Of a DNA stretch of 64,000 nucleotides, positions 1 through 64,000 are shown piece by piece (position 1 is the first letter of the stretch; every line of letters begins with the position of its first letter). Position numbers and translations under genes: made by a program. Below the pieces are notes generated by a model, which did not search any database, was not told the DNA's origin, and saw nothing but the letters and a program-made list of their open reading frames with translations. Source of the stretch: Halobaculum sp. MBLA0143 (GTDB lineage Archaea > Halobacteriota > Halobacteria > Halobacteriales > Haloferacaceae); NCBI RefSeq assembly GCF_041361465.1, contig NZ_JBGKAC010000001.1, positions 682,001 through 746,000 of the forward strand. Reading direction: 5' to 3'.

Positions 1-1080
1 GCCGGGGCGGGACTTCTTGGCGGCCGTCGGCACCACCGTCACGTCGTACGCCCCGGCGGCCGGCAGCGTCTCCTGGAGGCTACCCAACACCTCCGGGGTG
101 GCGTCGTCCAGGTTCGTCTCCAAGACGGCCACATCGTCGTAGTGGAGGCCGTGCGAGTGACCGTCGTCGTGGTCGTGTCTACGGTCGTCGTCGTGGTCGT
201 GTCCACGGCCGTCGTCGTGGTCGTGTTCGTGACCGCTGGCCGCCTCGCCGTCGTCGGCCGTCGTCTCGCCGACCGTCGCCCGCAGAACGTTCGGTCGCTC
301 GTCCAGGTCGTACGCGCCGGCGCCGTAGCCGCTCGTGTCGACGGCCATCGACGGGAGTGTGTCGACGCCGTCCGCGACGGCAGCGAGAATCGCGGCGCCG
401 GTCGGCGTCAACAGCTCCCGCGCGACCGGTCCACCCTCCAGCCGCCAGTCGGCAACGGCGGCGATCTCCGTCACCGCCGGGGTCGGCACCGGGTAGGTGC
501 CGTGGCTGAACGTCGCCTCCCCGCCGCCGGCCGCGACGGGTGTCGTCACGACCCGGTCGGGCGCCAGGTCTGCCAACAGGAGACACGCGCCGACCACGTC
601 CGCGATCGCGTCGTCCGTCCCCACCTCGTGGAACGTCGTCTCCCCCAGATCCGTGCCGTGGACGGCCGCCTCTGCCTCGCCCAACAGCCGGAAGGCCCGC
701 TCCGCGTCTGCTCGCGCCCGCTCCGGGAGCGTCATCCCGGCGAGCACGTCTAACACGTCGTCGTACGTCCGTTCCGGGCCGGCACCTTCCGCGTCGACGT
801 GGCCGTCGTCGCCGTGGTCGTGGGTGTGCGCGTGATCGTCGTGGTCACCGTCGTGGGTGTCGTCGTGACCCGGTCCGTCGCTCCTCTCGTCCCGCGTCGA
901 CACCACCCGGGCGCGCGTCGCGGCGACGCCGCGTTCTTCGACGGACTCGAAGGCGTACTCGACGGGCAGTGCCTCGGTGACGGGAGCGAGCACGGCCGGA
1001 TCCGCGCCGGCGGCGACGAGTGTGCCCAGGATCACGTCGCCGGCGGCGCCGGTCCGGCCGTCGAAGGCGAGTGTTCGCAC
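1..1080 (-). CDS. larC: LarC-family nickel-insertion protein, partial (3' end off the left edge)
   Basis: LarC (DUF111) proteins are known to insert nickel into the pyridinium cofactor of lactate racemase and related enzymes. A GTG at 1080 opens a frame that stays open to the window edge (360 codons), so the C-terminus is missing. Residues 10-20 (TGAAGDVILGT) and 150-164 (FHEVGTDDAIADVVG) match the N-terminal family motifs. Two His/Asp-rich stretches, at about residues 71-94 and 281-311, look like metal-binding loops. No larB or larE is visible. The gene is divergent from the oxidoreductase at 1226, and the 145-bp gap must hold both promoters. The metal role is inferred from family membership and histidine content. 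Confidence 0.8.
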   Translation of the reverse strand, partial: MRTLAFDGRTGAAGDVILGTLVAAGADPAVLAPVTEALPVEYAFESVEERGVAATRARVVSTRDERSDGPGHDDTHDGDHDDHAHTHDHGDDGHVDAEGAGPERTYDDVLDVLAGMTLPERARADAERAFRLLGEAEAAVHGTDLGETTFHEVGTDDAIADVVGACLLLADLAPDRVVTTPVAAGGGEATFSHGTYPVPTPAVTEIAAVADWRLEGGPVARELLTPTGAAILAAVADGVDTLPSMAVDTSGYGAGAYDLDERPNVLRATVGETTADDGEAASGHEHDHDDGRGHDHDDDRRHDHDDGHSHGLHYDDVAVLETNLDDATPEVLGSLQETLPAAGAYDVTVVPTAAKKSRPG

Positions 1081-1225
1081 GTCTCTCTGGAGACGGCGGG
1101 GGTACAAGTGTGACGCGACCGCCCGGTGTCCGGTCGCCGGTGGCTCACAGCCGGACGAGGCGAGAGCCGACCCCTTTGGCGTGGATAGTTGACGTTTCAA
1201 GTTCCCCCACCGACACTGTTCACTC

Positions 1226-2314
1226 GTGAGTGAGTACGATCTGACACAGGTGACGGCGGGGCTCTCGCGGCGAGACTGGGACGACAGTCACGACGGGACA
1301 CTGCGATTCGCGCTCGTCGGACTGGGGTGGTGGACCCAGGAGTACGTCCAACCGGTGCTGTCGGAGTTGGACGCAGTGACGGTGACGGTGGCCGTCAGTG
1401 GGACGCCGGAGAAGCTGGCGACCGCCCGCGAGGAGTGGCCGGCCATCGAGGCGGCGGTCTCCTACGAGGCGTTCCAGGCGGGCGAGGCGACCGACCACTA
1501 CGACGCGGTGTACGTCTGCACGCCGAACGCGACCCACTTGGAGCACGCCGAGGCGGCCGCCGACCACGGGAAGGCGGTCCTGTGTGAGAAGCCGATGGAG
1601 GCGACGACGGAACGGGCGGCCGCGATGGTGGACGCCTGCGAGACGGCGGGCGTCCCGTTGCTCGTCGGCTACCGGATGCAGACGGACCCGGCCGTCCGAA
1701 CCGTTCGAGACGCGATCGCCGACGGGTTCCTCGGCGAACCCGTCCACGTCCAGGGCCACATGTCACAACGGATCGGCGACCTGTTCCCGGAGGGGAACTG
1801 GCGACTCGACCCGGAACTGGCCGGTGACGGCGCGTCCGTGACGGACCTGGGGATCTACCCACTCAACACGACACGGTTCCTGTTGGACGCGGAGCCGGTG
1901 TCTGTCCGTGCGACCGCGACGAGCGAGACGGAGCGGTTCGACGACGTGCCGGACGAGCACGCGACCTTCGAGGTGACGTTCGACGACGGGACGGTCGCCC
2001 ACTGTGCGGCCTCACAGAACGCCGCCTTCACCGCCGGGTTGGAGATCGTCGGCACCCGCGGCTCCGTCCGGCTGGCCCCCGGCTTCTTCGACAACGAGAC
2101 TCAGCGGCTCAGCCTCGTCCGCGACGGGGAACACCACGAGGTGACGTACGATCCGGTCGACCAGATGCGCGAGGAGTTCGCGTACGTCGCCCACCACCTC
2201 CTAGACGACGGCGACCCGGAGCCGACGGGCGAGCACGGGCTCGTCGACGTGGCGACCATCGAGGCGGTGTACGAGGCCGCCGAGACCGACGAGCGCGTCG
2301 ACGTGGAGTGGTAG
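1226..2314 (+). CDS. gfo6: Gfo/Idh/MocA oxidoreductase, D-xylose 1-dehydrogenase (NADP+) type
   Basis: A 362-aa sugar dehydrogenase that probably oxidises a pentose such as D-xylose to its lactone with NADP+, in the cytoplasm. The N-terminus carries a Rossmann turn (VGLGWW, residues 31-36). The family lysine lies in CEKPMEAT (residues 120-127), and a DLGIYPLNT block follows at about residue 210. The opening GLSRRDW and the overall layout resemble the characterised haloarchaeal xylose dehydrogenases, from memory. The start is GTG at 1226. No xylonate dehydratase or regulator is adjacent, so the substrate is inferred; it could act on another aldose or an inositol. Confidence 0.75.
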   Translation: MSEYDLTQVTAGLSRRDWDDSHDGTLRFALVGLGWWTQEYVQPVLSELDAVTVTVAVSGTPEKLATAREEWPAIEAAVSYEAFQAGEATDHYDAVYVCTPNATHLEHAEAAADHGKAVLCEKPMEATTERAAAMVDACETAGVPLLVGYRMQTDPAVRTVRDAIADGFLGEPVHVQGHMSQRIGDLFPEGNWRLDPELAGDGASVTDLGIYPLNTTRFLLDAEPVSVRATATSETERFDDVPDEHATFEVTFDDGTVAHCAASQNAAFTAGLEIVGTRGSVRLAPGFFDNETQRLSLVRDGEHHEVTYDPVDQMREEFAYVAHHLLDDGDPEPTGEHGLVDVATIEAVYEAAETDERVDVEW

Positions 2315-2383
2315 ACGAACGGGGGGCGTCGACGTGGTGCGGTAGACGGACAGACAGACGGGGCGTGTCGCCGCCGCAGTCGA

Positions 2384-3625
2384 TTACTCGTAGCGCAGTG
2401 CCTCGATGGGGTCCACCTTCGAGGCGCGCCAGGCGGGGTACAGTCCGGCGACGACGCCGGTCGTCACTCCCATCACCACGGAGAAGCCGATCCAGTTCCA
2501 CGGCAGCGTGAACGCCACGTCGGCGTACTCGGCGGCGCCGAACCCCACGAGCAGCCCCAGTGGGACGCCGACGGCGGCGCCCAGGCCACCCAGTAACACT
2601 GCCTCCGTCAGGAACAACTGCATCGTGTCGCGGTTGGTCGCCCCGACGGCTTTCATGATACCGATCTCTTTGGTGCGTTCCGTGACGGACACGAGCGTGA
2701 TGTTGGCGATCCCGATGGCGCCGACGACGAGCGCGATCACGGCGATCCCGGTGACGAACCGGGTGATCCGGTCGATCACGTCTTGGATCTCCTCGATCAC
2801 GTCCCCGCTGGTCTGGACCGACACCTCGAACCCGGTCGGCAGCAGCCGGACGGCGTCGGAGGTCGGGACGTACGCGGCCACCCGGTCGCGGGCCGTCGTC
2901 GCCGCCGCCGGCTCCGTCACGACCGTCACCTGCGGGTAGGCCCTCTGGTCGACGCCCAGCGTCGGGCTCTCCGTCGTCGTCCGGTAGTACGGCTCCGTCG
3001 GGACGTAGTACCGGGACTGTGCGCTCCCGAAGGAGGTGAGGAAGCCGCCGCGGGTGCCGGAGACGATCCCGACGACGGTGAGGTTCGCCGGCTCGCCGGA
3101 GGTGAATCGGACCGTCACCTCGTCGCCGACGGTGAGGTTGCCCGGGAACGACGCGGCCGCCCGTTCGTTCAACACCACTTCCGCAGCCCCCCGTTGGAAC
3201 CCACGCCCGGCGACGACCGACTCAGCCCGGAAGGTGTTGGGCGTCGTCGCCGTCACCTGGCGCTGGGCGACCGTTCGCCCGTCGTGTTCGACCGACGATA
3301 CCTGGACGATCCCGCGGGGGATCACCGTCCGGACGCCCTCCAGTTCGGACAGTTCCCGCACGTCGCGCTCGGTGAACACGGGCTGTGCGAATCCGGCGCC
3401 GCCAGGGGGCCCCTCGTCGTCCGTCTCCGCCGGCAGGAGGTAGACGTTGTTGGCGTTCGTCCCCCCGATCTGACCGACGACGGACGCCTCGACGCTCGCG
3501 CCGAAGCTGGCGAACACGACGACGGAGGCGATCCCGATGACGATGCCGATCACCGTCAGTGTCGACCGGAGTCGGTGCGCTCGGATCGACCGGCCGGCGA
3601 TTCGGAGCGTCTCTCTGGGGTCCAT
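2384..3625 (-). CDS. ABC transporter permease, MacB/FtsX type
   Basis: A 413-aa membrane subunit of an ABC exporter of the LolC/MacB class. One transmembrane helix lies at about residues 18-40. A large extracytoplasmic domain (about residues 41-270) follows, and three helices in the C-terminal FtsX domain (about residues 280-400) include the segment TKEIGIMKAVGATNRD, typical of FtsX permeases. Its ATG at 3625 overlaps the TGA of the ATPase gene by one base (TGATG), so the pair is translationally coupled. Such systems export lipoproteins, peptides or drugs, or transmit force; the substrate cannot be read from the sequence. Confidence 0.88.
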   Translation of the reverse strand: MDPRETLRIAGRSIRAHRLRSTLTVIGIVIGIASVVVFASFGASVEASVVGQIGGTNANNVYLLPAETDDEGPPGGAGFAQPVFTERDVRELSELEGVRTVIPRGIVQVSSVEHDGRTVAQRQVTATTPNTFRAESVVAGRGFQRGAAEVVLNERAAASFPGNLTVGDEVTVRFTSGEPANLTVVGIVSGTRGGFLTSFGSAQSRYYVPTEPYYRTTTESPTLGVDQRAYPQVTVVTEPAAATTARDRVAAYVPTSDAVRLLPTGFEVSVQTSGDVIEEIQDVIDRITRFVTGIAVIALVVGAIGIANITLVSVTERTKEIGIMKAVGATNRDTMQLFLTEAVLLGGLGAAVGVPLGLLVGFGAAEYADVAFTLPWNWIGFSVVMGVTTGVVAGLYPAWRASKVDPIEALRYE

Positions 3626-4404
3626 CAGGCGTCGCCTCCGGTGGCGTCGGCCTCCTCGGCTCCTCCCGTCACTTCGGTCGCTTCGAGTCGTTCGAGTTCC
3701 TCGATCTCGCCGTCGCGGAGGTGGACGATCTGTTCGGCGTGTTCGGCGATCCGGCGCGAGTGGCTCACGAGCAGGATGGAGTTGCCGCGGTCGTTGATCT
3801 CCGCCAGCAGCCGCATGATCCCGGCGCCGGTCTCCGTGTCGACGTTGCCGGTCGGCTCGTCCGCGAGGAGGATCGACGGGTCCGGCGCGAGCGCCCGGGC
3901 GATGGCGACCCGTTGGCGCTGGCCGCCGCTCAGCTGGGCCGGCTCGTGGTCGTACCGGTCGGACAGCCCGACCTGGTCCAACACCTCTCGGGCACGCGTC
4001 AGCCGTTCCTCGCGGTCCCAGCCGTCGAACACGAGCGGCAAGGCGACGTTCTCGACGGCCGTCAGCCGCGGCATCAGGTTGAACGTCTGGAACACGAACC
4101 CGATCTCCGTCCCGCGGACGCCCGCCCGTTCCTGCTCGGTGGCCGCCCCCAGGTTCCGGCCGCCGACTCGGACGTCACCCGCGTCCGGCGTGTCGAGCCC
4201 GCCGATCAGGTTGAGCAGCGTGCTCTTCCCGGAGCCGCTGGGCCCCATCACCGCCGTGTACGAGCCGTCCGGAAACGCGAGTGAGACGTGATCCAGCGCC
4301 GTCACCGTCCCGCCGAGTTCGTACGTCTTCACCACGTCGTCCAAGGCGACGACAGGCTCCGTGTCGCTCTGGTCTGCGGACGCTCTCGTCGTGGACTCTG
4401 TCAC
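3625..4404 (-). CDS. ABC transporter ATP-binding protein, LolD/MacB type
   Basis: A 259-aa ATPase that powers the permease at 2384-3625. Walker A is GPSGSGKST (residues 54-62 from the chosen start), the signature is LSGGQRQRV, and Walker B is SILLADEPTGN followed by the D-loop. The chosen start is GTG at 4404 (MTESTTRAS); an in-frame TTG at 4434 would add ten residues with no family resemblance. The C-terminus is acidic and low in complexity. Divergent from the membrane protein gene at 4582, with promoters in the gap between them. Confidence 0.88.
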   Translation of the reverse strand: MTESTTRASADQSDTEPVVALDDVVKTYELGGTVTALDHVSLAFPDGSYTAVMGPSGSGKSTLLNLIGGLDTPDAGDVRVGGRNLGAATEQERAGVRGTEIGFVFQTFNLMPRLTAVENVALPLVFDGWDREERLTRAREVLDQVGLSDRYDHEPAQLSGGQRQRVAIARALAPDPSILLADEPTGNVDTETGAGIMRLLAEINDRGNSILLVSHSRRIAEHAEQIVHLRDGEIEELERLEATEVTGGAEEADATGGDA

Positions 4405-4581
4405 TGACCGCACTAAGCGGTGCGGCTGTATCAACGTAGTGGGAGGCGTCTGGCTGCGATATCCCCAGTTCGCCTCCGTCTGGCACGCTCACGGCAAGCG
4501 ACAGCGTCGTCGTACACGACGGGCAGAGCTAGCGATTTTTGTATCGGTACCCGAACTGTTTCAGTGGAGACAACGCCGAAC

Positions 4582-5355
4582 ATGGACGTAGTTATCGCAG
4601 CGTATCTCGGTTTCGGCCTGTTTCTCGTCCAGGCGTCACACACAGTTCACGCCGCACAGACGTACTTCCAGAAACAGGTCCGGCTGTTGGAGGGTGTGTT
4701 CGGGTGGTTCGAGCGGACCGACCCACGGAGTCTCGACCGCGTCTGGCTCTCGTGGCTACCGACGCTGTCGTCGGACAGTCCCCAGCGACGGCTCGACGAG
4801 TTCCACGGCGACGCCCAGGGGGAAGCGCGGTTCCCGTGGGAACTCGACCCGGTCCAGCAGAACCCTGATGCGCTCCCGGGGCCACTTGCCGAGCTGTTCG
4901 CGCTGCTGGGACTCCACGCGACGAACCTCTACTACTGTCTCGCCATGTCCGTCGTGTACGGGGCGCTGGGGTACGCAGCCGTCCGGTGGTTCCCGCCGCT
5001 GGGGCCGGTGACGCTGTCGGCGGTGGTCGTCATCCTGTCGGGGTTCACAGTCCTCCACCTGTTTTCGTGGTACGCGGTCGGATCGAGCATCGTCTTGACC
5101 CTGCTCGAAGGGAATCTTCTGTTCAACGTGCTCGTGTTGTCGGCGATCAATCGGGGCACAGTCGAGTTGGGTGACGCCGTCGGACTGCTCCAGTTCGGTG
5201 CCGCGCTCGTCGTCGCACCGCTCGTGTTCTGGCTCCAGTTCCAACGCCAGGAGGGCAACATCAACTACGGCCAGTTCGTCTCCTTCTACAACGTTATGGT
5301 TCCGATCCTGTACGCGGAGTTCTTCGTCCTCGTGTTGAGCCTCCACTTCAAGTGA
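4582..5355 (+). CDS. Polytopic membrane protein, function unknown
   Basis: A 257-aa protein I do not recognise. Hydrophobic segments lie at about residues 3-22, 105-135, 143-165, 168-192, 200-222 and 235-255, giving five or six membrane helices. The soluble loop at about residues 35-100 contains Trp and charged residues. The ATG at 4582 is preferred; an open frame continues upstream to 4420 but reads as Arg-rich non-coding sequence. The upstream region is locally AT-richer (the TTTTTG around 4536) and fits a promoter about 40 bp before the start. Followed 47 bp later by arginase on the same strand. Confidence 0.6.
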   Translation: MDVVIAAYLGFGLFLVQASHTVHAAQTYFQKQVRLLEGVFGWFERTDPRSLDRVWLSWLPTLSSDSPQRRLDEFHGDAQGEARFPWELDPVQQNPDALPGPLAELFALLGLHATNLYYCLAMSVVYGALGYAAVRWFPPLGPVTLSAVVVILSGFTVLHLFSWYAVGSSIVLTLLEGNLLFNVLVLSAINRGTVELGDAVGLLQFGAALVVAPLVFWLQFQRQEGNINYGQFVSFYNVMVPILYAEFFVLVLSLHFK

Positions 5356-5402
5356 GCCACCGAACCAGGTGGATTGAAATCCTCGGGTCGGCCCCTTTCG
5401 GT

Positions 5403-6305
5403 ATGGACGCCCGCATCATCGGTGCGCCGAGCGACTACGGCCAGGACAGACGTGGTGTCGACATGGGGCCGTCGGCGATCCGGTACGCCGGTCTCGCCGC
5501 CCAACTGGAGGCGGCCGGCGTCGACACGGAGGACGCCGGCGACCTCCCGGTCCCGCGCGCGGAGGAGCGCGACCCGGACTACCGGGAGCCGAGTGAGGGA
5601 CGCGCGAAGTTCCTCCGCGAGACGGAAGACGTGGCCGACGGGCTCGCCGACGAGGTGGCGGCGGCGCTGGAGGCGGACCAGACCCCGCTGACGCTGGGCG
5701 GCGACCACTCCGTCGCCATCGGCACGCTGCGGGGTGCCGCCCGGGACGCGGAGATCGGCGCCGTCTGGTTCGACGCCCACGGGGACTTCAACACTCCGAG
5801 CACCTCACCCTCCGGCAACGTCCACGGGATGCCGTTGGCGGCGACGCTGGGGATCGGAGAGTTCGAGGGTGTCGAGTGGGCCAACGCCCCCAAGCTCCGA
5901 GAGGAGAACGTCGTGATCGTCGGCCTGCGGTCCGTCGACGACGCCGAACGCGACCTGATCGCCGACTCCGACGTGACCGCGTTCACGATGTCCGACGTGG
6001 ACGAACGCGGGATCAGAGCGGTCGTGGACGACGCACTCCAGATCGCCGGCCACGGCGTCGACGGCGTCCACGCGAGTCTCGACTTGGACTGGCTCGACCC
6101 CAACGAGGCGCCGGGGGTCGGGACCCCCGTCCGCGGGGGTGTCACCTACCGCGAGGCCCACCTGGCGATGGAGCTGTTGGCCGACACCGAGCTGCTCCGG
6201 TCGATGGAGTTGGTCGAGGTGAACCCAACGCTGGACGACTCCAACGAGACTGCGGGGCTGGCGACGGAGTTGGCCGCGAGCGCGTTCGGCAAGACCGTGT
6301 TGTGA
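5403..6305 (+). CDS. rocF: Arginase
   Basis: Hydrolyses L-arginine to ornithine and urea with a binuclear manganese centre, in the cytoplasm. It is 300 aa, the usual arginase length. Metal-ligand motifs are complete: GGDHS (residues 99-103), DAHGDFN (124-130) and SLDLDWLDP (225-233). GNVHGMP (138-144) is the substrate-binding segment typical of arginases rather than agmatinases. The ATG at 5403 is preferred; an upstream extension from about 5352 does not match the family N-terminus (MDARIIGAPSDYG). It is the only arginine gene in the window. Formimidoylglutamase is a less likely alternative because of GNVHGMP. Confidence 0.88.
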   Translation: MDARIIGAPSDYGQDRRGVDMGPSAIRYAGLAAQLEAAGVDTEDAGDLPVPRAEERDPDYREPSEGRAKFLRETEDVADGLADEVAAALEADQTPLTLGGDHSVAIGTLRGAARDAEIGAVWFDAHGDFNTPSTSPSGNVHGMPLAATLGIGEFEGVEWANAPKLREENVVIVGLRSVDDAERDLIADSDVTAFTMSDVDERGIRAVVDDALQIAGHGVDGVHASLDLDWLDPNEAPGVGTPVRGGVTYREAHLAMELLADTELLRSMELVEVNPTLDDSNETAGLATELAASAFGKTVL

Positions 6306-6350
6306 GCCGACGGCCGCACAGTTCTTTGCGACTCGGTCTCACACGACAGT

Positions 6351-6851
6351 GTGCACGAGACGGCAGCCCAGTTCCAGACGGCGGCGCGCGAGCGGTACGA
6401 CTTCGACCCCGACGTGCGGGAGTTCCAGGCGGGAACCCGGACGGCGGCGGACGCGGCCGACGCGGTCGGCTGCGAGGTCGCACAGATCGTCAAGAGCCTC
6501 GTGTTCGTAGTGGAGGGACGGGAACCCCCGGCGGGCACTCCAGACGTGGTGGTGGTCCTGACCGCGGGCGACCACCGGGTCGACACGGACGCGCTCGCCG
6601 ACCACCTCGGCGCGACGCGGGTGACCCCGGCGGACCCCGAGGTCGTCCGGGCGACGACTGGCTGGAGTATCGGCGGCGTCCCGCCGTTCTGTCACGACAC
6701 CGACCTCCCGGTGTACCTGGACGAGCGGCTCCGAGACCGGTCGCTGTGGGCGGCCGCCGGCACGCCCGACGCCGTGTTCTCCGTGACGGCCGACCGACTG
6801 ATCGAATTCGTCGATCCGGAGTCGGTGGCGACGTTCACGGACACGGCGTGA
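6351..6851 (+). CDS. YbaK/EbsC-family aminoacyl-tRNA deacylase
   Basis: A 166-aa protein of the YbaK/ProX fold. Known members hydrolyse mischarged tRNA, for example Cys-tRNA(Pro), as trans-acting editing factors. The signature pattern is visible: QIVKSLVF at about residues 45-52, followed by the glycine-rich SIGGVPPF near residues 105-112. The catalytic-site lysine of the family corresponds to the K in QIVKSL. The start is GTG at 6351. The gene sits alone, 45 bp after arginase and before the methyltransferase promoter. The exact tRNA substrate cannot be told. Confidence 0.78.
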   Translation: MHETAAQFQTAARERYDFDPDVREFQAGTRTAADAADAVGCEVAQIVKSLVFVVEGREPPAGTPDVVVVLTAGDHRVDTDALADHLGATRVTPADPEVVRATTGWSIGGVPPFCHDTDLPVYLDERLRDRSLWAAAGTPDAVFSVTADRLIEFVDPESVATFTDTA

Positions 6852-6916
6852 GCCGCCGTGGTCGCCACGGTCGACCTGGCCGTTGTCTCGTCGTGCCGCT
6901 GCCCCGTTCGAAGTGA

Positions 6917-7005
6917 CTAGAGTGTCGTCTCGCAGATTCCTGGCGCCGTCTAGATCATTTCTAGGCCGAAACAGAGGATATATCCCTGCCGGGGCTAGCG
7001 CCTAG
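6917..7005. promoter_or_regulatory. Cluster of five CTAG sites before the methyltransferase gene
   Basis: CTAG occurs at 6917, 6950, 6961, 6995 and 7002, five times in 89 bp, ending 5 bp before the ATG at 7010. By eye I count about 16 other CTAGs in the rest of the 64-kb window. The first four sites are spaced 33, 11 and 34 bp, close to whole helical turns. They flank the TATA element at about 6979-6984. The downstream enzyme belongs to the family that methylates CTAG in haloarchaea, so a self-sensing operator is inferred. Confidence 0.7.
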
Positions 7006-7009
7006 TCCG
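6971..7009 (+). promoter_or_regulatory. TATA promoter of the CTAG methyltransferase gene
   Basis: A TATATC element sits at about 6979-6984, with purines (ACAGAGGA) just before it as a BRE. It lies about 28 bp upstream of the ATG at 7010, the distance expected for a leaderless haloarchaeal transcript. CTAG sites lie at 6995 and 7002, between TATA and start, where bound protein or methylation could affect initiation. Confidence 0.6.
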
Positions 7010-8089
7010 ATGGGACCCGACCCCGCGTCCCGCGAGACCGCCCACCGGGTGTGCCTCGGCGACGCTCGACAGCTCCCCCTCCCGGACGACAGCGTCGAGC
7101 TCGTCGTCACCTCCCCGCCGTACCCGATGATCGAGCAGTGGGACGACCAGTTCGCGGCGATGGACGACGGCGTAGCGGCGGCGCTGTCGAACGGCGACGG
7201 CCAGACGGCGTTCGACCGGATGCACGCGGTGTTGCGCGAGGCGTGGGCCGAACTCGCTCGCGTCGTCGTCGACGGCGGTGTCGTCTGTGTCAACGTCGGC
7301 GACGCAACCCGGACGGTCGCGGGTGAGTTCCGACTGTACCCCAACCACGCTCGGATCACCGAACAGCTCACGAACCTGGGGTTCCGCCAGCTCCCGGGCG
7401 TGTTGTGGCGCAAGCCGACGAACGCGCCGACGAAGTTCATGGGTTCGGGAACGCTTCCGCCGAACGCCTACGTCACCCTAGAACACGAGCACGTCCTCGT
7501 GTTCCGTAACGGCTCTCGGCGCTCGTTCGAGGCTCGCGCGGACCGCCGCTACGAGGCGTCGTACTTCCACGAGGAACGCAACCGGTGGTTCTCCGACCTG
7601 TGGGACCTGAGCGGTGACTCCCAGGGCACGGCCGACGACACCCCGAGAGACCGCCGGGCGGCGTTTCCCACGGAGCTGCCGTACCGACTGATCTCGATGT
7701 ACTCCGTCTACGGCGACACCGTGTTGGACCCGTTCTGGGGCACCGGCACGACCACGTTCGCGGCGATGGCGGCCGCCCGTGACTCCGTCGGTGTCGAGTC
7801 CGTCCCCGGTCTCCCGGCGCAGTTCGACGACCGTGTCGACTCAGTTCGGTCGTGGTCCCAGGAGCGAGCCCAGCGCCGGCTGGCCGCCCACCGCGAGGCA
7901 GTCGCCGACCAAGAGGACACCTACGAGGCGACCAACTACGACTTCGAGGTGGTGTCGAACCAGGAGCGCCGCGTCCAACTGTACGCCGTCACGGCGACCG
8001 AGCGCCGTTCGGGCGGTTACTACGCCCACCACGACCCCGTCACCGACGACGGTGAGTCCACCGACGCAGTCACCGGCGACGGTGAGTGA
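7010..8089 (+). CDS. zim: Orphan DNA (cytosine-N4) methyltransferase, CTAG type
   Basis: A 359-aa class-beta amino-methyltransferase. The catalytic motif TSPPYP (residues 34-39) comes before the AdoMet-binding motif DPFWGTGTT (240-248), the order of beta-type N4-cytosine enzymes. SPPY rather than DPPY favours m4C. The central part (WRKPTNAPTKFMGSG, LEHEHVLVF) resembles the haloarchaeal Zim family, which methylates CTAG, from memory. No restriction endonuclease or specificity gene is adjacent, so it is an orphan enzyme with an epigenetic role. The C-terminal 25 residues are a low-complexity acidic tail. The coding region itself contains one CTAG at 7478. Target specificity is inferred. Confidence 0.75.
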   Translation: MGPDPASRETAHRVCLGDARQLPLPDDSVELVVTSPPYPMIEQWDDQFAAMDDGVAAALSNGDGQTAFDRMHAVLREAWAELARVVVDGGVVCVNVGDATRTVAGEFRLYPNHARITEQLTNLGFRQLPGVLWRKPTNAPTKFMGSGTLPPNAYVTLEHEHVLVFRNGSRRSFEARADRRYEASYFHEERNRWFSDLWDLSGDSQGTADDTPRDRRAAFPTELPYRLISMYSVYGDTVLDPFWGTGTTTFAAMAAARDSVGVESVPGLPAQFDDRVDSVRSWSQERAQRRLAAHREAVADQEDTYEATNYDFEVVSNQERRVQLYAVTATERRSGGYYAHHDPVTDDGESTDAVTGDGE

Positions 8090-8167
8090 ACCGAGCCGGT
8101 ACCGCCGACGCGCGTGGCGTCTACAGGTAGACGAGGCGAGTGCCCCGGGGCTCGACTCCGAGGTACT

Positions 8168-8785
8168 TCACACTCCGAGCGTCGCGCTCCCAGCCTGGAA
8201 GAACAACAGCGTGACGACCAGCCGGCCGACGCTGCCGGCGAACGTCGCGGCCGCGAACTTCCAGTAGTCTTCCTCCAACACTGCGAACGCGTAGATCGAC
8301 AGCGTGTCCGGGAAGAAAGGGACCGACAGCGCGGCCGCGAGCCCGGCGTAGCCGTACTTCTGTGCGATGTCGACAGTGCGGCGCTCCGACCAGCTGACCA
8401 CGTCGAACCGAGAGTTCCGCAGGAATCGTATCACCGGGCCGGCCTGCTTCACCTCCTGACCGATGTGGAACGCGAACACGGAGCCGGCGGCCTTCCCTAC
8501 CGCCGAGACGAGGACGATGACGGTGAGTCGGCCGAAGTTGCCGAGCCCCAGGTCCAACGGAGCGAACAACACCACCTCGCTCACGCCCGGCAGCGCGAAC
8601 GCGATCAGGAACGAGTAGACGAACACGATCGCCAGGCCGGCCGGACCGGTCGCCGTCTCTACGAGTCGCTCCAGCCAGCCGAACTCCGTCAGGCTCACGC
8701 CGAGGGCCGTCTCCGCCGCCAGCGTCGACCCGTCGAGCGCGGGCGACACCAGCAACGAGAGACTGTCCGCGAGGGGGACGCTCAC
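8168..8785 (-). CDS. VTT (SNARE-associated/DedA-like) membrane protein
   Basis: About 205 aa with four or five hydrophobic segments and the VTT-domain features F-LPG-SE (FALPGVSEVV) and G---G (VGKAAGSVFAFHIG), typical of the YqaA/DedA group of lipid-scramblase-like membrane proteins. The GTG at 8785 is chosen because a TATA-like element (TTTACTT on the minus strand, about 8807-8814) lies about 25 bp upstream; a frame with an earlier ATG at 8854 would put the start upstream of that element. The 29-bp tandem repeat at 8863-8967 lies immediately upstream. Confidence 0.7.
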   Translation of the reverse strand: MSVPLADSLSLLVSPALDGSTLAAETALGVSLTEFGWLERLVETATGPAGLAIVFVYSFLIAFALPGVSEVVLFAPLDLGLGNFGRLTVIVLVSAVGKAAGSVFAFHIGQEVKQAGPVIRFLRNSRFDVVSWSERRTVDIAQKYGYAGLAAALSVPFFPDTLSIYAFAVLEEDYWKFAAATFAGSVGRLVVTLLFFQAGSATLGV

Positions 8786-8862
8786 GGTCGTGTGGGGAGG
8801 CTGCGTGAAGTAAACTCCAGCGGTTCCGAGTGCAAACCATCGGGCGACTGTCACTACGGGCG

Positions 8863-8967
8863 CACTCTGGCTCGGGTCGTCAGCGCGGTTACACTCTGGC
8901 TCGGGTCGTCAGCGCGGTTACACTCTGGCTCGGGTCGTCAGCGCGGTTACACTCTGGCTCGGGTCGT
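8863..8967. repeat. 29-bp direct tandem repeat, three full copies plus an 18-bp part
   Basis: Identical 29-bp units begin at 8881, 8910 and 8939, preceded at 8863-8880 by the last 18 bp of the unit. There are no spacers. The array lies between the end of mfnA (9001) and the start of the VTT gene (8785), both on the minus strand, so it falls in the leader or promoter region of the VTT gene or in the mfnA 3' region. Copies look identical, which implies recent duplication. Confidence 0.92.
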
Positions 8968-9000
8968 CACACGACCGCTCGCGCCGGCGGCCGGGTGACG

Positions 9001-10152
9001 CTACCGCAGCCGGTCGAGATCCGTCAGGAACGCCTCCAACGCCGACCGATCGACGTGTGGCATACAGACGACTCTGGCCTCGCCGGCCGCGGTCGGCGAC
9101 AGCTTCCAGCCCGCCTCCCGCAGCGCCGCGAGCAACGACTCCGGGAGCGCGACCGCGACGATCGGCAGATCTCGCGGGCGGACCTCGTACCCCCGCTGCC
9201 GGAGTTCCGTGTCGAGCCACGCCGCCAACTCCGTCGCACGCTCGTGTGCCGCCCGGTAGCCGTCCGGGTACAACGCGTCGAACGCCGCCCGCGCCGACGC
9301 CACACCCGCCCCGGAGCGCGTCCCCGTCAGCGTCGCCTGGGCGTGTGTCTCCAGGTACGGTGTGTCGACGGCCAGGCTGTCCAGCGTCGCCGGCTCGCGT
9401 GCCAGCAGCCCGCCGGCGGGGACGGCTGCCTGCCCCAGCTTGTGTGGGTCGATCGTGATCGTGTCCACCGGCGCGTCCGCGAACGACCAGTCGTGGTCCG
9501 TGAACGGGAGCGCGAACCCACCCCAGGCGGCGTCGACGTGGACCGCGGCGTCGACGGTCTGGGCGGCGTCCGCGACCGCCGGTACCGGGTCGACGCGTCC
9601 GTACTCCGTCGACCCCGCGACGGCGACGACCGCCGCCGTCTCCTCGTCGACGGCCGCCGTCAGCGCGTCGAGGTCGACGCGCCCCGCCTGCTCCGGGTTG
9701 CCGTCGACCGGATGGGTCGGCACCTCGCGGAGCTCCACGTCCAACACCGCTGCCGCCTTCTGGAAGCTGAAGTGTGCCGACGCCGGCACGACCACGTTCG
9801 GGTCGTTCGCGTCCGTTTGCTCCCGGGCCGCCCGCACCGCCTGGATGTTCGCCTCCGTCCCGCCGCTCGTGACGTAGCCGTACGCACTCTCGACCGTGTC
9901 CGTGTCGTCTGTGACCCTCTCGGTAGGCGCGCCTTCGGCGTCGTCGACGGCCGGGTGCTCGGCCAGCCGGGCGAGGTCCGCCACCACCTCGCGTTCGAGT
10001 TCGGCAACCGTCTCGTACGTCGCCGGATCCCCCGGGTTCGTGGCGAGGAACCGCTCTGCCGCCTCGCGGGCGGCCGGGTGCGGCTCCGTGCACATCGACG
10101 AGAGCACCCTGTCGAACGACTGTGGTCGACGGTCGGCGACTGGCGACTGCAT
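9001..10152 (-). CDS. mfnA: MfnA-type PLP decarboxylase (aspartate/tyrosine decarboxylase)
   Basis: A 383-aa fold-type I PLP enzyme of the archaeal MfnA family. In methanogens it makes tyramine for methanofuran; in organisms without methanofuran, including haloarchaea, its likely job is aspartate 1-decarboxylation to beta-alanine for coenzyme A. The PLP lysine lies in DPHKLGQ (K238), the cofactor aspartate in HVDAAWGG (205-212), and TSGGTEAN (95-102) binds the phosphate. The start is ATG at 10152; MCTEPH near residue 20 is a conserved family segment. It stands alone. The substrate choice is inferred from organism type. Confidence 0.85.
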
Positions 10153-10525
10153 CGGTGGGCGTTGGCGGTCGAGGTTGTTACTCGGTTCGATTCTGGTCTG
10201 GCGTGTCGCTCCGTCTGCTGTGGAGTCGTGGACTGCCCGGGAGCCCTACTCCCGGTCGTCTCCTCGGCCTGGCGCAGGATCACGAACGTCGTTAAATCTC
10301 CGCCACCAGTCGTCTCCTCGCACAGACGTGGGGACACCAACGCCCCGAAACTCCGGCGTCCACTTCGCTCTCACCCGGCGCCGCAGCCACAATCCTCCCC
10401 AGCCGACTGCGCTGCGTGCGCCCGGGGAGAACGTCGTCGGGAGCGTCGCCGTGTGGAGTTCGTCGGGAGCGTCGTCGTCTGCGAGCACCGACTTCCGGTC
10501 TCCACCCGCGAGCACGAGAGCTCAC
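10153..10525. other. Intergenic region without a recognisable gene
   Basis: 373 bp between the mfnA start and the end of the cysteine-cluster gene. Frames here read as Arg/Gly/Thr-rich sequence with no family resemblance. A 12-bp direct repeat (GTCGTCTCCTCG) occurs at about 10255 and 10309, flanking a short AT-rich patch (GTTAAATC) near 10293. The mfnA promoter must lie in the part nearest 10152. Confidence 0.5.
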
Positions 10526-11293
10526 TCACTCGCTCAGTGGCGTCCCGTCCGCCCGCTTCGCTCCCTCGGAGTCGTGGACGACCACGCCGTCGGCGTCGGT
10601 CGGTTCGTACTCGTCTCTGACGGCGATGGCCTCCTCGATCTCCCGGACGGTCCGACGCTTGAGCGCCTCGGCCAACTCCCGCGCCTCGGAGTCGGAGATG
10701 TCGCGCCCGAGTCCTTCACACTCGTGAGCGCGGACGAGCCCGTCTTCGTCGACGGCTTCCCCCATCGGCTGGCTCGTGCCGCCGAGCGCCACGCTGAACG
10801 GGTAGGTCTGACAGACGAGCGGCCGGTCGTCGTGGACAGTACAGGCTCCCGTCCCGTCGGCGGCCTCCTCGTAGAACGTACAGTCCCCGCAGTCGTCCGT
10901 CGCCAACGCCCACTCGAACGTCTCGCCGCTTGGCCCGTCTTCTCCCTCGCTGATCCCGTACGGCATCGGCCGCGCCACGTCGCGCCAGTCGTACGACTCT
11001 GCGGTGTCGTCTGCGTCGCCCGTGTCGCCTGCGTCGCTCGCGCCATCCGTGTTGCCCGCGTCGTCCGTGCCGTCCGTGTCGCCCGTGCCGTCCGGCGAAT
11101 CCATCCCCGCAGCGGCGGCCTGGATCTCCCGCACCTCGTCCGGAAACACCGTCGCGGTGTGGGGGTCGTCGGCCTCCGCCTTGCAGCAAGCGCCACAGCG
11201 CGTACACTCGAAGCCGATCTCCCGGATCGACGCCGCCAACGCCGCGGTGTCGAGTTCGCGCGCCCGTTCTAACTCCGACTCCAGTGACTCCAC
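10526..11293 (-). CDS. YkgJ-type cysteine-cluster protein
   Basis: About 255 aa. The N-terminal cluster CTRCGACC (about residues 30-37 from the chosen start) plus later cysteines in DDCGDCTFY, CTVHDDRPLVCQTYPF and HECEG give the pattern of the YkgJ family, whose cysteines bind zinc or an iron-sulfur centre. The function of the family is unclear. The GTG at 11293 is preferred over a TTG at 11320. A 35-residue Asp/Gly/Thr-rich insertion (about residues 65-100) made of DTDG-like repeats interrupts the domain. Divergent from thyA. Confidence 0.72.
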   Translation of the reverse strand: MESLESELERARELDTAALAASIREIGFECTRCGACCKAEADDPHTATVFPDEVREIQAAAAGMDSPDGTGDTDGTDDAGNTDGASDAGDTGDADDTAESYDWRDVARPMPYGISEGEDGPSGETFEWALATDDCGDCTFYEEAADGTGACTVHDDRPLVCQTYPFSVALGGTSQPMGEAVDEDGLVRAHECEGLGRDISDSEARELAEALKRRTVREIEEAIAVRDEYEPTDADGVVVHDSEGAKRADGTPLSE

Positions 11294-11344
11294 GCCGGTT
11301 CGTTGCGCGCCGGCAGACAAGAGGGTGGCGTCGTCGTGGCGCGC

Positions 11345-11356
11345 AATTCAAGTTAC
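11345..11356 (+). promoter_or_regulatory. Putative TATA region of thyA
   Basis: An AT-rich ATTCAAGTTACA lies about 25-30 bp before the GTG at 11377, in a GC-rich 83-bp gap between divergent genes. The distance fits a leaderless thyA transcript and supports that start codon over earlier in-frame ones. Confidence 0.45.
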
Positions 11357-11376
11357 ACCCCGCCCGCCTGTCGACT

Positions 11377-12405
11377 GTGCAACAGTATCTCGACACCGTG
11401 GGACGTGTCCTCGCCGGCGGCAGTCACGAGCCGAATCGGACGGGCGTGGACACGATTGCGGGCTTCTCCGAGACGTACGAGGTCGACCTCGCGGACGGTT
11501 TCCCCCTCCTGACGACGAAGGATCTCTCGGGATTCCGGTGGCACTCCCTGATCCACGAGTTCCTCTGGTACATCTCGGGGGAAGAACACGTCCGGAGTCT
11601 GCGCGAGGAGACGAGCATCTGGGACGCCTGGGCCGACGAGGACGGACGGCTCGACACCGCTTACGGTCGGTTCTGGCGACGCTACCCGGTTCCGGACGAC
11701 ACCGACCAGCTCCCGGGAGAGGCGTGGCCCGACGACGGCCACCGCTGGGTGACCGACGAGGAGACGGCCGACGGTGGGACGCGCCGAACGTTCGACCAAC
11801 TCCAGTACGTCCTCGACACGCTGCGGGAGTCCCCGGAGTCGCGCCGGATCGTGGTGAACGCCTGGCACCCGGCCAACGCCGCCGTCTCCGGGCTCCCCCC
11901 GTGTCACTACACGTTCGTGTTCAGCGTCCAGGGCGGTCGCCTCAACCTCCAGCTCACCCAACGCTCCGGCGACCTGGCGCTCGGCGTGCCGTTCAACGTC
12001 GCCGCCTACGCGCTCCTCCTGACGGCCGTCGCCCAGCGCACGGGGTTCGAGCCCGGTCGGTTCGCCCACACCGTCGTCGACGCCCACGTCTACTGCGGGA
12101 CGGGCGAACGCGGGGCGTGGTACGCCGACGCGCTGCCGGACCTCCAGTCCCGACTGGCCGCGGTCGACGACCGGTCCGAGTACACGGCCGTCGCCGACTG
12201 GGTGGAGACGACCGCCCCGCCGGAGCCCGAGGGCGACGAGCGCGCCGACCACGTCCCCGGGCTGCTCCGACAGTTGAGCCGCGAGCCACGCGACCGTCCG
12301 ACGATCCAGGTCGCGGACGCGCCCTTGGACGAACTCACCGCCGACGACGTGACGCTGTCCGACTACGACCCCGCCCCGGGGATCGAGTTCGCCGTCGCGG
12401 AGTGA
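11377..12405 (+). CDS. thyA: Thymidylate synthase (ThyA)
   Basis: Methylates dUMP to dTMP with methylene-tetrahydrofolate. It is 342 aa, longer than bacterial ThyA (about 264 aa) because of acidic insertions at about residues 100-140 and near the C-terminus. Conserved parts: RTG (21-23), the catalytic cysteine in LPPCHYTF (C176), and QRSGDLALGVPFN (195-207). The GTG at 11377 starts at the family N-terminus (MQQYLDTVGRVL); the upstream extension is Arg-rich and not conserved. folA follows after 7 bp, so the enzyme that consumes methylene-THF and the one that regenerates THF are co-transcribed. Confidence 0.93.
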   Translation: MQQYLDTVGRVLAGGSHEPNRTGVDTIAGFSETYEVDLADGFPLLTTKDLSGFRWHSLIHEFLWYISGEEHVRSLREETSIWDAWADEDGRLDTAYGRFWRRYPVPDDTDQLPGEAWPDDGHRWVTDEETADGGTRRTFDQLQYVLDTLRESPESRRIVVNAWHPANAAVSGLPPCHYTFVFSVQGGRLNLQLTQRSGDLALGVPFNVAAYALLLTAVAQRTGFEPGRFAHTVVDAHVYCGTGERGAWYADALPDLQSRLAAVDDRSEYTAVADWVETTAPPEPEGDERADHVPGLLRQLSREPRDRPTIQVADAPLDELTADDVTLSDYDPAPGIEFAVAE

Positions 12406-12412
12406 CCCACGA

Positions 12413-12961
12413 ATGACGGACACCGAACCCACCGACACCGCAGACGACACGGACCCGACGACGGTCGAGACGGACGCGACGGTGGTCGTCGTCGTCGCGG
12501 CGGACCCGGACGGCGTGATCGGCGCGGACGGGGAGATGCCGTGGCACTACCCCGAGGACCTGGCGCACTTCGAGCGGACGACGACCGGCAACCCCGTGAT
12601 CCTCGGGCGACGGACGTACGACTCCATCGCCGCACAGGTCGACGGGCCCCTGCCGGACCGGACGAACGTCGTGTTGTCGCGCGGTGACCCGGACGTACCC
12701 GGGGAAGTGCGGGTCGTCGATTCGCCGGCGACGGCGCTGCGGGTCGCCGACGACGCGCCGACTGCCGACGGCCGGATCTTCGTCGCCGGCGGCGCGACCG
12801 TCTACAGACAGCTCCTGCCAGCCGCCGACACCCTCCTCCGGACGGAGATCCACGACCGCTACGAGGGTGACACTTACTTCGAGTGGGAGCCGGACCGCTG
12901 GCGAGAGACGGACCGGGAGCCGTACGACGGGTTCGACGTGGTGACGTACACTCGACGGTAA
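12413..12961 (+). CDS. folA: Dihydrofolate reductase
   Basis: Reduces the dihydrofolate produced by ThyA back to tetrahydrofolate with NADPH. 182 aa. The core begins after a 22-residue Asp/Thr-rich leader. DHFR features seen are GVIGADGEMPWHYPEDL (substrate pocket), PVILGRRTYDSI (NADPH binding) and FVAGGATVYRQLL. The two genes are 7 bp apart, the thyA-folA pairing also known from Haloferax. The acidic leader is a haloarchaeal addition; an alternative start inside it cannot be excluded. Confidence 0.92.
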   Translation: MTDTEPTDTADDTDPTTVETDATVVVVVAADPDGVIGADGEMPWHYPEDLAHFERTTTGNPVILGRRTYDSIAAQVDGPLPDRTNVVLSRGDPDVPGEVRVVDSPATALRVADDAPTADGRIFVAGGATVYRQLLPAADTLLRTEIHDRYEGDTYFEWEPDRWRETDREPYDGFDVVTYTRR

Positions 12962-13078
12962 CACTCTCGGTACCGAGGGCCAGCGACACGGGACGAGCGT
13001 CGACGTGGCTCACTGTCGGCGACCACCACCCACCGGAGACGCGTCACGCTCAAGACCCGAGCGGACCACCGTCGGAGT

Positions 13079-14758
13079 ATGTACGATCCGGACGACCTGG
13101 AGGCCATCCGCGAGGGGAAGTCCGAGTGGGAGTCGGAGACGCTCGGCCCCACACTCGACCGATTCGGGGAACGCGAGGAGACGTTCACCACGGACACCGG
13201 CGGTCAGGAGGTGAAGCGACTGTACACCCCCGACGACGTGGCGGACCTGGAGTACGACGAGGACGTCGGGTTCCCGGGCGAGGAGCCGTACACGCGCGGA
13301 GTGTACTCCACGATGCACCGCGGGCGGCTGTGGACGATGCGGCAGTACGCGGGGATGGGGACGGCCGCGGAGACGAACGAGCGGTTCCAGTACCTGATCG
13401 ACCAGGGCTCGTCGGGGCTGTCGATGGCGTTCGACCTGCCGACACAGATGGGGTACGACTCCGACGCCGCGATGGCGCAGGGGGAGGTGGGGAAGTCCGG
13501 CGTCGCCATCGACTCGCTGGCGGACTTCGAGCGCGTGTTCGACGACATCCCGTTGGACGAGGTGTCCACCTCGATGACGATCAACGCGCCTGCGTCGGTG
13601 TTGCTGGCGATGTACGTCGCCGTCGGCGACCGTCAGGGTGTCGACCGCGAGCAGCTCCGCGGGACGATCCAAAACGACATCATGAAAGAGTACATCGCCC
13701 GCAACCTCTACATCTACCCGCCGGAGCCGTCGATGCGGCTCATCACGGACATCTTCGAGTTCTGCGCCGAGGAGACGCCCAACTTCAACACCATCTCCAT
13801 CTCCGGGTACCACATCCGCGAGGCCGGCGCGACCGCCGCCCAGGAGATCGCGTTCACGCTGGGCAACGGGCTGGAGTACGTCCAGGCGGCCGTCGACGCC
13901 GGGCTCGACGTCGACAGCTTCGCGCCCCAACTGTCCTTCTTCTTCGCGGCCCACAACAACATCTTCGAGGAGGTGGCGAAGTTCCGCGCGGCCCGTCGGC
14001 TGTGGGGTCGGCTGATGGAAGAACGGTTCGACCCGGACGACCCGGCGTCCAAGCAGCTGAAGTTCCACACCCAGACCGCGGGGTCGACGCTGACGGCTCA
14101 ACAGATCGAGAACAACGTCGTCCGGGTGGGGTACCAGGCGCTGGCGGCCGTGCTCGGCGGTACACAGAGCCTCCACACCAACGGGAAAGACGAGGCGCTG
14201 TCGCTGCCGACCGAGGAGTCCGTCCGCACCGCGCTGCGGACCCAACAGATCCTCGCCCACGAGTCCGGTGCGGCAGACACCATCGACCCGTTGGCGGGCA
14301 GTTACTACGTGGAGTCGCTCACGGACGACGTGGAACAGGAGGCCCACGACCTGATCGAAGACGTCGACGAGCGCGGGGGGATGCTGGACGCCGTCCAGAG
14401 TCAGTACGTCCAACGCGAGATCCAAGACGTGGCGTTCGAACGGCAGGAGGAGATCGAACGCGGCGACCGGGTCATCGTCGGCGTCAACGAGTTCGAGGTC
14501 GAAGACGACGAGCCGGAGATGGACCTAGAAGAGGTGAGCGAGGAGGAAGAACAGAACCAGATCGACCGCGTGCAGGAGTTGCGCGAGACGCGCGACCAGG
14601 AGGCGACCGACGAAGCACTCGCGGCGCTGCGGGACGCCGCCGCCGGCGACGCCAACGTGATGCCGTACATCGTCGACGCCGTGAAGGCGTACGCGACGGT
14701 GGGCGAGATCTGCAACGTGTTCCGCGACGAGTTCGGAGAGTACCAGCCCGGGCGGTGA
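13079..14758 (+). CDS. mcmA1: Methylmalonyl-CoA mutase, catalytic (N-terminal) subunit
   Basis: The substrate-binding part of adenosylcobalamin-dependent methylmalonyl-CoA mutase, 559 aa. It covers the TIM-barrel region ([48 protein letters not shown]) and ends without the C-terminal B12-binding domain, as in archaeal enzymes where that domain is a separate small subunit. The small subunit is not in the window. A highly acidic segment at about residues 470-500 is the linker of the large subunit. The epimerase gene lies 1.7 kb downstream, so the propionyl-CoA/succinyl-CoA branch is partly clustered. Confidence 0.92.
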
Positions 14759-14901
14759 CGACGGCCGCGCCGGAACGGCTCGATTCCAGTCCGAGACCAC
14801 TCGACCGTGACCCGATCCGACGGCGATGTCGGGGTCGGTCGTTCGCCCCTGTCGAGCCTCGTCGTCGTGTGTCCCGGGAACCGAGCGATCCAAACTGACT
14901 T

Positions 14902-14913
14902 CAGACCAGTCTG
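14902..14913. promoter_or_regulatory. Small inverted repeat before the membrane protein gene
   Basis: CAGAC-CA-GTCTG, a 5-bp-arm palindrome 14 bp before the GTG at 14927. It could be a regulator site, but such short palindromes also arise by chance. Confidence 0.25.
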
Positions 14914-14926
14914 TGGACAGAGACCG

Positions 14927-16072
14927 GTGAGACGGTCCATCGACCGCGGTCGAGCTGTACGCGCTACACTGTCGAACGCCGTCCCTCTCTTCGGTGTCGC
15001 CGCGCTCGGCTGGCCCGCCGGCGTCCTCCTCGTCGTCTACTGGATCGAAGGCGGGGTGGCGTTACTCCGCGGGGCCCTCCAGGCGTCGTTCGCACGACAG
15101 GAGCCGGAGTACGGGGTCATCCCGGGTGCAGTGCCCGGGAAGGCGTTGGACGACAAACGCGGGGGTGTCTCCGTCGGCCCACTCCCGCCGATCTACCCAC
15201 GGAACGCCCGAGCGGTGTTCGCTGCGGCCAGTGTCCTCCTGATCTTCTGGCCCGTCGGCGCCGGTGTGGTGGCGGCGGCGACCGTCGACACGACTGTTCC
15301 GGTCGGCCCCGTGTCGCTCGCGGTCGTCGGGGTCGTGTTCGGGCACGCGGTCGGGCTCGTGGAGTACCTCCGGAGCGAGCAGTACGCGAGCGTGTCGGTG
15401 CGGTCGGCACTGTTCGGTCGGTCCTCCGTGGGCGTGCTCGTGGTCGGTGTCGGCGTCGTCGGGCTCCTGTCGGCCGCCTCCGCGCCGTCGGCGGTGTTGC
15501 TCGTCGTCGTGTCGATCAAGTTCGTCGCCGACCTGTCGATCGGGGACCACGAGGAGACGAGCGACGACCCGACCGAGTGGGACGACGACTCCTCCGAGGT
15601 CGAGACGCCGGACGGTCCGCCGACCGCGACGTTCCGAGCCGACCGACGGAGTCTGCTCGCCCGCGCCGCCGGGTTCGGGCCGTTGTATCTGCTCGTCCCG
15701 CCGTACCTGTTCGGCGCGATCGGTGCCGTCGGTGTCGGGCTGCTCGCCGGTCTCGGGGCCGGACTCCTGGCGCTCGGAGCGGCGGTGGTCGTGACGGCCG
15801 TCGCCGTAGCGGTACGGACCGACGTGGAGGTCGGCCACCTGGAGTACCGGGTGTACCGCGACCGGATCGTCGCGTACGACACCTTACTCGACGCGTCACA
15901 GTGGGCACTGAAGCGCAGGACGATCGAAGACGCCACGGTCGCGTCGAGCGTGGTCGACTCGATCCGCCCGGGCACACGGACGGTCGTCGTCTCGACGTTC
16001 GGCGACGACCGGCGGCTCCGCGCGCTCGAACGACCAGAGGCGTTCGTCGAATCCGTCACTACGGATCGTTGA
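14927..16072 (+). CDS. Haloarchaeal membrane protein, DUF6498-like
   Basis: About 381 aa with eight or more hydrophobic stretches. The opening (VPLFGVAALGWPAGVLLVVYW, then a Glu-Gly pair) resembles haloarchaeal proteins annotated as DUF6498, from memory. A soluble acidic loop lies at about residues 215-245, and the C-terminal 100 residues are mostly soluble. The GTG at 14927 is preferred; the 40 codons before it read as non-coding. No function is known. It separates the mutase and epimerase genes but nothing shows that it takes part in their pathway. Confidence 0.6.
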   Translation: MRRSIDRGRAVRATLSNAVPLFGVAALGWPAGVLLVVYWIEGGVALLRGALQASFARQEPEYGVIPGAVPGKALDDKRGGVSVGPLPPIYPRNARAVFAAASVLLIFWPVGAGVVAAATVDTTVPVGPVSLAVVGVVFGHAVGLVEYLRSEQYASVSVRSALFGRSSVGVLVVGVGVVGLLSAASAPSAVLLVVVSIKFVADLSIGDHEETSDDPTEWDDDSSEVETPDGPPTATFRADRRSLLARAAGFGPLYLLVPPYLFGAIGAVGVGLLAGLGAGLLALGAAVVVTAVAVAVRTDVEVGHLEYRVYRDRIVAYDTLLDASQWALKRRTIEDATVASSVVDSIRPGTRTVVVSTFGDDRRLRALERPEAFVESVTTDR

Positions 16073-16410
16073 ACTACGGGACTGTGGCGGTGCGAGGAGC
16101 CGTGGGTCGTCGAGATCACCCCGTCTGACGGCCCACGCACTCGCTGCGCTCCTCGCCCCGTTCGGTCGCTACGGCGTCGTGCCGGCGACCCGTGAGTCGC
16201 CCGCACGGCCGGCGAGACCGAAGTCTTCGCCGTGCTCGCGTCGTCGGACGACTCTGCCGCCCGACTGCAAGCGGAACCTCCGCCCGTTGCTTGCGCCGGC
16301 ACGAGGCCGGCGCTGCGCGCGCCTCGCGGTGGCCCGGACGACACACCGACCGTTCAGTTCCGCTCTCGACACGACGAGCTATTTGCCCCACGAACGCGAA
16401 CCGTCGCTCG
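16073..16410. other. Intergenic region with a hairpin, no gene
   Basis: 338 bp between the membrane protein and epimerase genes. It contains GC-rich inverted repeats around 16267-16313 and, at 16379-16384, an AT-rich CTATTT about 29 bp before the epimerase ATG, which is its likely TATA box. No frame resembles a protein. Confidence 0.5.
16293..16313. other. Perfect 8-bp stem hairpin
   Basis: Arms GCGCCGGC and GCCGGCGC pair perfectly around a 5-nt loop. A second arm pair (GCAAGC at 16267-16272 and GCTTGC at 16289-16294) overlaps the left arm, so two alternative stems are possible. No U-run follows, so it is not a classical terminator. Confidence 0.55.
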
Positions 16411-16851
16411 ATGCACCTCGATCACGTCGGCGTCGCAACGGACGACGCCGCCGAGCTCGCGGCACTGTTCGCGGACCTGTTCGACACGGAGATCGCACAC
16501 GAAGAGCAGTTCGACGGGATGCACGTCGTGTTCTTGGACGTGGGCGGGGGGAGCGACGAGCCGACCGACGACGGAGCGACGGACGCCGAGGAGAGCGACG
16601 GTCCGTACCTCGAACTGCTCGAACCGAAGAGCGACGATGGTGCGGTCGCGCGGTTCCTCGACCGCGAGGGGCCGGGACTCCACCACGTCGCGCTCGCGGT
16701 CGACGACGTCGCCGACGCGCTGACGACGGCCGAGGGGATGGGCTTGGACACCGTCGACGACGAGCCGCGACCGGGCGCGTGGGGCCACGAAGTGGCGTTT
16801 CTCCACCCTGGCTCGACCGGGGGCGTGCTCGTAGAGTTCGTGGCGCACTAA
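16411..16851 (+). CDS. mce: Methylmalonyl-CoA epimerase
   Basis: Interconverts the (S)- and (R)-methylmalonyl-CoA used by the mutase. 146 aa, the usual length. Two glyoxalase-type beta-alpha-beta modules: HLDHVGVA at the N-terminus gives the first metal histidine, LHHVALAVDD at about residues 90-99 the second, and YLELLEP plus VLVEF supply the glutamates. An acidic insert sits at residues 47-65. The ATG at 16411 is 29 bp after a TATA-like element. The 3' end overlaps the convergent PIN-domain gene by 4 bp. Confidence 0.88.
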   Translation: MHLDHVGVATDDAAELAALFADLFDTEIAHEEQFDGMHVVFLDVGGGSDEPTDDGATDAEESDGPYLELLEPKSDDGAVARFLDREGPGLHHVALAVDDVADALTTAEGMGLDTVDDEPRPGAWGHEVAFLHPGSTGGVLVEFVAH

Positions 16852-17282
16852 CGGCCGAATGGGTTCACCGGAGCGTTCAGACGGCTGACCCCGTCTGGAG
16901 CGTCGAAGTCGTCGTCAAACGAGTACAGGTACTCTCTGCCAGTTCGACGAGCGTACGCGACGAGCGTCGCGTCAGCCAACGACAGTCCGGCGTGCCGGCG
17001 AAACAGACGGCGTGCGTCAGCGAACTCTTCCCGAGCGGGGTAGTCGATCTCGAACCCTCGACTACGCTGGAGTGCGTCGAGTGTCTCCGTCGCTCTGCCC
17101 TGTGAGAATTTCCGGAGGAGAAAATCAAGCGTCTCCTTCAGGACGGGGGCGACAACGATCGCTCGGGGAAGTTCGCCGGTGTCGAGTGCTCGAACGATCT
17201 CCCGTCCAGCGGGGAAGTGCTGATCCTCCTCGACCCGACTCCCGACGAGCACGTTCGAGTCGACGAGCGCCTTCTGCGTCAC
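16848..17282 (-). CDS. vapC: VapC-type PIN-domain ribonuclease toxin
   Basis: 144 aa. A PIN fold with the first catalytic aspartate in LVDSNVLV (D8), a glutamate in PVLKETLDFLL and the distal acidic pair in LSLADATLVAYAR and FDDDFD. Family members cleave specific RNAs. Its GTG at 17282 overlaps the antitoxin's TGA (GTGA), the usual coupling of a TA pair with the antitoxin first. No ATG candidate exists nearby. The cleavage target is unknown. A host-domesticated PIN nuclease is an alternative. Confidence 0.82.
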   Translation of the reverse strand: MTQKALVDSNVLVGSRVEEDQHFPAGREIVRALDTGELPRAIVVAPVLKETLDFLLRKFSQGRATETLDALQRSRGFEIDYPAREEFADARRLFRRHAGLSLADATLVAYARRTGREYLYSFDDDFDAPDGVSRLNAPVNPFGR

Positions 17283-17521
17283 TCTTCTTCGGGTTCGTCG
17301 ACAGCCTCGACAGAGTCGAACGGCTCGCCGCCCGTCGACAGCGTCTCCAGTCCGGAGAACGATCCAGTCGTCTCGCGGACGATCTCGGCAGACACGGAGC
17401 CGTCGTCGCCGACGCGCCAGCGGACGGTGTCGCCCGGCCGCACGTCTGCCGACTCGCGGACAGTCTCGGGCACGGTGACGGTGCCGTCCTCGTCGGCTCG
17501 GCTCTCGTCTGTCCGGGTCAC
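17279..17521 (-). CDS. vapB: VapB-type AbrB/SpoVT antitoxin
   Basis: 80 aa. The N-terminal half (DEDGTVTVPETVRES, then VRPGDTVRWRV) is the swapped-hairpin AbrB/MazE DNA-binding fold. The acidic C-terminus would bind and block the PIN toxin encoded next to it. The start GTG at 17521 gives the family length; a much longer open frame upstream overlaps the divergent ligase gene and is not coding. The two genes overlap by 4 bp. The 85-bp gap to the ligase gene probably holds the autoregulated promoter. Confidence 0.8.
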   Translation of the reverse strand: MTRTDESRADEDGTVTVPETVRESADVRPGDTVRWRVGDDGSVSAEIVRETTGSFSGLETLSTGGEPFDSVEAVDEPEEE

Positions 17522-17606
17522 GTCCGGTCTTTCGCCGGCCTCGGTCGAGAAGAGTGGCCCGACCGCACCCGGAACCACTACGTCCGTCCGGACCCACCCA
17601 CGGCGT

Positions 17607-19610
17607 ATGCGCGACTGGCTGGCGCAGCGAGCGGCGTCGACGCCGGACGCAGAGGCGTTGGTCGCGGCCGCCACCGGCACGACCTGGACGTACGCGGAGC
17701 TGGACGAGGCCGTCGAGAAGATGGCCGGCAGCCTGGCGGCGTTGGGGCTGTCGACCGGCGACCGGCTCGGCGTGTTCCTCGACACCCGCGTGGAGTACGT
17801 CACCCTCGTCCACGCGGCCATGCGGCTGGGGCTCCGGCCGATTCCGGTCTCGGACCGGCTGACGGACGCCGAACTCGCCCCGCGGCTGGAGCGGGCGGAC
17901 GTGACGGCGGTCCTCTGTGGCGCGGCGACGGAACAGCGCGCCGTCGAGGCGGCGACGACGGACGACGACGGGCTCGCGGTGCCGGTCGTCTCCCTGGACG
18001 AGCCGCAGTGGAAGCGTGTCACCCACCTCCGGGCGGTCGAGCAGACCGACTTCGAGCCACACGACTGGGACCGGTCGGAGCCGTTGTTGTCGTTGTTCAC
18101 CTCCGGCTCCACGGGCGAGCCGAAGCTCGTCGTCCTCCGGGTCGGCAACGTGCTCTCGTCTGCCGTCACCTTGGGGTTCCGGCTGGGCGTCCACCCGGAC
18201 GACCGCTACCTCCTCACGCTGTCGCCCCACCACACCGGCGGGATCATGCCGCTGTACCGCGCCGTCCTCGCGGGGACGAGCGTCGTGCTCCGGACGGAGT
18301 TCGACCCCGGCGCCGCCGCCGACGACCTCCGGACGTACGACGCAACCGGGGTGTCGCTCGTGCCGACGATGCTGGAACGGATGCTGGACGCTCGGGGGAC
18401 GCTCGCCGACTCGCTGCGGGTGGTGTTGCTCGGCGGCGCGCCCGCCCCGGAGCGACTGATCGAGCGGTGTCGCGACTACTCCGTCCCGGTCCACCCCACC
18501 TACGGGATGACGGAGGCGGCCTCCGGCATCACCGTCGCCACGCCCCAGGAGGCGTTCGACCGCCCGAGCACCGTCGGCCGCCCGCTCGTCTGGACGGACG
18601 TGAGCGTCCGCGACGACGACGGGGAGGAGCTCCCGCCCGGCGAGGTGGGTGAGCTCGTCGTGGACGGCCCGTCCGTGACGACCGGCTACTACGACGACCC
18701 GACGGCGACGGGCGACGCCTTCGGCCCGCACGGCCTCCGCACCGGGGACGTGGGCTACCGCGACGAGGAGGGGTACGTGTACGTCCTCAACCGGAAGGAC
18801 GACCGGATCGTCACCGGCGGGGAGAACGTCGACCCCGGGGAGGTGTTGGACGTGTTGGGCGACCACCCACACGTCACGGCCGCGTCTGTCGTCGGCGTCC
18901 CGGACGACGAGTGGGGCGAACGGGTCGCGGCGTTGGTCGTTCGCTCCGAGCCGTCGATGACCGCGGGCGACCTGGAGACGTTCGCTCGCGAACGGCTCGC
19001 CGGGTTCAAGATTCCGAAGACGATCCGGTTCACGGACGCACTCCCGCGGACGGACTCCGGCTCCGTCCGCCGACCGGAGGTCCGGGAGCGGCTCGCGGCC
19101 GCCGCCGAGTCGACCATCGGCGACGCAGACACGACGAGCGGCGGGGACGACGACGGTGTGACCACAGACACGACGAGCGACGACGACAGTGCGACTGCCG
19201 ACAGCGGCGACGACACCCCAGACGGCCGAGCGACCGACGGGGATTCCGGTGGCGACAACCACACCGACGACGCCCCCGCGAACGACACTCCCGACGACGG
19301 GTCTGGCACTACCGTCGCCGAGAGCGACGATACGGACGACGACACCACCACCGGCGACACGGACAGCGACACCGTCGGCGACACGGACGACGACACTACC
19401 ACCGGCGCGGACGACACCACCGCCGGCGCGGACGACACCACCACCGGCGCGGACGACACCACCACCGGCGCGGACGACACCACCACCGGCGCGGACGACA
19501 CCACCGCCGGCGACACGGACGACCCGGCGGCGTTGGTCGACGGGGACAACGACGACGATCCGACGGATCTCGGGATCGGGGAGAGCGCCGACGCCGACGA
19601 CGGGGCGTGA
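17607..19610 (+). CDS. menE: MenE-like acyl-CoA ligase with a long Asp/Thr-rich C-terminal tail
   Basis: 667 aa: an AMP-forming ligase domain (about residues 1-500) and a disordered acidic tail (about 510-667). The likely role is activation of o-succinylbenzoate for menaquinone synthesis. Seen: SGSTGEPKLVVL (ATP loop), TYGMTEAASG, and NRKDDRIVTGGENVDPGEV (hinge). The last motif reads LPRTDSGSVRR, where most family members have SGK, so the catalytic lysine of the C-terminal domain is replaced by serine. The tail contains five 7-residue GADDTT(T/A) repeats. The ATG at 17607 matches the family start (MRDWLAQRA). No other men genes are nearby, so the substrate is uncertain. Confidence 0.7.
   Translation: MRDWLAQRAASTPDAEALVAAATGTTWTYAELDEAVEKMAGSLAALGLSTGDRLGVFLDTRVEYVTLVHAAMRLGLRPIPVSDRLTDAELAPRLERADVTAVLCGAATEQRAVEAATTDDDGLAVPVVSLDEPQWKRVTHLRAVEQTDFEPHDWDRSEPLLSLFTSGSTGEPKLVVLRVGNVLSSAVTLGFRLGVHPDDRYLLTLSPHHTGGIMPLYRAVLAGTSVVLRTEFDPGAAADDLRTYDATGVSLVPTMLERMLDARGTLADSLRVVLLGGAPAPERLIERCRDYSVPVHPTYGMTEAASGITVATPQEAFDRPSTVGRPLVWTDVSVRDDDGEELPPGEVGELVVDGPSVTTGYYDDPTATGDAFGPHGLRTGDVGYRDEEGYVYVLNRKDDRIVTGGENVDPGEVLDVLGDHPHVTAASVVGVPDDEWGERVAALVVRSEPSMTAGDLETFARERLAGFKIPKTIRFTDALPRTDSGSVRRPEVRERLAAAAESTIGDADTTSGGDDDGVTTDTTSDDDSATADSGDDTPDGRATDGDSGGDNHTDDAPANDTPDDGSGTTVAESDDTDDDTTTGDTDSDTVGDTDDDTTTGADDTTAGADDTTTGADDTTTGADDTTTGADDTTAGDTDDPAALVDGDNDDDPTDLGIGESADADDGA
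19404..19508 (+). repeat. 21-bp coding minisatellite in the menE-like tail
   Basis: Five in-frame copies of a 21-bp unit encoding GADDTTT or GADDTTA, nearly identical at the DNA level, within a longer Asp/Thr-rich tail. The repeats keep frame and strand. Confidence 0.9.
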
Positions 19611-19640
19611 GGCGTCGCCGAGAACTGGACCGCGGCGAGT

Positions 19641-20285
19641 CTACGACTCGATCAGGTCGGTGAGCCGGTCGAACACGTCGTCCGGCGACCCCTCGCCGGA
19701 CACCTCGGCGAGCGCGCCCGTCTCGCGGTAGTGGTCGACGACCGGCGCGGTCTCCTCCTCGTACACGCGGAGCCGTTCGCGGACGGTCTCTTCGGTGTCG
19801 TCCTCGCGCTGGACGATCTCGCCGCCACACTCGTCACACACGCCCGCCTCCGCCGGCGGGTCGAAGTCGACGTGGTACGTCGCCCCGCAGTCGTCACACA
19901 CCCGACGACCGGTGAGCCGGTCGACGAGGACGGACTCCGGTACGTCTAAGAACACGACGTGGTCCAACGCCGTCTGCTCGGAGAGGTACTCCGCCTGGTC
20001 GAGGTTGCGGGGGTAGCCGTCGAGCACGAACCCCTCGGCGCCAGAGAGCGCCGTCACGACGATCTCGTTGACGACCGTGTCCGGCACGAGTTCGCCGGCG
20101 TCCATGAACCCACCGGGGGTGTCGTACGCCACGTCCAGCTCGGAGATGTCCATCTCCTTGTTGTTCCGGAGGGCGTCGCCGGTCGTGATCACGTCGAGTC
20201 CGTACTCGGCAGCGAGTCGCTTCCCTTGGGTGCCCTTGCCCGCGCCGGGCGGGCCGAGCAACAACACGCGGTGGTCGTCTGTCAC
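19641..20285 (-). CDS. adk: Adenylate kinase
   Basis: Converts AMP + ATP to 2 ADP. 214 aa, the long-lid form. Walker [10 protein letters not shown] (residues 11-19), the AMP-site segment [16 protein letters not shown], and a lid with CDDCG and CDECGG cysteine pairs that would hold zinc. The start is GTG at 20285. It is last in the leftward run CBS-glyS-dolichol kinase-cheF-adk; the 51-bp gap after cheF could allow co-transcription. This is a bacterial-type adk, usual for haloarchaea. Confidence 0.93.
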
Positions 20286-20336
20286 GTCTGTCCGGACTGC
20301 GGCCAGCGTAAAGTGTCTGCGGAAATCGGCGCGACG

Positions 20337-21200
20337 CTACGTGTTGACCTGTTCCAGCCGATTGCCGGCGACCACCTTCCCCTTCATCGTCAGGGTGGTC
20401 TCCTCCTGGGTGTCGGCGATGAGCCCCTTCTCGCGGAGCCCGCGCAACACCATGGTGAGCCGCTGGGGGTTGAACTCCACCACCTTCGACAGCGACACGC
20501 CGGGAGCGGTGTACAGCGCGACCAGGATCTCCTCTTCTTCGTCCGTGATCGTCGTCTCCTCCAGCTCCTCGGCCACGTCGGAGTACCGCATCCGGACGTA
20601 CCGTCCGAGGAGGTTCGTCTTCCGGGAGGACTCGATTCCGGCTTCCGTCGTCACCGCCTCGCCGTCCGCCAGGTGCCGGAAGTTGACCACCGGGTGTCGA
20701 CCGTAGCCGAGGTCTCGCTCCGAGCGATCCACCCCGATCACGTCGTCCAGGTCGATCTGGATCACGCCGTCGCTCCGCTTGAACCCGATCTTCTCCCACT
20801 TCAGGGCGAGCTTGGACTTCACCGCGTCCACGTCCGTCACGCGGCCGCCCTTCCGGGCGGGGTGGCGAACGAGCGTCGGCGTCCCGTTGAGCAACACCTT
20901 GAACAACACCGTAGAGAACCGCTCGATGTGTTTGTCCTCCCCCTCGATGGCGACGACGCGCCGCGCGTCCCCGTCGCGGTAGGCGACGGTGACGGTGTCG
21001 TTGAAGTACGTCCGAAGCTCGTCCGGCACGTCACCGACCTTCACGTCGAAGATCTCCGAGAGAGGGATGTTCTCGCGCACGTCGTCGGAGGCGACGACCA
21101 ACTGTGACTTCCCCAGGATGATACGCCCCTTGGGCGGCTCCCCAGCCACCTGGTGGCTGTAGAACCAGCCGGGAAAATCAGCGACGACCGACTCGCTCAT
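20337..21200 (-). CDS. cheF: Archaellum taxis adaptor CheF
   Basis: 287 aa. CheF (DUF439) is an archaeal protein known to link the chemotaxis response regulator CheY to the archaellum motor. The body contains the family's beta-rich domain. The C-terminal 70 residues form a winged helix (EEEEILVALYTAP, LTMVLRGLREKGLI). The start ATG at 21200 follows a TATA-like element at about 21223-21231. No che or arl genes are nearby, so this may be a dispersed paralogue; many haloarchaea have more than one CheF. Confidence 0.78.
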   Translation of the reverse strand: MSESVVADFPGWFYSHQVAGEPPKGRIILGKSQLVVASDDVRENIPLSEIFDVKVGDVPDELRTYFNDTVTVAYRDGDARRVVAIEGEDKHIERFSTVLFKVLLNGTPTLVRHPARKGGRVTDVDAVKSKLALKWEKIGFKRSDGVIQIDLDDVIGVDRSERDLGYGRHPVVNFRHLADGEAVTTEAGIESSRKTNLLGRYVRMRYSDVAEELEETTITDEEEEILVALYTAPGVSLSKVVEFNPQRLTMVLRGLREKGLIADTQEETTLTMKGKVVAGNRLEQVNT

Positions 21201-21262
21201 ACCACACAGTTCGTGTCCCGCGACTTACCGGTTTCGGGTGTCCTCACCACGCGCCGGGGGTG

Positions 21263-21847
21263 TCAGGCGGCCTGCGCCAACAGCCACATCGCACCCCCGG
21301 CGCTCGGCGGGATGGAGAAGTTGTCGTCGACGACGTAGCCGGCGACGACCGGCTTCACCCCGTCCGCGAACGTCGCGCCCGCGGCGCCGGCGGCGGCGAC
21401 GGCGGCCCCCGGCAGTTGGCCGAGTGCCCCGACCGCGAACGGCAGCGCCAGGGCGAAACACACCAGGAACATGACCGCCAGCACACCCGCCTCCTTGGCG
21501 GCCGTCGCGTCGGCCGACCCGAGCACGCCGGAGATGGGATCACCGACGGACAGCATCAACACCGCCGGCACGCCGATCCACGCCGGGAACAACGTCGCCG
21601 CCAGCGTCCCCCCGACGAAGAACAACGCGTACCCCGCGACGTTGTCCGTCTCGTACTCCCGGGTGAGCTCGTCGTAGATCCGGTGTTGGTAGCCGACGAC
21701 CAACCGGACGAACTCCAGGACCGCCACGACGGCGAGGGCCCCCGCCAGCGCCAGCCGGAACTGAGCGTACGTCACCAGCCCGACGACGTACGCGCCGGGG
21801 AACGCCGTCCCGGCGAGGTGGACGGCCCGGCGACGCAGCTCGCTCAC
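21263..21847 (-). CDS. Dolichol/phytol kinase-family membrane protein
   Basis: 194 aa, six or seven membrane segments. The family is CTP-dependent polyprenol kinases (SEC59-like), which phosphorylate dolichol for glycan carriers. Conserved-looking parts are RRAVHLAGT at the start, VLMLSVGDPISGVLGS (a D-P-S--G- motif typical of this group) and FADGVKPVVAGYVVDDNF. Its GTG overlaps the glyS stop (GTGA), so translation is coupled. Likely role: lipid carrier phosphorylation for N-glycosylation of surface proteins. The reaction is inferred from the family. Confidence 0.72.
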   Translation of the reverse strand: MSELRRRAVHLAGTAFPGAYVVGLVTYAQFRLALAGALAVVAVLEFVRLVVGYQHRIYDELTREYETDNVAGYALFFVGGTLAATLFPAWIGVPAVLMLSVGDPISGVLGSADATAAKEAGVLAVMFLVCFALALPFAVGALGQLPGAAVAAAGAAGATFADGVKPVVAGYVVDDNFSIPPSAGGAMWLLAQAA

Positions 21848-23652
21848 GGCTCCGTCGTCCCGGCCGCGACCACCTCGTAGCGGTCCCGCAGCGCTGCGAA
21901 CGTCGTCTCCCCGTCGACTAACGCCTCGATCTCGTCTGGCACGTCCGTCGTCGGCACCCGCACCTGTGCGGCGGTGTCCCGTTCCCGCACCGTCACCGTG
22001 TCCGGCCCGTCGGACTCGATCCCGTCGCGGTCGACGGTGACACAGAACGGCGTCCCCACCTCGTCTTGCCGGCGGTAGCGCCGACCGATAGAGCCGGAGT
22101 CGTCTTCCGTCACGGCCAGCCCTCGCTCGCGCAGCCGCCGGGCCAGCGCCGTCGACCCCTCGACGAGCTGGTCGTCGTTCGACACCAACGGGAACACCGC
22201 GGCGGTCGTCGGCGCCACCGCCGGGTCCAGCGCCAGGAACGTCCGGGTCTCCCCGTCGACGACGTCCTCGCGGTAGGCGTGGTCGACGAGCGTCAACACC
22301 GTCCGGTCGACGCCGAAGGAGGGCTCGATCACGTGCGGGGTGACGTGCTCGCCCGACTCCGTCACGGTCTCCGTGCCGAAGTTGGCCGTCTCCGTGTCGA
22401 CGGTGTGTGCCGTCCCGTCGACCGTGACGGTGACCGTCTCAGCGTCGAACGCGTCCGGATCGCGCTCGGCCAGGGTCTCCAGCGCGTCGGCCACGCTCCC
22501 GGCGTCGGCGCCGAACTTCGGCCCGAGCACGGACATGTCCGGGTCGACGGTCGTCCGCTCGACCGTCTGCGGCTCGTCGTACTCCCGGAACACCGTGTAG
22601 CGGTCGTCGGAGTGGTCGGCGTGTTTCGAGAGGTCGTAGTCGCCGCGGTCGGCGAACCCGGCGATCTCCACCCAGTCGCCGCCCTCGCCGTCCGGCCCTA
22701 CGCCCAGCAGCGCCTCCGCGTCCCAGCAGTCGGAGGCGTAGTGTGCGAGCTCCCCGCTGTTGTGCTGACGGAAGCGGAGCCGGTCGGGGTCGACGCCGAC
22801 CTGGTCGTACCACCGTCGGGCGACCCCGAGGTAGTAGGCGACCCACTCGGAGGCGACGACCCCCTCCGCGACCGCCTCCGGCGGCGTCAGCTCCCGGATG
22901 CCCTCGCCGGCCTCCTGTGCGGCCGCCGAGTACAGCGGGAGCGACACGTCCGCGACCGGCTCCAACGACGGGCCGTCGTCGTCCGGGTGGACGAACTGCT
23001 CCAGCTCGGCCATCGTGAACTCCCGGAGCCGGCGGAGCCCACCCCGGGGGCTGATCTCGTTGCGGTAGCCCGGGCCGATCTGTGTCACGCCGAACGGGAG
23101 GCTGTTGCGGGCGTACTGCTTCAGCCGGGGGAACTCCACGAAGATCCCCTGAGCCGTCTCCGGCCGGAGGAAGCCGGCGTCGCCCGACCCCGGACCGATC
23201 TCCGTCTCGAACATGAGGTTGAACTCCTCGACGGACTGGCCCGCGAGCGGCGTCGCACACGCCGGACAGCCGATCTCGTGGTCGGCGATCAGTGTCTCGA
23301 CCTCGTCGGTCGGCAGCGACTCCGCCTCCTCGATCGCTGTCGCGTCCTCGATCAGGTGGTCCGCGCGGTGGGCCCCGTCACACTCCGGACACCGGACGAG
23401 CATGTCGTCGAAGCCGTCGAGGTGGCCGGAGGCCTCGAACACCGACTCCGGCATCACCGTCGGCGCCTCGATCTCCTGGTTCCCCTCCCGGACGGTGAAC
23501 CGGTCGCGCCAGGCCGTCTCGACGTTGTCCTTCAGACTCGCCCCGCGTGGGCCGTACGTCTGGAGGCCGGCGACGCCGCCGTAGGCGTCGACGGACCCGA
23601 AGAAGAACCCGCGGCGCTTCGCCAGCTCCGCGAGGGTGTCGCCGTCGGCCAT
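21844..23652 (-). CDS. glyS: Glycyl-tRNA synthetase (archaeal/eukaryal type)
   Basis: Charges tRNA(Gly). 602 aa, class IIa. Seen: the N-terminal RRGFFFGSVDAYGG segment, motif 2 with RNEISPRGGLRRLREF, and FLRPETAQGIFVEF. Two zinc-type cysteine pairs (VRCPECDGAHR and IGCPACATPL) lie in the insertion at about residues 85-140. The C-terminal anticodon-binding domain holds AVFPLVSNDDQLV. The ATG at 23652 directly follows the TAG of the CBS-domain gene. It is the central gene of the leftward operon. Confidence 0.95.
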   Translation of the reverse strand: MADGDTLAELAKRRGFFFGSVDAYGGVAGLQTYGPRGASLKDNVETAWRDRFTVREGNQEIEAPTVMPESVFEASGHLDGFDDMLVRCPECDGAHRADHLIEDATAIEEAESLPTDEVETLIADHEIGCPACATPLAGQSVEEFNLMFETEIGPGSGDAGFLRPETAQGIFVEFPRLKQYARNSLPFGVTQIGPGYRNEISPRGGLRRLREFTMAELEQFVHPDDDGPSLEPVADVSLPLYSAAAQEAGEGIRELTPPEAVAEGVVASEWVAYYLGVARRWYDQVGVDPDRLRFRQHNSGELAHYASDCWDAEALLGVGPDGEGGDWVEIAGFADRGDYDLSKHADHSDDRYTVFREYDEPQTVERTTVDPDMSVLGPKFGADAGSVADALETLAERDPDAFDAETVTVTVDGTAHTVDTETANFGTETVTESGEHVTPHVIEPSFGVDRTVLTLVDHAYREDVVDGETRTFLALDPAVAPTTAAVFPLVSNDDQLVEGSTALARRLRERGLAVTEDDSGSIGRRYRRQDEVGTPFCVTVDRDGIESDGPDTVTVRERDTAAQVRVPTTDVPDEIEALVDGETTFAALRDRYEVVAAGTTEP

Positions 23653-24510
23653 CTACACCGCCTCCAGGACGTGAACGTCTCTGAGGATCCCGGCCAGGTC
23701 GCCGCCGTCCACGAGCGGGAACTGTTCGACGTCGTTGCGGACCATCGTCTGTGCGGCCTCCGTCACCGTCTGGCCCCCGTAGACGGTCAACACGTCCTCC
23801 GTCATCACCCGCGACACCGGGTCCGAGGGGAGTTCCACGTCCCGGGTCGGGAGGTAACGGCTCCCGACCGCCTTCACGCTCTCCCACTTCCAGTCGTCGT
23901 CCTGATCGGCGATGGACTCGCCGGTCTCTTCTTCGCCTTCGACGATCCGAGCGACCTCCAACAGGTCCACCTCGGTCAGCATCCCGGCGATCTCGCAGTC
24001 GTCGTCGAGACAGACGCCGTACGGCACGTCGGCGTAGGTGAGCTGGCGCTCGGCGACCGTCAGCGGCGTCTCCGTGTGTACTGTGACGACCGTGTCGCCG
24101 GCCACCTCGCCACACGTCGCGTCGGCCGCCACGTCGCCGTGGGCGATGGCGTGGATCACGTCCGTCACGGTGACGATTCCGACCAGATCCGTCTCGTCGT
24201 CGTCGGCGACGACCGGCACCCGGCGGGCCCCCTCCTCGACGGCGAGCCGGGCGACCGCCCGCACGTTCGCGTCCGGCGTGACCGTCGGCACCTCCCGCAT
24301 CAGGAGCGCGAGTTGGTCTTCCGTCGGATTTGCGATCAGGTCCTCTCTGGAGACGAGTCCGCGGAACTCCTCGCCGTCGTCCGTCGGCTTGACGACGGGC
24401 ACAGACGAGAACCGGTTGTCCTGGAGGTACTCCAGCGCGTCCTTTCGACCGCCGGGCAACGGGACCGTCACCAGGTCCGCCCGCGGCGTCATCGCGTCGG
24501 CTACGTCCAT
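23653..24510 (-). CDS. Protein with four CBS domains
   Basis: 285 aa, built from two Bateman pairs. Repeating signatures are SSVPVV, RRVPVVADDDETDLVGIVTV, YGVCLDDDCEIAGMLTEVDL and EQFPLVDGGDLAGILRDV. CBS modules bind adenosyl ligands (AMP, ATP, AdoMet) and usually regulate an attached enzyme, but none is fused here. The gene abuts glyS with no gap, a pairing that suggests a role linked to translation or energy sensing. Partner and ligand are unknown. Confidence 0.85.
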   Translation of the reverse strand: MDVADAMTPRADLVTVPLPGGRKDALEYLQDNRFSSVPVVKPTDDGEEFRGLVSREDLIANPTEDQLALLMREVPTVTPDANVRAVARLAVEEGARRVPVVADDDETDLVGIVTVTDVIHAIAHGDVAADATCGEVAGDTVVTVHTETPLTVAERQLTYADVPYGVCLDDDCEIAGMLTEVDLLEVARIVEGEEETGESIADQDDDWKWESVKAVGSRYLPTRDVELPSDPVSRVMTEDVLTVYGGQTVTEAAQTMVRNDVEQFPLVDGGDLAGILRDVHVLEAV

Positions 24511-24573
24511 ACCCCTCCGTACCGACCGGTACCCCTTGTATACTGCGAAGCCACGGGCGGCCGTGCCGGGTGA

Positions 24574-25002
24574 CTACTCCAACAACGCGTAGAAGACGGC
24601 GACCAGGCCGACGATGTCTAACAGCTCCGCGACCCCGGCGATCACCACACCCAGCGGCACCCCCAGCCCCAGGTCCAGCCCGCCCAGCAACGGCGACACG
24701 AGCCCGAAGATGGACTGGAGCGTCAACACGGTCAGTGACAACACCGCCCGCCCGGTCGTCAGGAGGAACAGCCCGCCGCCGAACAGGAGTGTCGACCGCT
24801 CCCCGTCCCTGCCGTACGCTTGGAGCGTGTGGTAGGCGACGACCAAGCCGACGACCGCCAACACGACGTTGGCGAGCGCGACCGGCGCCCGTGCGTTCGG
24901 CCCCAGTCCGGCGCCGGCCTGGAGCGCGACCGCGCCGGCGGCGAGCCCACCCCGGGCCGCGTAGCTGTGCCCGTCGTCCCTGTCGACCGTGTCGTCTGTC
25001 AT
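24574..25002 (-). CDS. Small haloarchaeal membrane protein (paralogue of the next gene)
   Basis: 142 aa with four hydrophobic segments after a 25-residue polar N-terminus. It resembles the protein encoded just upstream: both have a Y--L-AYGRDG/RGYRRGG, (S/R)TLLFG-G and T-R-(V)LS-like core. Its ATG at 25002 overlaps the neighbour's TGA by 4 bp. Third gene of a regulator plus two membrane proteins operon. Function unknown. Confidence 0.65.
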   Translation of the reverse strand: MTDDTVDRDDGHSYAARGGLAAGAVALQAGAGLGPNARAPVALANVVLAVVGLVVAYHTLQAYGRDGERSTLLFGGGLFLLTTGRAVLSLTVLTLQSIFGLVSPLLGGLDLGLGVPLGVVIAGVAELLDIVGLVAVFYALLE

Positions 25003-25349
25003 GGTCCCGAGCCTCCGCGGTCGTAGATCGCCCGCAACACGAGCAACGCTCCGACGATCCGCCAGCCGGTGCTCGCAATCGACGTGACGCCGACACCGAC
25101 CCCCAACCCCGTGGCCAGGATGATCCGCGTCACCTTCGAGAGGAAGACGATACACAACACTCCGAGTCCGAACAAGAGCAGCGTCCGTTGGCCCCCGCGG
25201 CGGTAGCCCCGCAGGACGCGAAAGCCGACGAACAACGACAGCGCCAGCGAGACGAGAAACGCCGCCGCCAGCGCGTACAGGAACGCCCGCTGGGCGATCG
25301 TCCCGCCGGACTGGAGCAGTGCTGTCGTGGTGTAGAGTGTGTCTGTCAT
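24999..25349 (-). CDS. Small haloarchaeal membrane protein, middle gene of the operon
   Basis: 116 aa, about three hydrophobic segments (residues 22-45, 55-72, 85-105) with RGGQRTLLLFGLGV between them. The ATG at 25349 overlaps the regulator's TGA (ATGA), and its own stop overlaps the next gene. It is short and hydrophobic without catalytic motifs, and pairs with its paralogue, so the two may form a membrane complex. Function unknown. Confidence 0.65.
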   Translation of the reverse strand: MTDTLYTTTALLQSGGTIAQRAFLYALAAAFLVSLALSLFVGFRVLRGYRRGGQRTLLLFGLGVLCIVFLSKVTRIILATGLGVGVGVTSIASTGWRIVGALLVLRAIYDRGGSGP

Positions 25350-25696
25350 TTGAGCTGATCCAGCAGGTCGCTGAGGCGGTCGGCCGGGTCCGTCCTGCGT
25401 TCGACCTGGACCTCGAACTGGCCCTCCTCCAGCCGCACGGTCAACCCCTCGAACGAGGCGGCGAACGTCTCGTAGTGGTGGCCGTCCGGGTCCAGCTCCT
25501 GGTACGACTCCAGGAGGTCCTGTTCGCGCAGACTGTCGATCCGTCTGTAGGCGGTCGCCTTCGAGGTGCCGCACCGCTCGGCGAGGGTCGCTGCCGACAG
25601 TCGCTCCAGACTCGTCTCCCGGAGAATCTCCCGGGCGTACTCGTCTTCCAAGAGCCCGGCGACGGTCTCCAGTTCCTCGTCCGCCTCCTCCGCCAT
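25346..25696 (-). CDS. Winged-helix regulator (ArsR-like), first gene of the operon
   Basis: About 116 aa. The helix-turn-helix is LSAATLAERCGTSKATAYRRIDSL (about residues 33-56), followed by a wing (LLESYQELDPDGHHYETF). No metal-binding cysteines of the classical ArsR sensors are seen. The ATG at 25696 or the GTG at 25702 lies about 25 bp after a very clear TATA box. The two downstream membrane proteins are coupled by ATGA overlaps, so the regulator probably controls them and itself. Confidence 0.78.
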   Translation of the reverse strand: MAEEADEELETVAGLLEDEYAREILRETSLERLSAATLAERCGTSKATAYRRIDSLREQDLLESYQELDPDGHHYETFAASFEGLTVRLEEGQFEVQVERRTDPADRLSDLLDQLK

Positions 25697-25718
25697 CGTC
25701 ACGCTTCTTCGACTCCCG

Positions 25719-25729
25719 ATATATAAAAC
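25719..25729 (-). promoter_or_regulatory. TATA box of the regulator operon
   Basis: TTTTATATATC on the minus strand, centred about 27 bp before the regulator's start, with C/G-rich flanks. It is one of the clearest TATA elements in the window and implies a leaderless transcript. Confidence 0.75.
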
Positions 25730-25823
25730 GGGGGAGGATCACTCTGTGAGAGAGTGTGCCCCGCCGACGAACAACTTCCGTATCTCCAGTAGTTACTTCA
25801 GTTAGATCCGAAACGAGACGACA

Positions 25824-26182
25824 GTGAGTGAAGCGACACTGACCCCAGACGACCTCGGGACGCTCGTCCCGTCGTTGCTCGTCGTCGTCGGACGGTTCAC
25901 CAACACCGTCCGCGACGAGACGGGCAATCCGGCGGACGTGGTCGGCAGCCGACCGTTGCTCACGCCGTCGTCGCTGCTGTCCGGCGGAGCGGTGACGCCG
26001 GCGACGAGACAGACGGGGACGAAACGGAGGACTCCTGACCGCTCTCTCGTCTCGGCCGACTGAACGTCGTCCACGCGACGAACGTCCCGATGCTCGGGGT
26101 GCCCGGGACCGACGACGACGGGGACGGCGACGACAGCGACACGGACCTGCCGGACCCGTCTCTGTCGTACGCCGAGCCGTGA
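25824..26182 (+). pseudogene. Possible decayed or frameshifted small gene
   Basis: A frame beginning GTG at 25824 reads as protein-like for about 60 codons (SEATLTPDDLGTLVPSLL, then a hydrophobic stretch) and then becomes Arg-rich, ending at 26063. Two other frames carry typical acidic haloarchaeal endings: ETDGDETEDS to a stop at 26038, then NVVHATNVPMLGVPGTDDDG and on to a stop at 26182. No single frame spans all three. This looks like a gene broken by at least one frameshift, or chance. I recognise no family. Confidence 0.3.
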
Positions 26183-26200
26183 GACGACGCTCGTGCCCCC

Positions 26201-26239
26201 CTCGCGCCCTCCTCGCGCCCTCCTCGCGCCCTCCTCGCG
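26201..26239. repeat. 11-bp tandem repeat, about 3.5 copies
   Basis: CTCGCGCCCTC is repeated at 26201, 26212 and 26223 with a partial copy at 26234. It lies between the suspected broken gene and the promoter of the next gene. Confidence 0.85.
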
Positions 26240-26266
26240 TGATCCGAGTCACAGACAGACGACAGA

Positions 26267-26273
26267 GATATAC
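26267..26273 (+). promoter_or_regulatory. TATA box of the membrane protein gene at 26297
   Basis: GATATAC about 27 bp before the GTG start at 26297, preceded by AGACGACAGA, which can serve as a BRE. The spacing fits a leaderless transcript. Confidence 0.6.
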
Positions 26274-26296
26274 CCAACCCCGCAGACGGGCGGAGT

Positions 26297-26986
26297 GTGT
26301 CACAGTCCGGACTCGACTCGTCTGGGGGTGCGGTCGTGGCGCTGTTGTTGCTGGTGATCGTAGTGTTGCTGTCGCGGACCGCGAGTGCAGACGGCGACGA
26401 CCCACTGTCGTTCACGGACCCAGAGACGTTGTTCGAGAGTGACGGCCCGGACTGGTGGCCCAGCCTGACGGGGTTCGCGTCGCTCCACTTCGGCAACCTG
26501 TGGCTGCTCACCGCCGCGTTCGCGCTCCTGGCAGTCACGGAGGGTCGGGTGGTGCGGCTCACCCTCTCGACGGTCGTCGGGCTCGTCGGGCTCGCCGTCC
26601 CGGCGCTGGAGCTCGGCCTGTACGGGACGATCAGACGGACGAACGTCCCGCCGTTGTCGCTCGCGGCCAACGCCGTCACCGTCGTCTCGCTGTCCGTGTC
26701 GGTCTGGCACCCCACGTACGGGTTCGTCGAGCCGCTGTGGCTCGTCGCGGGCGGCGCGTCCTGGGAGGCCGTCGTGTCGCTCGGTGCCGTTCGGTGGCTT
26801 CCGCGGCTGGGTACACTCGCCGGTGTCGTCGGGTCCGCGGTCGTCACCCTCACCCTGATCGAGTGGGAGCTGGCGGCGACCGTCGGCCGTCTCCACGGGA
26901 CGCTCGCCGCGCACTCCGAGACGGGGCACGACGGGGAAGGCTGGCTCCACAGACAGTGGCGACGACACGTTCTCTCGAACGAGTGA
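26297..26986 (+). CDS. Haloarchaeal membrane protein of unknown function
   Basis: 229 aa with five or six hydrophobic segments. An N-terminal helix (about residues 11-28) is followed by an acidic stretch ending in GPDWWPSLTG, then paired helices. It ends with a soluble basic tail. The GTG at 26297 is supported by the TATA element 27 bp upstream. It stands alone before rtcB. No recognisable domain. Confidence 0.62.
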   Translation: MSQSGLDSSGGAVVALLLLVIVVLLSRTASADGDDPLSFTDPETLFESDGPDWWPSLTGFASLHFGNLWLLTAAFALLAVTEGRVVRLTLSTVVGLVGLAVPALELGLYGTIRRTNVPPLSLAANAVTVVSLSVSVWHPTYGFVEPLWLVAGGASWEAVVSLGAVRWLPRLGTLAGVVGSAVVTLTLIEWELAATVGRLHGTLAAHSETGHDGEGWLHRQWRRHVLSNE

Positions 26987-27055
26987 CCACGCCACTCGCT
27001 CACACGGCTCGCGGCGACCGTAGCTTGAATACGCCCGGAGCGCCGAGTCTCGGGT

Positions 27056-28714
27056 GTGCCAATCGAGATCGAGGGGGACGCGACCACCGCCCGCGTGATG
27101 GTCGACGACGAGTCGCTGGTCGAGGACAACGCCCTCGAACAGGTGCGGACGCTCGCGGACCACCCGGCGTTCACGGAGCCGATCCGGGTGATGCCGGACA
27201 CCCACTGGGGGGCCGGTGCGCCCGTCGGGTTCACGATGCCGTTGCCGGACGCGGTCGTGCCGAACGTCGTCGGCGTCGACGTCGGCTGCGGGATGGCGGC
27301 GACGAACCTCGGGAGCGAACTGCCGCTGGACGACGCGACCCGCGAGCGACGCGTCCGCGAGGCGGTGCCGATGGGGCGGGCGGTCCACGACTACGACGAC
27401 GCCGTCCACCTCGTCGACGAGTTCCCGTTCGAGCGAGCCAACGAGGCGTTCGAGCAGTTCGCGGCCCGTTACCGCGACCGATTCGACCGCGAGATCGACC
27501 CGGTCGGGTTCGACTTCGACGGCTACGACGGTGAGTACTTCCAGTCGTTGTGTGACCGGGTGCTCGCCGGGCGGTCGAGCGGCACGAGCCACGTGATCCA
27601 GTCTGCCGGGACGCTCGGCGGCGGCAACCACTTCCTGGAGTTCGCCCGCGGGCGGGAGTCGGGCGACCACTGGCTCGTCGTCCACAGCGGCTCGCGGTAC
27701 CTCGGCCTGGCCGTCGCGGAGTACTGGCAGGAACGCGCCACTCGGTACCGCCGGGCCGACGAGATCCGGGAGTCGGTCCCGGAGGAGTACGAACGGTTCC
27801 TGAAGTTCGACCTAGAGACCGTCTCCGACGGCGACCTCTTCGAGTGGGTCACCGGCGGCAAAGGCGAGTCGCACATCCGGAAGGAACGCCTGCGGACGGA
27901 GTTGGACGGGAGAGCCATCGAACGCGCCTTCGAGACGCTGGGCTCGCTCGCGCCGACGGGTGACGACGCGGACGACACGGACGGCGACGACGCAGACGAC
28001 ACGGACGGCGACGACGCAGACGACACGGACGGTGACGACGCAGACGACACGGACGGCAACGACGCAGACGGCACGGACGGTGACGACGCAGACGACACGG
28101 ACGGCAACGACGCAGACGGCACGGACGGTGACGACGCAGACGACACGGACGGCGACGACGCAGACGACACGGACGCGTTCGGCGACGACCTCGCGGCGTT
28201 GTACGGCCGCGAGGCGCACGGCTACTACGTCGACATGCTGTTCGCCCAACAGTACGCCCGGTGGAACCGGTCGCTGATCTCCGAGGCCGTCTGTACGGTG
28301 CTGGGGGTCGAGCCGGTCGAGAGCTTCCAGAGCGTCCACAACTACGTCGACTTCGCGGATCTGACGATCCGGAAGGGCGCGACGCCCGCCCGGGAGGGCC
28401 AGCGGCTCGTGATCCCGTTCGACATGTCCGAGGGGTCGGTGATCGCCCGCGGCCGGGGCAACGAGGCGTACAACGAGACGGCGCCCCACGGCGCCGGCCG
28501 GCGGATGGGCCGGCGGGAGGCACACGAGACGCTGTCCGTCGACGAGTTCGAGACGGCGATGGAGGGGGTGTACTCCGAGTCCGTCGGCGACGAGACGTTA
28601 GACGAGGCACCGATGGCGTACAAGCCCGCGGCGGCGATTCGGGCGGCGTTGACGCCGACCGCCGAGGTGGTCGAACGGCTCGACCCGGTTCACAACCTCA
28701 AAGCGACGGAGTGA
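27056..28714 (+). CDS. rtcB: RtcB-family RNA ligase with an internal acidic repeat insertion
   Basis: RtcB joins RNA 2',3'-cyclic phosphate or 3'-phosphate ends to 5'-OH ends with GTP and manganese. 552 aa. Active-site parts are present: MPDTHWG (46-52), GVDVGCGM with the metal cysteine C78 (73-80), GGGNHF (about 187-192), VHSGSR (about 209-214), HNYVD, IRKGAT, and the guanylylated histidine in APHGAGRR (about H478). The layout resembles the shorter bacterial-type RtcB rather than the standard archaeal tRNA-splicing form, so it may be a paralogue for RNA repair. Residues 303-373 are nine Asp-rich octapeptides inserted in the domain. The start is GTG at 27056. Confidence 0.85.
   Translation: MPIEIEGDATTARVMVDDESLVEDNALEQVRTLADHPAFTEPIRVMPDTHWGAGAPVGFTMPLPDAVVPNVVGVDVGCGMAATNLGSELPLDDATRERRVREAVPMGRAVHDYDDAVHLVDEFPFERANEAFEQFAARYRDRFDREIDPVGFDFDGYDGEYFQSLCDRVLAGRSSGTSHVIQSAGTLGGGNHFLEFARGRESGDHWLVVHSGSRYLGLAVAEYWQERATRYRRADEIRESVPEEYERFLKFDLETVSDGDLFEWVTGGKGESHIRKERLRTELDGRAIERAFETLGSLAPTGDDADDTDGDDADDTDGDDADDTDGDDADDTDGNDADGTDGDDADDTDGNDADGTDGDDADDTDGDDADDTDAFGDDLAALYGREAHGYYVDMLFAQQYARWNRSLISEAVCTVLGVEPVESFQSVHNYVDFADLTIRKGATPAREGQRLVIPFDMSEGSVIARGRGNEAYNETAPHGAGRRMGRREAHETLSVDEFETAMEGVYSESVGDETLDEAPMAYKPAAAIRAALTPTAEVVERLDPVHNLKATE
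27962..28174 (+). repeat. 24-bp coding minisatellite inside rtcB, nearly nine copies
   Basis: Units begin every 24 bp from 27962 and encode DDADDTDG, with NDADGTDG variants at units 5 and 7; the last copy lacks its final codon. Near-identity at the DNA level shows recent tandem expansion. Net charge is strongly negative. Confidence 0.93.
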
Positions 28715-28715
28715 G

Positions 28716-30311
28716 CTACGACCGCCAGTAGGCGTCCGTCAGGAGGACGAGCACCGGGATGATCTCCAGCCGGCCGATCCACATGAGAAACACCATCAGC
28801 AGCTTCGACGTGGCCGGGAGGGCGAGGTAGCTCCCGAACGGCCCGAGGCTGCCCAGCGCCGGCCCGACGTTTCCCAGCGTCGCCGCGACGCCGGCGGCCC
28901 CCTCCGCGACGGTGAGCGCGACGCCGATTCGGTTGGCGTCCACGATCACGACGACGGTCGCAGCCAGGAAGATCACGAAGTACGTCAGTGTGAACCCGGT
29001 GATCCCCCGGATCGCCCGTTCGTCGATGACCGTGCCGCCCAGCCGAACCGGCTGGACGGCGTCCGGGTGGATGGTCGTGAACAGCTCCCGACGGACGAGC
29101 TTGGCGACGACGAGCCACCGGACGATCTTCACGGCGCCGCCGGTGGAGCCGCCGGAGCCGCCGACGAACATCGCCGCCAGCAGGAGGAACTGACCGCCGG
29201 TGTCCCACTCGACGAAGTCGCTGGTCGCGTACCCGGTCGTCGTGACGATCGAGGCGATCTGGAACGCCGCCTGCCGGAGGGAGTTCTCCACGACGCCGGT
29301 GGTGGCACCGCCCAACTCCAGCGCCGGCGCCGTCCCGGTGAACAGGAGTCCCGCCAACACCGCCGTCAGGACGGCGACGATTCCGAGGTAGCCCCGGAAC
29401 TCCGCGTCCTCGAACAGGGTCCGTGGGTCGCCGCTGACGACGTGCCAGAACAACGCGAAGTTCGTCCCGGCGACGACCATGAACGGGATCACGACCCACT
29501 GGACGACCGCCGAGAACGCGGCGATACTGTCTGCCTCCGGGGAGAACCCGCCCGTCGGCAGCGTCGTCAGCCCGTGGGCGACGGCGTTGTACAGCCCCAT
29601 GTTCGGCGCGAGCCCGACCTGGTGGAGTCCGTACAGCAGTCCGATCTCCAGGAGCGTGAACCCCAGGTAGAACAGCCACAGCGCACGGGCGGTCTCGGCG
29701 ATCCGCGGCGTGAGCTTCTCGATCCCGACGCCCGGCGCCTCCGCGTCGACGAGTTGGGCACCGCCGACGGACAGCTCCGGCAGGATGGCGACCGCCAACA
29801 CGACGATTCCCATCCCGCCGAGCCACTGGGTGAGCTGACGCCACAGCATGATCGCGTGGGAGTGACGCTCCAACGAGATGGCACCCAACACCGTCGCCCC
29901 GGTCGTCGTGAAGCCGCTCATCGACTCGAACAGGGCGTTGACGGGGTTCGCAAGCGTCGACGCCGGCGACGTGGGGGCGACCAGCCCGGGAATCCCGTGG
30001 GCGGCCAGGAGATACGGGAGCGTCCCGACCACGGACACCGCCAGCCAGGTCGTGGCGACGATCAGGAACCCCTCTCGGTTGCCGATCTCCGGCTCGTCGT
30101 CCGCCAGCGACAGCACCGTCCCGAGGGTCACGGTGGCGAGCGCGGCGACGACGAACGTGACTCTGTCCTCGCCGTAGACGGCCGCGACGGCCAACGGGAC
30201 GAGCAGGGTCCCGGAGAGGTACTGGAGCACGGTCCCGACGACCGCGATCGAGGCCCGCCAATCCACCCTGAGCCGAGACCCCGACCCACTGCCTCCGCCG
30301 ATTCGGTTCAC
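28716..30311 (-). CDS. trkH: Potassium uptake membrane subunit TrkH
   Basis: 531 aa, the usual size of TrkH/KtrB-type channels, with four pore repeats. Selectivity-loop signatures are visible: SGFTTTGAT, HGLTTLPTGGFS, IVTTTGYATSD and TLGNVGPALG. TrkH conducts K+ into the cell, gated by the TrkA ring encoded just upstream (75-bp gap). Haloarchaea keep molar K+ inside, so this is a core osmotic gene. The GTG at 30311 overlaps the stop of a 7-codon upstream frame. The 3' end is 1 bp from the convergent rtcB stop. Confidence 0.93.
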   Translation of the reverse strand: MNRIGGGSGSGSRLRVDWRASIAVVGTVLQYLSGTLLVPLAVAAVYGEDRVTFVVAALATVTLGTVLSLADDEPEIGNREGFLIVATTWLAVSVVGTLPYLLAAHGIPGLVAPTSPASTLANPVNALFESMSGFTTTGATVLGAISLERHSHAIMLWRQLTQWLGGMGIVVLAVAILPELSVGGAQLVDAEAPGVGIEKLTPRIAETARALWLFYLGFTLLEIGLLYGLHQVGLAPNMGLYNAVAHGLTTLPTGGFSPEADSIAAFSAVVQWVVIPFMVVAGTNFALFWHVVSGDPRTLFEDAEFRGYLGIVAVLTAVLAGLLFTGTAPALELGGATTGVVENSLRQAAFQIASIVTTTGYATSDFVEWDTGGQFLLLAAMFVGGSGGSTGGAVKIVRWLVVAKLVRRELFTTIHPDAVQPVRLGGTVIDERAIRGITGFTLTYFVIFLAATVVVIVDANRIGVALTVAEGAAGVAATLGNVGPALGSLGPFGSYLALPATSKLLMVFLMWIGRLEIIPVLVLLTDAYWRS

Positions 30312-30331
30312 GCTTCGGCCCCCAGTGCCAT
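30308..30331 (-). other. Seven-codon upstream mini-ORF overlapping the trkH start
   Basis: ATG at 30331 reads MALGAEA and stops at a TGA that shares bases with the GTG start of trkH (GTGA). A TATA-like ATTTAC near 30364 would place the transcript start a few bases before it. It could couple trkH translation to a leader peptide. Confidence 0.4.
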
Positions 30332-30386
30332 CGTCTATCCGGTGACACTGCCAGCCGTGGCGTAAATGCGTCGTTGTCGACCGACG

Positions 30387-31730
30387 CTACAGCGTCGCCG
30401 CGACGGCGTCCACGTCGCTGGCCTCCACGAACACGACGAGGTGGTCGCCCGCCTCCACGTGACTGTCACCCCGGGGGATGATGAGTTCGCGGCCGCGGGT
30501 GATCGAGCCGATGACGACACTCGCGGGCAGTTCCTGCGCGAGATCACGGACGGACTGGCCGACCACGTCGCTGTCGGCGTCCACCTCCAGTTCCAGGATC
30601 TCCGCGCGGTCGTCCTCGATGATGGAGACGGTCTCGGCGTAGTTCGTCCGGGTGAACCGGGTGATCTCCTCTGCCGTCACCCGCCGGGGGCTGATCGCAA
30701 CGTCGACGCCGACCGCCTCGAACAGGTCGGTGAACTCGCCGTTGTCGACGACGGCCGCCGCCCGGTCGGCGCCCAGCCGCTTGGCCAGGAGCGTCGCCAG
30801 GAGGTTGCCCTGGTCCGTCTCCAGGGCGGCGATCACGGCGTCCGCGCCGCCGACGTTCTCCCGTTCGAGGAACTCCTGGTCGGTGGCGTCGTGTTGCATG
30901 ACCGTCACCTCCGGGAGCTGTTCGGCCAACCACCGCGCCCGGTCGGGGTCCTGCTCCACGAGCCGGGGTGAGGTGCCCTGTTCGGCCAACAGCTTCGCGG
31001 CCTGGTAGCCGATTTCGCTGCCGCCGAACACGACGACCTCCTCCGGGTTGGTCTGGTCCGGGGCGAGCGCGGCGCCGAACGCCTCCACCTCCTCCGGCTG
31101 GCCGATGACGACGAGGTCGTCTTCCGGCCGGAGCCGGGTCTCGCCACGGGGGACGATCACCTCCTCCCCGCGGATGATCGCCGCGAACGTGAGCCCGGGG
31201 AACCGGTCGGCCTCGCTGACGGTCTCGCCGGCGACACTGGAGTTGGCGGGAATCTTGAACTCCGCCATCCGGCAGGCGCCGTCGCTGAACGACTTCACGT
31301 CCTCTGCGGTGGGGACGCCGATCACCTCCACGATGGTGCGGGCGGCCAACAGGTCCGAACACACCATGAAGTCGACGCCGAACGCCTCGTTGCCTGCGTC
31401 GACGGCGTGCTCCCAGGTGGCGAGATACTGCGGTCGTTTCACGCGAGCGATGGTGAACGCCTCCGACTCCACCTTCGCCGTCCCGCAGACGACGACGTTC
31501 GTCTCGTCGTCGTCCGTGCTGGCGATCAGGAGATCCGCCCGCCCCACGTCCGCCTCCCGCAGCGTCTCCAGGTCGGCGCCGTCACCCTCGATTGCCAACA
31601 CGTCGATGTCGTACGTCAACGCGTCGACGCGTTCCCCGTCTGTGTCGATCACGACCACGTCGTGTGTGTCCGCCAGGCTCTCGGCGATGTTGGAGCCGAC
31701 CTGTCCGGCACCCACCACGATGACGTGCAT
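30387..31730 (-). CDS. trkA: Potassium uptake regulatory subunit TrkA
   Basis: 447 aa, two RCK modules, each with a Rossmann nucleotide-binding fold and a TrkA-C domain. First fold: VVGAGQVGSN (residues 5-14). Second: VFGGSEIGYQAAK (about 233-245). The TrkA-C segments carry EEVIVPRGETRL and RELIIPRGDSHV. It forms the cytoplasmic gating ring for TrkH and senses NAD(H)/ATP. The start is ATG at 31730, 27 bp after an AT-rich promoter element shared with glnA. Confidence 0.93.
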   Translation of the reverse strand: MHVIVVGAGQVGSNIAESLADTHDVVVIDTDGERVDALTYDIDVLAIEGDGADLETLREADVGRADLLIASTDDDETNVVVCGTAKVESEAFTIARVKRPQYLATWEHAVDAGNEAFGVDFMVCSDLLAARTIVEVIGVPTAEDVKSFSDGACRMAEFKIPANSSVAGETVSEADRFPGLTFAAIIRGEEVIVPRGETRLRPEDDLVVIGQPEEVEAFGAALAPDQTNPEEVVVFGGSEIGYQAAKLLAEQGTSPRLVEQDPDRARWLAEQLPEVTVMQHDATDQEFLERENVGGADAVIAALETDQGNLLATLLAKRLGADRAAAVVDNGEFTDLFEAVGVDVAISPRRVTAEEITRFTRTNYAETVSIIEDDRAEILELEVDADSDVVGQSVRDLAQELPASVVIGSITRGRELIIPRGDSHVEAGDHLVVFVEASDVDAVAATL

Positions 31731-31750
31731 ACCTCTCGTCTCCGCCGGCG

Positions 31751-31766
31751 GAGGAAAACCTCTTTC
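31751..31766 (-). promoter_or_regulatory. trkA promoter element
   Basis: On the minus strand GAAAGAGGTTTTCCTC, centred about 27 bp before the ATG. The element before glnA (50058-50074) is almost the same, with one more T. The T-run is probably the TATA box and GAAA the BRE; the flanking AGG/CCT makes it a near-palindrome. Confidence 0.5.
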
Positions 31767-31778
31767 CCATCCGTCGAG

Positions 31779-33065
31779 TCAGCGGTGATCGTACACCCGT
31801 TTCACCTTCCCGACCTCCGTGCGGTCGATCTCCCCGTGTTCGACGACCGCGAGTTCGTCCACGGAGACGTTCAGCGCCTCGCTCACCCGGTCGTGGAGCC
31901 GGTCGCGCAGCGCCGACAGGTCGCCCGCGAACCCCGGCTGCGTCTCCACAGTCAGCTCGATCCGGTCGAGCCCGTCGTCGCCGCGCCGGAGGTCGATCCG
32001 GTAGTGTGGCGCGACGGCGTCGACGGCGACGACCGCCTCCTCGATCCGGCTGGGGTAGACGTTCACCCCGCGGACGATCAGGAGGTCGTCCGTCCGACCG
32101 GTGACGTTGTCCATCCGGACGGAGGTCCGCCCACACGCACACTCCTCGTACCGGAGGCTCGTCACGTCGCCGGTGCGGTAACGGACGACCGGCAACGCCT
32201 CCTTCGTCAGGGTCGTCAGGACCAGCTCACCCTCCTCGCCCGGCGGCAGTCGCTCGCCCGTCTCCGGGTCGATCACCTCCGGCAGGAAGTGATCCTCCCA
32301 GACGTGGAGTCCGTCCTGTGCTTCGGCACACTCGATGGAGACACCCGGACCGATCACCTCCGACAGCCCGTAGATGTCGACGGCAGTCACGTCCAGTCGA
32401 TCCTCGATCGCCGCCCGCATCGGGTCCGTGAACGGCTCCGCCCCGATCACGACCCGTTCGATCGGGAGGTCCCGCGGGTCGTGGCCGCGTTCCTCGGCCG
32501 CCTCCGCGAGGTACAGACAGTACGACGGCGTACAGCAGAGCACGTCCGAGCCCAGATCCCGCATCGTCTCGATCTGGCGGGCGGTGTCGCCGCCGCCGGT
32601 CGGGACGACCGCGGCCCCGAGTTCTTCTAACCCGGCGTGGAGCCCGAGCCCGCCGGTGAACAGCCCGTAGCCGTAGGCGTTCTGGACCACGTCCGTCTCG
32701 GAGACGCCGGCGGCGACGAGCGACCGTGCGACCACCTCGCCCCACAGGTCTAAGTCCGCGTCCGTGTACGACACCACCTTCGGCTTGCCGCTCGTCCCGG
32801 AGGAGGCGTGGACCCTAGCCACGTCGTCCCAGTCGACCGCGAACAGGCCGTCCGGGTACTCCGCCCGGAAGTCCGCTTTCGTCGTGAACGGGAACGCCGT
32901 CAGGTCCGACAGCGTCTCTAGGTCGTCGACGCCGACGCCAGCCTCCTCGAACGCCCTGGCGTAGAAGGGCACCTCGCCCGCCCGTTCGAGGGTGTCGCGG
33001 AGTCGGTCCAGTTGTCGCTCCGACAGTTCGTCTCGGTCGGCCCGCTCGATTTCACTGTAGGCCAT
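31779..33065 (-). CDS. paaK: Phenylacetate-CoA ligase
   Basis: 428 aa, the PaaK length. It activates phenylacetate (or another aryl acid) to its CoA ester with ATP. P-loop SSGTSGKPK (residues 88-96), YGLSEVIGPG (substrate/AMP site), RTDDLLIVRGVNVYPSRIEE (hinge) and a C-terminal domain that ends with GEIDRTEVGKVKRV, holding the family lysine. A TATA-like AGTTTACA about 30 bp upstream (33088-33098) supports the ATG. No other paa genes are nearby, so an indole- or aryl-acid role in salvage is possible. Confidence 0.88.
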   Translation of the reverse strand: MAYSEIERADRDELSERQLDRLRDTLERAGEVPFYARAFEEAGVGVDDLETLSDLTAFPFTTKADFRAEYPDGLFAVDWDDVARVHASSGTSGKPKVVSYTDADLDLWGEVVARSLVAAGVSETDVVQNAYGYGLFTGGLGLHAGLEELGAAVVPTGGGDTARQIETMRDLGSDVLCCTPSYCLYLAEAAEERGHDPRDLPIERVVIGAEPFTDPMRAAIEDRLDVTAVDIYGLSEVIGPGVSIECAEAQDGLHVWEDHFLPEVIDPETGERLPPGEEGELVLTTLTKEALPVVRYRTGDVTSLRYEECACGRTSVRMDNVTGRTDDLLIVRGVNVYPSRIEEAVVAVDAVAPHYRIDLRRGDDGLDRIELTVETQPGFAGDLSALRDRLHDRVSEALNVSVDELAVVEHGEIDRTEVGKVKRVYDHR

Positions 33066-33253
33066 ACCAACCGGGCAGGCGGACGGCGTGTAAACTTTCG
33101 GGCGTCAGTGGGGGGAAGGTTCTCGGATGTGGTGGCGGGGGTGGGGTGTGAGGATACTGCGTCGGGAGCGAGAGGCCACGTCGGTGGTCGGGGGGCGAGA
33201 GACGCGCGAGGCTTCCGAGCGTCGGTCCCGCCGACTCGTCCGAGAGAAGCCAC

Positions 33254-33433
33254 TCACGAGATACTGTCACCGGGCGCGCCGACGACGAACGTGTCCCGGC
33301 TGAACGTCTTGATCTCCCGGCCCTTCGAGTCGTACAGCGTGATGAACCCGCCTTCCACCTTCTTCTCGACGGCGTCGGGGAACGTCTGGTTCGTCACCCG
33401 GCGACCGTTGTCGTACCGGACAGTGTAGGCCAT
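33254..33433 (-). CDS. Small conserved-type haloarchaeal protein
   Basis: 59 aa from the ATG at 33433 (MAYTVRYDNGRRVTNQTFPD). Predicted beta-rich: KKVEGGFITLYDSKGREIKTF is an amphipathic strand-turn-strand. No cysteines. I recognise no named family. It lies 188 bp upstream of paaK on the same strand and divergent from the Usp gene. Confidence 0.6.
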   Translation of the reverse strand: MAYTVRYDNGRRVTNQTFPDAVEKKVEGGFITLYDSKGREIKTFSRDTFVVGAPGDSIS

Positions 33434-33516
33434 GCGTCCTCCTACTGGGTCGGTCGACAAAACGATCCGGGTCGCCCTCGGCGGGTTTGAAGTAGTCCGG
33501 CGTGGAGGCTGGAGGT

Positions 33517-33903
33517 ATGCGATTCGTCGCAGCCACGGACGGCGACCGGACGAGCGAACTGATCGCAGAGTACCTCCGCGGTCGAGTGACCGACGACGAC
33601 GAGATCCACGCCGTCAACTCTCAGTTGGGCGGCGACGACACGACGAGCGAGGAGATTCGGCAGGGGGACGAAGCCGTCGAGACGCTGGCAGAGGCGTTGG
33701 AGGTGCCGGTCGAGACACACCAGTTCGTCCGCGGCAACCGACCGGAGGAGGACGTGTTGTCGTTCGCGGCGGCGGTCGACGCCGACGAACTGGTGTTCAC
33801 CGTTCGGGACCGGTCGCCGGCCGGCAAGGCTATCTTCGGGAGCGTCGGCCAGCGGCTCCTCCTGGAGTCGGAGCTGCCGATGCGGGTCGTCCCACGGGAC
33901 TAG
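33517..33903 (+). CDS. UspA-family universal stress protein
   Basis: 128 aa. Opens MRFVAATDGD, the first strand of the Usp fold. Ends FGSVGQRLLLESELPMRVV, matching the C-terminal G---(S)--------VP(V)-VV pattern of ATP-binding Usp proteins, with GKAIFGSVGQ as the G-rich part. The central hydrophilic stretch is acidic. The ATG at 33517 sits directly after GGAGGT, too close for normal Shine-Dalgarno use. The 3' end overlaps the convergent crtB gene by 4 bp. Confidence 0.75.
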   Translation: MRFVAATDGDRTSELIAEYLRGRVTDDDEIHAVNSQLGGDDTTSEEIRQGDEAVETLAEALEVPVETHQFVRGNRPEEDVLSFAAAVDADELVFTVRDRSPAGKAIFGSVGQRLLLESELPMRVVPRD

Positions 33904-34853
33904 CGGACCGGCATCCGCTCGCCGTGGCCGGTGCCGCTGTGTGCGGTGTCGCCGTACGGGACGGTACTGACGCGCCGAAAGACGGCCTCGGGGTCCTTCG
34001 TCCGGAACCACGCCCACCGGGTGCGGGCGAGCAACGACACCTTCCGGGCCGTCGACAGCTCCGGTGTCGCGGTGAGAGTGTCGTAGCCCCGTTCGCGGAC
34101 GAGCCGGTGGTGGTCGGCGTACAACACGGCCGCCAACAGGACGGCGAACTGGCAGTCCTCCGGCAGGAGCTTGATGCCGGCGACCCCCTCCTTGTACAGC
34201 TGTTCCGTCCGACGGAGCTCGTGGCGGACGGCGGCGGCGACGTCGTCGTCGAACTCGAAGTCCATCAGCTGTTGTTCGGTGACGCCGTACGTCGACAGCG
34301 TCTCTCGGGGGAGGTAGATCCGATCCCGCTCCACGATGTCCTCGCCAACGTCCCGGATGAAGTTGGTCATCTGGAACGCCTCGCCCAGTTTCGTCGCGTG
34401 CGGCAGGGCCGCCTCGGCGTCGTCCGGCTCCATCACGGCCGTCATCATCCGGCCGACCGCCGACGCCGACCCGTCCATGTACGCCTCTAGCTCCTCGTAG
34501 CTGTCGTAGCGGTCGCGGTCGATGTCCGTCTCCATCGCGTCGACGAACGTCACCACGTCCTCGTCGGCGATACCGTGGCGGTCACACATCTCCGCGAAGG
34601 CAACGAGCACGTCGTCGTCGGTGTCGCGTTCGCCCAGCGCGGCCTCGCGGAGCCGCTCCAGTTCGGCGCGTTGCTCGGCCGGCGGGGCGGTGTCCGCGGC
34701 GTCGACGACCTCGTCGGCGACACGGAAGAAGGCGTACAGGACGTACGTGGGGTAGCGGACGCGCTCGGGCAGCAGCCGAGTGGCGAAGTGAAACGTCTTC
34801 CCCGTCTGCTGTTGGATACGCTTACTCCGCTCGATCTGGTCGTCCGCTACCAT
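33900..34853 (-). CDS. crtB: Phytoene synthase
   Basis: Condenses two geranylgeranyl-PP to phytoene, the first step to bacterioruberin and retinal. 317 aa. The two Asp-rich metal sites are DEVVD (residues 47-51) and a second in FIRDVGED; YCYYVAG is not present, which separates it from the squalene synthase at 42735. The ATG at 34853 is preferred; an upstream extension to 34967 does not match the family. A possible TATA lies near 34908-34920. No other carotenoid genes are adjacent. Confidence 0.85.
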   Translation of the reverse strand: MVADDQIERSKRIQQQTGKTFHFATRLLPERVRYPTYVLYAFFRVADEVVDAADTAPPAEQRAELERLREAALGERDTDDDVLVAFAEMCDRHGIADEDVVTFVDAMETDIDRDRYDSYEELEAYMDGSASAVGRMMTAVMEPDDAEAALPHATKLGEAFQMTNFIRDVGEDIVERDRIYLPRETLSTYGVTEQQLMDFEFDDDVAAAVRHELRRTEQLYKEGVAGIKLLPEDCQFAVLLAAVLYADHHRLVRERGYDTLTATPELSTARKVSLLARTRWAWFRTKDPEAVFRRVSTVPYGDTAHSGTGHGERMPVR

Positions 34854-35019
34854 GGGTCGCCGGTCACACCCCACTCGGCTGTGACTCGACTCCCTCCACT
34901 CGGTGTCCCACACATATCTAATCTCTGTAGTATCGCCACCCCCATAACAGTTGGCCCACGCTTCCACGAGACGGCGACGACCCGGGCGGCAGAGAGGGGT
35001 ACTTGAACCCGTCCCGGCG

Positions 35020-35169
35020 TCAGCCGTAGAACGTGTCCGAACAGTCCATCACGACTCCGTGGTTCGGACAGACGTACTCACAGTGTCGGTGGACCATCGC
35101 CGCCCCACAGGCCGGACACGGCCGACCGCGTGTCTCGGTATCGTCCGTGTCGTCGGTCGTGTCGCTCAC
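35020..35169 (-). CDS. Small zinc-finger protein, 49 aa
   Basis: Found by reading below the usual length cut-off. GTG at 35169, TGA at 35020-35022. After an acidic 14-residue leader come RPCPACGAAM, HCEYVCPNHG and MDCSD, so CPxC plus C-x3-C and a His give a zinc-ribbon-like pattern. Haloarchaea have many such CPxCG micro-proteins, mostly of unknown function. It follows the membrane protein at 35213 by 43 bp on the same strand. Confidence 0.65.
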   Translation of the reverse strand: MSDTTDDTDDTETRGRPCPACGAAMVHRHCEYVCPNHGVVMDCSDTFYG

Positions 35170-35212
35170 ACGCTCACTCCGGCCGGCTGGGTGAAGTCGT
35201 TGTCGCCGTCGG

Positions 35213-35878
35213 TCACGTCTGGCTGCGCCGGCGGTCCAGCCGCTCGGCGACGTGGCCCGTCAGGTCGGTGAGGTGGGCGGTGCCGTACAGCCCGACGAGG
35301 AACCCGCCGACGAGATTGAACGCCATGTCGAGCATCGTGTCGTGGAGACCGAACTGGGTGAGAACCGCCGCACCCCCCAGCGTCGCCGCGGCCCCGCCGA
35401 GTGCGAACTCGACCACCTCCCAGAAGACGCCGAAGGCGGCGACGAACACCAGGACGAACAGGAGGGTGAGTCGTGGCGGGAGAGAGATCGCCGCCGAGTG
35501 CTCGTCCAGCCCGCGAACGAGCGTGTAGCCCACGGCCGCGACGACGGACGACGACAGCGCGTGAGTCAGGTGGTCCCACCACCACAGCGAGCGGTAGAAG
35601 TTCACCCCGGCGCCGGGGAGTCCGACCACGCCGAACGCGTGGAGGAAGACGGCGCCGGTGATCCACAGCGTCAGTCCGGCGTCCATCGGCACCTCGTAGT
35701 CACGCTGTAGGATTGCCGGGAGGTAGGTGACGGCCAACGCCACCCCCGCGTTCACGATCACGCCGACACTCCGACGCTCGAGGCCGACGAACACCATCCC
35801 GACGAGCGCCAACTGCATCGCCCGCGACAGCTGTCGTTGCCGGGTCCGAGAGACGCCGAGGTACTCGCGCAGTCTCAC
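35213..35878 (-). CDS. Membrane protein, possibly YjdF/DUF2238-like
   Basis: 221 aa, about six hydrophobic segments. Features include WWWDHLTHALSSSVVAAVGY, FWEVVEFA, and DTMLDMAFNLVGG, where His and Asp residues sit at membrane edges as in the YjdF group; that link is tentative. The GTG at 35878 overlaps the upstream gene's TGA (GTGA), so the pair is coupled. Function unknown. Confidence 0.6.
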   Translation of the reverse strand: MRLREYLGVSRTRQRQLSRAMQLALVGMVFVGLERRSVGVIVNAGVALAVTYLPAILQRDYEVPMDAGLTLWITGAVFLHAFGVVGLPGAGVNFYRSLWWWDHLTHALSSSVVAAVGYTLVRGLDEHSAAISLPPRLTLLFVLVFVAAFGVFWEVVEFALGGAAATLGGAAVLTQFGLHDTMLDMAFNLVGGFLVGLYGTAHLTDLTGHVAERLDRRRSQT

Positions 35879-36513
35879 GACTCGGTCACCTCCGGGGGGA
35901 GCCGTTGTCGGCCGGCGGCGCGTCGTCTGAAGTACAGTTCGAACAGGACGCCCGCCAACAACCCGACGAGGGTGGCGGCGACGAAGTCCCACATCAGCGC
36001 CGTCTCCACCTCGCGGAGCGGACGGCCGTCGAGCAGGAGCCGGGTACCCAGCAGGCTGTCCGTCGCGTACCGCGCCAGCGCCCAGACGCCGGCAGCGGCG
36101 GTCGTCGTGAGCGAGACGAACGCCACCGCGAACGACTCCGTCATGCGGACGGGGGTGAACACGTCCAACTCGACGGCGACGACGAGCGCGACCGCGGCGA
36201 CGGCGAAGAACGTCACGACCCGCCCGGACAGCGTGACGCCGAACAGCTCTGCGCCGGTCAACAGCGTCCGACCGACGGCCGGCAGCGCCGCCAGCCCCAA
36301 CACCTCCCACGGCAGCATCGCGGTCGCCCGTCGGGTCACCGCCGGCGGCACGCACGCTACGGCGGCGACGAGCAACACGAACACTCCCCACACCGGGTCG
36401 CCGGACAGCGCCGTCCCGACGGCCGCGGCAACGAGGAAGCCGACGACACCCCACGCCAGCCCGGCGTTGACCCGTTGCCGCTCGACCACGTCACGTAGTG
36501 TCGACCGAGCCAT
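35875..36513 (-). CDS. Membrane protein, first gene of a two-gene unit
   Basis: 212 aa with six hydrophobic segments. The ATG at 36513 (MARSTLRDVVERQRVN) is supported by an AT-rich TTTTTGAC about 25 bp upstream (36535-36545). The final helix is followed by a basic tail (FRRRAAGRQR). Translationally coupled to the next membrane protein; together they may make one complex. Function unknown. Confidence 0.6.
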   Translation of the reverse strand: MARSTLRDVVERQRVNAGLAWGVVGFLVAAAVGTALSGDPVWGVFVLLVAAVACVPPAVTRRATAMLPWEVLGLAALPAVGRTLLTGAELFGVTLSGRVVTFFAVAAVALVVAVELDVFTPVRMTESFAVAFVSLTTTAAAGVWALARYATDSLLGTRLLLDGRPLREVETALMWDFVAATLVGLLAGVLFELYFRRRAAGRQRLPPEVTES

Positions 36514-36610
36514 ACCCGGCGTACCGCGCCGGACGTCAAAAACGGTTGCCCACGGGGCCGTCACCCACCGGGGAGAACCCCCGTGACGAGAGGATTCAGA
36601 CAGTTCACAA

Positions 36611-36622
36611 TAGGTTTTATTT
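36611..36622 (+). promoter_or_regulatory. Strong TATA element before the Tat-exported protein
   Basis: GGTTTTATTTGC about 36 bp before the ATG at 36653, in a locally AT-rich stretch. It implies a short leader of about 10 nt. Confidence 0.55.
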
Positions 36623-36652
36623 GCTACTGTTCTCAACTAGCTCTCGTCTCCC

Positions 36653-37534
36653 ATGACAGAAGAGACACACACGACGCGACGCGGACTGTTGCGACTGACG
36701 GGGGCAGCGGCGGCGACGACGGCACTCTCCGGTGTCGTCGGCGCCTCGCCGGGCGGCGGTGTCGGCCCGGGCTTCCGGGTCCAGGGACGAGAGAGGAAGC
36801 AGGTGAAGATCCGACCGGACGCGGTGACGGTCCGGACGCGCAAGACCAGCCCGGCGCTGAAGGAGCGCTACGGCTACGAGAAGGGGACAGTCTCGAAGAC
36901 GGAGACGTACGAGCGGCCGAAGCCCCAGACGGACGACCTCCCGCAGCGCGACACGCGCACGATCGGCCGGAAGTGGGACACGGAGATCGCCACCGCAGAC
37001 GAGTGGAAGGCGGCCTTCTCCGGCGGTGCCGGCGCGGCGACGGAAGCGACCGCCTACTCCACCGGCGCCTCCTACCGCGAGAGTGACTACGCCCACGGCG
37101 TGTTCGAGTACGAGGAGACGGACGGGCTGTACGAGAAGACGGCGCCGATGAACGTCGTCTCGCCGGAGTCGATGTCCGGTGTCGTCTCCACGCTCACGTC
37201 CAACGGTTACACGAACATCGTCGTCCAGTACGACCGCCACGGGTTCAACACGGACACCTGGCAGTTCGAGACCCAGCACGACTCGGCCGCGACCGGCACG
37301 TTCGGGTTCCTCGGCCGCCAGCACGCCAAGTTCTGGGAGTTCGGCGGCTACACCTCCTGTTCTGCCCACACGGACAGCTCCGTCCCGCACGAGGCAATCT
37401 CCCACGAGGAGGCGGAACAACACATCGAGGGCGTGTTCGACGACGCCTCCGGCTGGTACGGCTGGGACGACTACTACGACCTGAACAACGGGTCGTACCT
37501 CGACCACGACGGCTCCGCCACCGGACTGTTCTGA
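36653..37534 (+). CDS. Tat-exported protein of unknown function
   Basis: 293 aa. The N-terminus TTRRGLLRLTGAAAATTAL is a twin-arginine signal (RR at residues 9-10) with an Ala-rich core and likely cleavage after about residue 31. The mature part has no membrane helix and is rich in Tyr, Trp, Asp and His (for example GWYGWDDYYDLNN near the end), with a single cysteine. The high aromatic content suggests a folded extracellular enzyme or binding protein. I recognise no family. Confidence 0.65.
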   Translation: MTEETHTTRRGLLRLTGAAAATTALSGVVGASPGGGVGPGFRVQGRERKQVKIRPDAVTVRTRKTSPALKERYGYEKGTVSKTETYERPKPQTDDLPQRDTRTIGRKWDTEIATADEWKAAFSGGAGAATEATAYSTGASYRESDYAHGVFEYEETDGLYEKTAPMNVVSPESMSGVVSTLTSNGYTNIVVQYDRHGFNTDTWQFETQHDSAATGTFGFLGRQHAKFWEFGGYTSCSAHTDSSVPHEAISHEEAEQHIEGVFDDASGWYGWDDYYDLNNGSYLDHDGSATGLF

Positions 37535-37565
37535 GCCGCCACGGCACGCTCACTCCACGGGGCGC

Positions 37566-38864
37566 TCAGTCCTCGGCACGCTCCACGGCCGCGGCGGCGC
37601 GTTCGGCGGCTCGTTCCTCGACGGCCGCCGTGTCGAACGGGAGCACCTCCCGGTCGCGCATCAACACCTCGCCGTCAGCGATCGTGTGGATCACGTCGCT
37701 GCCGCGGGCGGCGTACACCAGCAACGAGACTGGGTCGTGTTCCGGCGTGAGATGTGGCGCGTCCGTGTCGACGACCGCTAAGTCCGCGTTCGCCCCCGGC
37801 TCGATCCGTCCGGAGTCGTCGAACCCCAGGAGCCGCGCGCCGCCGGCCGTCGCCATCTCGATCACGGACTCGGCGGACACGGCCGTCGCGTCGCCGTCGG
37901 CGAGCTTCCCCACCATCGCGGCGTCGCGCATCTCGTCGAACAGGTCTAGGTCGTCGTTCGAGGCCGGGCCGTCGGTGCCGAGTCCGACCGTCACGCCGGC
38001 GTCGAGCAGCCGTTGGACGGGGGCGATCCCGGACGCCAGCTTCGCGTTCGCGGCCGGACAGTGAGCGACCCCGACCTCGCGGTCGGCCAACAGTTCGATC
38101 TCCGTCTCGTCGACGTGGACGGCGTGCGCGACGTAGCTGTCCCGCAGGAGCCCCAGGTCGTCGGCGTACGCCAGGGGTCGTCGTCCGTGTTCCTCGACCA
38201 CCGGCTCCACCTCGCCGGCGGTCTCGTTGGCGTGGAAGTGGAGCGAGTGGCCCGCCTCGCGGGCACGCTCGGCGGCGTCTTCGAGGTACGACGCTCCGAC
38301 GGAGGTGAGCGAGTGTGGCATCACGGCCGTCCGGATCCGGCCGTCCGCGGCGCCGTCGAACTCGCGGGCGACCCGCAGCGACTCCTCGACGTCCGCCTGT
38401 GCGCCCGACTCGTCTTTGGTGACTGTGACGACCCCGAACCCGAGTCTCGCGCGGAGCCCAGCCTGTGCGACCGCGTCCGCGACCGCCCCCGTCTCGAAGT
38501 ACATGTCCCCGACGGCGGTGACGCCCGACCGGATCAGCTCTACGAGCGCCAACTCCGTCCCGGCGCGCACGTCCTCGGCGTCGAACACCGCCTCGACCGG
38601 CCCGACCTCCTCGGTGAGCCACGCCTGGAGCGGCTTCTCGGCGGCGTACCCCCGCAGCAGACTCATCGCCATGTGACAGTGTGCGTTGACGAGCCCCGGG
38701 ATCACGAGCCCCCCGTCGGCGTCCAGCCGTTCGTCCGCGTCCGCCGCGGCCTCACCCTCGACCGTCAGAATCTCGCCGGCCTCGCGGTCCACGAGCACGT
38801 CCGCCCGCCGCACCGCTCCGTCCGGGTTCAGCACGCGACCGCCGACGACTCCGAGTGTGTCCAT
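37566..38864 (-). CDS. mtaD: MTA/SAH deaminase (amidohydrolase)
   Basis: 432 aa, a zinc-dependent TIM-barrel amidohydrolase of the 5'-methylthioadenosine/S-adenosylhomocysteine deaminase (DadD-like) group. Metal ligands: NAHCHMAMSLLRG (HxH), HFHANE, and GVAHCPAANAKLASG, then GLGTDGPASNDDLDL with the catalytic aspartate. It would recycle AdoMet by-products to the inosine forms. The ATG at 38864 (MDTLGVVGG) matches the family start. Divergent from ribK over a 188-bp region. Guanine or other nucleoside deamination is a less likely alternative. Confidence 0.85.
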   Translation of the reverse strand: MDTLGVVGGRVLNPDGAVRRADVLVDREAGEILTVEGEAAADADERLDADGGLVIPGLVNAHCHMAMSLLRGYAAEKPLQAWLTEEVGPVEAVFDAEDVRAGTELALVELIRSGVTAVGDMYFETGAVADAVAQAGLRARLGFGVVTVTKDESGAQADVEESLRVAREFDGAADGRIRTAVMPHSLTSVGASYLEDAAERAREAGHSLHFHANETAGEVEPVVEEHGRRPLAYADDLGLLRDSYVAHAVHVDETEIELLADREVGVAHCPAANAKLASGIAPVQRLLDAGVTVGLGTDGPASNDDLDLFDEMRDAAMVGKLADGDATAVSAESVIEMATAGGARLLGFDDSGRIEPGANADLAVVDTDAPHLTPEHDPVSLLVYAARGSDVIHTIADGEVLMRDREVLPFDTAAVEERAAERAAAAVERAED

Positions 38865-38958
38865 AGCGCCGTCCAACGCCGGGCGACTACTCAATCCGTC
38901 GGATCGCCGTCCCTCGTCTGCCCGAAGCGGTGGCTTTTCACCGTGTCCCCGCTTGAGT

Positions 38959-39028
38959 ACGGTACGGACACGGCCGGCGAAGATCCGTAACGATTCTGGG
39001 ACGCGTAACGGGAACGGTACGCTTTAGT
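38959..39028. promoter_or_regulatory. Repeated elements and TATA before ribK
   Basis: ACGGTACG occurs at 38959-38966 and 39014-39021, and CGTAACG at 38986-38992 and 39004-39010. A TATA-like CTTTAG follows at about 39022-39027, 27 bp before the ATG. The elements surround the likely BRE. RibK with an N-terminal HTH is known in archaea as a riboflavin regulator (RbkR), so an autoregulatory operator is plausible. Confidence 0.45.
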
Positions 39029-39052
39029 CCGGCGCGGACGAACGTTCGGGCG

Positions 39053-39799
39053 ATGGCAACGAGCGCATCGACCGTCGGCCACGCGGAGGTCGCCGCGTTG
39101 AAGACGGTCGCGCTGAAGGGCGGATTCGCCGAGCCGGTGAAGATCTCCTGTTCCGCGCTGGGCGAGCGCCTGGAGGCGTCGAGTCAGACGGCCTCGCGAC
39201 GGCTCCAACGGCTGGAGTCCGCGGGGCTCGTCGACCGAGAGGTAGTGAGCGACGGGCAGTGGGTGTCGATCACGACGGACGGCGAACGACGGCTCCGCGG
39301 GGAGTACGCGGACTACCGCCGGATCTTCGAGGGCGGAGCCGGTGTCGCCTTGGAGGGGACCGTCACCAGCGGCATGGGCGAGGGGCGCCACTACATCGCG
39401 CTCCCGGGGTACATGGAACAGTTCCGCGAACGGCTGAACTACGAGCCGTTCCACGGGACGCTCAACGTCGACCTCACCGAAGAGAGCGTGCGGGCCCGCG
39501 CCGGTCTCGACTCCGTCGGGGGGGTCTGGATCGACGGCTGGGAGGGTGACGAACGGACGTACGGCCCGGCGACGTGTTACCGGGCGAGCGTCGAGACGGC
39601 CGACGGCGACAGCTTCGACCCGTGTCACGTGATCGTTCCCGAGCGCACCCACCACGACGAACAACAGTTGGAGGTGATCGCGCCCGTGAAGCTCCGCACG
39701 GAGTTGGACCTCGCGGACGACGACCACGTCACGGTTCGGATCGTCGAAGCGGGCGGCGGGAGTGACGAACCGGACGACGACAGAGGTGCGTCGGCGTGA
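39053..39799 (+). CDS. ribK: CTP-dependent riboflavin kinase with N-terminal HTH (RibK/RbkR)
   Basis: Makes FMN from riboflavin using CTP. 248 aa. A winged helix-turn-helix (about residues 10-90, [20 protein letters not shown]) precedes the kinase domain (about 95-230) with [23 protein letters not shown] and HVTVRIVE, typical of archaeal DUF120 kinases. The fusion acts both as enzyme and as riboflavin-responsive regulator in studied archaea. Overlaps ribB by 4 bp (GTGA). Acidic tail of about 15 residues. Confidence 0.92.
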
Positions 39800-40470
39800 G
39801 CCACCAGCGTGCCGGGCTGGACGCGGCCGTCGGGGCGTTCCGCGCCGGCGAGCCCGTCCTGATCCACGACTTCGACGACCGAGAGGGGGAGACCGACCTC
39901 GTCTACCCCGCCGGCGCGGTGACGGCGGCGGACGTGACGCGGCTCCGCAACGACGCCGGCGGCCTGATCTGTGTCGCGGTGCCGGACGACGCCGCGACGG
40001 CGTTCGGGCTCCCGTTCCTGGCCGACCAGCTCGACCACCCCGCAGCGGCCGATCACGACCTCTCGTACGACGACCGGTCGTCGTTCTCGCTGCCGGTGAA
40101 CCACCGCGAGACGTTCACCGGGATCACGGACGAGGACCGCGCGCTGACGATCGCCGAACTGGCGGCGGCGACCGACATCGCTCGCAGCGACCGAGCGTAC
40201 GACCCCGAGACGTTCGCCGAGTCGTTCCGCGCGCCGGGTCACGTCCACGTCCTGCGTGGCGCACCGGACGGACTCGCCGACCGAACTGGCCACACGGAAC
40301 TGGGGCTCGCGCTTGCTGATGCCGCCGGCGTCTCGCCGGCCGTCGTCGTCTGTGAGATGCTGGACGACGAGACCGGTCACGCGCTCTCGCCCGAGGCCGG
40401 CCGGGCGTACGCCGACCGCCACGGCTTCCCGTACGTCGAGGGGAGTGAACTCGTCGACCGACTCGTCTGA
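39796..40470 (+). CDS. ribB: 3,4-dihydroxy-2-butanone 4-phosphate synthase
   Basis: Converts ribulose 5-phosphate to the four-carbon precursor of riboflavin. 224 aa. The acidic loop [12 protein letters not shown] and the His-containing [10 protein letters not shown] plus [12 protein letters not shown] form the magnesium/substrate site. No GTP cyclohydrolase II domain is fused. The start GTG at 39796 overlaps the ribK stop, so synthesis of the precursor and of FMN is coupled in one operon. Confidence 0.93.
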
Positions 40471-40476
40471 CCGGAG

Positions 40477-42573
40477 TCAGCCCCCGCGGCCGTCGCCGTT
40501 CTCCGATCCGTCTCCGTTCCCGTTCTCTCTCTCCGATCCGTCTCCGTTCCCGTTCTCTCTCTCCGATCCGTCTCCGTTCCCGTCCTCACCACGCTCCCCG
40601 TCGTCGCCGTTGTCTCCTCTGTCACCTCCTTCGCCACGGTCGTTCCCCTCGCCGCGGTCGTCTCCGTCGTCGTTCCCGTTGTCGTCGTTCGCGCCGTCGC
40701 TGCCCTCACCACGGTCGTTCTCGTCTCTGTCGTCGTCCCGGGCACCGTCGCCTTCGCCGCGGTCGTCTCCGTCGTCGTCTTCCTCACCGTCGTCACGCTC
40801 GTCTTCCTCGTCGTCGCCCTCACCGTCGTTGTCTTCGCCACGCTCGTCTTCCTCGTCGTCGACGGCCACCCCATCGACGTCGACAGAGTCGTTCCCGACG
40901 GCCAGCGACAGCGTCGCGCGGAACCGCCCCTTCTCCAGCCGGACGGTCACGGATCCGGGGTCGGCGTCGAACGACACCTCGCCGGCGGGGCCGGTGACGC
41001 CGACGCGGTCGCCGCCGACGCTGGCCCGCACCCCGGCCGTCGGCGACCCCTCGTAGGTCACTCGAACGGTGACGGTGCCGTCGTCGACGCGCCCGGTCGC
41101 GTCGATCCCGTCCGCGACCCGGCCGCGCTCACCCAGCGAGACGGTCAGACTCCCGGCGCTGCCGTTCGCCTCGGCCCGGATCGTCGTCTCCCCGGCGGCG
41201 GGGAGCGGCACCGTCGCGGTCCCGGTCGCGTCCGTCGTCGCAACCGCCGCGCCGTCGACGCTGACGGTCGCGTTCGCCACTGGACCACGGTCCAACACCG
41301 TCACGCGGACCGTCTCGCCGGCCGTGGGCTGTCCGGCGAGCACTACCGCGAGCCCGGCCGCGGCGCCGGCCTCGCTGCGGTCGTCGTCTGTGTCGTCTGT
41401 GTCCTCGTCGTCCCCTTCGTCGCTGCCACCCTGGTCACCCTCGTCCTCCTCGTCACTGTTCTCGTCACCTTCGTCTTCGCCGGTGTCACCCTCGTCACCG
41501 TCTTCGTCGTCACCGCCGTCGCCGCGGCCCGGAACGTCGTCGGGGGGGCCACGCTCGGTCTCGATCTCCTCTTCCAACGCGACGACTGCCCCCGTCGAAC
41601 CGTCCACGGTCACGGACGCCTCTCCGGTCTCGTCGTCTGCGGCGAGTCGGAACTCGAACTCGTAGGTGCCGTCGGCGGCGTCGACGGCGGTCTCGCGGAG
41701 CGTCCAGCTGCCGGCCGTCGACAGCGCCCCACGGGCGGTCGCCAGCGCGGTCGCGCCGTCGACGGTCAGCGAACTGTTGCCGTCCGGCGGGCGCTCGAAC
41801 TCCCGGCTCGCACCGCCGTCGCCGGCGACGGACAGCCCTCGCCCGGCGCCGGCGACGGCGACGCGGGAGTCGCCGCCGCGGGTGAACTGCCGGCGCAGCG
41901 CCGTCGCCGCCGGCCCGCTCGCGGACTCGGCAGTCGCCAGTGCCGCCCGCACACGGTCACCGTCGTAGCCGGCAGCGGCCAACTCCAGCCCGGAGACGTT
42001 CGTGGCCAGGCTCCGGAGCCGCCGGAGCTCCGCCGCGACCGACTCCGCTCGGACGGTCACGAGCGCGGTCTGGAAGGCGAACTCCGTCGCCGAGAGGTTC
42101 CCGGCGCGGTAGGCGGCCGTCAGATTCGCTGCGTCCGCGTCGACGGCCGCTACACGCGCCGTCAACACCGCCGCCCGGTCGGCCAGCAGCCCCGCTCGTA
42201 CCGTCTCGTTGGCCCGGCGGAACCGTTCGCGGAACGTCGCCCGTGAGACGTTTCCGCGGACGGACTCGCCGGCCGCCGTCAGCGTCGTCGCCAACTGTCG
42301 CCCGACGCCGGCGGTAACGTTCTCCCGGTTCGTCTCGTTCGTCTCACTTCCAGCCGTCTCGTTGCCTCCGCCGTCCGTCGTGGTCGTGTCGTCTGTCGTC
42401 TCGTTCGCGGTCCCGTTCGTCGGGGCGTCGGTGGCGTCCACCGACGCGACGACGACGCTGTCGAGACCGACGCCCCCGTCGGTCGTGCCGGGCCGCGCGG
42501 CGACGACACCGCCCCCAGCTGCCGCCGTCACGAGCAGGACGACCAGTGTCACGACCGTTCGATCCCGGCTCAC
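40477..42573 (-). CDS. Large exported acidic protein with PepSY-like and Ig-like parts
   Basis: About 698 aa. The chosen GTG at 42573 gives a signal-anchor (VVTLVVLLVTAAAGGG), and a TTTAGG element about 28 bp upstream supports it. An Asn/Thr-rich stretch (many N-x-T/S sites) comes first, then a helical region. A PepSY-like unit (LRETAVDAADGTYEFEFRL, then a region with GEASVTVDG) is followed by a D/E/G linker, two beta-sandwich repeats (carboxypeptidase-regulatory type), and about 165 residues of Asp/Glu/Gly/Asn/Arg. No C-terminal membrane helix. Likely on the cell surface. Function unknown. Confidence 0.62.
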   Translation of the reverse strand: MSRDRTVVTLVVLLVTAAAGGGVVAARPGTTDGGVGLDSVVVASVDATDAPTNGTANETTDDTTTTDGGGNETAGSETNETNRENVTAGVGRQLATTLTAAGESVRGNVSRATFRERFRRANETVRAGLLADRAAVLTARVAAVDADAANLTAAYRAGNLSATEFAFQTALVTVRAESVAAELRRLRSLATNVSGLELAAAGYDGDRVRAALATAESASGPAATALRRQFTRGGDSRVAVAGAGRGLSVAGDGGASREFERPPDGNSSLTVDGATALATARGALSTAGSWTLRETAVDAADGTYEFEFRLAADDETGEASVTVDGSTGAVVALEEEIETERGPPDDVPGRGDGGDDEDGDEGDTGEDEGDENSDEEDEGDQGGSDEGDDEDTDDTDDDRSEAGAAAGLAVVLAGQPTAGETVRVTVLDRGPVANATVSVDGAAVATTDATGTATVPLPAAGETTIRAEANGSAGSLTVSLGERGRVADGIDATGRVDDGTVTVRVTYEGSPTAGVRASVGGDRVGVTGPAGEVSFDADPGSVTVRLEKGRFRATLSLAVGNDSVDVDGVAVDDEEDERGEDNDGEGDDEEDERDDGEEDDDGDDRGEGDGARDDDRDENDRGEGSDGANDDNGNDDGDDRGEGNDRGEGGDRGDNGDDGERGEDGNGDGSERENGNGDGSERENGNGDGSENGDGRGG
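40501..40583. repeat. 30-bp coding repeat at the C-terminus of the acidic protein
   Basis: Units at 40501 and 40531 plus a 23-bp part at 40561 encode GNGDGSEREN on the minus strand. Copies are identical, implying recent duplication within a low-complexity tail. Confidence 0.85.
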
Positions 42574-42734
42574 ACTCCGGACGAACACCCCCACGGACCT
42601 AAACCCGGTCGACGCTCCCGCTCGCTCGCGTCCGTTCGTGCCCGTTTGCGCCGAGTTGCAGGCCCGAAGCGGGGACGAGGGCCGACCGACCCCGCACGAC
42701 TTTTGAACCACCCTATCGTAGCGTTCGACAGGAG

Positions 42735-43814
42735 ATGTCTGAGGACGCTGCCCGCCCCGTCGTCGACGACGACGCCGCCGATCTCGACTGGTGTCACGAC
42801 GCCGTCAGGGGTGTCTCGCGGACGTTCGCCCTGACTGTGGACGTACTAGATGAACCGATGTCGTCGTACGTCTGTCTCGGCTACCTAGTCTGTCGAGTCG
42901 CAGACACCGTCGAGGACGCGGAACACGTCCCGCCGGCGGAGCAGGCGGCGTTGCTGGAGACGTACGACGCCGTGTTGGACCCGGAGGACCCGACGACCGC
43001 CGCGGAGTTCCGGCGGACCGTCGACGAGTGGCTCCCGCCGGAGTCCGAGCGGTCGGACGACTGGGCGGTGGTGGCCCAGACGGAGCGTGTCGTCGCCACC
43101 TTCGACGCGCTGCCGGCGGACGTGCGCGCCGCCGTCGTCCCGCCGGCCCGGGAGCTCGTCTCCGGGATGGCGGAGTTCGTCCGCCGGTACGCCGACGAGG
43201 GCGGGCTCCGGATCGACGACCGGGCGGAGCTGGACGAGTACTGCTACTACGCCGCCGGCACGGTCGGCAACCTCGTCACGAACCTCCTCACCCGCGGGAA
43301 CCTCTCGGAGGAGCGCGTCGAGACGCTGTACGACACCGCAGAGGAGTTCGGCCTCCTGCTCCAGCTCGTCAACGTCGCCAAGGACGTCCACGACGACTTC
43401 ACCGAGGAGAACAACGTCTACCTCCCGGCCACCTGGCTGGCCGACGAGGGGGTCCCACAGGACGAGGTGATCGCCTCACAGAATCGCACCGCCGTCGGCC
43501 GGGTCGTCGACCGGACGGCGTCGTACGCCCAGACGTTCCTGGACGACGCCCAGACGTACCTGGAACACGTCCCGATCGTGGACGGCAACACGCTGGAGGC
43601 GTGGGCCGTCCCGTTTCTGCTCGCCGTCGGCACCCTCCGCGAGCTGTCCACGACGCCGGAGCGAGCCGTCGACGGCCGTGGCGTGAAGGTGAGCCGCGAG
43701 GAGGTGTTCGCCGTCGTCGCCGCCGCCAGCGAGCGCGACCGCGACTCGCTCCCGGCGCTCCGGGAGGCCATCGCCGCCGAACCACTCCACGGAGCCGGTC
43801 TCTCTGCGGACTGA
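42735..43814 (+). CDS. fdfT: Squalene synthase (farnesyl-diphosphate farnesyltransferase)
   Basis: Condenses two farnesyl-PP to squalene, a major neutral lipid in haloarchaea. 359 aa. Metal sites DTVED (residues 57-61) and DVHDD, with YCYYAAGTVGNLVTNLL between them, which is the squalene-synthase form of the conserved region (phytoene synthases differ). The region SRTFALTVD near residue 28 is also conserved. ATG at 42735. Divergent from the acidic exported protein. Confidence 0.85.
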   Translation: MSEDAARPVVDDDAADLDWCHDAVRGVSRTFALTVDVLDEPMSSYVCLGYLVCRVADTVEDAEHVPPAEQAALLETYDAVLDPEDPTTAAEFRRTVDEWLPPESERSDDWAVVAQTERVVATFDALPADVRAAVVPPARELVSGMAEFVRRYADEGGLRIDDRAELDEYCYYAAGTVGNLVTNLLTRGNLSEERVETLYDTAEEFGLLLQLVNVAKDVHDDFTEENNVYLPATWLADEGVPQDEVIASQNRTAVGRVVDRTASYAQTFLDDAQTYLEHVPIVDGNTLEAWAVPFLLAVGTLRELSTTPERAVDGRGVKVSREEVFAVVAAASERDRDSLPALREAIAAEPLHGAGLSAD

Positions 43815-43819
43815 GGGCC

Positions 43820-44668
43820 TCAGCCCCGCGCTCGCTCCCGTTCTCGCCGTTCGTCGGCCCCGTCGTCCGTGTCGGCGACCCCGTCGCCCGTGTCGGCGAT
43901 TCGTTCGACCGCTGCCAGGAGTCTGTCGACCGCGTCGTCGTCGAACTGGTCGCGCTCGATCGTCAGGTCCGGCCGGAACCGTGTCCGGGAGACGACGAGC
44001 TCGTCGTCCGTGGTCTCGACGTCCGTGATCGTCTCCGGCGCGTACAGACTCCCGTCGGCAACGACGCCGGCGTCCGTCACCGCCACTCGGTCGGGATCGC
44101 CGTCGAAGGCCGTGAGGAGCGTCGACAGGCTGCCGAGCGCCGTCACCACGCCGAAGGAGCTGTCGCCGCCGACGAAGGTGAGCAACGCGACGACGATCGC
44201 GATCCCGGCGGCGGCGAGGCTGGCGGCGGCGACGCCCTGGCCGACGCCCGAGAACGGACCGTCGCTCGTGTCGTCCGCCTCGGCGGCGGCGTACTCCGTC
44301 GCGGCCGCGATCCGGTCGCGGTTCCGACAGTACGTCGCAGTCGCGGCCGCAAACAGTCCGAGTCCGCTCGCGCCGACCCCGACCGCCGACGCGGCGAGCA
44401 GGCCGTCCGAGAGAGACTGTGTGAGCGGGAACCACACGAGCGACAACGGCGCCAGCGTCGCGGCGGCGGCGACCCCCGGCGACGCCAGCAGCCGGACGAG
44501 CGACGACTGGCGCGCGAGCCCGGCGCCGACGGCGCCGACGACGACCGTCGCGACCGCGATCGTCCCGACGAACGGGACCGTGCCGGCCACGAGCGCCGCG
44601 GCCGACACCAGGAACGCGGCCAGGTAGCCCCCGACTGTCACCTCGAACAGTCGTCGTGCGTTCGACAT
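43820..44668 (-). CDS. Membrane protein with cytoplasmic C-terminal domain
   Basis: 282 aa. Three or four hydrophobic segments in residues 10-110, two more at about 150-195, then a soluble 80-residue domain (YAPETITDVETTDDELVVSR, then a DDDAVDRLLAAVERI helix). The ATG at 44668 (MSNARRLFEVTVGGYL) is clear. Ends with a charged tail. Convergent with squalene synthase (5-bp gap) and divergent from the ligase-like gene. Function unknown. Confidence 0.62.
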   Translation of the reverse strand: MSNARRLFEVTVGGYLAAFLVSAAALVAGTVPFVGTIAVATVVVGAVGAGLARQSSLVRLLASPGVAAAATLAPLSLVWFPLTQSLSDGLLAASAVGVGASGLGLFAAATATYCRNRDRIAAATEYAAAEADDTSDGPFSGVGQGVAAASLAAAGIAIVVALLTFVGGDSSFGVVTALGSLSTLLTAFDGDPDRVAVTDAGVVADGSLYAPETITDVETTDDELVVSRTRFRPDLTIERDQFDDDAVDRLLAAVERIADTGDGVADTDDGADERRERERARG

Positions 44669-44766
44669 GTTCGAGCGGTCAGTCGTCGATCCAGGTAAAT
44701 CGCCCGGCGGTGTCCCACGAGAGGAGACCCCGAACGACTCTTGCCCGCGGGCGGCAGAGTGAGGGT

Positions 44767-45651
44767 GTGACCGACAGCAGACGCCGCGACGGCGACACGG
44801 AGCCGTGTCCGAACGCCACCGTCGTCGGCGACCTCGTGGGGCGAGGACGACGCAGCCCGGCACCGGCAGTCCACGCCGCCGCCAGGGACCGCACGTACAG
44901 CTACTTCGACCTGTGTAACACGGCCGCGAAGGCCGGCAACGTCCTCAGACACGTCGGCGTCCGGCCGGGCGACACGGTCGCGGTCGAGCCCCGACGCGCG
45001 CCGGAGGTCGCTTTCACCGCGCTCGGAGCGTGGCTGATCGGCGCGACCGTCGCGCCGACCGTCGCCCCGGGCGAGGCCGGCGACGCCCGCGCGCTCGTCG
45101 TCGCCGCCGCGGCGGAGTCGGCCGTGACCGCCCCGCCGGGGACGAGTCTGGTCGTGTTCGGCGACGCACCGACGACGGACGGCGCCACCCACTGGGAGGC
45201 GGAGGTGTGGAGCGAGAACCCCGCCGCCCCGCCGGCGCCGACGACGGCCGACGACACGGCCGTCAGTCTCGTCGACGCGGCCGACACCCCGGACGCGACC
45301 CCCGTCTCACACGACCGACTGCTCGGTCTCGCCGGCGCGGCCGTCGACGCCGCCGAGATCGACGCCCGGACGGCGGTCGTCGCCGCCGGCGACCCCGCGA
45401 GCCCGCGGGCGATCGCCACCGGGCTCCTCGCGCCGCTCGCGGCCGCCGGGACCACAGTGTCGGTGGACGGCCCGACGCCGTCGGCGTCGGACGCGCCCGC
45501 GGCACCCGACAACCGTCCGACGGCAGACGAGACTGCGGTCGGGGAGGCCGTCGCCGCCGCTCGCGAACTGGACGGCGTCGAACGGGTCGTGACCGTCGGT
45601 GGAGACGGCGGCGCAGACGCGACGCTGTCTCCGTCGGAACTGTCGCCGTAG
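44767..45651 (+). CDS. Shortened AMP-ligase-like protein without catalytic motifs
   Basis: 294 aa. The N-terminal half follows the adenylate-forming fold (YSYFDLCNTAAKAGNVLRHVG, then GDTVAVEPRRAPEVAFTALGAWLIGA). Where the ATP loop should be there is only AADTPDATPVSHDRLLG, and the C-terminal hinge and lysine domain are absent. It should not activate acyl groups. The GTG at 44767 gives the family-like start. It may be a regulatory or scaffold remnant; conservation in other haloarchaea would decide. Confidence 0.6.
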   Translation: MTDSRRRDGDTEPCPNATVVGDLVGRGRRSPAPAVHAAARDRTYSYFDLCNTAAKAGNVLRHVGVRPGDTVAVEPRRAPEVAFTALGAWLIGATVAPTVAPGEAGDARALVVAAAAESAVTAPPGTSLVVFGDAPTTDGATHWEAEVWSENPAAPPAPTTADDTAVSLVDAADTPDATPVSHDRLLGLAGAAVDAAEIDARTAVVAAGDPASPRAIATGLLAPLAAAGTTVSVDGPTPSASDAPAAPDNRPTADETAVGEAVAAARELDGVERVVTVGGDGGADATLSPSELSP

Positions 45652-45670
45652 CGACGACTCGGCCGCCGTC

Positions 45671-46465
45671 TCACTCCGTCGCGTCACCGTCTCCGTCGAT
45701 GGCCACCCTGTCGCCGTCCGTCTCGTCGCGGACGAGCGTCCCGTCGCGGACGCGGAGCCCGTGTTCGTGGACGAACGTCGCCGTCTCGACGGGGACGGCC
45801 CGTTCGGCCCGCACCTGTGACCGGACCAACGGAACCACCGACCTGAGGCCGGCGGCACTGTCGACGGCCGGCTGGGAGGGGAGGAAGTCGACGTCGTGGT
45901 CGGCGTCGCGGGCGCGGTCGGTCAGCGTCTCGACGGCCGGCGACGACAACGCCTCGTCGAACGCAGGCGGGTCGGTGAAGCCGGCGTACCAGACGCCGCC
46001 GCCCGTCGCCGGCCCGAGGACGGTCGCGCTGGATCGGAGCTTCATCGCGGCGCTGTCGACGTTCGACCGTCGGACCAACGGTGCGGTCGGCCAGAGGACG
46101 GACACGGAGTCGGCCTCCTCCTCGCGCAGGAGGTGGGTGACGGTGTTGCCGACGCGCGCGGACGGGGACGACCCCACCTGCGGCTCGAACCGGGCGGCGG
46201 TCACGTCCGACAACGCCTCGCTGGCCAACGCCCGCACCTCGGCGGCCGGCTCCGTCTCCGTGTGGAACGCCTCCGGAATCGTCTCCGGGCCGCGGTAGTT
46301 GACGAGCAGGTCACCGCCGGCCTGCTCTGCGGTCACGAGCGTGTCGGCCAGTGCGGCGGCGTACAGATCGGCCGCCTCGGCCGCCGACAGCGGCGACTCC
46401 GACTCCAGCTCCGGACAGACGAGTCCGGAACGCGGCGGCGTGGCGAGGACGACGACGACTGTCAT
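45671..46465 (-). CDS. DUF2064-like nucleotide-sugar transferase-fold protein (tentative)
   Basis: 264 aa. The opening (VVVVLATPPRSGLVCPELES, then SPLSAAEAADLYAAALADTL) mirrors the layout of DUF2064 glycosyltransferase-A-like proteins, but the usual basic KTRL segment is missing. Further on are RVGNTVTHLL and SVSVLWPTAPLVRRS. The ATG at 46465 is clear. The C-terminus is acidic. Convergent with the ligase-like gene. The reaction is unknown; the assignment rests on a short N-terminal similarity. Confidence 0.45.
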   Translation of the reverse strand: MTVVVVLATPPRSGLVCPELESESPLSAAEAADLYAAALADTLVTAEQAGGDLLVNYRGPETIPEAFHTETEPAAEVRALASEALSDVTAARFEPQVGSSPSARVGNTVTHLLREEEADSVSVLWPTAPLVRRSNVDSAAMKLRSSATVLGPATGGGVWYAGFTDPPAFDEALSSPAVETLTDRARDADHDVDFLPSQPAVDSAAGLRSVVPLVRSQVRAERAVPVETATFVHEHGLRVRDGTLVRDETDGDRVAIDGDGDATE

Positions 46466-46560
46466 GTCGGGCCGTGGGGTCGCGGTGGGTTTGAACCTTC
46501 TACTTCGGGGCGACCGACCGCCGACGGTGGATTGAAGCCCGCCGAGCCTCACTCGCGGCT

Positions 46561-46785
46561 GTGGACGCAGACCGAACACTCGCCGTCGTCTCCGTCGGCG
46601 GCGTCGTGGTGCTCGCCGTCGGCGCGGTGACCGCTGCACTGCTCGGCTGGCCGACGCCGGCCGCCGGGGACGACCCGTCGGTGGCGGGCGTCGCCGCCGT
46701 CGCCGGCTTGGTCGTCGTCGCCGTCCTCGCGGCCGTCGTCTGGGGCCGGCGGGGGACGGACAGCCCGGCGCGCAACTACTGGTAG
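46561..46785 (+). CDS. Small two-helix membrane protein
   Basis: 74 aa from the GTG at 46561. Hydrophobic segments at residues 8-29 and 42-61 are separated by a Pro/Asp loop; it ends RRGTDSPARNYW. The stop abuts the convergent glycosylase gene without overlap. Composition and third-position bias look coding. Function unknown. Confidence 0.5.
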   Translation: MDADRTLAVVSVGGVVVLAVGAVTAALLGWPTPAAGDDPSVAGVAAVAGLVVVAVLAAVVWGRRGTDSPARNYW

Positions 46786-47421
46786 CTACCGTTCCCGCCG
46801 CCCCTTCGTCTGGCGGTAGTCCCGCGCCATGACGTTCTCCAGGAGGTGGTCCCGCAGCGCGTCCGTCTCCGCGTCCGTCTGTTCGTCGAACGGCTTCGCC
46901 GGCACGAGTTCGAACCCACGACCCCGCACGGTCGTCGCGTGCTCGGCGGCGGCGTCGAAGCTGTCCGGCGACCGTGTGGTGTACTCCACCGCCAGCGCCT
47001 CCAACACGCGTTGGCCGACCGGGAGGATGATCTCGGGGTTGATCATCCGCACCTCGGCGTTGAGGAACGGCTCACAGTTGCGGACCTCCTCGTCGGTCGC
47101 CGACCGCTCCGGGTGCCGACACCGCGTCAGGTACGTGCAGAAGACGTTCTGGAGGTCCGGCCGGTCGGCGTCCGGCGACGACCGCGACAGCCCGAGATCA
47201 CCCAGGAGGCCCTGGAGCCGCCGGCCGGCCGCGTCCCCGGTGAACGGCACCCCGTTCGCCTCTGCGCCCGCCGACGGCGCCTCTCCGAGGACGAGAAACT
47301 CTCCACCCACGTCGCCGTAGCCGTGGACCACCTGCTCCCGGCAGTCTGCGAGCGCAGGGCAGTTTCGACAGTCCGTGTCCATCCCGTACGGGTTCTCGAA
47401 GTCGCGCTGGTCGGCGTCCAC
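46786..47421 (-). CDS. udg: Uracil-DNA glycosylase superfamily protein (family 4-like)
   Basis: 211 aa. CRNCPALADC near residue 17, with later cysteines, resembles the iron-sulfur ligands of family 4 enzymes. GEAPSAGAEANGVPFTGDAAGR matches motif 1 (GEAPG-------PFVG-AG). FCTYLTRCRHPERSATDEEV and EIILPVGQRVLEAL continue the fold. The C-terminal HPS motif expected in active enzymes is not evident. The start is GTG at 47421; an internal ATG at 47382 is possible. It would remove uracil from DNA if active. Confidence 0.7.
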   Translation of the reverse strand: MDADQRDFENPYGMDTDCRNCPALADCREQVVHGYGDVGGEFLVLGEAPSAGAEANGVPFTGDAAGRRLQGLLGDLGLSRSSPDADRPDLQNVFCTYLTRCRHPERSATDEEVRNCEPFLNAEVRMINPEIILPVGQRVLEALAVEYTTRSPDSFDAAAEHATTVRGRGFELVPAKPFDEQTDAETDALRDHLLENVMARDYRQTKGRRER

Positions 47422-47444
47422 GCCCCGTCTGAGGCCGTCCCGGC

Positions 47445-47879
47445 CTAAACTCCTCCGTCGTCGTCCGGCGGCTCGTCCCCGTCTGTCCGAGTCTCTTGGA
47501 GGTCGAGCCAGACGACACCGGTGGGCGCGGACGACTCGCGGGCCAACAACGCGGTCGACCGCCGGCCGTCCCACGCTCCGTCGCGGTGCTGCCACTCCTC
47601 GTAGGTGACGAGACAGTGATCGTCGAGTCGCCGGCGCACCCGGAGGTCACGCACGTCGATCCGGAACGACGGCGCCTCCGTCCCGCGGGCCGCCCGGACG
47701 CCCTCCAACACCGCCTCGCGGTCCGTCTCCGTCCCGTCCGGGCGAACGAGTCGGAAAGTCGGCGCCAGCGCCCCGGCGACCCGGTCGAAGCGCTCTTGTT
47801 CGCGGTCCCCCCGGAACCAGGCCGCGAAGAACTCGTGTAGCTCCCGTACCTCCCGGCGAGTGTCGTCGGCGACTGTCAC
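47445..47879 (-). CDS. NTF2-like (SnoaL/DUF4440-type) small protein
   Basis: 144 aa from the GTG at 47879 (MTVADDTRREVRELHEFFAAW). An initial helix is followed by alternating strands (FRIDVRDLRVRR, CLVTYEEWQH, GVVWLDLQET), the cone-shaped NTF2 fold used by many unrelated enzymes and binders. The upstream open frame is Thr-rich and not coding. Acidic C-terminus. Function not predictable. Confidence 0.6.
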   Translation of the reverse strand: MTVADDTRREVRELHEFFAAWFRGDREQERFDRVAGALAPTFRLVRPDGTETDREAVLEGVRAARGTEAPSFRIDVRDLRVRRRLDDHCLVTYEEWQHRDGAWDGRRSTALLARESSAPTGVVWLDLQETRTDGDEPPDDDGGV

Positions 47880-48222
47880 GGTCGGCGTGGGGGGCGCGAA
47901 CGGCTTCAGTCCTCGGGGGTGCGGCGTCGCCGTGACCGCCGTTGCGGTCGTCGTCGTCGTGACCGTCGTCACCACCTAGCTCACAAGCGACTCGAACAGG
48001 TAGGTTCCCGTGTGTTGGAACTGCTCGACGAACTGACCGTAGACAGCGGGCCGACGACCGAGGACACCACCGACGTCGCCGACCGAGTCGACCCAGCCTC
48101 GGAGCCGAGTTCGACCGGAATCGGGAGGCGTGAGACTCGCCGTCGACGCGAACGTGTTCTGCTCGGTCCTCCACGACACCACCGAGAGGCCGCCGGGCAG
48201 TTCGACAGGCAGACTCGACGGC
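47880..48222. other. Gap with possible gene remnants
   Basis: 343 bp between two leftward genes. On the plus strand a short frame from about 48012 (VLELLDELTVDSG and on) runs into a GTG at 48130 that reads RLAVDANVFCSVLHD, like the first strand of a PIN domain, but it loses resemblance within 25 codons. It may be a decayed toxin-antitoxin pair or chance. The promoter of the NTF2-like gene must lie near 47900. Confidence 0.3.
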
Positions 48223-48591
48223 TCACTCTCGTCCACCCCACACCCGCTTGTCGTCGACGAGCACCACCTCCAGCCCGTCGGCAACGGGGATCTGACAGGA
48301 GAGCCGGGGGTAGCCGAAGCGGTCGGCCAGCCGGTCGTGCCAGTGGCCGGGCGACTCCTCGGAGCGGAGACGGACGCCACAGGTGGCACACAGCCCGCGG
48401 CCGCCGCAGTTGGCGCGCTCGGTCAGTCGGGTGTACGGCGACAGGTCGGCGCGCAGGAGGGCGTCTCGGAGCGGCTCGCCCGACGTGGCGGACACTTCCG
48501 TCGTCTCGCCGTCCTGGTGGACGGTGACGGTCGTAGGGTCGTCGGTCGCGTCGTCGTCGGTCGTAGGGTCGTCGGTCGCGTCGTCGGTCAC
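48223..48591 (-). CDS. 2Fe-2S ferredoxin
   Basis: 122 aa plant-type ferredoxin. Cluster ligands are in ANCGGRGLCATCGV and the distal LSCQIPV, giving the C-x5-C-x2-C ... C pattern. Residues VTVHQDGETTEV open the beta-grasp fold. The first 20 residues are a duplicated acidic leader (DDATDDPTT twice), encoded by a 27-bp repeat. The true start may be inside that leader. An electron carrier; the partner is unknown. It lies 65 bp upstream of... glnA's 3' side is on its right, same strand. Confidence 0.78.
   Translation of the reverse strand: MTDDATDDPTTDDDATDDPTTVTVHQDGETTEVSATSGEPLRDALLRADLSPYTRLTERANCGGRGLCATCGVRLRSEESPGHWHDRLADRFGYPRLSCQIPVADGLEVVLVDDKRVWGGRE
48529..48585. repeat. 27-bp direct duplication in the ferredoxin leader
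   Basis: The 27-bp sequence at 48529-48555 recurs at 48559-48585 with a 3-bp spacer, encoding two copies of an acidic Asp/Thr nonapeptide at the N-terminus of the ferredoxin. Confidence 0.85.
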
Positions 48592-48656
48592 GACGGAACG
48601 TCGCGCCGGGAACGAAAAGCGGTGTCGCCGGGAGGCGACGACGGCGTCGCTTCAGT

Positions 48657-50027
48657 TCAGTACTTCGCCAGGTAACGGTCGATCTCCCACTCGGAGACGC
48701 TGGCGCGGTACTCGTCGTACTCGGCGGTCTTGGCCTCGACGAACTTCTCGGCGATGTGGTCGCCCAGCGCGTCCGTGACGACCTCGTCGTCTTCCAGCGC
48801 CTCGACGGCGGCGCCGAGGTTCGGCGGCAGCGTGTCGATGCCGTACTCCTCGCGGGTGGCCTCGTCGAACTCGTAGATGTTCTCCCGAACGGGGTCGGGG
48901 GCCTCCAGGTCGTTCTCGACGCCGTCGAGCCCGGCGTGGATCATCGCCGCCAGCGCCAGGTACGGGTTACACGACGGGTCGGGCGACCGGAGCTCGATCC
49001 GGGAGGCCGCGGGGACGCGCGCGGCCGGCTTCCGGATCAGCGCCGAACGGTTCACGTCCGACCAGGCGACGTACACCGGGGCCTCGTAGCCCGGAACGAG
49101 CCGCTTGTAGGAGTTCACCGTCGGGTTGCAGACGGCCGTCAGCGCCGGCGCGTGCTCCAGGATCCCGGCGAGGAACGACTTCGCCGTCCCCGAGAGGTTG
49201 AACTCGTCGTCCCCGTCGTGGAAGGCGTTCTCACCGTCCTCGAACAGGGAGAGGTGGGTGTGCATGCCGGAGCCGTTGATGCCGGCGATCGGCTTCGGCA
49301 TGAACGTCGCGTGGGCGTCCGACTGAGCCGTCGTCGCGCGGACGACCGACCGGAAGGTGGCGATGTTGTCGGCCGTGGTGAGGGCGTCGGCGTACTTGAA
49401 GTCGATCTCGTGTTGCCCCTCCGCGACCTCGTGGTGGCTCGCCTCCACCTCGAACCCCATCGACTCCAGGTTGTAGATGATCTCCCGCCGGAGGTCGCTG
49501 GCGAGGTCCTTCGGCGCGAGGTCGAAGTACCCGCCGGCGTCGTGAGTGTCCGTCGTGGGCGCGCCGTCCGCATCCGTCTCGAACACGAAGAACTCCGGCT
49601 CCGGCCCGGCGTTGACCTCGTACCCCAGCTCGGAGGCGCGGTCGATGGCGTCTTTCAGTACGGTCCGCGGGTCGCCGGAGAACGGCTCCCCGGTGGACGT
49701 GTCGATCACGTCACACACGAGCCGCGCGGCGCTCCCGTCGCTGTCGGCACGCCACGGTAACACTGCGAACGTCTCCGGATCCGGGTCCAGCCGCATGTCC
49801 GACTCCTGGATCCGGACGAACCCTTCGATAGAGGAGCCGTCGAAGTAGATTCCCTCGGTGAACGCCTTCTCGGCCTGTGAGGCCGGGACGGAGACGTTCT
49901 TCACCGTCCCCAGAATGTCCGTGAACTGGAGCCGGAGGAAGTCGACCCCCTCCTGCTCGATCTTGTCGATCACGTCCTGCTCTGCTGCGTCGAGCCCGCC
50001 GTCGGGCGACGTGTGTTCGCTCGTCAT
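48657..50027 (-). CDS. glnA: Glutamine synthetase type I
   Basis: Makes glutamine from glutamate, ammonia and ATP. 456 aa. Beta-grasp N-domain ([19 protein letters not shown]), then the barrel with [43 protein letters not shown] and [15 protein letters not shown]. Length and layout fit the short GSI-alpha form without an adenylylation site. The ATG at 50027 is preferred; an extension upstream overlaps the promoter. Divergent from lrp over 127 bp, a pairing known in haloarchaea, which suggests that Lrp controls it. Confidence 0.95.
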
Positions 50028-50056
50028 TTTCTGTAGGCGTTCGGTTCGACAACGGC

Positions 50057-50074
50057 AGAGGAAAAACCTCTTTC
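50057..50074 (-). promoter_or_regulatory. glnA promoter with inverted repeat
   Basis: AGAGG-AAAAA-CCTCT (50057-50071) is a perfect 5-bp-arm palindrome around an A/T core. On the minus strand it reads GAAAGAGGTTTTTCCTCT, about 37 bp before the ATG. It resembles the trkA element at 31751-31766. It could be BRE plus TATA overlapped by an Lrp site. Confidence 0.5.
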
Positions 50075-50154
50075 GGTCGATGTAAGCTCCCCCGACACCT
50101 CGGCAGACTGGACGTTCGTAAAGTTTGTCTGTCCGAGACACGTAGGGGACACCG

Positions 50155-50613
50155 ATGACGTACGAAAACCTCGACGCCAAGTTGATAAACGCCCTTCTGG
50201 GCGACGGGCGCGCCAGCCTCCGGAGTCTGGGGGAAGATCTGGACGTCTCCGTCACGACCGTCTCGAACCACCTCCAAGACTTGGAAGAAGACGGCGTGAT
50301 CCGTGGCTACAGTCCCAGCGTCAACTACGACCGCCTCGGCTACGACGTGACGGCCGTGGTCCAGCTGAAGGTCGAGGGGGAGGCGCTCCCGGAGATCACC
50401 GACCGACTCCGCGAGGTCACCGGAATGACCTCCGTCTACGAGGTGACCGGTGACTACGACGTGATCGCGGTCGGGAAGTTCCGCGACACGGACGGCATGA
50501 ACGACCGGATCAAGGACCTCCTGGCCGACGAGGAGGTACGAGAGACGAACACCTCCGTCGTGTTGAACACGGTCGTCGAGAACGAACAGTTCCGACTGGA
50601 CGTGTCGGAGTGA
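50155..50613 (+). CDS. lrp: Lrp/AsnC-family transcription regulator
   Basis: 152 aa. [26 protein letters not shown] (about residues 30-52) and the RAM ligand-binding domain ([21 protein letters not shown], then [12 protein letters not shown]). Divergent from glnA, so it probably senses an amino acid such as glutamine and regulates the pair. ATG at 50155 with an AT-rich GTAAAGTTTG about 35 bp upstream. The binding ligand is inferred. Confidence 0.9.
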
Positions 50614-50656
50614 TCCCTCACCTCTGGACGACGCTGTGACAAGGGGGGTCGGGGAA

Positions 50657-50818
50657 CTAACCCCAGTCTTCGGTCACGTCTTCGAGGTCCGTCTCGCAGA
50701 ACGGACACCGGTACCGCGTCGAGAAGCCGCCAGACTGTGCCGTCGTCTTCGCTTCGAGCTCGTGCATTCCAATCTGACGACCACAGTCAGTACAGGTTAT
50801 GTCCGGCACGTACGTCAC
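50657..50818 (-). CDS. Small zinc-ribbon protein, 53 aa
   Basis: Found by reading below the usual length cut-off. GTG at 50818, TAG at 50657-50659. Two cysteine pairs, ITCTDCGRQIG and YRCPFCETDL, are separated by about 25 residues and give a classic C2C2 zinc ribbon; it ends in an acidic EDVTEDWG. A TTTATG element at about 50836-50841 supports the start. Such proteins often act as transcription or protein-binding modules. It opens the lower-GC cassette between lrp and sdhA. Confidence 0.7.
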   Translation of the reverse strand: MTYVPDITCTDCGRQIGMHELEAKTTAQSGGFSTRYRCPFCETDLEDVTEDWG

Positions 50819-50895
50819 TTCGATTACACGATCATAAATGCTACGAGATCCGTGTGGAGTGTTGGCACGGATCAGTTGGGTTCAGACACCGTTCG

Positions 50896-51231
50896 TTACC
50901 GCCCCGTCGAGATGATGTCGTATTCGCTACGCAGCTCCGGAGGGGTCAGGTGGTGGAGCATCCCTCCGACGTTGTCGAGAGTGATCTCGGATTCCTCCGT
51001 GATGTAGACGAGAAGCGGTTCGGTCTGGTCGTACCAGACGTGATCCGCCCGTGTGTGAACGAAGGTCAGTTCGTCGTCCATCTCTTCGAGCAGTTCGCCC
51101 GCCTGATCGAAGTCGAGGCCGTTCGTCAGCAGCCTCTGGACTGCCGCCTTCCGTTCTTTCGCGTCCTCGTGGGCGTGGTTGTAGATCAGCTTCTTGAGCG
51201 CGCCGTCGTAGTACGACTCCCACTGAGTCAA
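50896..51231 (-). CDS. Hypothetical protein, low-GC cassette
   Basis: 111 aa from a TTG at 51231 (MTQWESYYDGALKK). Mostly helical first 55 residues (KERKAAVQRLLTNGLDFDQAGELLEEM), then strands (LTFVHTRADHVWYDQTEPLLVYI). No family recognised. Codon use is less GC-biased than neighbours. Divergent from the HTH gene at 51330 with a 98-bp shared promoter gap. The only start candidate is TTG, so the N-terminus is uncertain. Confidence 0.5.
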   Translation of the reverse strand: MTQWESYYDGALKKLIYNHAHEDAKERKAAVQRLLTNGLDFDQAGELLEEMDDELTFVHTRADHVWYDQTEPLLVYITEESEITLDNVGGMLHHLTPPELRSEYDIISTGR

Positions 51232-51329
51232 TTTACGGTAACTGCATTTGGGTTGGTGAAAATCCGATCGGAAATCGGTTTCGCAGCTTCAGAAACTGTT
51301 TTCCGGGGGCAGCCAGAACTCTACGCTGA

Positions 51330-51809
51330 ATGGCGCCAGATACCCCGACTTCCGAGGAGATCCGGGAGATGAGTAAGAAAGAGATTAGAAAACAGTTTCC
51401 CTCGGGCTGGATGGAGCTGGCGCGGTACGAGACGTTGGTCCTCGCACTCGACGCGCTGCTGGAGGCGCCCGTAGTCAGGGAGTTCACGCTCGAAGAGTTG
51501 GCGGAGCAGGCGGGGACGACACCGAAGAGCCTGGGTAACAGGATCGACTCGTTGGTCGACCTGTCGGTAATCGAGCCGGTTGAGCACGACGACGAGGTCC
51601 GGTACACACTGAACGGAGACAGTTCGATCGTCGATCAGTTGTACGAATTGAACGTGAGTGTTCAGCGAGTCCGCGACGGGAACGAGAAGCCGGCGACCGG
51701 CAGTGACGGCGCCAACAAGAGACTGTCGGCCGCATCGACCGATATCCAGCAGAATAGCCAGATAAACACCGGGGGTAGTCGGTACAGCGTCCCCGAGGGG
51801 ACTCAGTAG
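51330..51809 (+). CDS. Winged-helix protein, low-GC cassette
   Basis: 159 aa. Residues 30-100 look like a winged helix: ARYETLVLALDALLEAPVVREFTLEELAEQAG and so on, with TTPKSLGNRIDSLVDLSVI as recognition helix and a VRYTLNGD wing. The last 40 residues are polar and probably disordered. The stop (TAG) touches the next gene's ATG. It may regulate the cassette. Locally about 57-60 percent GC, below the usual 68-72 percent here. Confidence 0.6.
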   Translation: MAPDTPTSEEIREMSKKEIRKQFPSGWMELARYETLVLALDALLEAPVVREFTLEELAEQAGTTPKSLGNRIDSLVDLSVIEPVEHDDEVRYTLNGDSSIVDQLYELNVSVQRVRDGNEKPATGSDGANKRLSAASTDIQQNSQINTGGSRYSVPEGTQ

Positions 51810-52457
51810 ATGCCGCAGTACAGACTTGACGACGCTCTTGACCGGATCGCTACGTACGTCACCGATGTCGGTGACGCCGTAACCGAGACAAACGTTGACG
51901 AACTGCTGGGGTTCACCAATGACCACGGCGAGGAGTACATGATGCGTGGCCATCGGTGCACTGCCGAGGAGCATATCTACTTGATAGCTGGGCACCCAGA
52001 ACTCCGGTTTGTCGTGGTCGCGTATCAGTACGACATCCGTGCCAGTCTCGCGGATGAACTCAACGATACGGCCGTCGAAGCGCTAATCGAGGACTCTGAA
52101 AATGACTTCGAAGACGAGCCCGACGCGAATAGACAGATGGCGGCCGTTGAACAGCTGTTCGAGCGTGCCCAGCGTCGGGAACTGTCGGACTTCCACTACC
52201 GCCTCGCACGATTGTCCTCCGGGTCGGAGACGACGGTAGATTTCATCGGGCAATCCCTAACAGAGACACGGTACATTGTTATTACTGAAAGGCTGTTTCC
52301 GTACGAGCAGCGTTTCTCTATCGAACAATTCGCAGCGTGTCGGTCTAGGGTGGTTTCACTGGGCGACACAGTGCAGTCTGCGGTTGGACGGGCCGTGTCT
52401 ATTGAACGGGGCGAGGCGGAGGTCCCAAGTCTGAGAATCGACACGGAACGAATCTGA
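51810..52457 (+). CDS. Hypothetical protein coupled to the winged-helix gene
   Basis: 215 aa, soluble, not recognised. The N-terminal half alternates helices and strands (HIYLIAGHPELRFVVVAYQYDI), the middle is acidic (EDSENDFEDEPDANRQ), and the C-terminal half has TRYIVITERLFPYEQRFS and a helical pack. No membrane helix or cysteine motif. It directly follows the winged-helix gene without a gap, so the two are one transcription unit, like a regulator with its partner or an antitoxin-toxin pair. That reading is speculative. Confidence 0.5.
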   Translation: MPQYRLDDALDRIATYVTDVGDAVTETNVDELLGFTNDHGEEYMMRGHRCTAEEHIYLIAGHPELRFVVVAYQYDIRASLADELNDTAVEALIEDSENDFEDEPDANRQMAAVEQLFERAQRRELSDFHYRLARLSSGSETTVDFIGQSLTETRYIVITERLFPYEQRFSIEQFAACRSRVVSLGDTVQSAVGRAVSIERGEAEVPSLRIDTERI

Positions 52458-52561
52458 TCGGTGGCGTCGCCTCTACCGTCAGGAATCAACCCACTCCCAC
52501 AACCCACGAAGAGAGTGACCCTCAAGTACCAGCAGTCCATAGCCCCGACAGAGCCAACCAC

Positions 52562-54406
52562 ATGTATGAACACGACGTGATCGTTGTCGGTGCGGGCGGC
52601 GCGGGACTGCGTGCCGCAATCGCCGCCCAAGAGGAGGGCGCCGACGTGGCGATCGTCTCGAAGCTCCACCCGGTTCGATCGCACACGGGCGCCGCAGAGG
52701 GGGGTATCAACGCGGCCCTCCGGGACGCGGACTCCTGGCAGGACCACGCCTACGACACGATGAAGGGGTCGGACTACCTCGGTGACGCCCCGGCCATCGA
52801 GACCCTGACCCAGGAGAGTCCCGAGGAGGTCATCCAGTTGGAGCACTGGGGAATGGCCTTCTCTCGGGACGACGACGGCCGAGTGTCTCAGCGTCCGTTC
52901 GGCGGACTGTCGTTCCCGCGGACCACCTACGCCGGCGCCGAGACCGGTCACCAGCTGCTCCACACGATGTACGAGCAGCTCGTCAAGCGCGGGATCGAGG
53001 TGTACGACGAGTGGTACGTGATGGACATGGCCGTGACGGAGGAGGAACGGCCGGCGGACCGTTCGTGTCACGGCGTCGTCGGCTACGACATCCAGACCGG
53101 AGAGATCTCCGGGTTCCGAGCGCGCGACGGCGTGATTCTCGCTACCGGCGGGCTCGGCCAGGTGTACGACCACACCACCAACGCCGTCGCCAACACCGGC
53201 GACGGGGTGGCGATGGCGTACCGCGCCGGCGTCCCCATCGAGGACATGGAGTTCATCCAGTTCCACCCGACGACGCTCCCGTCGACGGGTGTGCTCATCA
53301 CGGAGGGGGTCCGTGGCGAGGGTGGTATCCTCTACAACGCCGACGGGGAGCGGTTCATGTTCGAACACGGCTACGCGAACAACGACGGGGAGCTCGCCTC
53401 CCGCGACGTGGTCTCCCGGGCGGAGCTGACGGAGGTCAACGAGGGCCGCGGAATCGAGGACGAGTACGTCCACCTCGACATGCGACACCTCGGGGAAGAC
53501 CGGATCGTCGACCGGCTGGAGAACATCGTCCACCTCTCGAAGGACTTCGAGGGGGTCGACCCGTTGGACGAGCCGATGCCGGTCAAGCCCGGCCAGCACT
53601 ACGCGATGGGCGGCATCGAGACGAACGAACACGGGGAGACGTGTGTCGACGGCCTGTACGCCGCCGGCGAGTGTGCGTGTGCGTCCGTCCACGGCTCCAA
53701 CCGACTCGGCGGCAACGCCCTGCCGGAGCTGATCGTGTTCGGTAAGATGGCGGGCTACCACGCCGCCGGCAAGGACATGGGTGAAGCAGAGATCGACACC
53801 GGCCAGCGCGGCGACTACGAACTCGGCGAGGTCGACCCCGGCGTCGACGTCGGCGCCGTGCACCCGGCCGGCGACGCCGTCGCCGACGGTGGTGTCGCGG
53901 CCGAACCGGGCACGGGGAGCCCGACGGACGTCGTCGCCCGCGAGGTGGAGCGCCAGGAGGCCCGTGTCGAACGACTGATGACCCGCGAAGACGGGATCAG
54001 TCACTCTGCGGTCCGCGACGAGATCCAGGAGACGATGACGGAGTACGTCAACGTCTTCCGGGAGGAGGATGGCCTCCAGCAGGCGCTCGCGGAGATCCGC
54101 GAGGCCCGCGAGGCCTACCAGGACGTTGCCGTCTCCGACCCCTCGCGGACGTTCAACACCGACCTGATCCACACCATCGAGACTCGCAACGTGATCGACC
54201 TCGCGGAGGCGATCACGCTCGGTGCGCTCGCCCGCGACGAGTTCCGTGGCGCCCACTGGCGCGCAGAACACACGGAACGGAAGGACGACGAGTGGCTCAA
54301 GCACACGTTGTTGTCCTGGAACGACGGCGAGCCGGAGCTGTGGTACCGGCCGGTCGTCCTCGAAGGCGAGGACAAGGCGTACGAGCCGAAGGTCCGTTCG
54401 TACTGA
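52562..54406 (+). CDS. sdhA: Succinate dehydrogenase flavoprotein subunit
   Basis: Oxidises succinate to fumarate in the TCA cycle. 614 aa. FAD Rossmann motif VVGAGGAGLRAA (residues 8-19), covalent-FAD histidine in SHTGAAEGG (H41), HPTTLPSTG and the catalytic arginine region in YAMGGIETNEHG and GSNRLGGNALPEL. An acidic/Gly insertion at about residues 415-465 is a haloarchaeal addition. In most haloarchaea sdhA follows sdhC-D-B directly; here no sdhB is present upstream, only the low-GC cassette. ATG at 52562. Confidence 0.93.
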   Translation: MYEHDVIVVGAGGAGLRAAIAAQEEGADVAIVSKLHPVRSHTGAAEGGINAALRDADSWQDHAYDTMKGSDYLGDAPAIETLTQESPEEVIQLEHWGMAFSRDDDGRVSQRPFGGLSFPRTTYAGAETGHQLLHTMYEQLVKRGIEVYDEWYVMDMAVTEEERPADRSCHGVVGYDIQTGEISGFRARDGVILATGGLGQVYDHTTNAVANTGDGVAMAYRAGVPIEDMEFIQFHPTTLPSTGVLITEGVRGEGGILYNADGERFMFEHGYANNDGELASRDVVSRAELTEVNEGRGIEDEYVHLDMRHLGEDRIVDRLENIVHLSKDFEGVDPLDEPMPVKPGQHYAMGGIETNEHGETCVDGLYAAGECACASVHGSNRLGGNALPELIVFGKMAGYHAAGKDMGEAEIDTGQRGDYELGEVDPGVDVGAVHPAGDAVADGGVAAEPGTGSPTDVVAREVERQEARVERLMTREDGISHSAVRDEIQETMTEYVNVFREEDGLQQALAEIREAREAYQDVAVSDPSRTFNTDLIHTIETRNVIDLAEAITLGALARDEFRGAHWRAEHTERKDDEWLKHTLLSWNDGEPELWYRPVVLEGEDKAYEPKVRSY

Positions 54407-54664
54407 GCCGCCGGTCCCGTTCTCTCGTCGTCTCCGCGTCGTTCTCGACGCTCTCTCTGTGTCACTCACGACACTCTCTCGACTACTCACGGTATCTCCC
54501 TCGGCTACCCACGCACTCTCTCCTCCTCGACCACTGACGACGCTCTCTCGATCGCTCGCGGGCGTCCCCGTTCGATGTCACTGTCTGACGGTGACGCGTC
54601 CGGAGACGGGGTGTGAGAAAGTTCCTCCGTCCGGCGGTCCGCTCTCTGCGAGGGGTGGCGCCGG

Positions 54665-55390
54665 CTACTCCTCGTCGAGGGCGAGCCCGTCGACGCGGGT
54701 TGCGACCTCGTCGTCGGTCAGCGTCCGGTAGCCCTCCTCGGTGGAGATGGTGGCGACGGTGAACGCGTCGGACTCCACCTCGTCGCCGACCTCTGCCAGC
54801 GCCTCCAAGGCGACGCTGACTCCGTCCTCTAACCCGAGGTCGGCCGTCCAGTTGTCTTCGAGGAACTGCTGGAGGTCACCGCGGGAGCCGCCGATGGCGG
54901 TCGCCTTCCACTCTCGCGGGGTGCCGGAGGGGTCGGCACCGAACAGGCGCGGTTCACCGTCCTCCACGCCGCCGATCAGGAGCGCGGCACCGTACGGTCG
55001 CGTCCCGCCTCGCTGGGTGTTCTCCTGAATGTGGTCGGTGACGTACTTCGCCACCGTCTCCACGCCGACCGGCTCGCCGTAGCGTAGCCGGTCACCCTGG
55101 GCCATCCGCCGAGCGTAGTCGATCAGCTGTCGCGCGTCGGCGACGTGGCCGGCGTTGGTCGTGCCGAGGTGGTCGTCCAGCTTGTGGAGCTTCTCGATGC
55201 TCTCGTCGACCATCAGCGGCGAGGACGACTGGGTCTCGGCGGCGAACACGATCCCCTCCTGGGTCCGGACGCCGACGGACGGCGCGCCACGCGACACCGC
55301 CTCGCGGGCGTACTCGACCTGGTAGATCCGGCCGTCCGGGGAGAACAACGAGGTTCCACGGTCGTACGCCTGCTGGTCGTTACCTCTCAT
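54665..55390 (-). CDS. psmA: Proteasome subunit alpha
   Basis: Outer-ring subunit of the 20S proteasome, 241 aa. The N-terminal gate YDRGTSLFSPDGRIYQVEYAREAV is the alpha-subunit signature, with no catalytic threonine. The conserved RPYGAALLIGG and GSRGDLQQFLEDNW follow. The acidic C-terminus ends LDEE. The ATG at 55390 overlaps the stop of a 13-codon upstream frame (ATGA) and has GGAGG 8 bases before it. Haloarchaea often have two alpha subunits; which one this is cannot be told. Confidence 0.92.
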   Translation of the reverse strand: MRGNDQQAYDRGTSLFSPDGRIYQVEYAREAVSRGAPSVGVRTQEGIVFAAETQSSSPLMVDESIEKLHKLDDHLGTTNAGHVADARQLIDYARRMAQGDRLRYGEPVGVETVAKYVTDHIQENTQRGGTRPYGAALLIGGVEDGEPRLFGADPSGTPREWKATAIGGSRGDLQQFLEDNWTADLGLEDGVSVALEALAEVGDEVESDAFTVATISTEEGYRTLTDDEVATRVDGLALDEE

Positions 55391-55428
55391 CGGTCGCCTC
55401 CGGTCCGTGTCGTCGTGTGGGCACTCAT
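55387..55428 (-). other. 13-codon upstream mini-ORF overlapping the psmA start
   Basis: ATG at 55428 reads MSAHTTTRTGGDR and stops at a TGA overlapping the psmA ATG (ATGA). The last codons contain GGAGG, an unusual Shine-Dalgarno-like element for this organism. A T-rich element at about 55455-55466 would place the transcript start before the mini-ORF. Confidence 0.45.
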
Positions 55429-55579
55429 CGACACACCGTACGTGGCCTGGCCGGAAAAAGGCTCTCGTACGCGGGTTCTCGGCGCGTCCCCGTCTCCCCG
55501 GCGCTCGCGGCCTGTCGTCGCCGTTTCTCGGTACTGGCGGTCTCTCCCGCCCGTCGCGTCTGTCGTCGTGGCGTCCGGG

Positions 55580-57595
55580 TCAGGAGGCGTCGCGGACAGC
55601 CTCCAGCGCGGCGGGGTTCTCCATCGACGAGAGGTCGCCGGGGTCCTCGTCGGCGTAGACGGACGCGATCGCCCGACGGATGATCTTCCCGGACTGCGTC
55701 TTCGGGAAGGCGTCGACGAACAACACCTCTCGGGGCCGGAACGGCTTGCCGTGTTCCTCCCCGACGAGTGCCGCGAGCTCGTCGCGCAGGTCGTCGTCGC
55801 CCGTCACGCCCGGCTCCGTGACGACGTAGGCGACGACGGCGGTGCCGGTGGTGTCGTCCGGGACACCGACGGCCGCAGCGCGGTTCACGTCTGGGTGGTC
55901 GATGAGGACGGACTCGATCTCGGCGGGACCGACCTTCCGACCGGCGACGTTGAGTGCGTCGTCGGCACGACCGTGGAGGAACCAGAAGCCGTCGTCGTCT
56001 CTCTGGGCCCAGTCCCCGTGGTCCCACAGGTCCGGCCAGGTGGACCAGTACTCCTCCAGATACCGGTCGTCGCCGGCCCACAGCGACTTGGTCGTCGCCG
56101 GACAGGAGTCTCGGGCGACGAGGTACCCCCGTTCACCCGTGTCGGCGACCGACTCCCCGTCGGCGTCGACGACGTCGATGTCCATCCCGAGTCCGGGCGT
56201 GCCGAGGCTACACGGCTTCAACGGCTGGTCCGGCATCGGCATGAGGAAACAACCGCAGATCTCCGTCCCGCCGGAGATGTTGACGATCGGCAGTTCGCCG
56301 CCGCCGACGTTGTCGTAGAACCACCGCCAGGACTCCGGGTCCCACGGCTCTCCGGTGGAGCCGAGGATCCGGAGCGACGAGAGGTCGTGGCCCACCAGTT
56401 GGTCGTCCCCGTGTTCTCGCAGCGCCCGGATCGCGGTCGGAGAGATACCGAACTGCGTCAGGTCGTGGCGGTCGATCATCTCCCAGAAGCGATCCGGACC
56501 GGGGTAGTCGGGTGCGCCCTCGTACATGAACACCGTGCCGGCGAAGGTGTGGTTGCCGATCAACGTCCACGGCCCCATCATCCAGCCGATGTCCGACACC
56601 CAGAAGAAACGGTCGCCCGGCTTCTGGTCGAACCCGAAGTGAATCTCCTTCGCACACTGCACTTGGACGCCGGCGTGGGTGTGGACGATCCCCTTCGGCT
56701 CGCCGGTCGTCCCCGAGGAGTACAACAACAGACACTCCTGGTCGGAGGGGAGTGACTTCGGCTCGTAGTCGTCGTCGGCCGTCGCCACCGTCTCGGACCA
56801 CCAGGCGTCGCGGTCCTCGACCCAGGGAATCTCCGAGTCGTCCGGGTCGTCGGTCGTCGCCTCGCGGCCGAGTCGGTCGTACACGACCGTGTGCTCGACG
56901 TGACCGGCCTCCTCGATCGCCTCGTCTGCGGTGCCCTTCAGCGTCACCTCGCTCCCGCGCCGGTAGAAGCCGTCCGCGGTGAACAGGACGGACGCCTCCG
57001 AGTCGGCGATGCGCGCGGCCGTCGCCTCTCGGCCGAAGCCGGAGAAGATCGGCACGGCGATCGCTCCGACGGCGAAACAGCCGTACAGGATCGGCAGCAC
57101 CGCCGGCACCATCGGCATGTACAGCGCCACCGTGTCCCCGGTGTCGACGCCGACAGACTCCAGATAGTTCGCCACCTGGGCAGTGCGGTTCGACAACTCT
57201 CGGAACGTCACCTTCCGCTCGTCGCCCGGCTCACCCTCCCAGATACAGGCAACCTGGTTGGCGGTCGCCCCCTCGGCGTGTCGCTCCACGACGTTGTGTG
57301 CGACGTTCAGTCGTCCGCCGGGGTACCACCGGGAGAACTGCGGGCCGTCCGTGTCGTCGCGCACCTCGTCGTACGGCTCGTCGAACTCGATGTCGAGGTA
57401 GTCGACGATCTCGTCCCAGAACCACTCGACGCCCGACGCCGGCTCTCCCTCGATCGACGTGGTCGTCCGTTCGATCAACGCCTCGTGGCTCTCGATTCCG
57501 TACGTCCGCCTGAACTCCCGGACGTTCGTGGCCGCCGCGAACGCCTCGTCCGGCTCGTGGACCACCTCGTCCGTGTCGGTGTCTGTCGATGCCAT
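55580..57595 (-). CDS. acs: Acetyl-CoA synthetase (AMP-forming)
   Basis: Activates acetate (or propionate) to its CoA ester with ATP. 671 aa, the family size. Seen: LLYSSGTTGEPKGIVHTH (ATP loop), WVSDIGWMMGPW, GGTEICGCF, NVAGRKVGPAEIES (hinge), and PKTQSGKIIRRAI with the catalytic, potentially acylated lysine. The ATG at 57595 is preferred; an upstream extension is not conserved. Divergent from the GNAT acetyltransferase at 57747, which is suggestive because GNAT enzymes acetylate this lysine in other organisms; that link is inference. Confidence 0.88.
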   Translation of the reverse strand: MASTDTDTDEVVHEPDEAFAAATNVREFRRTYGIESHEALIERTTTSIEGEPASGVEWFWDEIVDYLDIEFDEPYDEVRDDTDGPQFSRWYPGGRLNVAHNVVERHAEGATANQVACIWEGEPGDERKVTFRELSNRTAQVANYLESVGVDTGDTVALYMPMVPAVLPILYGCFAVGAIAVPIFSGFGREATAARIADSEASVLFTADGFYRRGSEVTLKGTADEAIEEAGHVEHTVVYDRLGREATTDDPDDSEIPWVEDRDAWWSETVATADDDYEPKSLPSDQECLLLYSSGTTGEPKGIVHTHAGVQVQCAKEIHFGFDQKPGDRFFWVSDIGWMMGPWTLIGNHTFAGTVFMYEGAPDYPGPDRFWEMIDRHDLTQFGISPTAIRALREHGDDQLVGHDLSSLRILGSTGEPWDPESWRWFYDNVGGGELPIVNISGGTEICGCFLMPMPDQPLKPCSLGTPGLGMDIDVVDADGESVADTGERGYLVARDSCPATTKSLWAGDDRYLEEYWSTWPDLWDHGDWAQRDDDGFWFLHGRADDALNVAGRKVGPAEIESVLIDHPDVNRAAAVGVPDDTTGTAVVAYVVTEPGVTGDDDLRDELAALVGEEHGKPFRPREVLFVDAFPKTQSGKIIRRAIASVYADEDPGDLSSMENPAALEAVRDAS

Positions 57596-57746
57596 CTCTG
57601 TCGAGCGTTTCGGCCGCCGCTCCAAGTAGCTTTCCGGATCCGCCCGCCCTCCTGCGGTCGTCCGTGAAAATTCACTCGGAGCCGAGTCGTCATCCCGAGC
57701 GCCACACCGCCCCAAACGCTATTCCGCTCGTCCACGTACGCTGCGT

Positions 57747-58340
57747 ATGTACGTCCGCGACGCTCGCAACCGAGACGAGGTGTGGTTGCTCGACCGGATG
57801 GAGGAACTCGGCCTGGAAGAGGCGTCCTTCCGGTCGCGGGACTACGTTATCGCGGTCGACGAGGAGACAAACGAGCGGGCGGGGTTCGGACGGGTGCGGG
57901 CCCACAAGCGGGCGGACGCCCCGGACGTGTGTGAACTGACGAGCATCGGCGTGCTCCCGACCTGGCGCCGCCAGGGTGTCGGCGCACACGTCGTCGAGCG
58001 GCTGGTCGACGAGGCCGGCGACGAGTCGTTCGACCGGGTGTACGCCCTGACCGACGAGGCGGCCTACCTCGGACAGTTCGGCTTCGCGGCCGTCGACGAC
58101 CTGCCGACGCCGTTGGCCGACCGGTTGACGACGCTCCGGGAGGCGACCGACGACCCCGAGGCGATCACGCCGGTCGCCGTCCCCGTCGACGGCTTCGAGA
58201 TGCCGACTGAACTGCGCGAGCGGTTCAAGGCCGCGACGCCGCGCGAGGGGGACCCCGGCGGCCCGGACCCCGAGGAGATGGCCGAGGAGTTCGGGATCGA
58301 CACGGACGAGGCGACGTACAAGTACGACACCGGGAACTGA
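57747..58340 (+). CDS. GNAT-family N-acetyltransferase
   Basis: 197 aa. The acetyl-CoA loop is in LTSIGVLPTWRRQGVGAHVVERLVDEA (R/Q-x-x-G-x-G/A), and LGQFGFAAVDDLP is the typical late strand. The last 60 residues (TPREGDPGGPDPEEMAEEFG) form an acidic extension. ATG at 57747. Divergent from acs (151 bp between starts), so it might act on Acs or share its regulation. The substrate is not identifiable from sequence. Confidence 0.8.
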   Translation: MYVRDARNRDEVWLLDRMEELGLEEASFRSRDYVIAVDEETNERAGFGRVRAHKRADAPDVCELTSIGVLPTWRRQGVGAHVVERLVDEAGDESFDRVYALTDEAAYLGQFGFAAVDDLPTPLADRLTTLREATDDPEAITPVAVPVDGFEMPTELRERFKAATPREGDPGGPDPEEMAEEFGIDTDEATYKYDTGN

Positions 58341-58345
58341 CGCCG

Positions 58346-58402
58346 GTTGCGTCGGCCGACAGTCGTCGGCCGCTTCCAGTTGCGTCGGCCGACAGTCGTC
58401 GG
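58346..58402. repeat. Two direct 24-bp copies, each with a small hairpin
   Basis: The 24-bp sequence at 58346-58369 recurs at 58379-58402. Each copy contains CCGAC-AGTC-GTCGG (58356-58369 and 58389-58402), a 5-bp stem. They lie between the ends of the convergent GNAT and YihY genes, so they may serve as a two-way 3'-end signal. Confidence 0.8.
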
Positions 58403-58432
58403 ATACTCACGACGGCGTGCCGTGGCGACCGC

Positions 58433-59224
58433 TCACGACGGCGTCACGCGGTCGGCCAGCACGGCGTTCACGACGGCACCGAGCAACACGAGCGCCGCGG
58501 CCGCGTAGAACCACGTCACCAGTAAGACGACGCCGCCGAGTGCGCCCGCCAGGCTCCCGCCGACAGTCCTGGCGTAGACGGCGAACCCCACTTGGAGCAG
58601 CGTCCACCCCGTGGCGACGACGACGGCACCCGGTAGCGCCTCCCGAGGACGCACCTGCGCGTCCGGGAACACGACGTACGCCGGCAGGAACACGAGCGTG
58701 AGTGCCGCCACCGACGCCGGCGGACCGACGAGTCGTGCGGCGAGCCCGCCGAGCCCCGCCGTCACGGCGCCGACGGCCACCGTCGTCGAGAAGCCGACGA
58801 CGGTGGAGGTCGACACGACAGTTGCGTCCCGCAGCGACGCTGCAAACGACTCCGAGCCGGCCGTGCCGTACAGCCGCGAGAACGCCGCGTCGAGCCCTCG
58901 AAACAGCTTCAGCGTCCCCCACAACAGCGCCACGAGTCCGGCGACACCCGCGCCGCCGCGGCCCGCAGGGTCGCCGACCGTCTCCGCGACGACGTCCCGG
59001 CCGGCCGGCGAGAGGAACGAGCCGAGCGCCGTCGTCAGCCGTGCCGCGGCCGCCTCGCCGGCGAGCGTCGCCGCGGCCACGGACACCAACAGGAGCGCCG
59101 GGACGAGCGAGACGAGCCCGTAGTACGCCAGCGCGGCGGCGAGAAAGGTCAACTCGCGCTCGCGGGCGACGGCGACGACCGTCCGGAGGCGGGCGACCGC
59201 CGCCGACCGCGACCACTCGGTCAC
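58433..59224 (-). CDS. YihY/BrkB-family membrane protein
   Basis: 263 aa, six membrane helices. The opening (TFLAAALAYYGLVSLVPALLLV) and VVLLVTWFYAAAALVLLGAVVNAVL are the conserved first and last blocks of the YihY (formerly ribonuclease BN) family. These are predicted transporters of unknown substrate; the RNase role was withdrawn for this family. It follows ndh by 7 bp on the same strand, so they are probably co-transcribed. Confidence 0.82.
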   Translation of the reverse strand: MTEWSRSAAVARLRTVVAVARERELTFLAAALAYYGLVSLVPALLLVSVAAATLAGEAAAARLTTALGSFLSPAGRDVVAETVGDPAGRGGAGVAGLVALLWGTLKLFRGLDAAFSRLYGTAGSESFAASLRDATVVSTSTVVGFSTTVAVGAVTAGLGGLAARLVGPPASVAALTLVFLPAYVVFPDAQVRPREALPGAVVVATGWTLLQVGFAVYARTVGGSLAGALGGVVLLVTWFYAAAALVLLGAVVNAVLADRVTPS

Positions 59225-59231
59225 GCCCGAC

Positions 59232-60413
59232 TCACATGTCCGTCCAGGCGCCGACCGCCCGACCGACGGACGACACCTGTGCGATCCAACGGACGGCGAC
59301 GAACTTCTTCAGGAACACTGCGGGCAGCCCGCCGAACGTGGAGATGGGCATCCCCACGACGTCGTGTGCGACCGCCCGCTCGCCGACGGAGATCAGCGTC
59401 CCCTTGTCGTCGTGGGTCCAGGACTTCAGCGGCGCCCCCCGGACCTGACGCGCGAGGTTCTCGCCGGCCACCTCCGCGGCCTGCCAGGCGGCCTGTGCCG
59501 TCGGCGGCGCCACATTGTCCTCACCCTGCTCCACGAGCGCGGTGTCGCCGATAGCGAACACGCGCTCGTCGCTCGTCTGGAAGGTGGCGTCGGCGTGGAC
59601 ACGGTTCGACCGCTCGTCTTTCTCCACGTCCGCGCCGGCGAACTCGTCGCGACCGGTGATCCCGCCGGTCCAGATCAACACGTCGTACTCCATCTCCGTG
59701 GGCGGTTCGTCCTCGCCACCGCCGACGTACACCGTCTCGGCGTCCACCTCGGAGATGAACTCCCCGGTCTCGATCTCGACGTCCGCGTTCTCCAGGTACT
59801 TCCGGAGCTTCCCTTGGATCTCCGGGTCGTTGCCGGGGAAGATCTCGTCTAACCCCTCGACCAAGGTGACGTTCAGGTTCGCCCCGCGTTCGTCCCGCAG
59901 CTCGGCGATCTCGCCGGCCGTCTGGATCCCCGACAGCCCGGCGCCACCGACGACCACCTCCGCGGCGTCGTCGGCCGTCGCGGCGTCGGCCGCCTCCGAC
60001 ACCGTGCGGTTGATCTCGCGGGCGTCTTCGAGGCTCTTGAGCGTGAGCGAGTGTTCCTGGAGCCCGTCGATCCCGTAGAACGCCGTTCGCGTCCCGACGG
60101 CGAGCAGGCAGTAGTCGTACGGCACGGTCTCGCCGTCGTCCAACTCCAGCTCCCGAGCGTCGGCGTCCAGCCCGGTGACACGCGCCTCCCGGAACTCCGT
60201 CCGGGAGTCTTTGATCTCCTCGACCGGGATCGTGATCTTCGACTCCACCGTCGGGTCCCGGACACACCGGTGTGCCTCGTGGAGCACGAGGTGGTAGTCC
60301 GTGTCCGAGATCCAGGTCAACTCCGCTTCTCCCGGCTGTACTGCCTCTTCGAACGCCTTCACCGCACCGGCACCGGCGTACCCCGAGCCGACGACGACGA
60401 CGTTGTCTGTCAT
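59232..60413 (-). CDS. ndh: Type II NADH dehydrogenase-like flavoprotein
   Basis: 393 aa FAD/NAD(P) oxidoreductase. FAD motif VVVVGSGYAGAG near the N-terminus, second Rossmann motif VVVGGAGLSGIQTAGEIAEL at about residue 152, and VFAIGDTALVEQGED at about 295-310, the FAD-closing segment. The C-terminal part (FLKKFVAVRWIAQV) is amphipathic and may contact the membrane. It would pass electrons from NADH to menaquinone without pumping. The ATG at 60413 has an ATTTAC element about 28 bp upstream. A sulfide:quinone oxidoreductase is less likely, as no conserved cysteines are seen. Confidence 0.8.
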   Translation of the reverse strand: MTDNVVVVGSGYAGAGAVKAFEEAVQPGEAELTWISDTDYHLVLHEAHRCVRDPTVESKITIPVEEIKDSRTEFREARVTGLDADARELELDDGETVPYDYCLLAVGTRTAFYGIDGLQEHSLTLKSLEDAREINRTVSEAADAATADDAAEVVVGGAGLSGIQTAGEIAELRDERGANLNVTLVEGLDEIFPGNDPEIQGKLRKYLENADVEIETGEFISEVDAETVYVGGGEDEPPTEMEYDVLIWTGGITGRDEFAGADVEKDERSNRVHADATFQTSDERVFAIGDTALVEQGEDNVAPPTAQAAWQAAEVAGENLARQVRGAPLKSWTHDDKGTLISVGERAVAHDVVGMPISTFGGLPAVFLKKFVAVRWIAQVSSVGRAVGAWTDM

Positions 60414-60756
60414 GGGTGTGTCTACCGGTAGCCCCCGTAAATCGGTGTTGGAACGTCGCGCGGTGGGAACCGTGTTGGACGGTGACGCGTCACTGCTGTG
60501 GAGTGTCGAACGGTCGGTGTGAGCGACCCGAGTGACGAGACCGCGCGCGTCGAACGTCGCGCCTGACGGATCCAACTACCACGTCTGACACCACCGACGA
60601 TCCTACTCGCCCGGGGTCCCCGTCGGCGAGATCGCCACGGAAGACGCAACTGGGACACCGGAAGCCAGAACTCCGGTCGGACTGGTTCGACACCGACGAG
60701 AAGAGAAACAGCTCAGAGTTAACGCGGGAAGCGAGCCGGCTCGACGCCGACGCCGG
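60414..60756. other. Intergenic region, no convincing gene
   Basis: 343 bp between ndh and the next leftward gene. The ndh promoter lies at its left end (ATTTAC near 60438). On the minus strand a GTG at 60693 opens a frame with one FRCPSC motif, but it becomes Arg/Ser-rich and lacks a second cysteine pair, so it may be a decayed zinc-finger micro-gene. Nothing else was seen. Confidence 0.4.
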
Positions 60757-61263
60757 TCACGGGACGATCTCCGATACGTCGGTGTGGCGGTACCGCTCTC
60801 TCTCTGATGGGTCGATCCCGAGTAGCTCCAGCGACTCGCCGGCGAGTGTCGATCCCGTCTCGTCTCCGAACTGTTCGACGACTTCCTCGAAGTCGTCCGT
60901 CTCGAACTGTGACCCAGTGTCCATGTCGCCGTTCTGTTCGATCACCTTGCCACGTCGACCGTTGATATACTCGTCAGACTCCGACACGACGCCGTCTGAT
61001 TTCAGTTCGTCGAAGGCGTCCATCACGTCCCCGCTGAACGGACCGTAATCGTAGATGTGGAAGTCGTCGAACACACCGAACCGTGGCTCGGAGACCAAGC
61101 TCCCCGTCGCCGGATCGAAGTGTTCGAGCACGAACACCAACTTCATGAACTTCGTTCGCCCAGACACCTCGCCGTCGCACGCCGCCAGCAGTGTGTCGAG
61201 GAACGACTGCTGCCGCTCGGTGGAGCGTGGGCCGAGGTCGAAGTCGTAGTGGTCGGTGTCCAT
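60757..61263 (-). CDS. YwgA/Panacea-like small protein (phage-associated type)
   Basis: 168 aa. The layout (TKFMKLVFVLEHF, then FDDFHIYDYGPFSGDVMDAFDELKSDGVV) follows YwgA and the Panacea (DUF4065) antitoxin fold: a helix with K--KL-(Y/F)L, then YGPF and a short helix. Panacea domains neutralise diverse toxins; YwgA-like proteins are common in prophages and archaeal genomes. No toxin gene is adjacent. ATG at 61263, with a GATAACAAAC element about 35 bp upstream. The gene and its flanks are slightly AT-richer than average. Confidence 0.55.
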   Translation of the reverse strand: MDTDHYDFDLGPRSTERQQSFLDTLLAACDGEVSGRTKFMKLVFVLEHFDPATGSLVSEPRFGVFDDFHIYDYGPFSGDVMDAFDELKSDGVVSESDEYINGRRGKVIEQNGDMDTGSQFETDDFEEVVEQFGDETGSTLAGESLELLGIDPSERERYRHTDVSEIVP

Positions 61264-61444
61264 CGTCACAGTAGGCTATCGGCTCTCGTGGAGTGTGAAG
61301 TTTGTTATCGTTGCGAAGTGAAATCATCGACGAACTTCGAACGTCCGATCAGATCGGCCACGAGACTGTTCTGTCCCCAGTTGCTACTGTCTACCCCGGC
61401 TTGGAGAAGACGAGGTGTCGTCCGACCTCTCGGTCAGACGCCCG

Positions 61445-62383
61445 TCACTTGTGCTTGTCGAGGAACAGGTCGGCCGAGCGCTCCCACTCGTAGTCGTCGT
61501 CGAAGTAGCGTTCCGCCAACGGCTCGTCCGGGAGTTCGCCGATGTTCTGCTTCTCCTGCTGGTAGGAGGGACGGTCGTCGTCGCGGTAGTAGACGCCCGT
61601 CAGCACCTCCCCGTCGTACAGCTTCTCCTCGGTCTCGCGCATCATCTCCTGGGCCTCCGCCCGGTCCGTCGGGTCGAAGTCGAACTCGTCGTCCTCGTTC
61701 ACGTCCTTGTACGGGACGTACTGCTTGGCGTCCTTGTTCCAAGTCGGACACTGGGTGAGGAAGTCGATGTGGGCGAACCCGTCGTGTTCCATCGCCTCCA
61801 CCAGGATGTCGCGCGCCTGGTTGGGGTTGACCGCCGCCGTCCGGGCGACGAAGGAGGCGCCGGAGGTGAGCGCCAGCGACAACGGCCGGATCGGGTCCTT
61901 CGCGGACCCGGACGGCTGGGTCTTGGACTTGTGACCCTTCGGACTCGTCGGGGAGGTCTGCCCCTTCGTCAGCCCGAAGATCTCGTTGTTGAACACGATG
62001 TACGTCATGTCGTGGTTCTCCCGGGCGGTGTGCATGAAGTGGTTGCCACCGATCCCGTAGCCGTCGCCGTCACCGCCGGCGGCCACCACCTCTAGCTCCG
62101 GGTTCGTCACCGCCGCCGCCCGAGCGACGGGCAGCGACCGACCGTGGATGGTGTGGAACCCGTAGCTGTCGAAGTAGCTGTTGAGCTTCCCGGAACACCC
62201 GATCCCGGTCACGAGGAGTGCCTCCTCGGGTGTGCGGCCGACCTCCGGCATCGCACCCTTGAGGGCCTTCAGCACGCCGAAGTCACCACAGCCCGGACAC
62301 CACGTCGGCTGAGGCTCGACCCCTGGCGTGTACTCTTCCTGCTCGATCTCGCGGTCGTCGTCGAATGCACTGAACGCGCTCAT
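61445..62383 (-). CDS. korB: 2-oxoacid:ferredoxin oxidoreductase beta subunit
   Basis: 312 aa. Thiamine-diphosphate subunit that oxidatively decarboxylates 2-oxoglutarate or pyruvate and reduces ferredoxin. TPP-binding GGDGDGYGIGGNHFMHT, iron-sulfur/TPP cysteines in TWCPGCGDFG and GIGCSGKLNS, and a late cysteine in LTQCPTWNKDA. The ATG at 62383 lies 6 bp after the alpha-subunit stop, so they form one operon. Pyruvate versus 2-oxoglutarate specificity cannot be settled by eye; the symbol is a best guess from resemblance to haloarchaeal Kor. Confidence 0.85.
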   Translation of the reverse strand: MSAFSAFDDDREIEQEEYTPGVEPQPTWCPGCGDFGVLKALKGAMPEVGRTPEEALLVTGIGCSGKLNSYFDSYGFHTIHGRSLPVARAAAVTNPELEVVAAGGDGDGYGIGGNHFMHTARENHDMTYIVFNNEIFGLTKGQTSPTSPKGHKSKTQPSGSAKDPIRPLSLALTSGASFVARTAAVNPNQARDILVEAMEHDGFAHIDFLTQCPTWNKDAKQYVPYKDVNEDDEFDFDPTDRAEAQEMMRETEEKLYDGEVLTGVYYRDDDRPSYQQEKQNIGELPDEPLAERYFDDDYEWERSADLFLDKHK

Positions 62384-62389
62384 TGTAGA

Positions 62390-64000
62390 TCAGTCCCCTG
62401 CAGCGGGAACGAACTTCGTCTCGTGGCCGGGGAGCTCCCCGTCCTCGACGATGCTTGTCTCGAACCCTTCGACGATCTCTGCCGGCTCGAACGGGTTGCC
62501 GTTGTACTTCAACAGCGAGTGGAGCTTCTCTCCGAACCGCCCCAGCTCCTTCTGGGTGAGCCCCCGGAACTGTGCGGAGGCGTTCATCTCGACGACCATC
62601 GCGTCCTCGACGGACGCGAGGAACTCGCTGACCTGGTCGACCGGGTACGGAGCGAGCTCGTTGACCGCCAGCGCCTTGACGCTGTGGCCCTGCTCGTTCA
62701 ACCGATCGACCGCCTCCTCGACGGTCCCTTGCTGGCTCCCGAACGTGAGGATGCCGTACTCCGCCTCCTCCGGACCGTACGGCGCCAACAGCGAGTCGTC
62801 GTCGAGATCGGCGCGGATCGCCGTCTCCTTCTCCAACCGCCGGTCCACCTGCGCGACCCGGTTGTCCGGGTCCTCGCTGATGTGGCCGGACGGGTTGTGT
62901 TCGTTACCGGTGACGAGGTAGCGACCACCCTTCTGCCCCGGGATCGACCGCGGGCTCACGCCGTCGTCGACGTCGTGTTGGAAGCGGTGGAACTTCCCGT
63001 CCGGCGTGTGCGGCTCGTCTTCCAGCTCCGCCTCCGTGAGCGTCTTCCCGAGCGACGGGTTGGGCTCGCGGTCGAAGTGGCTCGCCGGGACGTTCGTCGA
63101 CTCGCCCGACAGCTTCTGGTCGTACACCAGGATCGTCGGGATCTGGTACTCGTAGGCGAGCTTGAACGCCCTACGGGCGTGGTCGTACGACTCTTGGACG
63201 GTGCCGGGCGCGAGCACGACTCGGTGGCTGTCGCCTTGGCTCGTGTACAGGACGTGCTCCAGGTCCCCCTGCTCCGGCTTCGTCGGCATCCCGGTGGAGG
63301 GGCCGGCGCGCATCGCCTCGACGAGCACGATCGGTGTCTCGGACATCTCCGCGAGCCCGAGCGGCTCCGACATCAGGGCGAAGCCACCGCCCGAGGAGCC
63401 GGACATCGCCTTCGCGCCGGCGTGGCTCGCACCGATGGCGAGTGCGGCCGCCGCAATCTCGTCTTCCACCTGCTCGGAGATCCCGCCCAACTGGGGCAGG
63501 TTCTGACTCATGATGGTGAACACCTCCGTCCACGGCGTCATCGGGTAGCCGGCGATGAACCGACAGCCCTCGTCGATAGCGCCGTAGGCGATGGCGTCCG
63601 ACCCGGACATGAGCACCTGTTCTTCCTCGTGTTCTCCCTCCGGAGCGGACACGTCGGGCGCGTCGGCGTCGTACTCCTCCTGGACGTGCTCGTAGCCGAG
63701 CTCCAACAGTTCGAGGTTCGGCTCCAGGATCTTCTCCGGCATCGCGTCCCGCATGAGCGCCTCGATGTACGAGAGATCCATCCCGGTGATGGCGGCCGTC
63801 ACGCCGACGCCGGCCGTGTTGCGCATGACCTCCCGTCCGTGTTCGCGGGCCATCGACCGCAGGTCCACGTCGTACACGTGCCAGTCGTTCTCCTCGACCC
63901 GTTGCTCGAAGTCCGGCACCTCGTCGGTGTCGACCAGTCCGGAGTCGTAGACGATCACGCCACCCTCGCGCAGATCGTCGAGGTTCTCCGACAGCGGTTT
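62390..64000 (-). CDS. korA: 2-oxoacid:ferredoxin oxidoreductase alpha subunit, partial
   Basis: The gene enters from the right edge, so its N-terminus is missing; 537 codons including the stop are present. The first visible part (DLREGGVIVYDSGLVD) belongs to the fused gamma domain. The alpha domain begins at about window position 63600 (GSDAIAYGAIDEGCRFIAGYPMTPW, with the YPxTP substrate motif). MSGSSGGGFALMSE and the C-terminal domain (VVEMNASAQFRGL) follow. A fused gamma-alpha subunit is the rule in haloarchaea. Co-transcribed with korB. Confidence 0.85.
   Translation of the reverse strand, partial: KPLSENLDDLREGGVIVYDSGLVDTDEVPDFEQRVEENDWHVYDVDLRSMAREHGREVMRNTAGVGVTAAITGMDLSYIEALMRDAMPEKILEPNLELLELGYEHVQEEYDADAPDVSAPEGEHEEEQVLMSGSDAIAYGAIDEGCRFIAGYPMTPWTEVFTIMSQNLPQLGGISEQVEDEIAAAALAIGASHAGAKAMSGSSGGGFALMSEPLGLAEMSETPIVLVEAMRAGPSTGMPTKPEQGDLEHVLYTSQGDSHRVVLAPGTVQESYDHARRAFKLAYEYQIPTILVYDQKLSGESTNVPASHFDREPNPSLGKTLTEAELEDEPHTPDGKFHRFQHDVDDGVSPRSIPGQKGGRYLVTGNEHNPSGHISEDPDNRVAQVDRRLEKETAIRADLDDDSLLAPYGPEEAEYGILTFGSQQGTVEEAVDRLNEQGHSVKALAVNELAPYPVDQVSEFLASVEDAMVVEMNASAQFRGLTQKELGRFGEKLHSLLKYNGNPFEPAEIVEGFETSIVEDGELPGHETKFVPAAGD

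Follow-up and report, generated by a model that had tools for sequence, protein, structure and literature searches.

Clustered CTAG sites upstream of a zim-type methyltransferase gene in Halobaculum: a candidate self-targeted control region

A Halobaculum gene that looks to encode an orphan CTAG N4-cytosine methyltransferase of the zim type (positions 7010–8089, plus strand; 359 aa) is preceded by five CTAG sites within 89 bp, at positions 6917, 6950, 6961, 6995 and 7002, the last of them separated from the ATG (7010) by 4 bp. Positions refer to the window, by which we mean the whole stretch of DNA analysed: 64,000 nt of Halobaculum sp. MBLA0143 (GTDB lineage Archaea; Halobacteriota; Halobacteria; Halobacteriales; Haloferacaceae), assembly GCF_041361465.1, NZ_JBGKAC010000001.1:682,001–746,000, forward strand. 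Because the rare target of the enzyme lies in its own promoter, with two copies invariant in all four genus species compared, the arrangement suggests a methyltransferase that measures and limits its own amount. The reading we favour, with a probability of about 0.58, is that this promoter serves as a self-targeted control region, where methylated or occupied self-sites throttle zim transcription.

A recount placed the five sites exactly where the first-pass annotation had them, and its claim that CTAG is rare in this DNA and crowded in this promoter also held. The window contains 21 CTAG, whereas dinucleotide shuffles predict 66; of 319 promoters sampled, that of zim is the densest. Genome-wide rates were taken from a sample of 484 kb of the main chromosome, with genes taken from a simple gene caller. 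This sample contains 155 CTAG (0.32/kb), with densities of 0.17/kb for coding and 0.92/kb for intergenic DNA. Outside the zim promoter, no 100-bp stretch of it contains as many as three. Counts upstream of the sampled genes gave the same picture: among the 319 called promoters, 23 have at least one CTAG in the interval −100 to −1, four have at least two and only that of zim has at least three. At the intergenic rate, the Poisson probability of at least five CTAG per 100 bp is 5e-8, or ~1.5e-4 over 3000 promoters. CTAG triples with gaps of no more than 30 bp occur at five places besides the zim promoter in the 3.58-Mb genome, and of the 10-kb stretches surrounding these five, three have a GC content clearly below the chromosome mean. 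The first four zim promoter sites had also been proposed to lie along one face of the helix. At 10.5 bp per turn the five sites fall at angles of 0, 51, 69, 154 and 34 degrees, and we reject helical phasing for this reason; the 7 bp between the last two sites is the single CTAG spacing preserved in all four genus species examined.

These four species are this genome (G000), G173, G345 and G391. The TATA box (6979–6983, plus strand) forms the core of GGATATAT, and TATAT is located at −31 from the ATG in all four. Downstream of the box lies the invariant block GCTAGCGCCTAG (6994–7005), a candidate self-operator that contains CTAG sites 4 and 5 at −15 and −8. The 12 bp of this block, at −16 to −5, are identical in the four species compared, so that on sequence comparison the cluster is more than the noise of one species. 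The bases separating the block from the TATA box are mostly variable. The arrangement CTAGN3CTAG has two or three copies per genome, one of which lies at zim in each species. In a small comparison of G000 with G173, the interval −20 to −1 is identical at 16 of 20 positions for zim, against 2–10 of 20 in the six other intergenic gene starts compared; another pair (18/20) was set aside since its called start is apparently inside the gene. The more distal sites are conserved to different extents (no strand is assigned to any of the sites). Site 1 (6917–6920, −93) has a counterpart in three of the four species (−93, −94 and −93), with flanks that are not alignable. Site 2 (6950–6953, −60) is private to this species. 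Site 3 (6961–6964, −49) is embedded in a block, GATCATTTCTAGG, that is common to G345 and is not present in G391 or G173. We infer that transcription begins at or just before the ATG, giving a leaderless transcript. Given a TATA box at −31, the CTAG pair of the invariant block should sit between the box and the transcription start.

The methyltransferase contains a single Pfam domain, N6_N4_Mtase (1.7e-30), and its TSPPY and DPFWGTGTT motifs occur in beta order, with the TSPPY and DPF-GTG alignment columns invariant or nearly so. Sequence and fold searches match beta-class methyltransferases. The predicted model (mean pLDDT 82) comprises the methyltransferase domain with no N-terminal DNA-binding extension, and among solved folds it is closest to TTHA0409 and CcrM. 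The other three genus proteins are 74–82% identical to it, and 332 of the 391 genomes in the class encode homologues; no phage homologues were found at E 1e-20. RE_MjaI (PF09568), the nuclease family searched for, is absent from all four genus genomes, with a positive control in M. jannaschii, and the methyltransferase therefore looks orphan. The earlier assignment to the orphan CTAG methyltransferases of the zim family is supported by this absence, by 45% identity across 322 aa to the characterised CTAG enzyme M.MthZI and by membership of the same family as HVO_0794 (zim; cHG U). Strains without HVO_0794 lose CTAG methylation (PMC5867850; PMC6471742).

Beyond the genus, the cluster is not a general trait of orthologues, as the first-pass annotation would have had it. 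Our haloarchaeal survey covered 146 zim orthologues in 47 genera, with counts weighted by genus, and most of these genes have no upstream CTAG. When the genus itself is excluded, CTAG is present at −100 to −1 in 6.5 of 46 genera and at −36 to −20 in 4.06 of 46. Control promoters from sampled genomes carry CTAG at −100 to −1 in about 7–9% of cases, so there is no clear enrichment, and we dropped a universal rule of upstream CTAG for the family. Across the survey, the multi-site cluster is specific to the genus. The signal at −36 to −20 comes mainly from family f3 (g29, g39, g46, g65 and g69) plus g67, where the CTAG lies near −29, as in CAAGACTAGAGTC. CTAA and CTTA are likewise enriched at this position, and for this reason the CTAG there may be one ancestral TATA variant. 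Parsimony on a weak tree of N-terminal fragments gives 16 changes when any upstream CTAG is scored and eight when only CTAG at the TATA position is. One zim orthologue, at locus L019, has three CTAG upstream of its aligned start, evenly spaced by 57 bp at −234, −177 and −120.

In Asgard genomes, CTAG lies at −100 to −1 in 25 of 38 AT-rich loci, compared with 9 of 51 control promoters from the same loci (Fisher 6e-6 with relatedness ignored, the loci being phylogenetically non-independent). The CTAG-bearing loci belong nearly all to one class, and the site usually comes directly after a TATA-like run, as in AAAACTTTAATCTAG. The Asgard CTAG methyltransferase genes with CTAG usually directly behind a TATA-like box are those at L263–L285, L050, L052 and L039; at some Asgard loci CTAG flanks TATATAT on both sides, 33 bp apart.

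In the feedback mechanism that we propose for Halobaculum, plentiful enzyme would methylate or bind the promoter CTAG sites, and methylated or bound CTAG between the TATA box and the start codon would hinder formation or opening of the transcription complex. When the enzyme is short, for example after replication, the promoter sites would be under-methylated and zim transcription would rise, with the outcome that enzyme level would be matched to the number of CTAG sites in the genome. The partly conserved sites at −49 and −93 would act as accessories to the core pair at −15/−8. We infer that the promoter sites are methylated, that this affects transcription with a negative sign and that an autoregulatory switch exists; of the two signs, negative feedback is the more probable, and we consider a direct effect on transcription more probable than a separate repressor that reads CTAG.

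Feedback control is supported by the position of the cluster as the extreme of the chromosome sample, by the invariance of GCTAGCGCCTAG amid varying bases and by the distal CTAG at −93/−94 in three species of the genus. The promoter sites are also the enzyme's own target, judged from M.MthZI and the HVO_0794 family, and CTAG recurs at the f3 TATA position and beside Asgard TATA-like boxes. In Haloferax lucertense, the 75 bp upstream of starts are enriched in CTAG (PMC11001535). Against this reading, CTAG methylation in H. lucertense is common upstream of genes, yet uncorrelated with expression (PMC11001535), and H. volcanii lacking six methylation loci including HVO_0794 grew without defect (PMC5867850). 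The lack of upstream CTAG in most haloarchaeal orthologues, and in M.MthZI itself, also counts against it. A broader version is that archaeal orphan CTAG methyltransferases repeatedly evolved feedback by acquiring CTAG in the core promoter of their own gene, as a sensor of several sites in this genus, as one TATA-position site in f3 and as a TATA-adjacent site in an Asgard class; this is a tentative proposal that we regard as rather unlikely.

The known systems closest to this one each share part of its organization. HVO_0794 is of the same family by homology, is chromosomal, has no cognate nuclease found and acts in a genome where CTAG is rare, but most orthologues examined have no upstream CTAG, whereas this gene has five; a promoter cluster of self-sites is not described in the portions of the HVO_0794 literature consulted. 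M.MthZI, from plasmid pFZ1, has an identical motif order, but is encoded beside an MjaI-family nuclease and has no CTAG within its 200 bp upstream. Bacterial precedents for control by promoter methylation are CfrBI, LlaDII and AhdI (PMC12707154; PMC3874152), in which recognition sites of the methyltransferase likewise lie in its promoter. In autoregulation of the CfrBI/LlaDII type, recognition sites are found inside the enzyme's own promoter, as are the five CTAG here, two of them genus-invariant. Methylation sets methyltransferase transcription in those systems, whereas here such an effect is presumed. They are also bacterial and belong to restriction-modification, in contrast to an archaeal orphan enzyme with a TATA-box promoter and up to five sites. 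CcrM of Caulobacter, an orphan related to this enzyme by sequence and fold, has GANTC near its promoter and methylation-linked control of its own gene, but is a bacterial N6-adenine enzyme regulated by the cell cycle.

The alternative that survives best, to which we give a low but appreciable probability, is that GCTAGCGCCTAG serves an unrelated transcription factor as its operator, with the CTAG match either coincidental or making binding of that factor methylation-sensitive. Three of the species read GCTAGC-G-CCTAGG, two operator-like 6-bp palindromes, the second of which is CCTAGT in this genome. CTAG is known in repressor operators, as remarked in one report (PMC6471742), and a winged-helix gene of this genome also has CTAGN3CTAG, at −16/−9 of its start. 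However, it is the gene immediately downstream whose product targets CTAG, and the winged-helix cluster, the one other CTAG cluster tested for conservation, is missing from the orthologues of that gene. No shared CTAG-reading factor is therefore visible, and a winged-helix regulator of this kind was dropped as a candidate.

Somewhat less credible is a mostly neutral origin, under which intergenic DNA avoids CTAG less strictly and the block is kept merely as ordinary core-promoter or start-site sequence. This would fit the 5-fold higher density of CTAG in intergenic than in coding DNA, the restriction of the −60 and −49 sites to some genus species and the many orthologues that manage with no upstream CTAG. 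It accounts poorly for five sites that far exceed the intergenic rate, for a block more conserved than the adjoining bases and the six compared gene starts, and for a distal CTAG that recurs at −93/−94. That the enzyme is a classical repressor acting through a separate DNA-binding domain, for which M.SsoII and M.EcoRII are bacterial precedents (PMC3874152), is highly improbable, since Pfam yields N6_N4_Mtase only and no N-terminal helix-turn-helix domain of the M.SsoII type was found in the Pfam scan or as an extension in the predicted structure.

What CTAG methylation does, and what purpose is served by an orphan enzyme that most haloarchaea retain, has been described as an open question (PMC6471742). 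Under feedback control, a promoter composed of the methyltransferase's own sites would offer a concrete case, open to testing, of direct regulation by archaeal m4C, and the zim promoter would also serve as a natural reporter for a regulatory effect of m4C. Repeated feedback in core promoters, if true, would amount to epigenetic self-control acting directly on a TBP/TFB promoter.

Several further CTAG arrangements and one repeat were observed. The winged-helix-like gene mentioned above (L138:4535–4999; G000:C1:2834037–2834498, minus strand) adjoins V-type ATPase genes, occurs in each of the four genus species but hardly anywhere else in the family, and in this genome has seven CTAG in about 180 bp around its start. 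At L139:5024–5048, CTAGTGTGCTAGCACACTAG is a perfect, operator-like palindrome of three CTAG, located just upstream of a small AbrB-type antitoxin-like gene next to a PIN-like gene. In the window itself, positions 8863–8969 contain 3.7 copies of a 29-bp unit at 100% identity, between a VTT-domain gene and the next gene.
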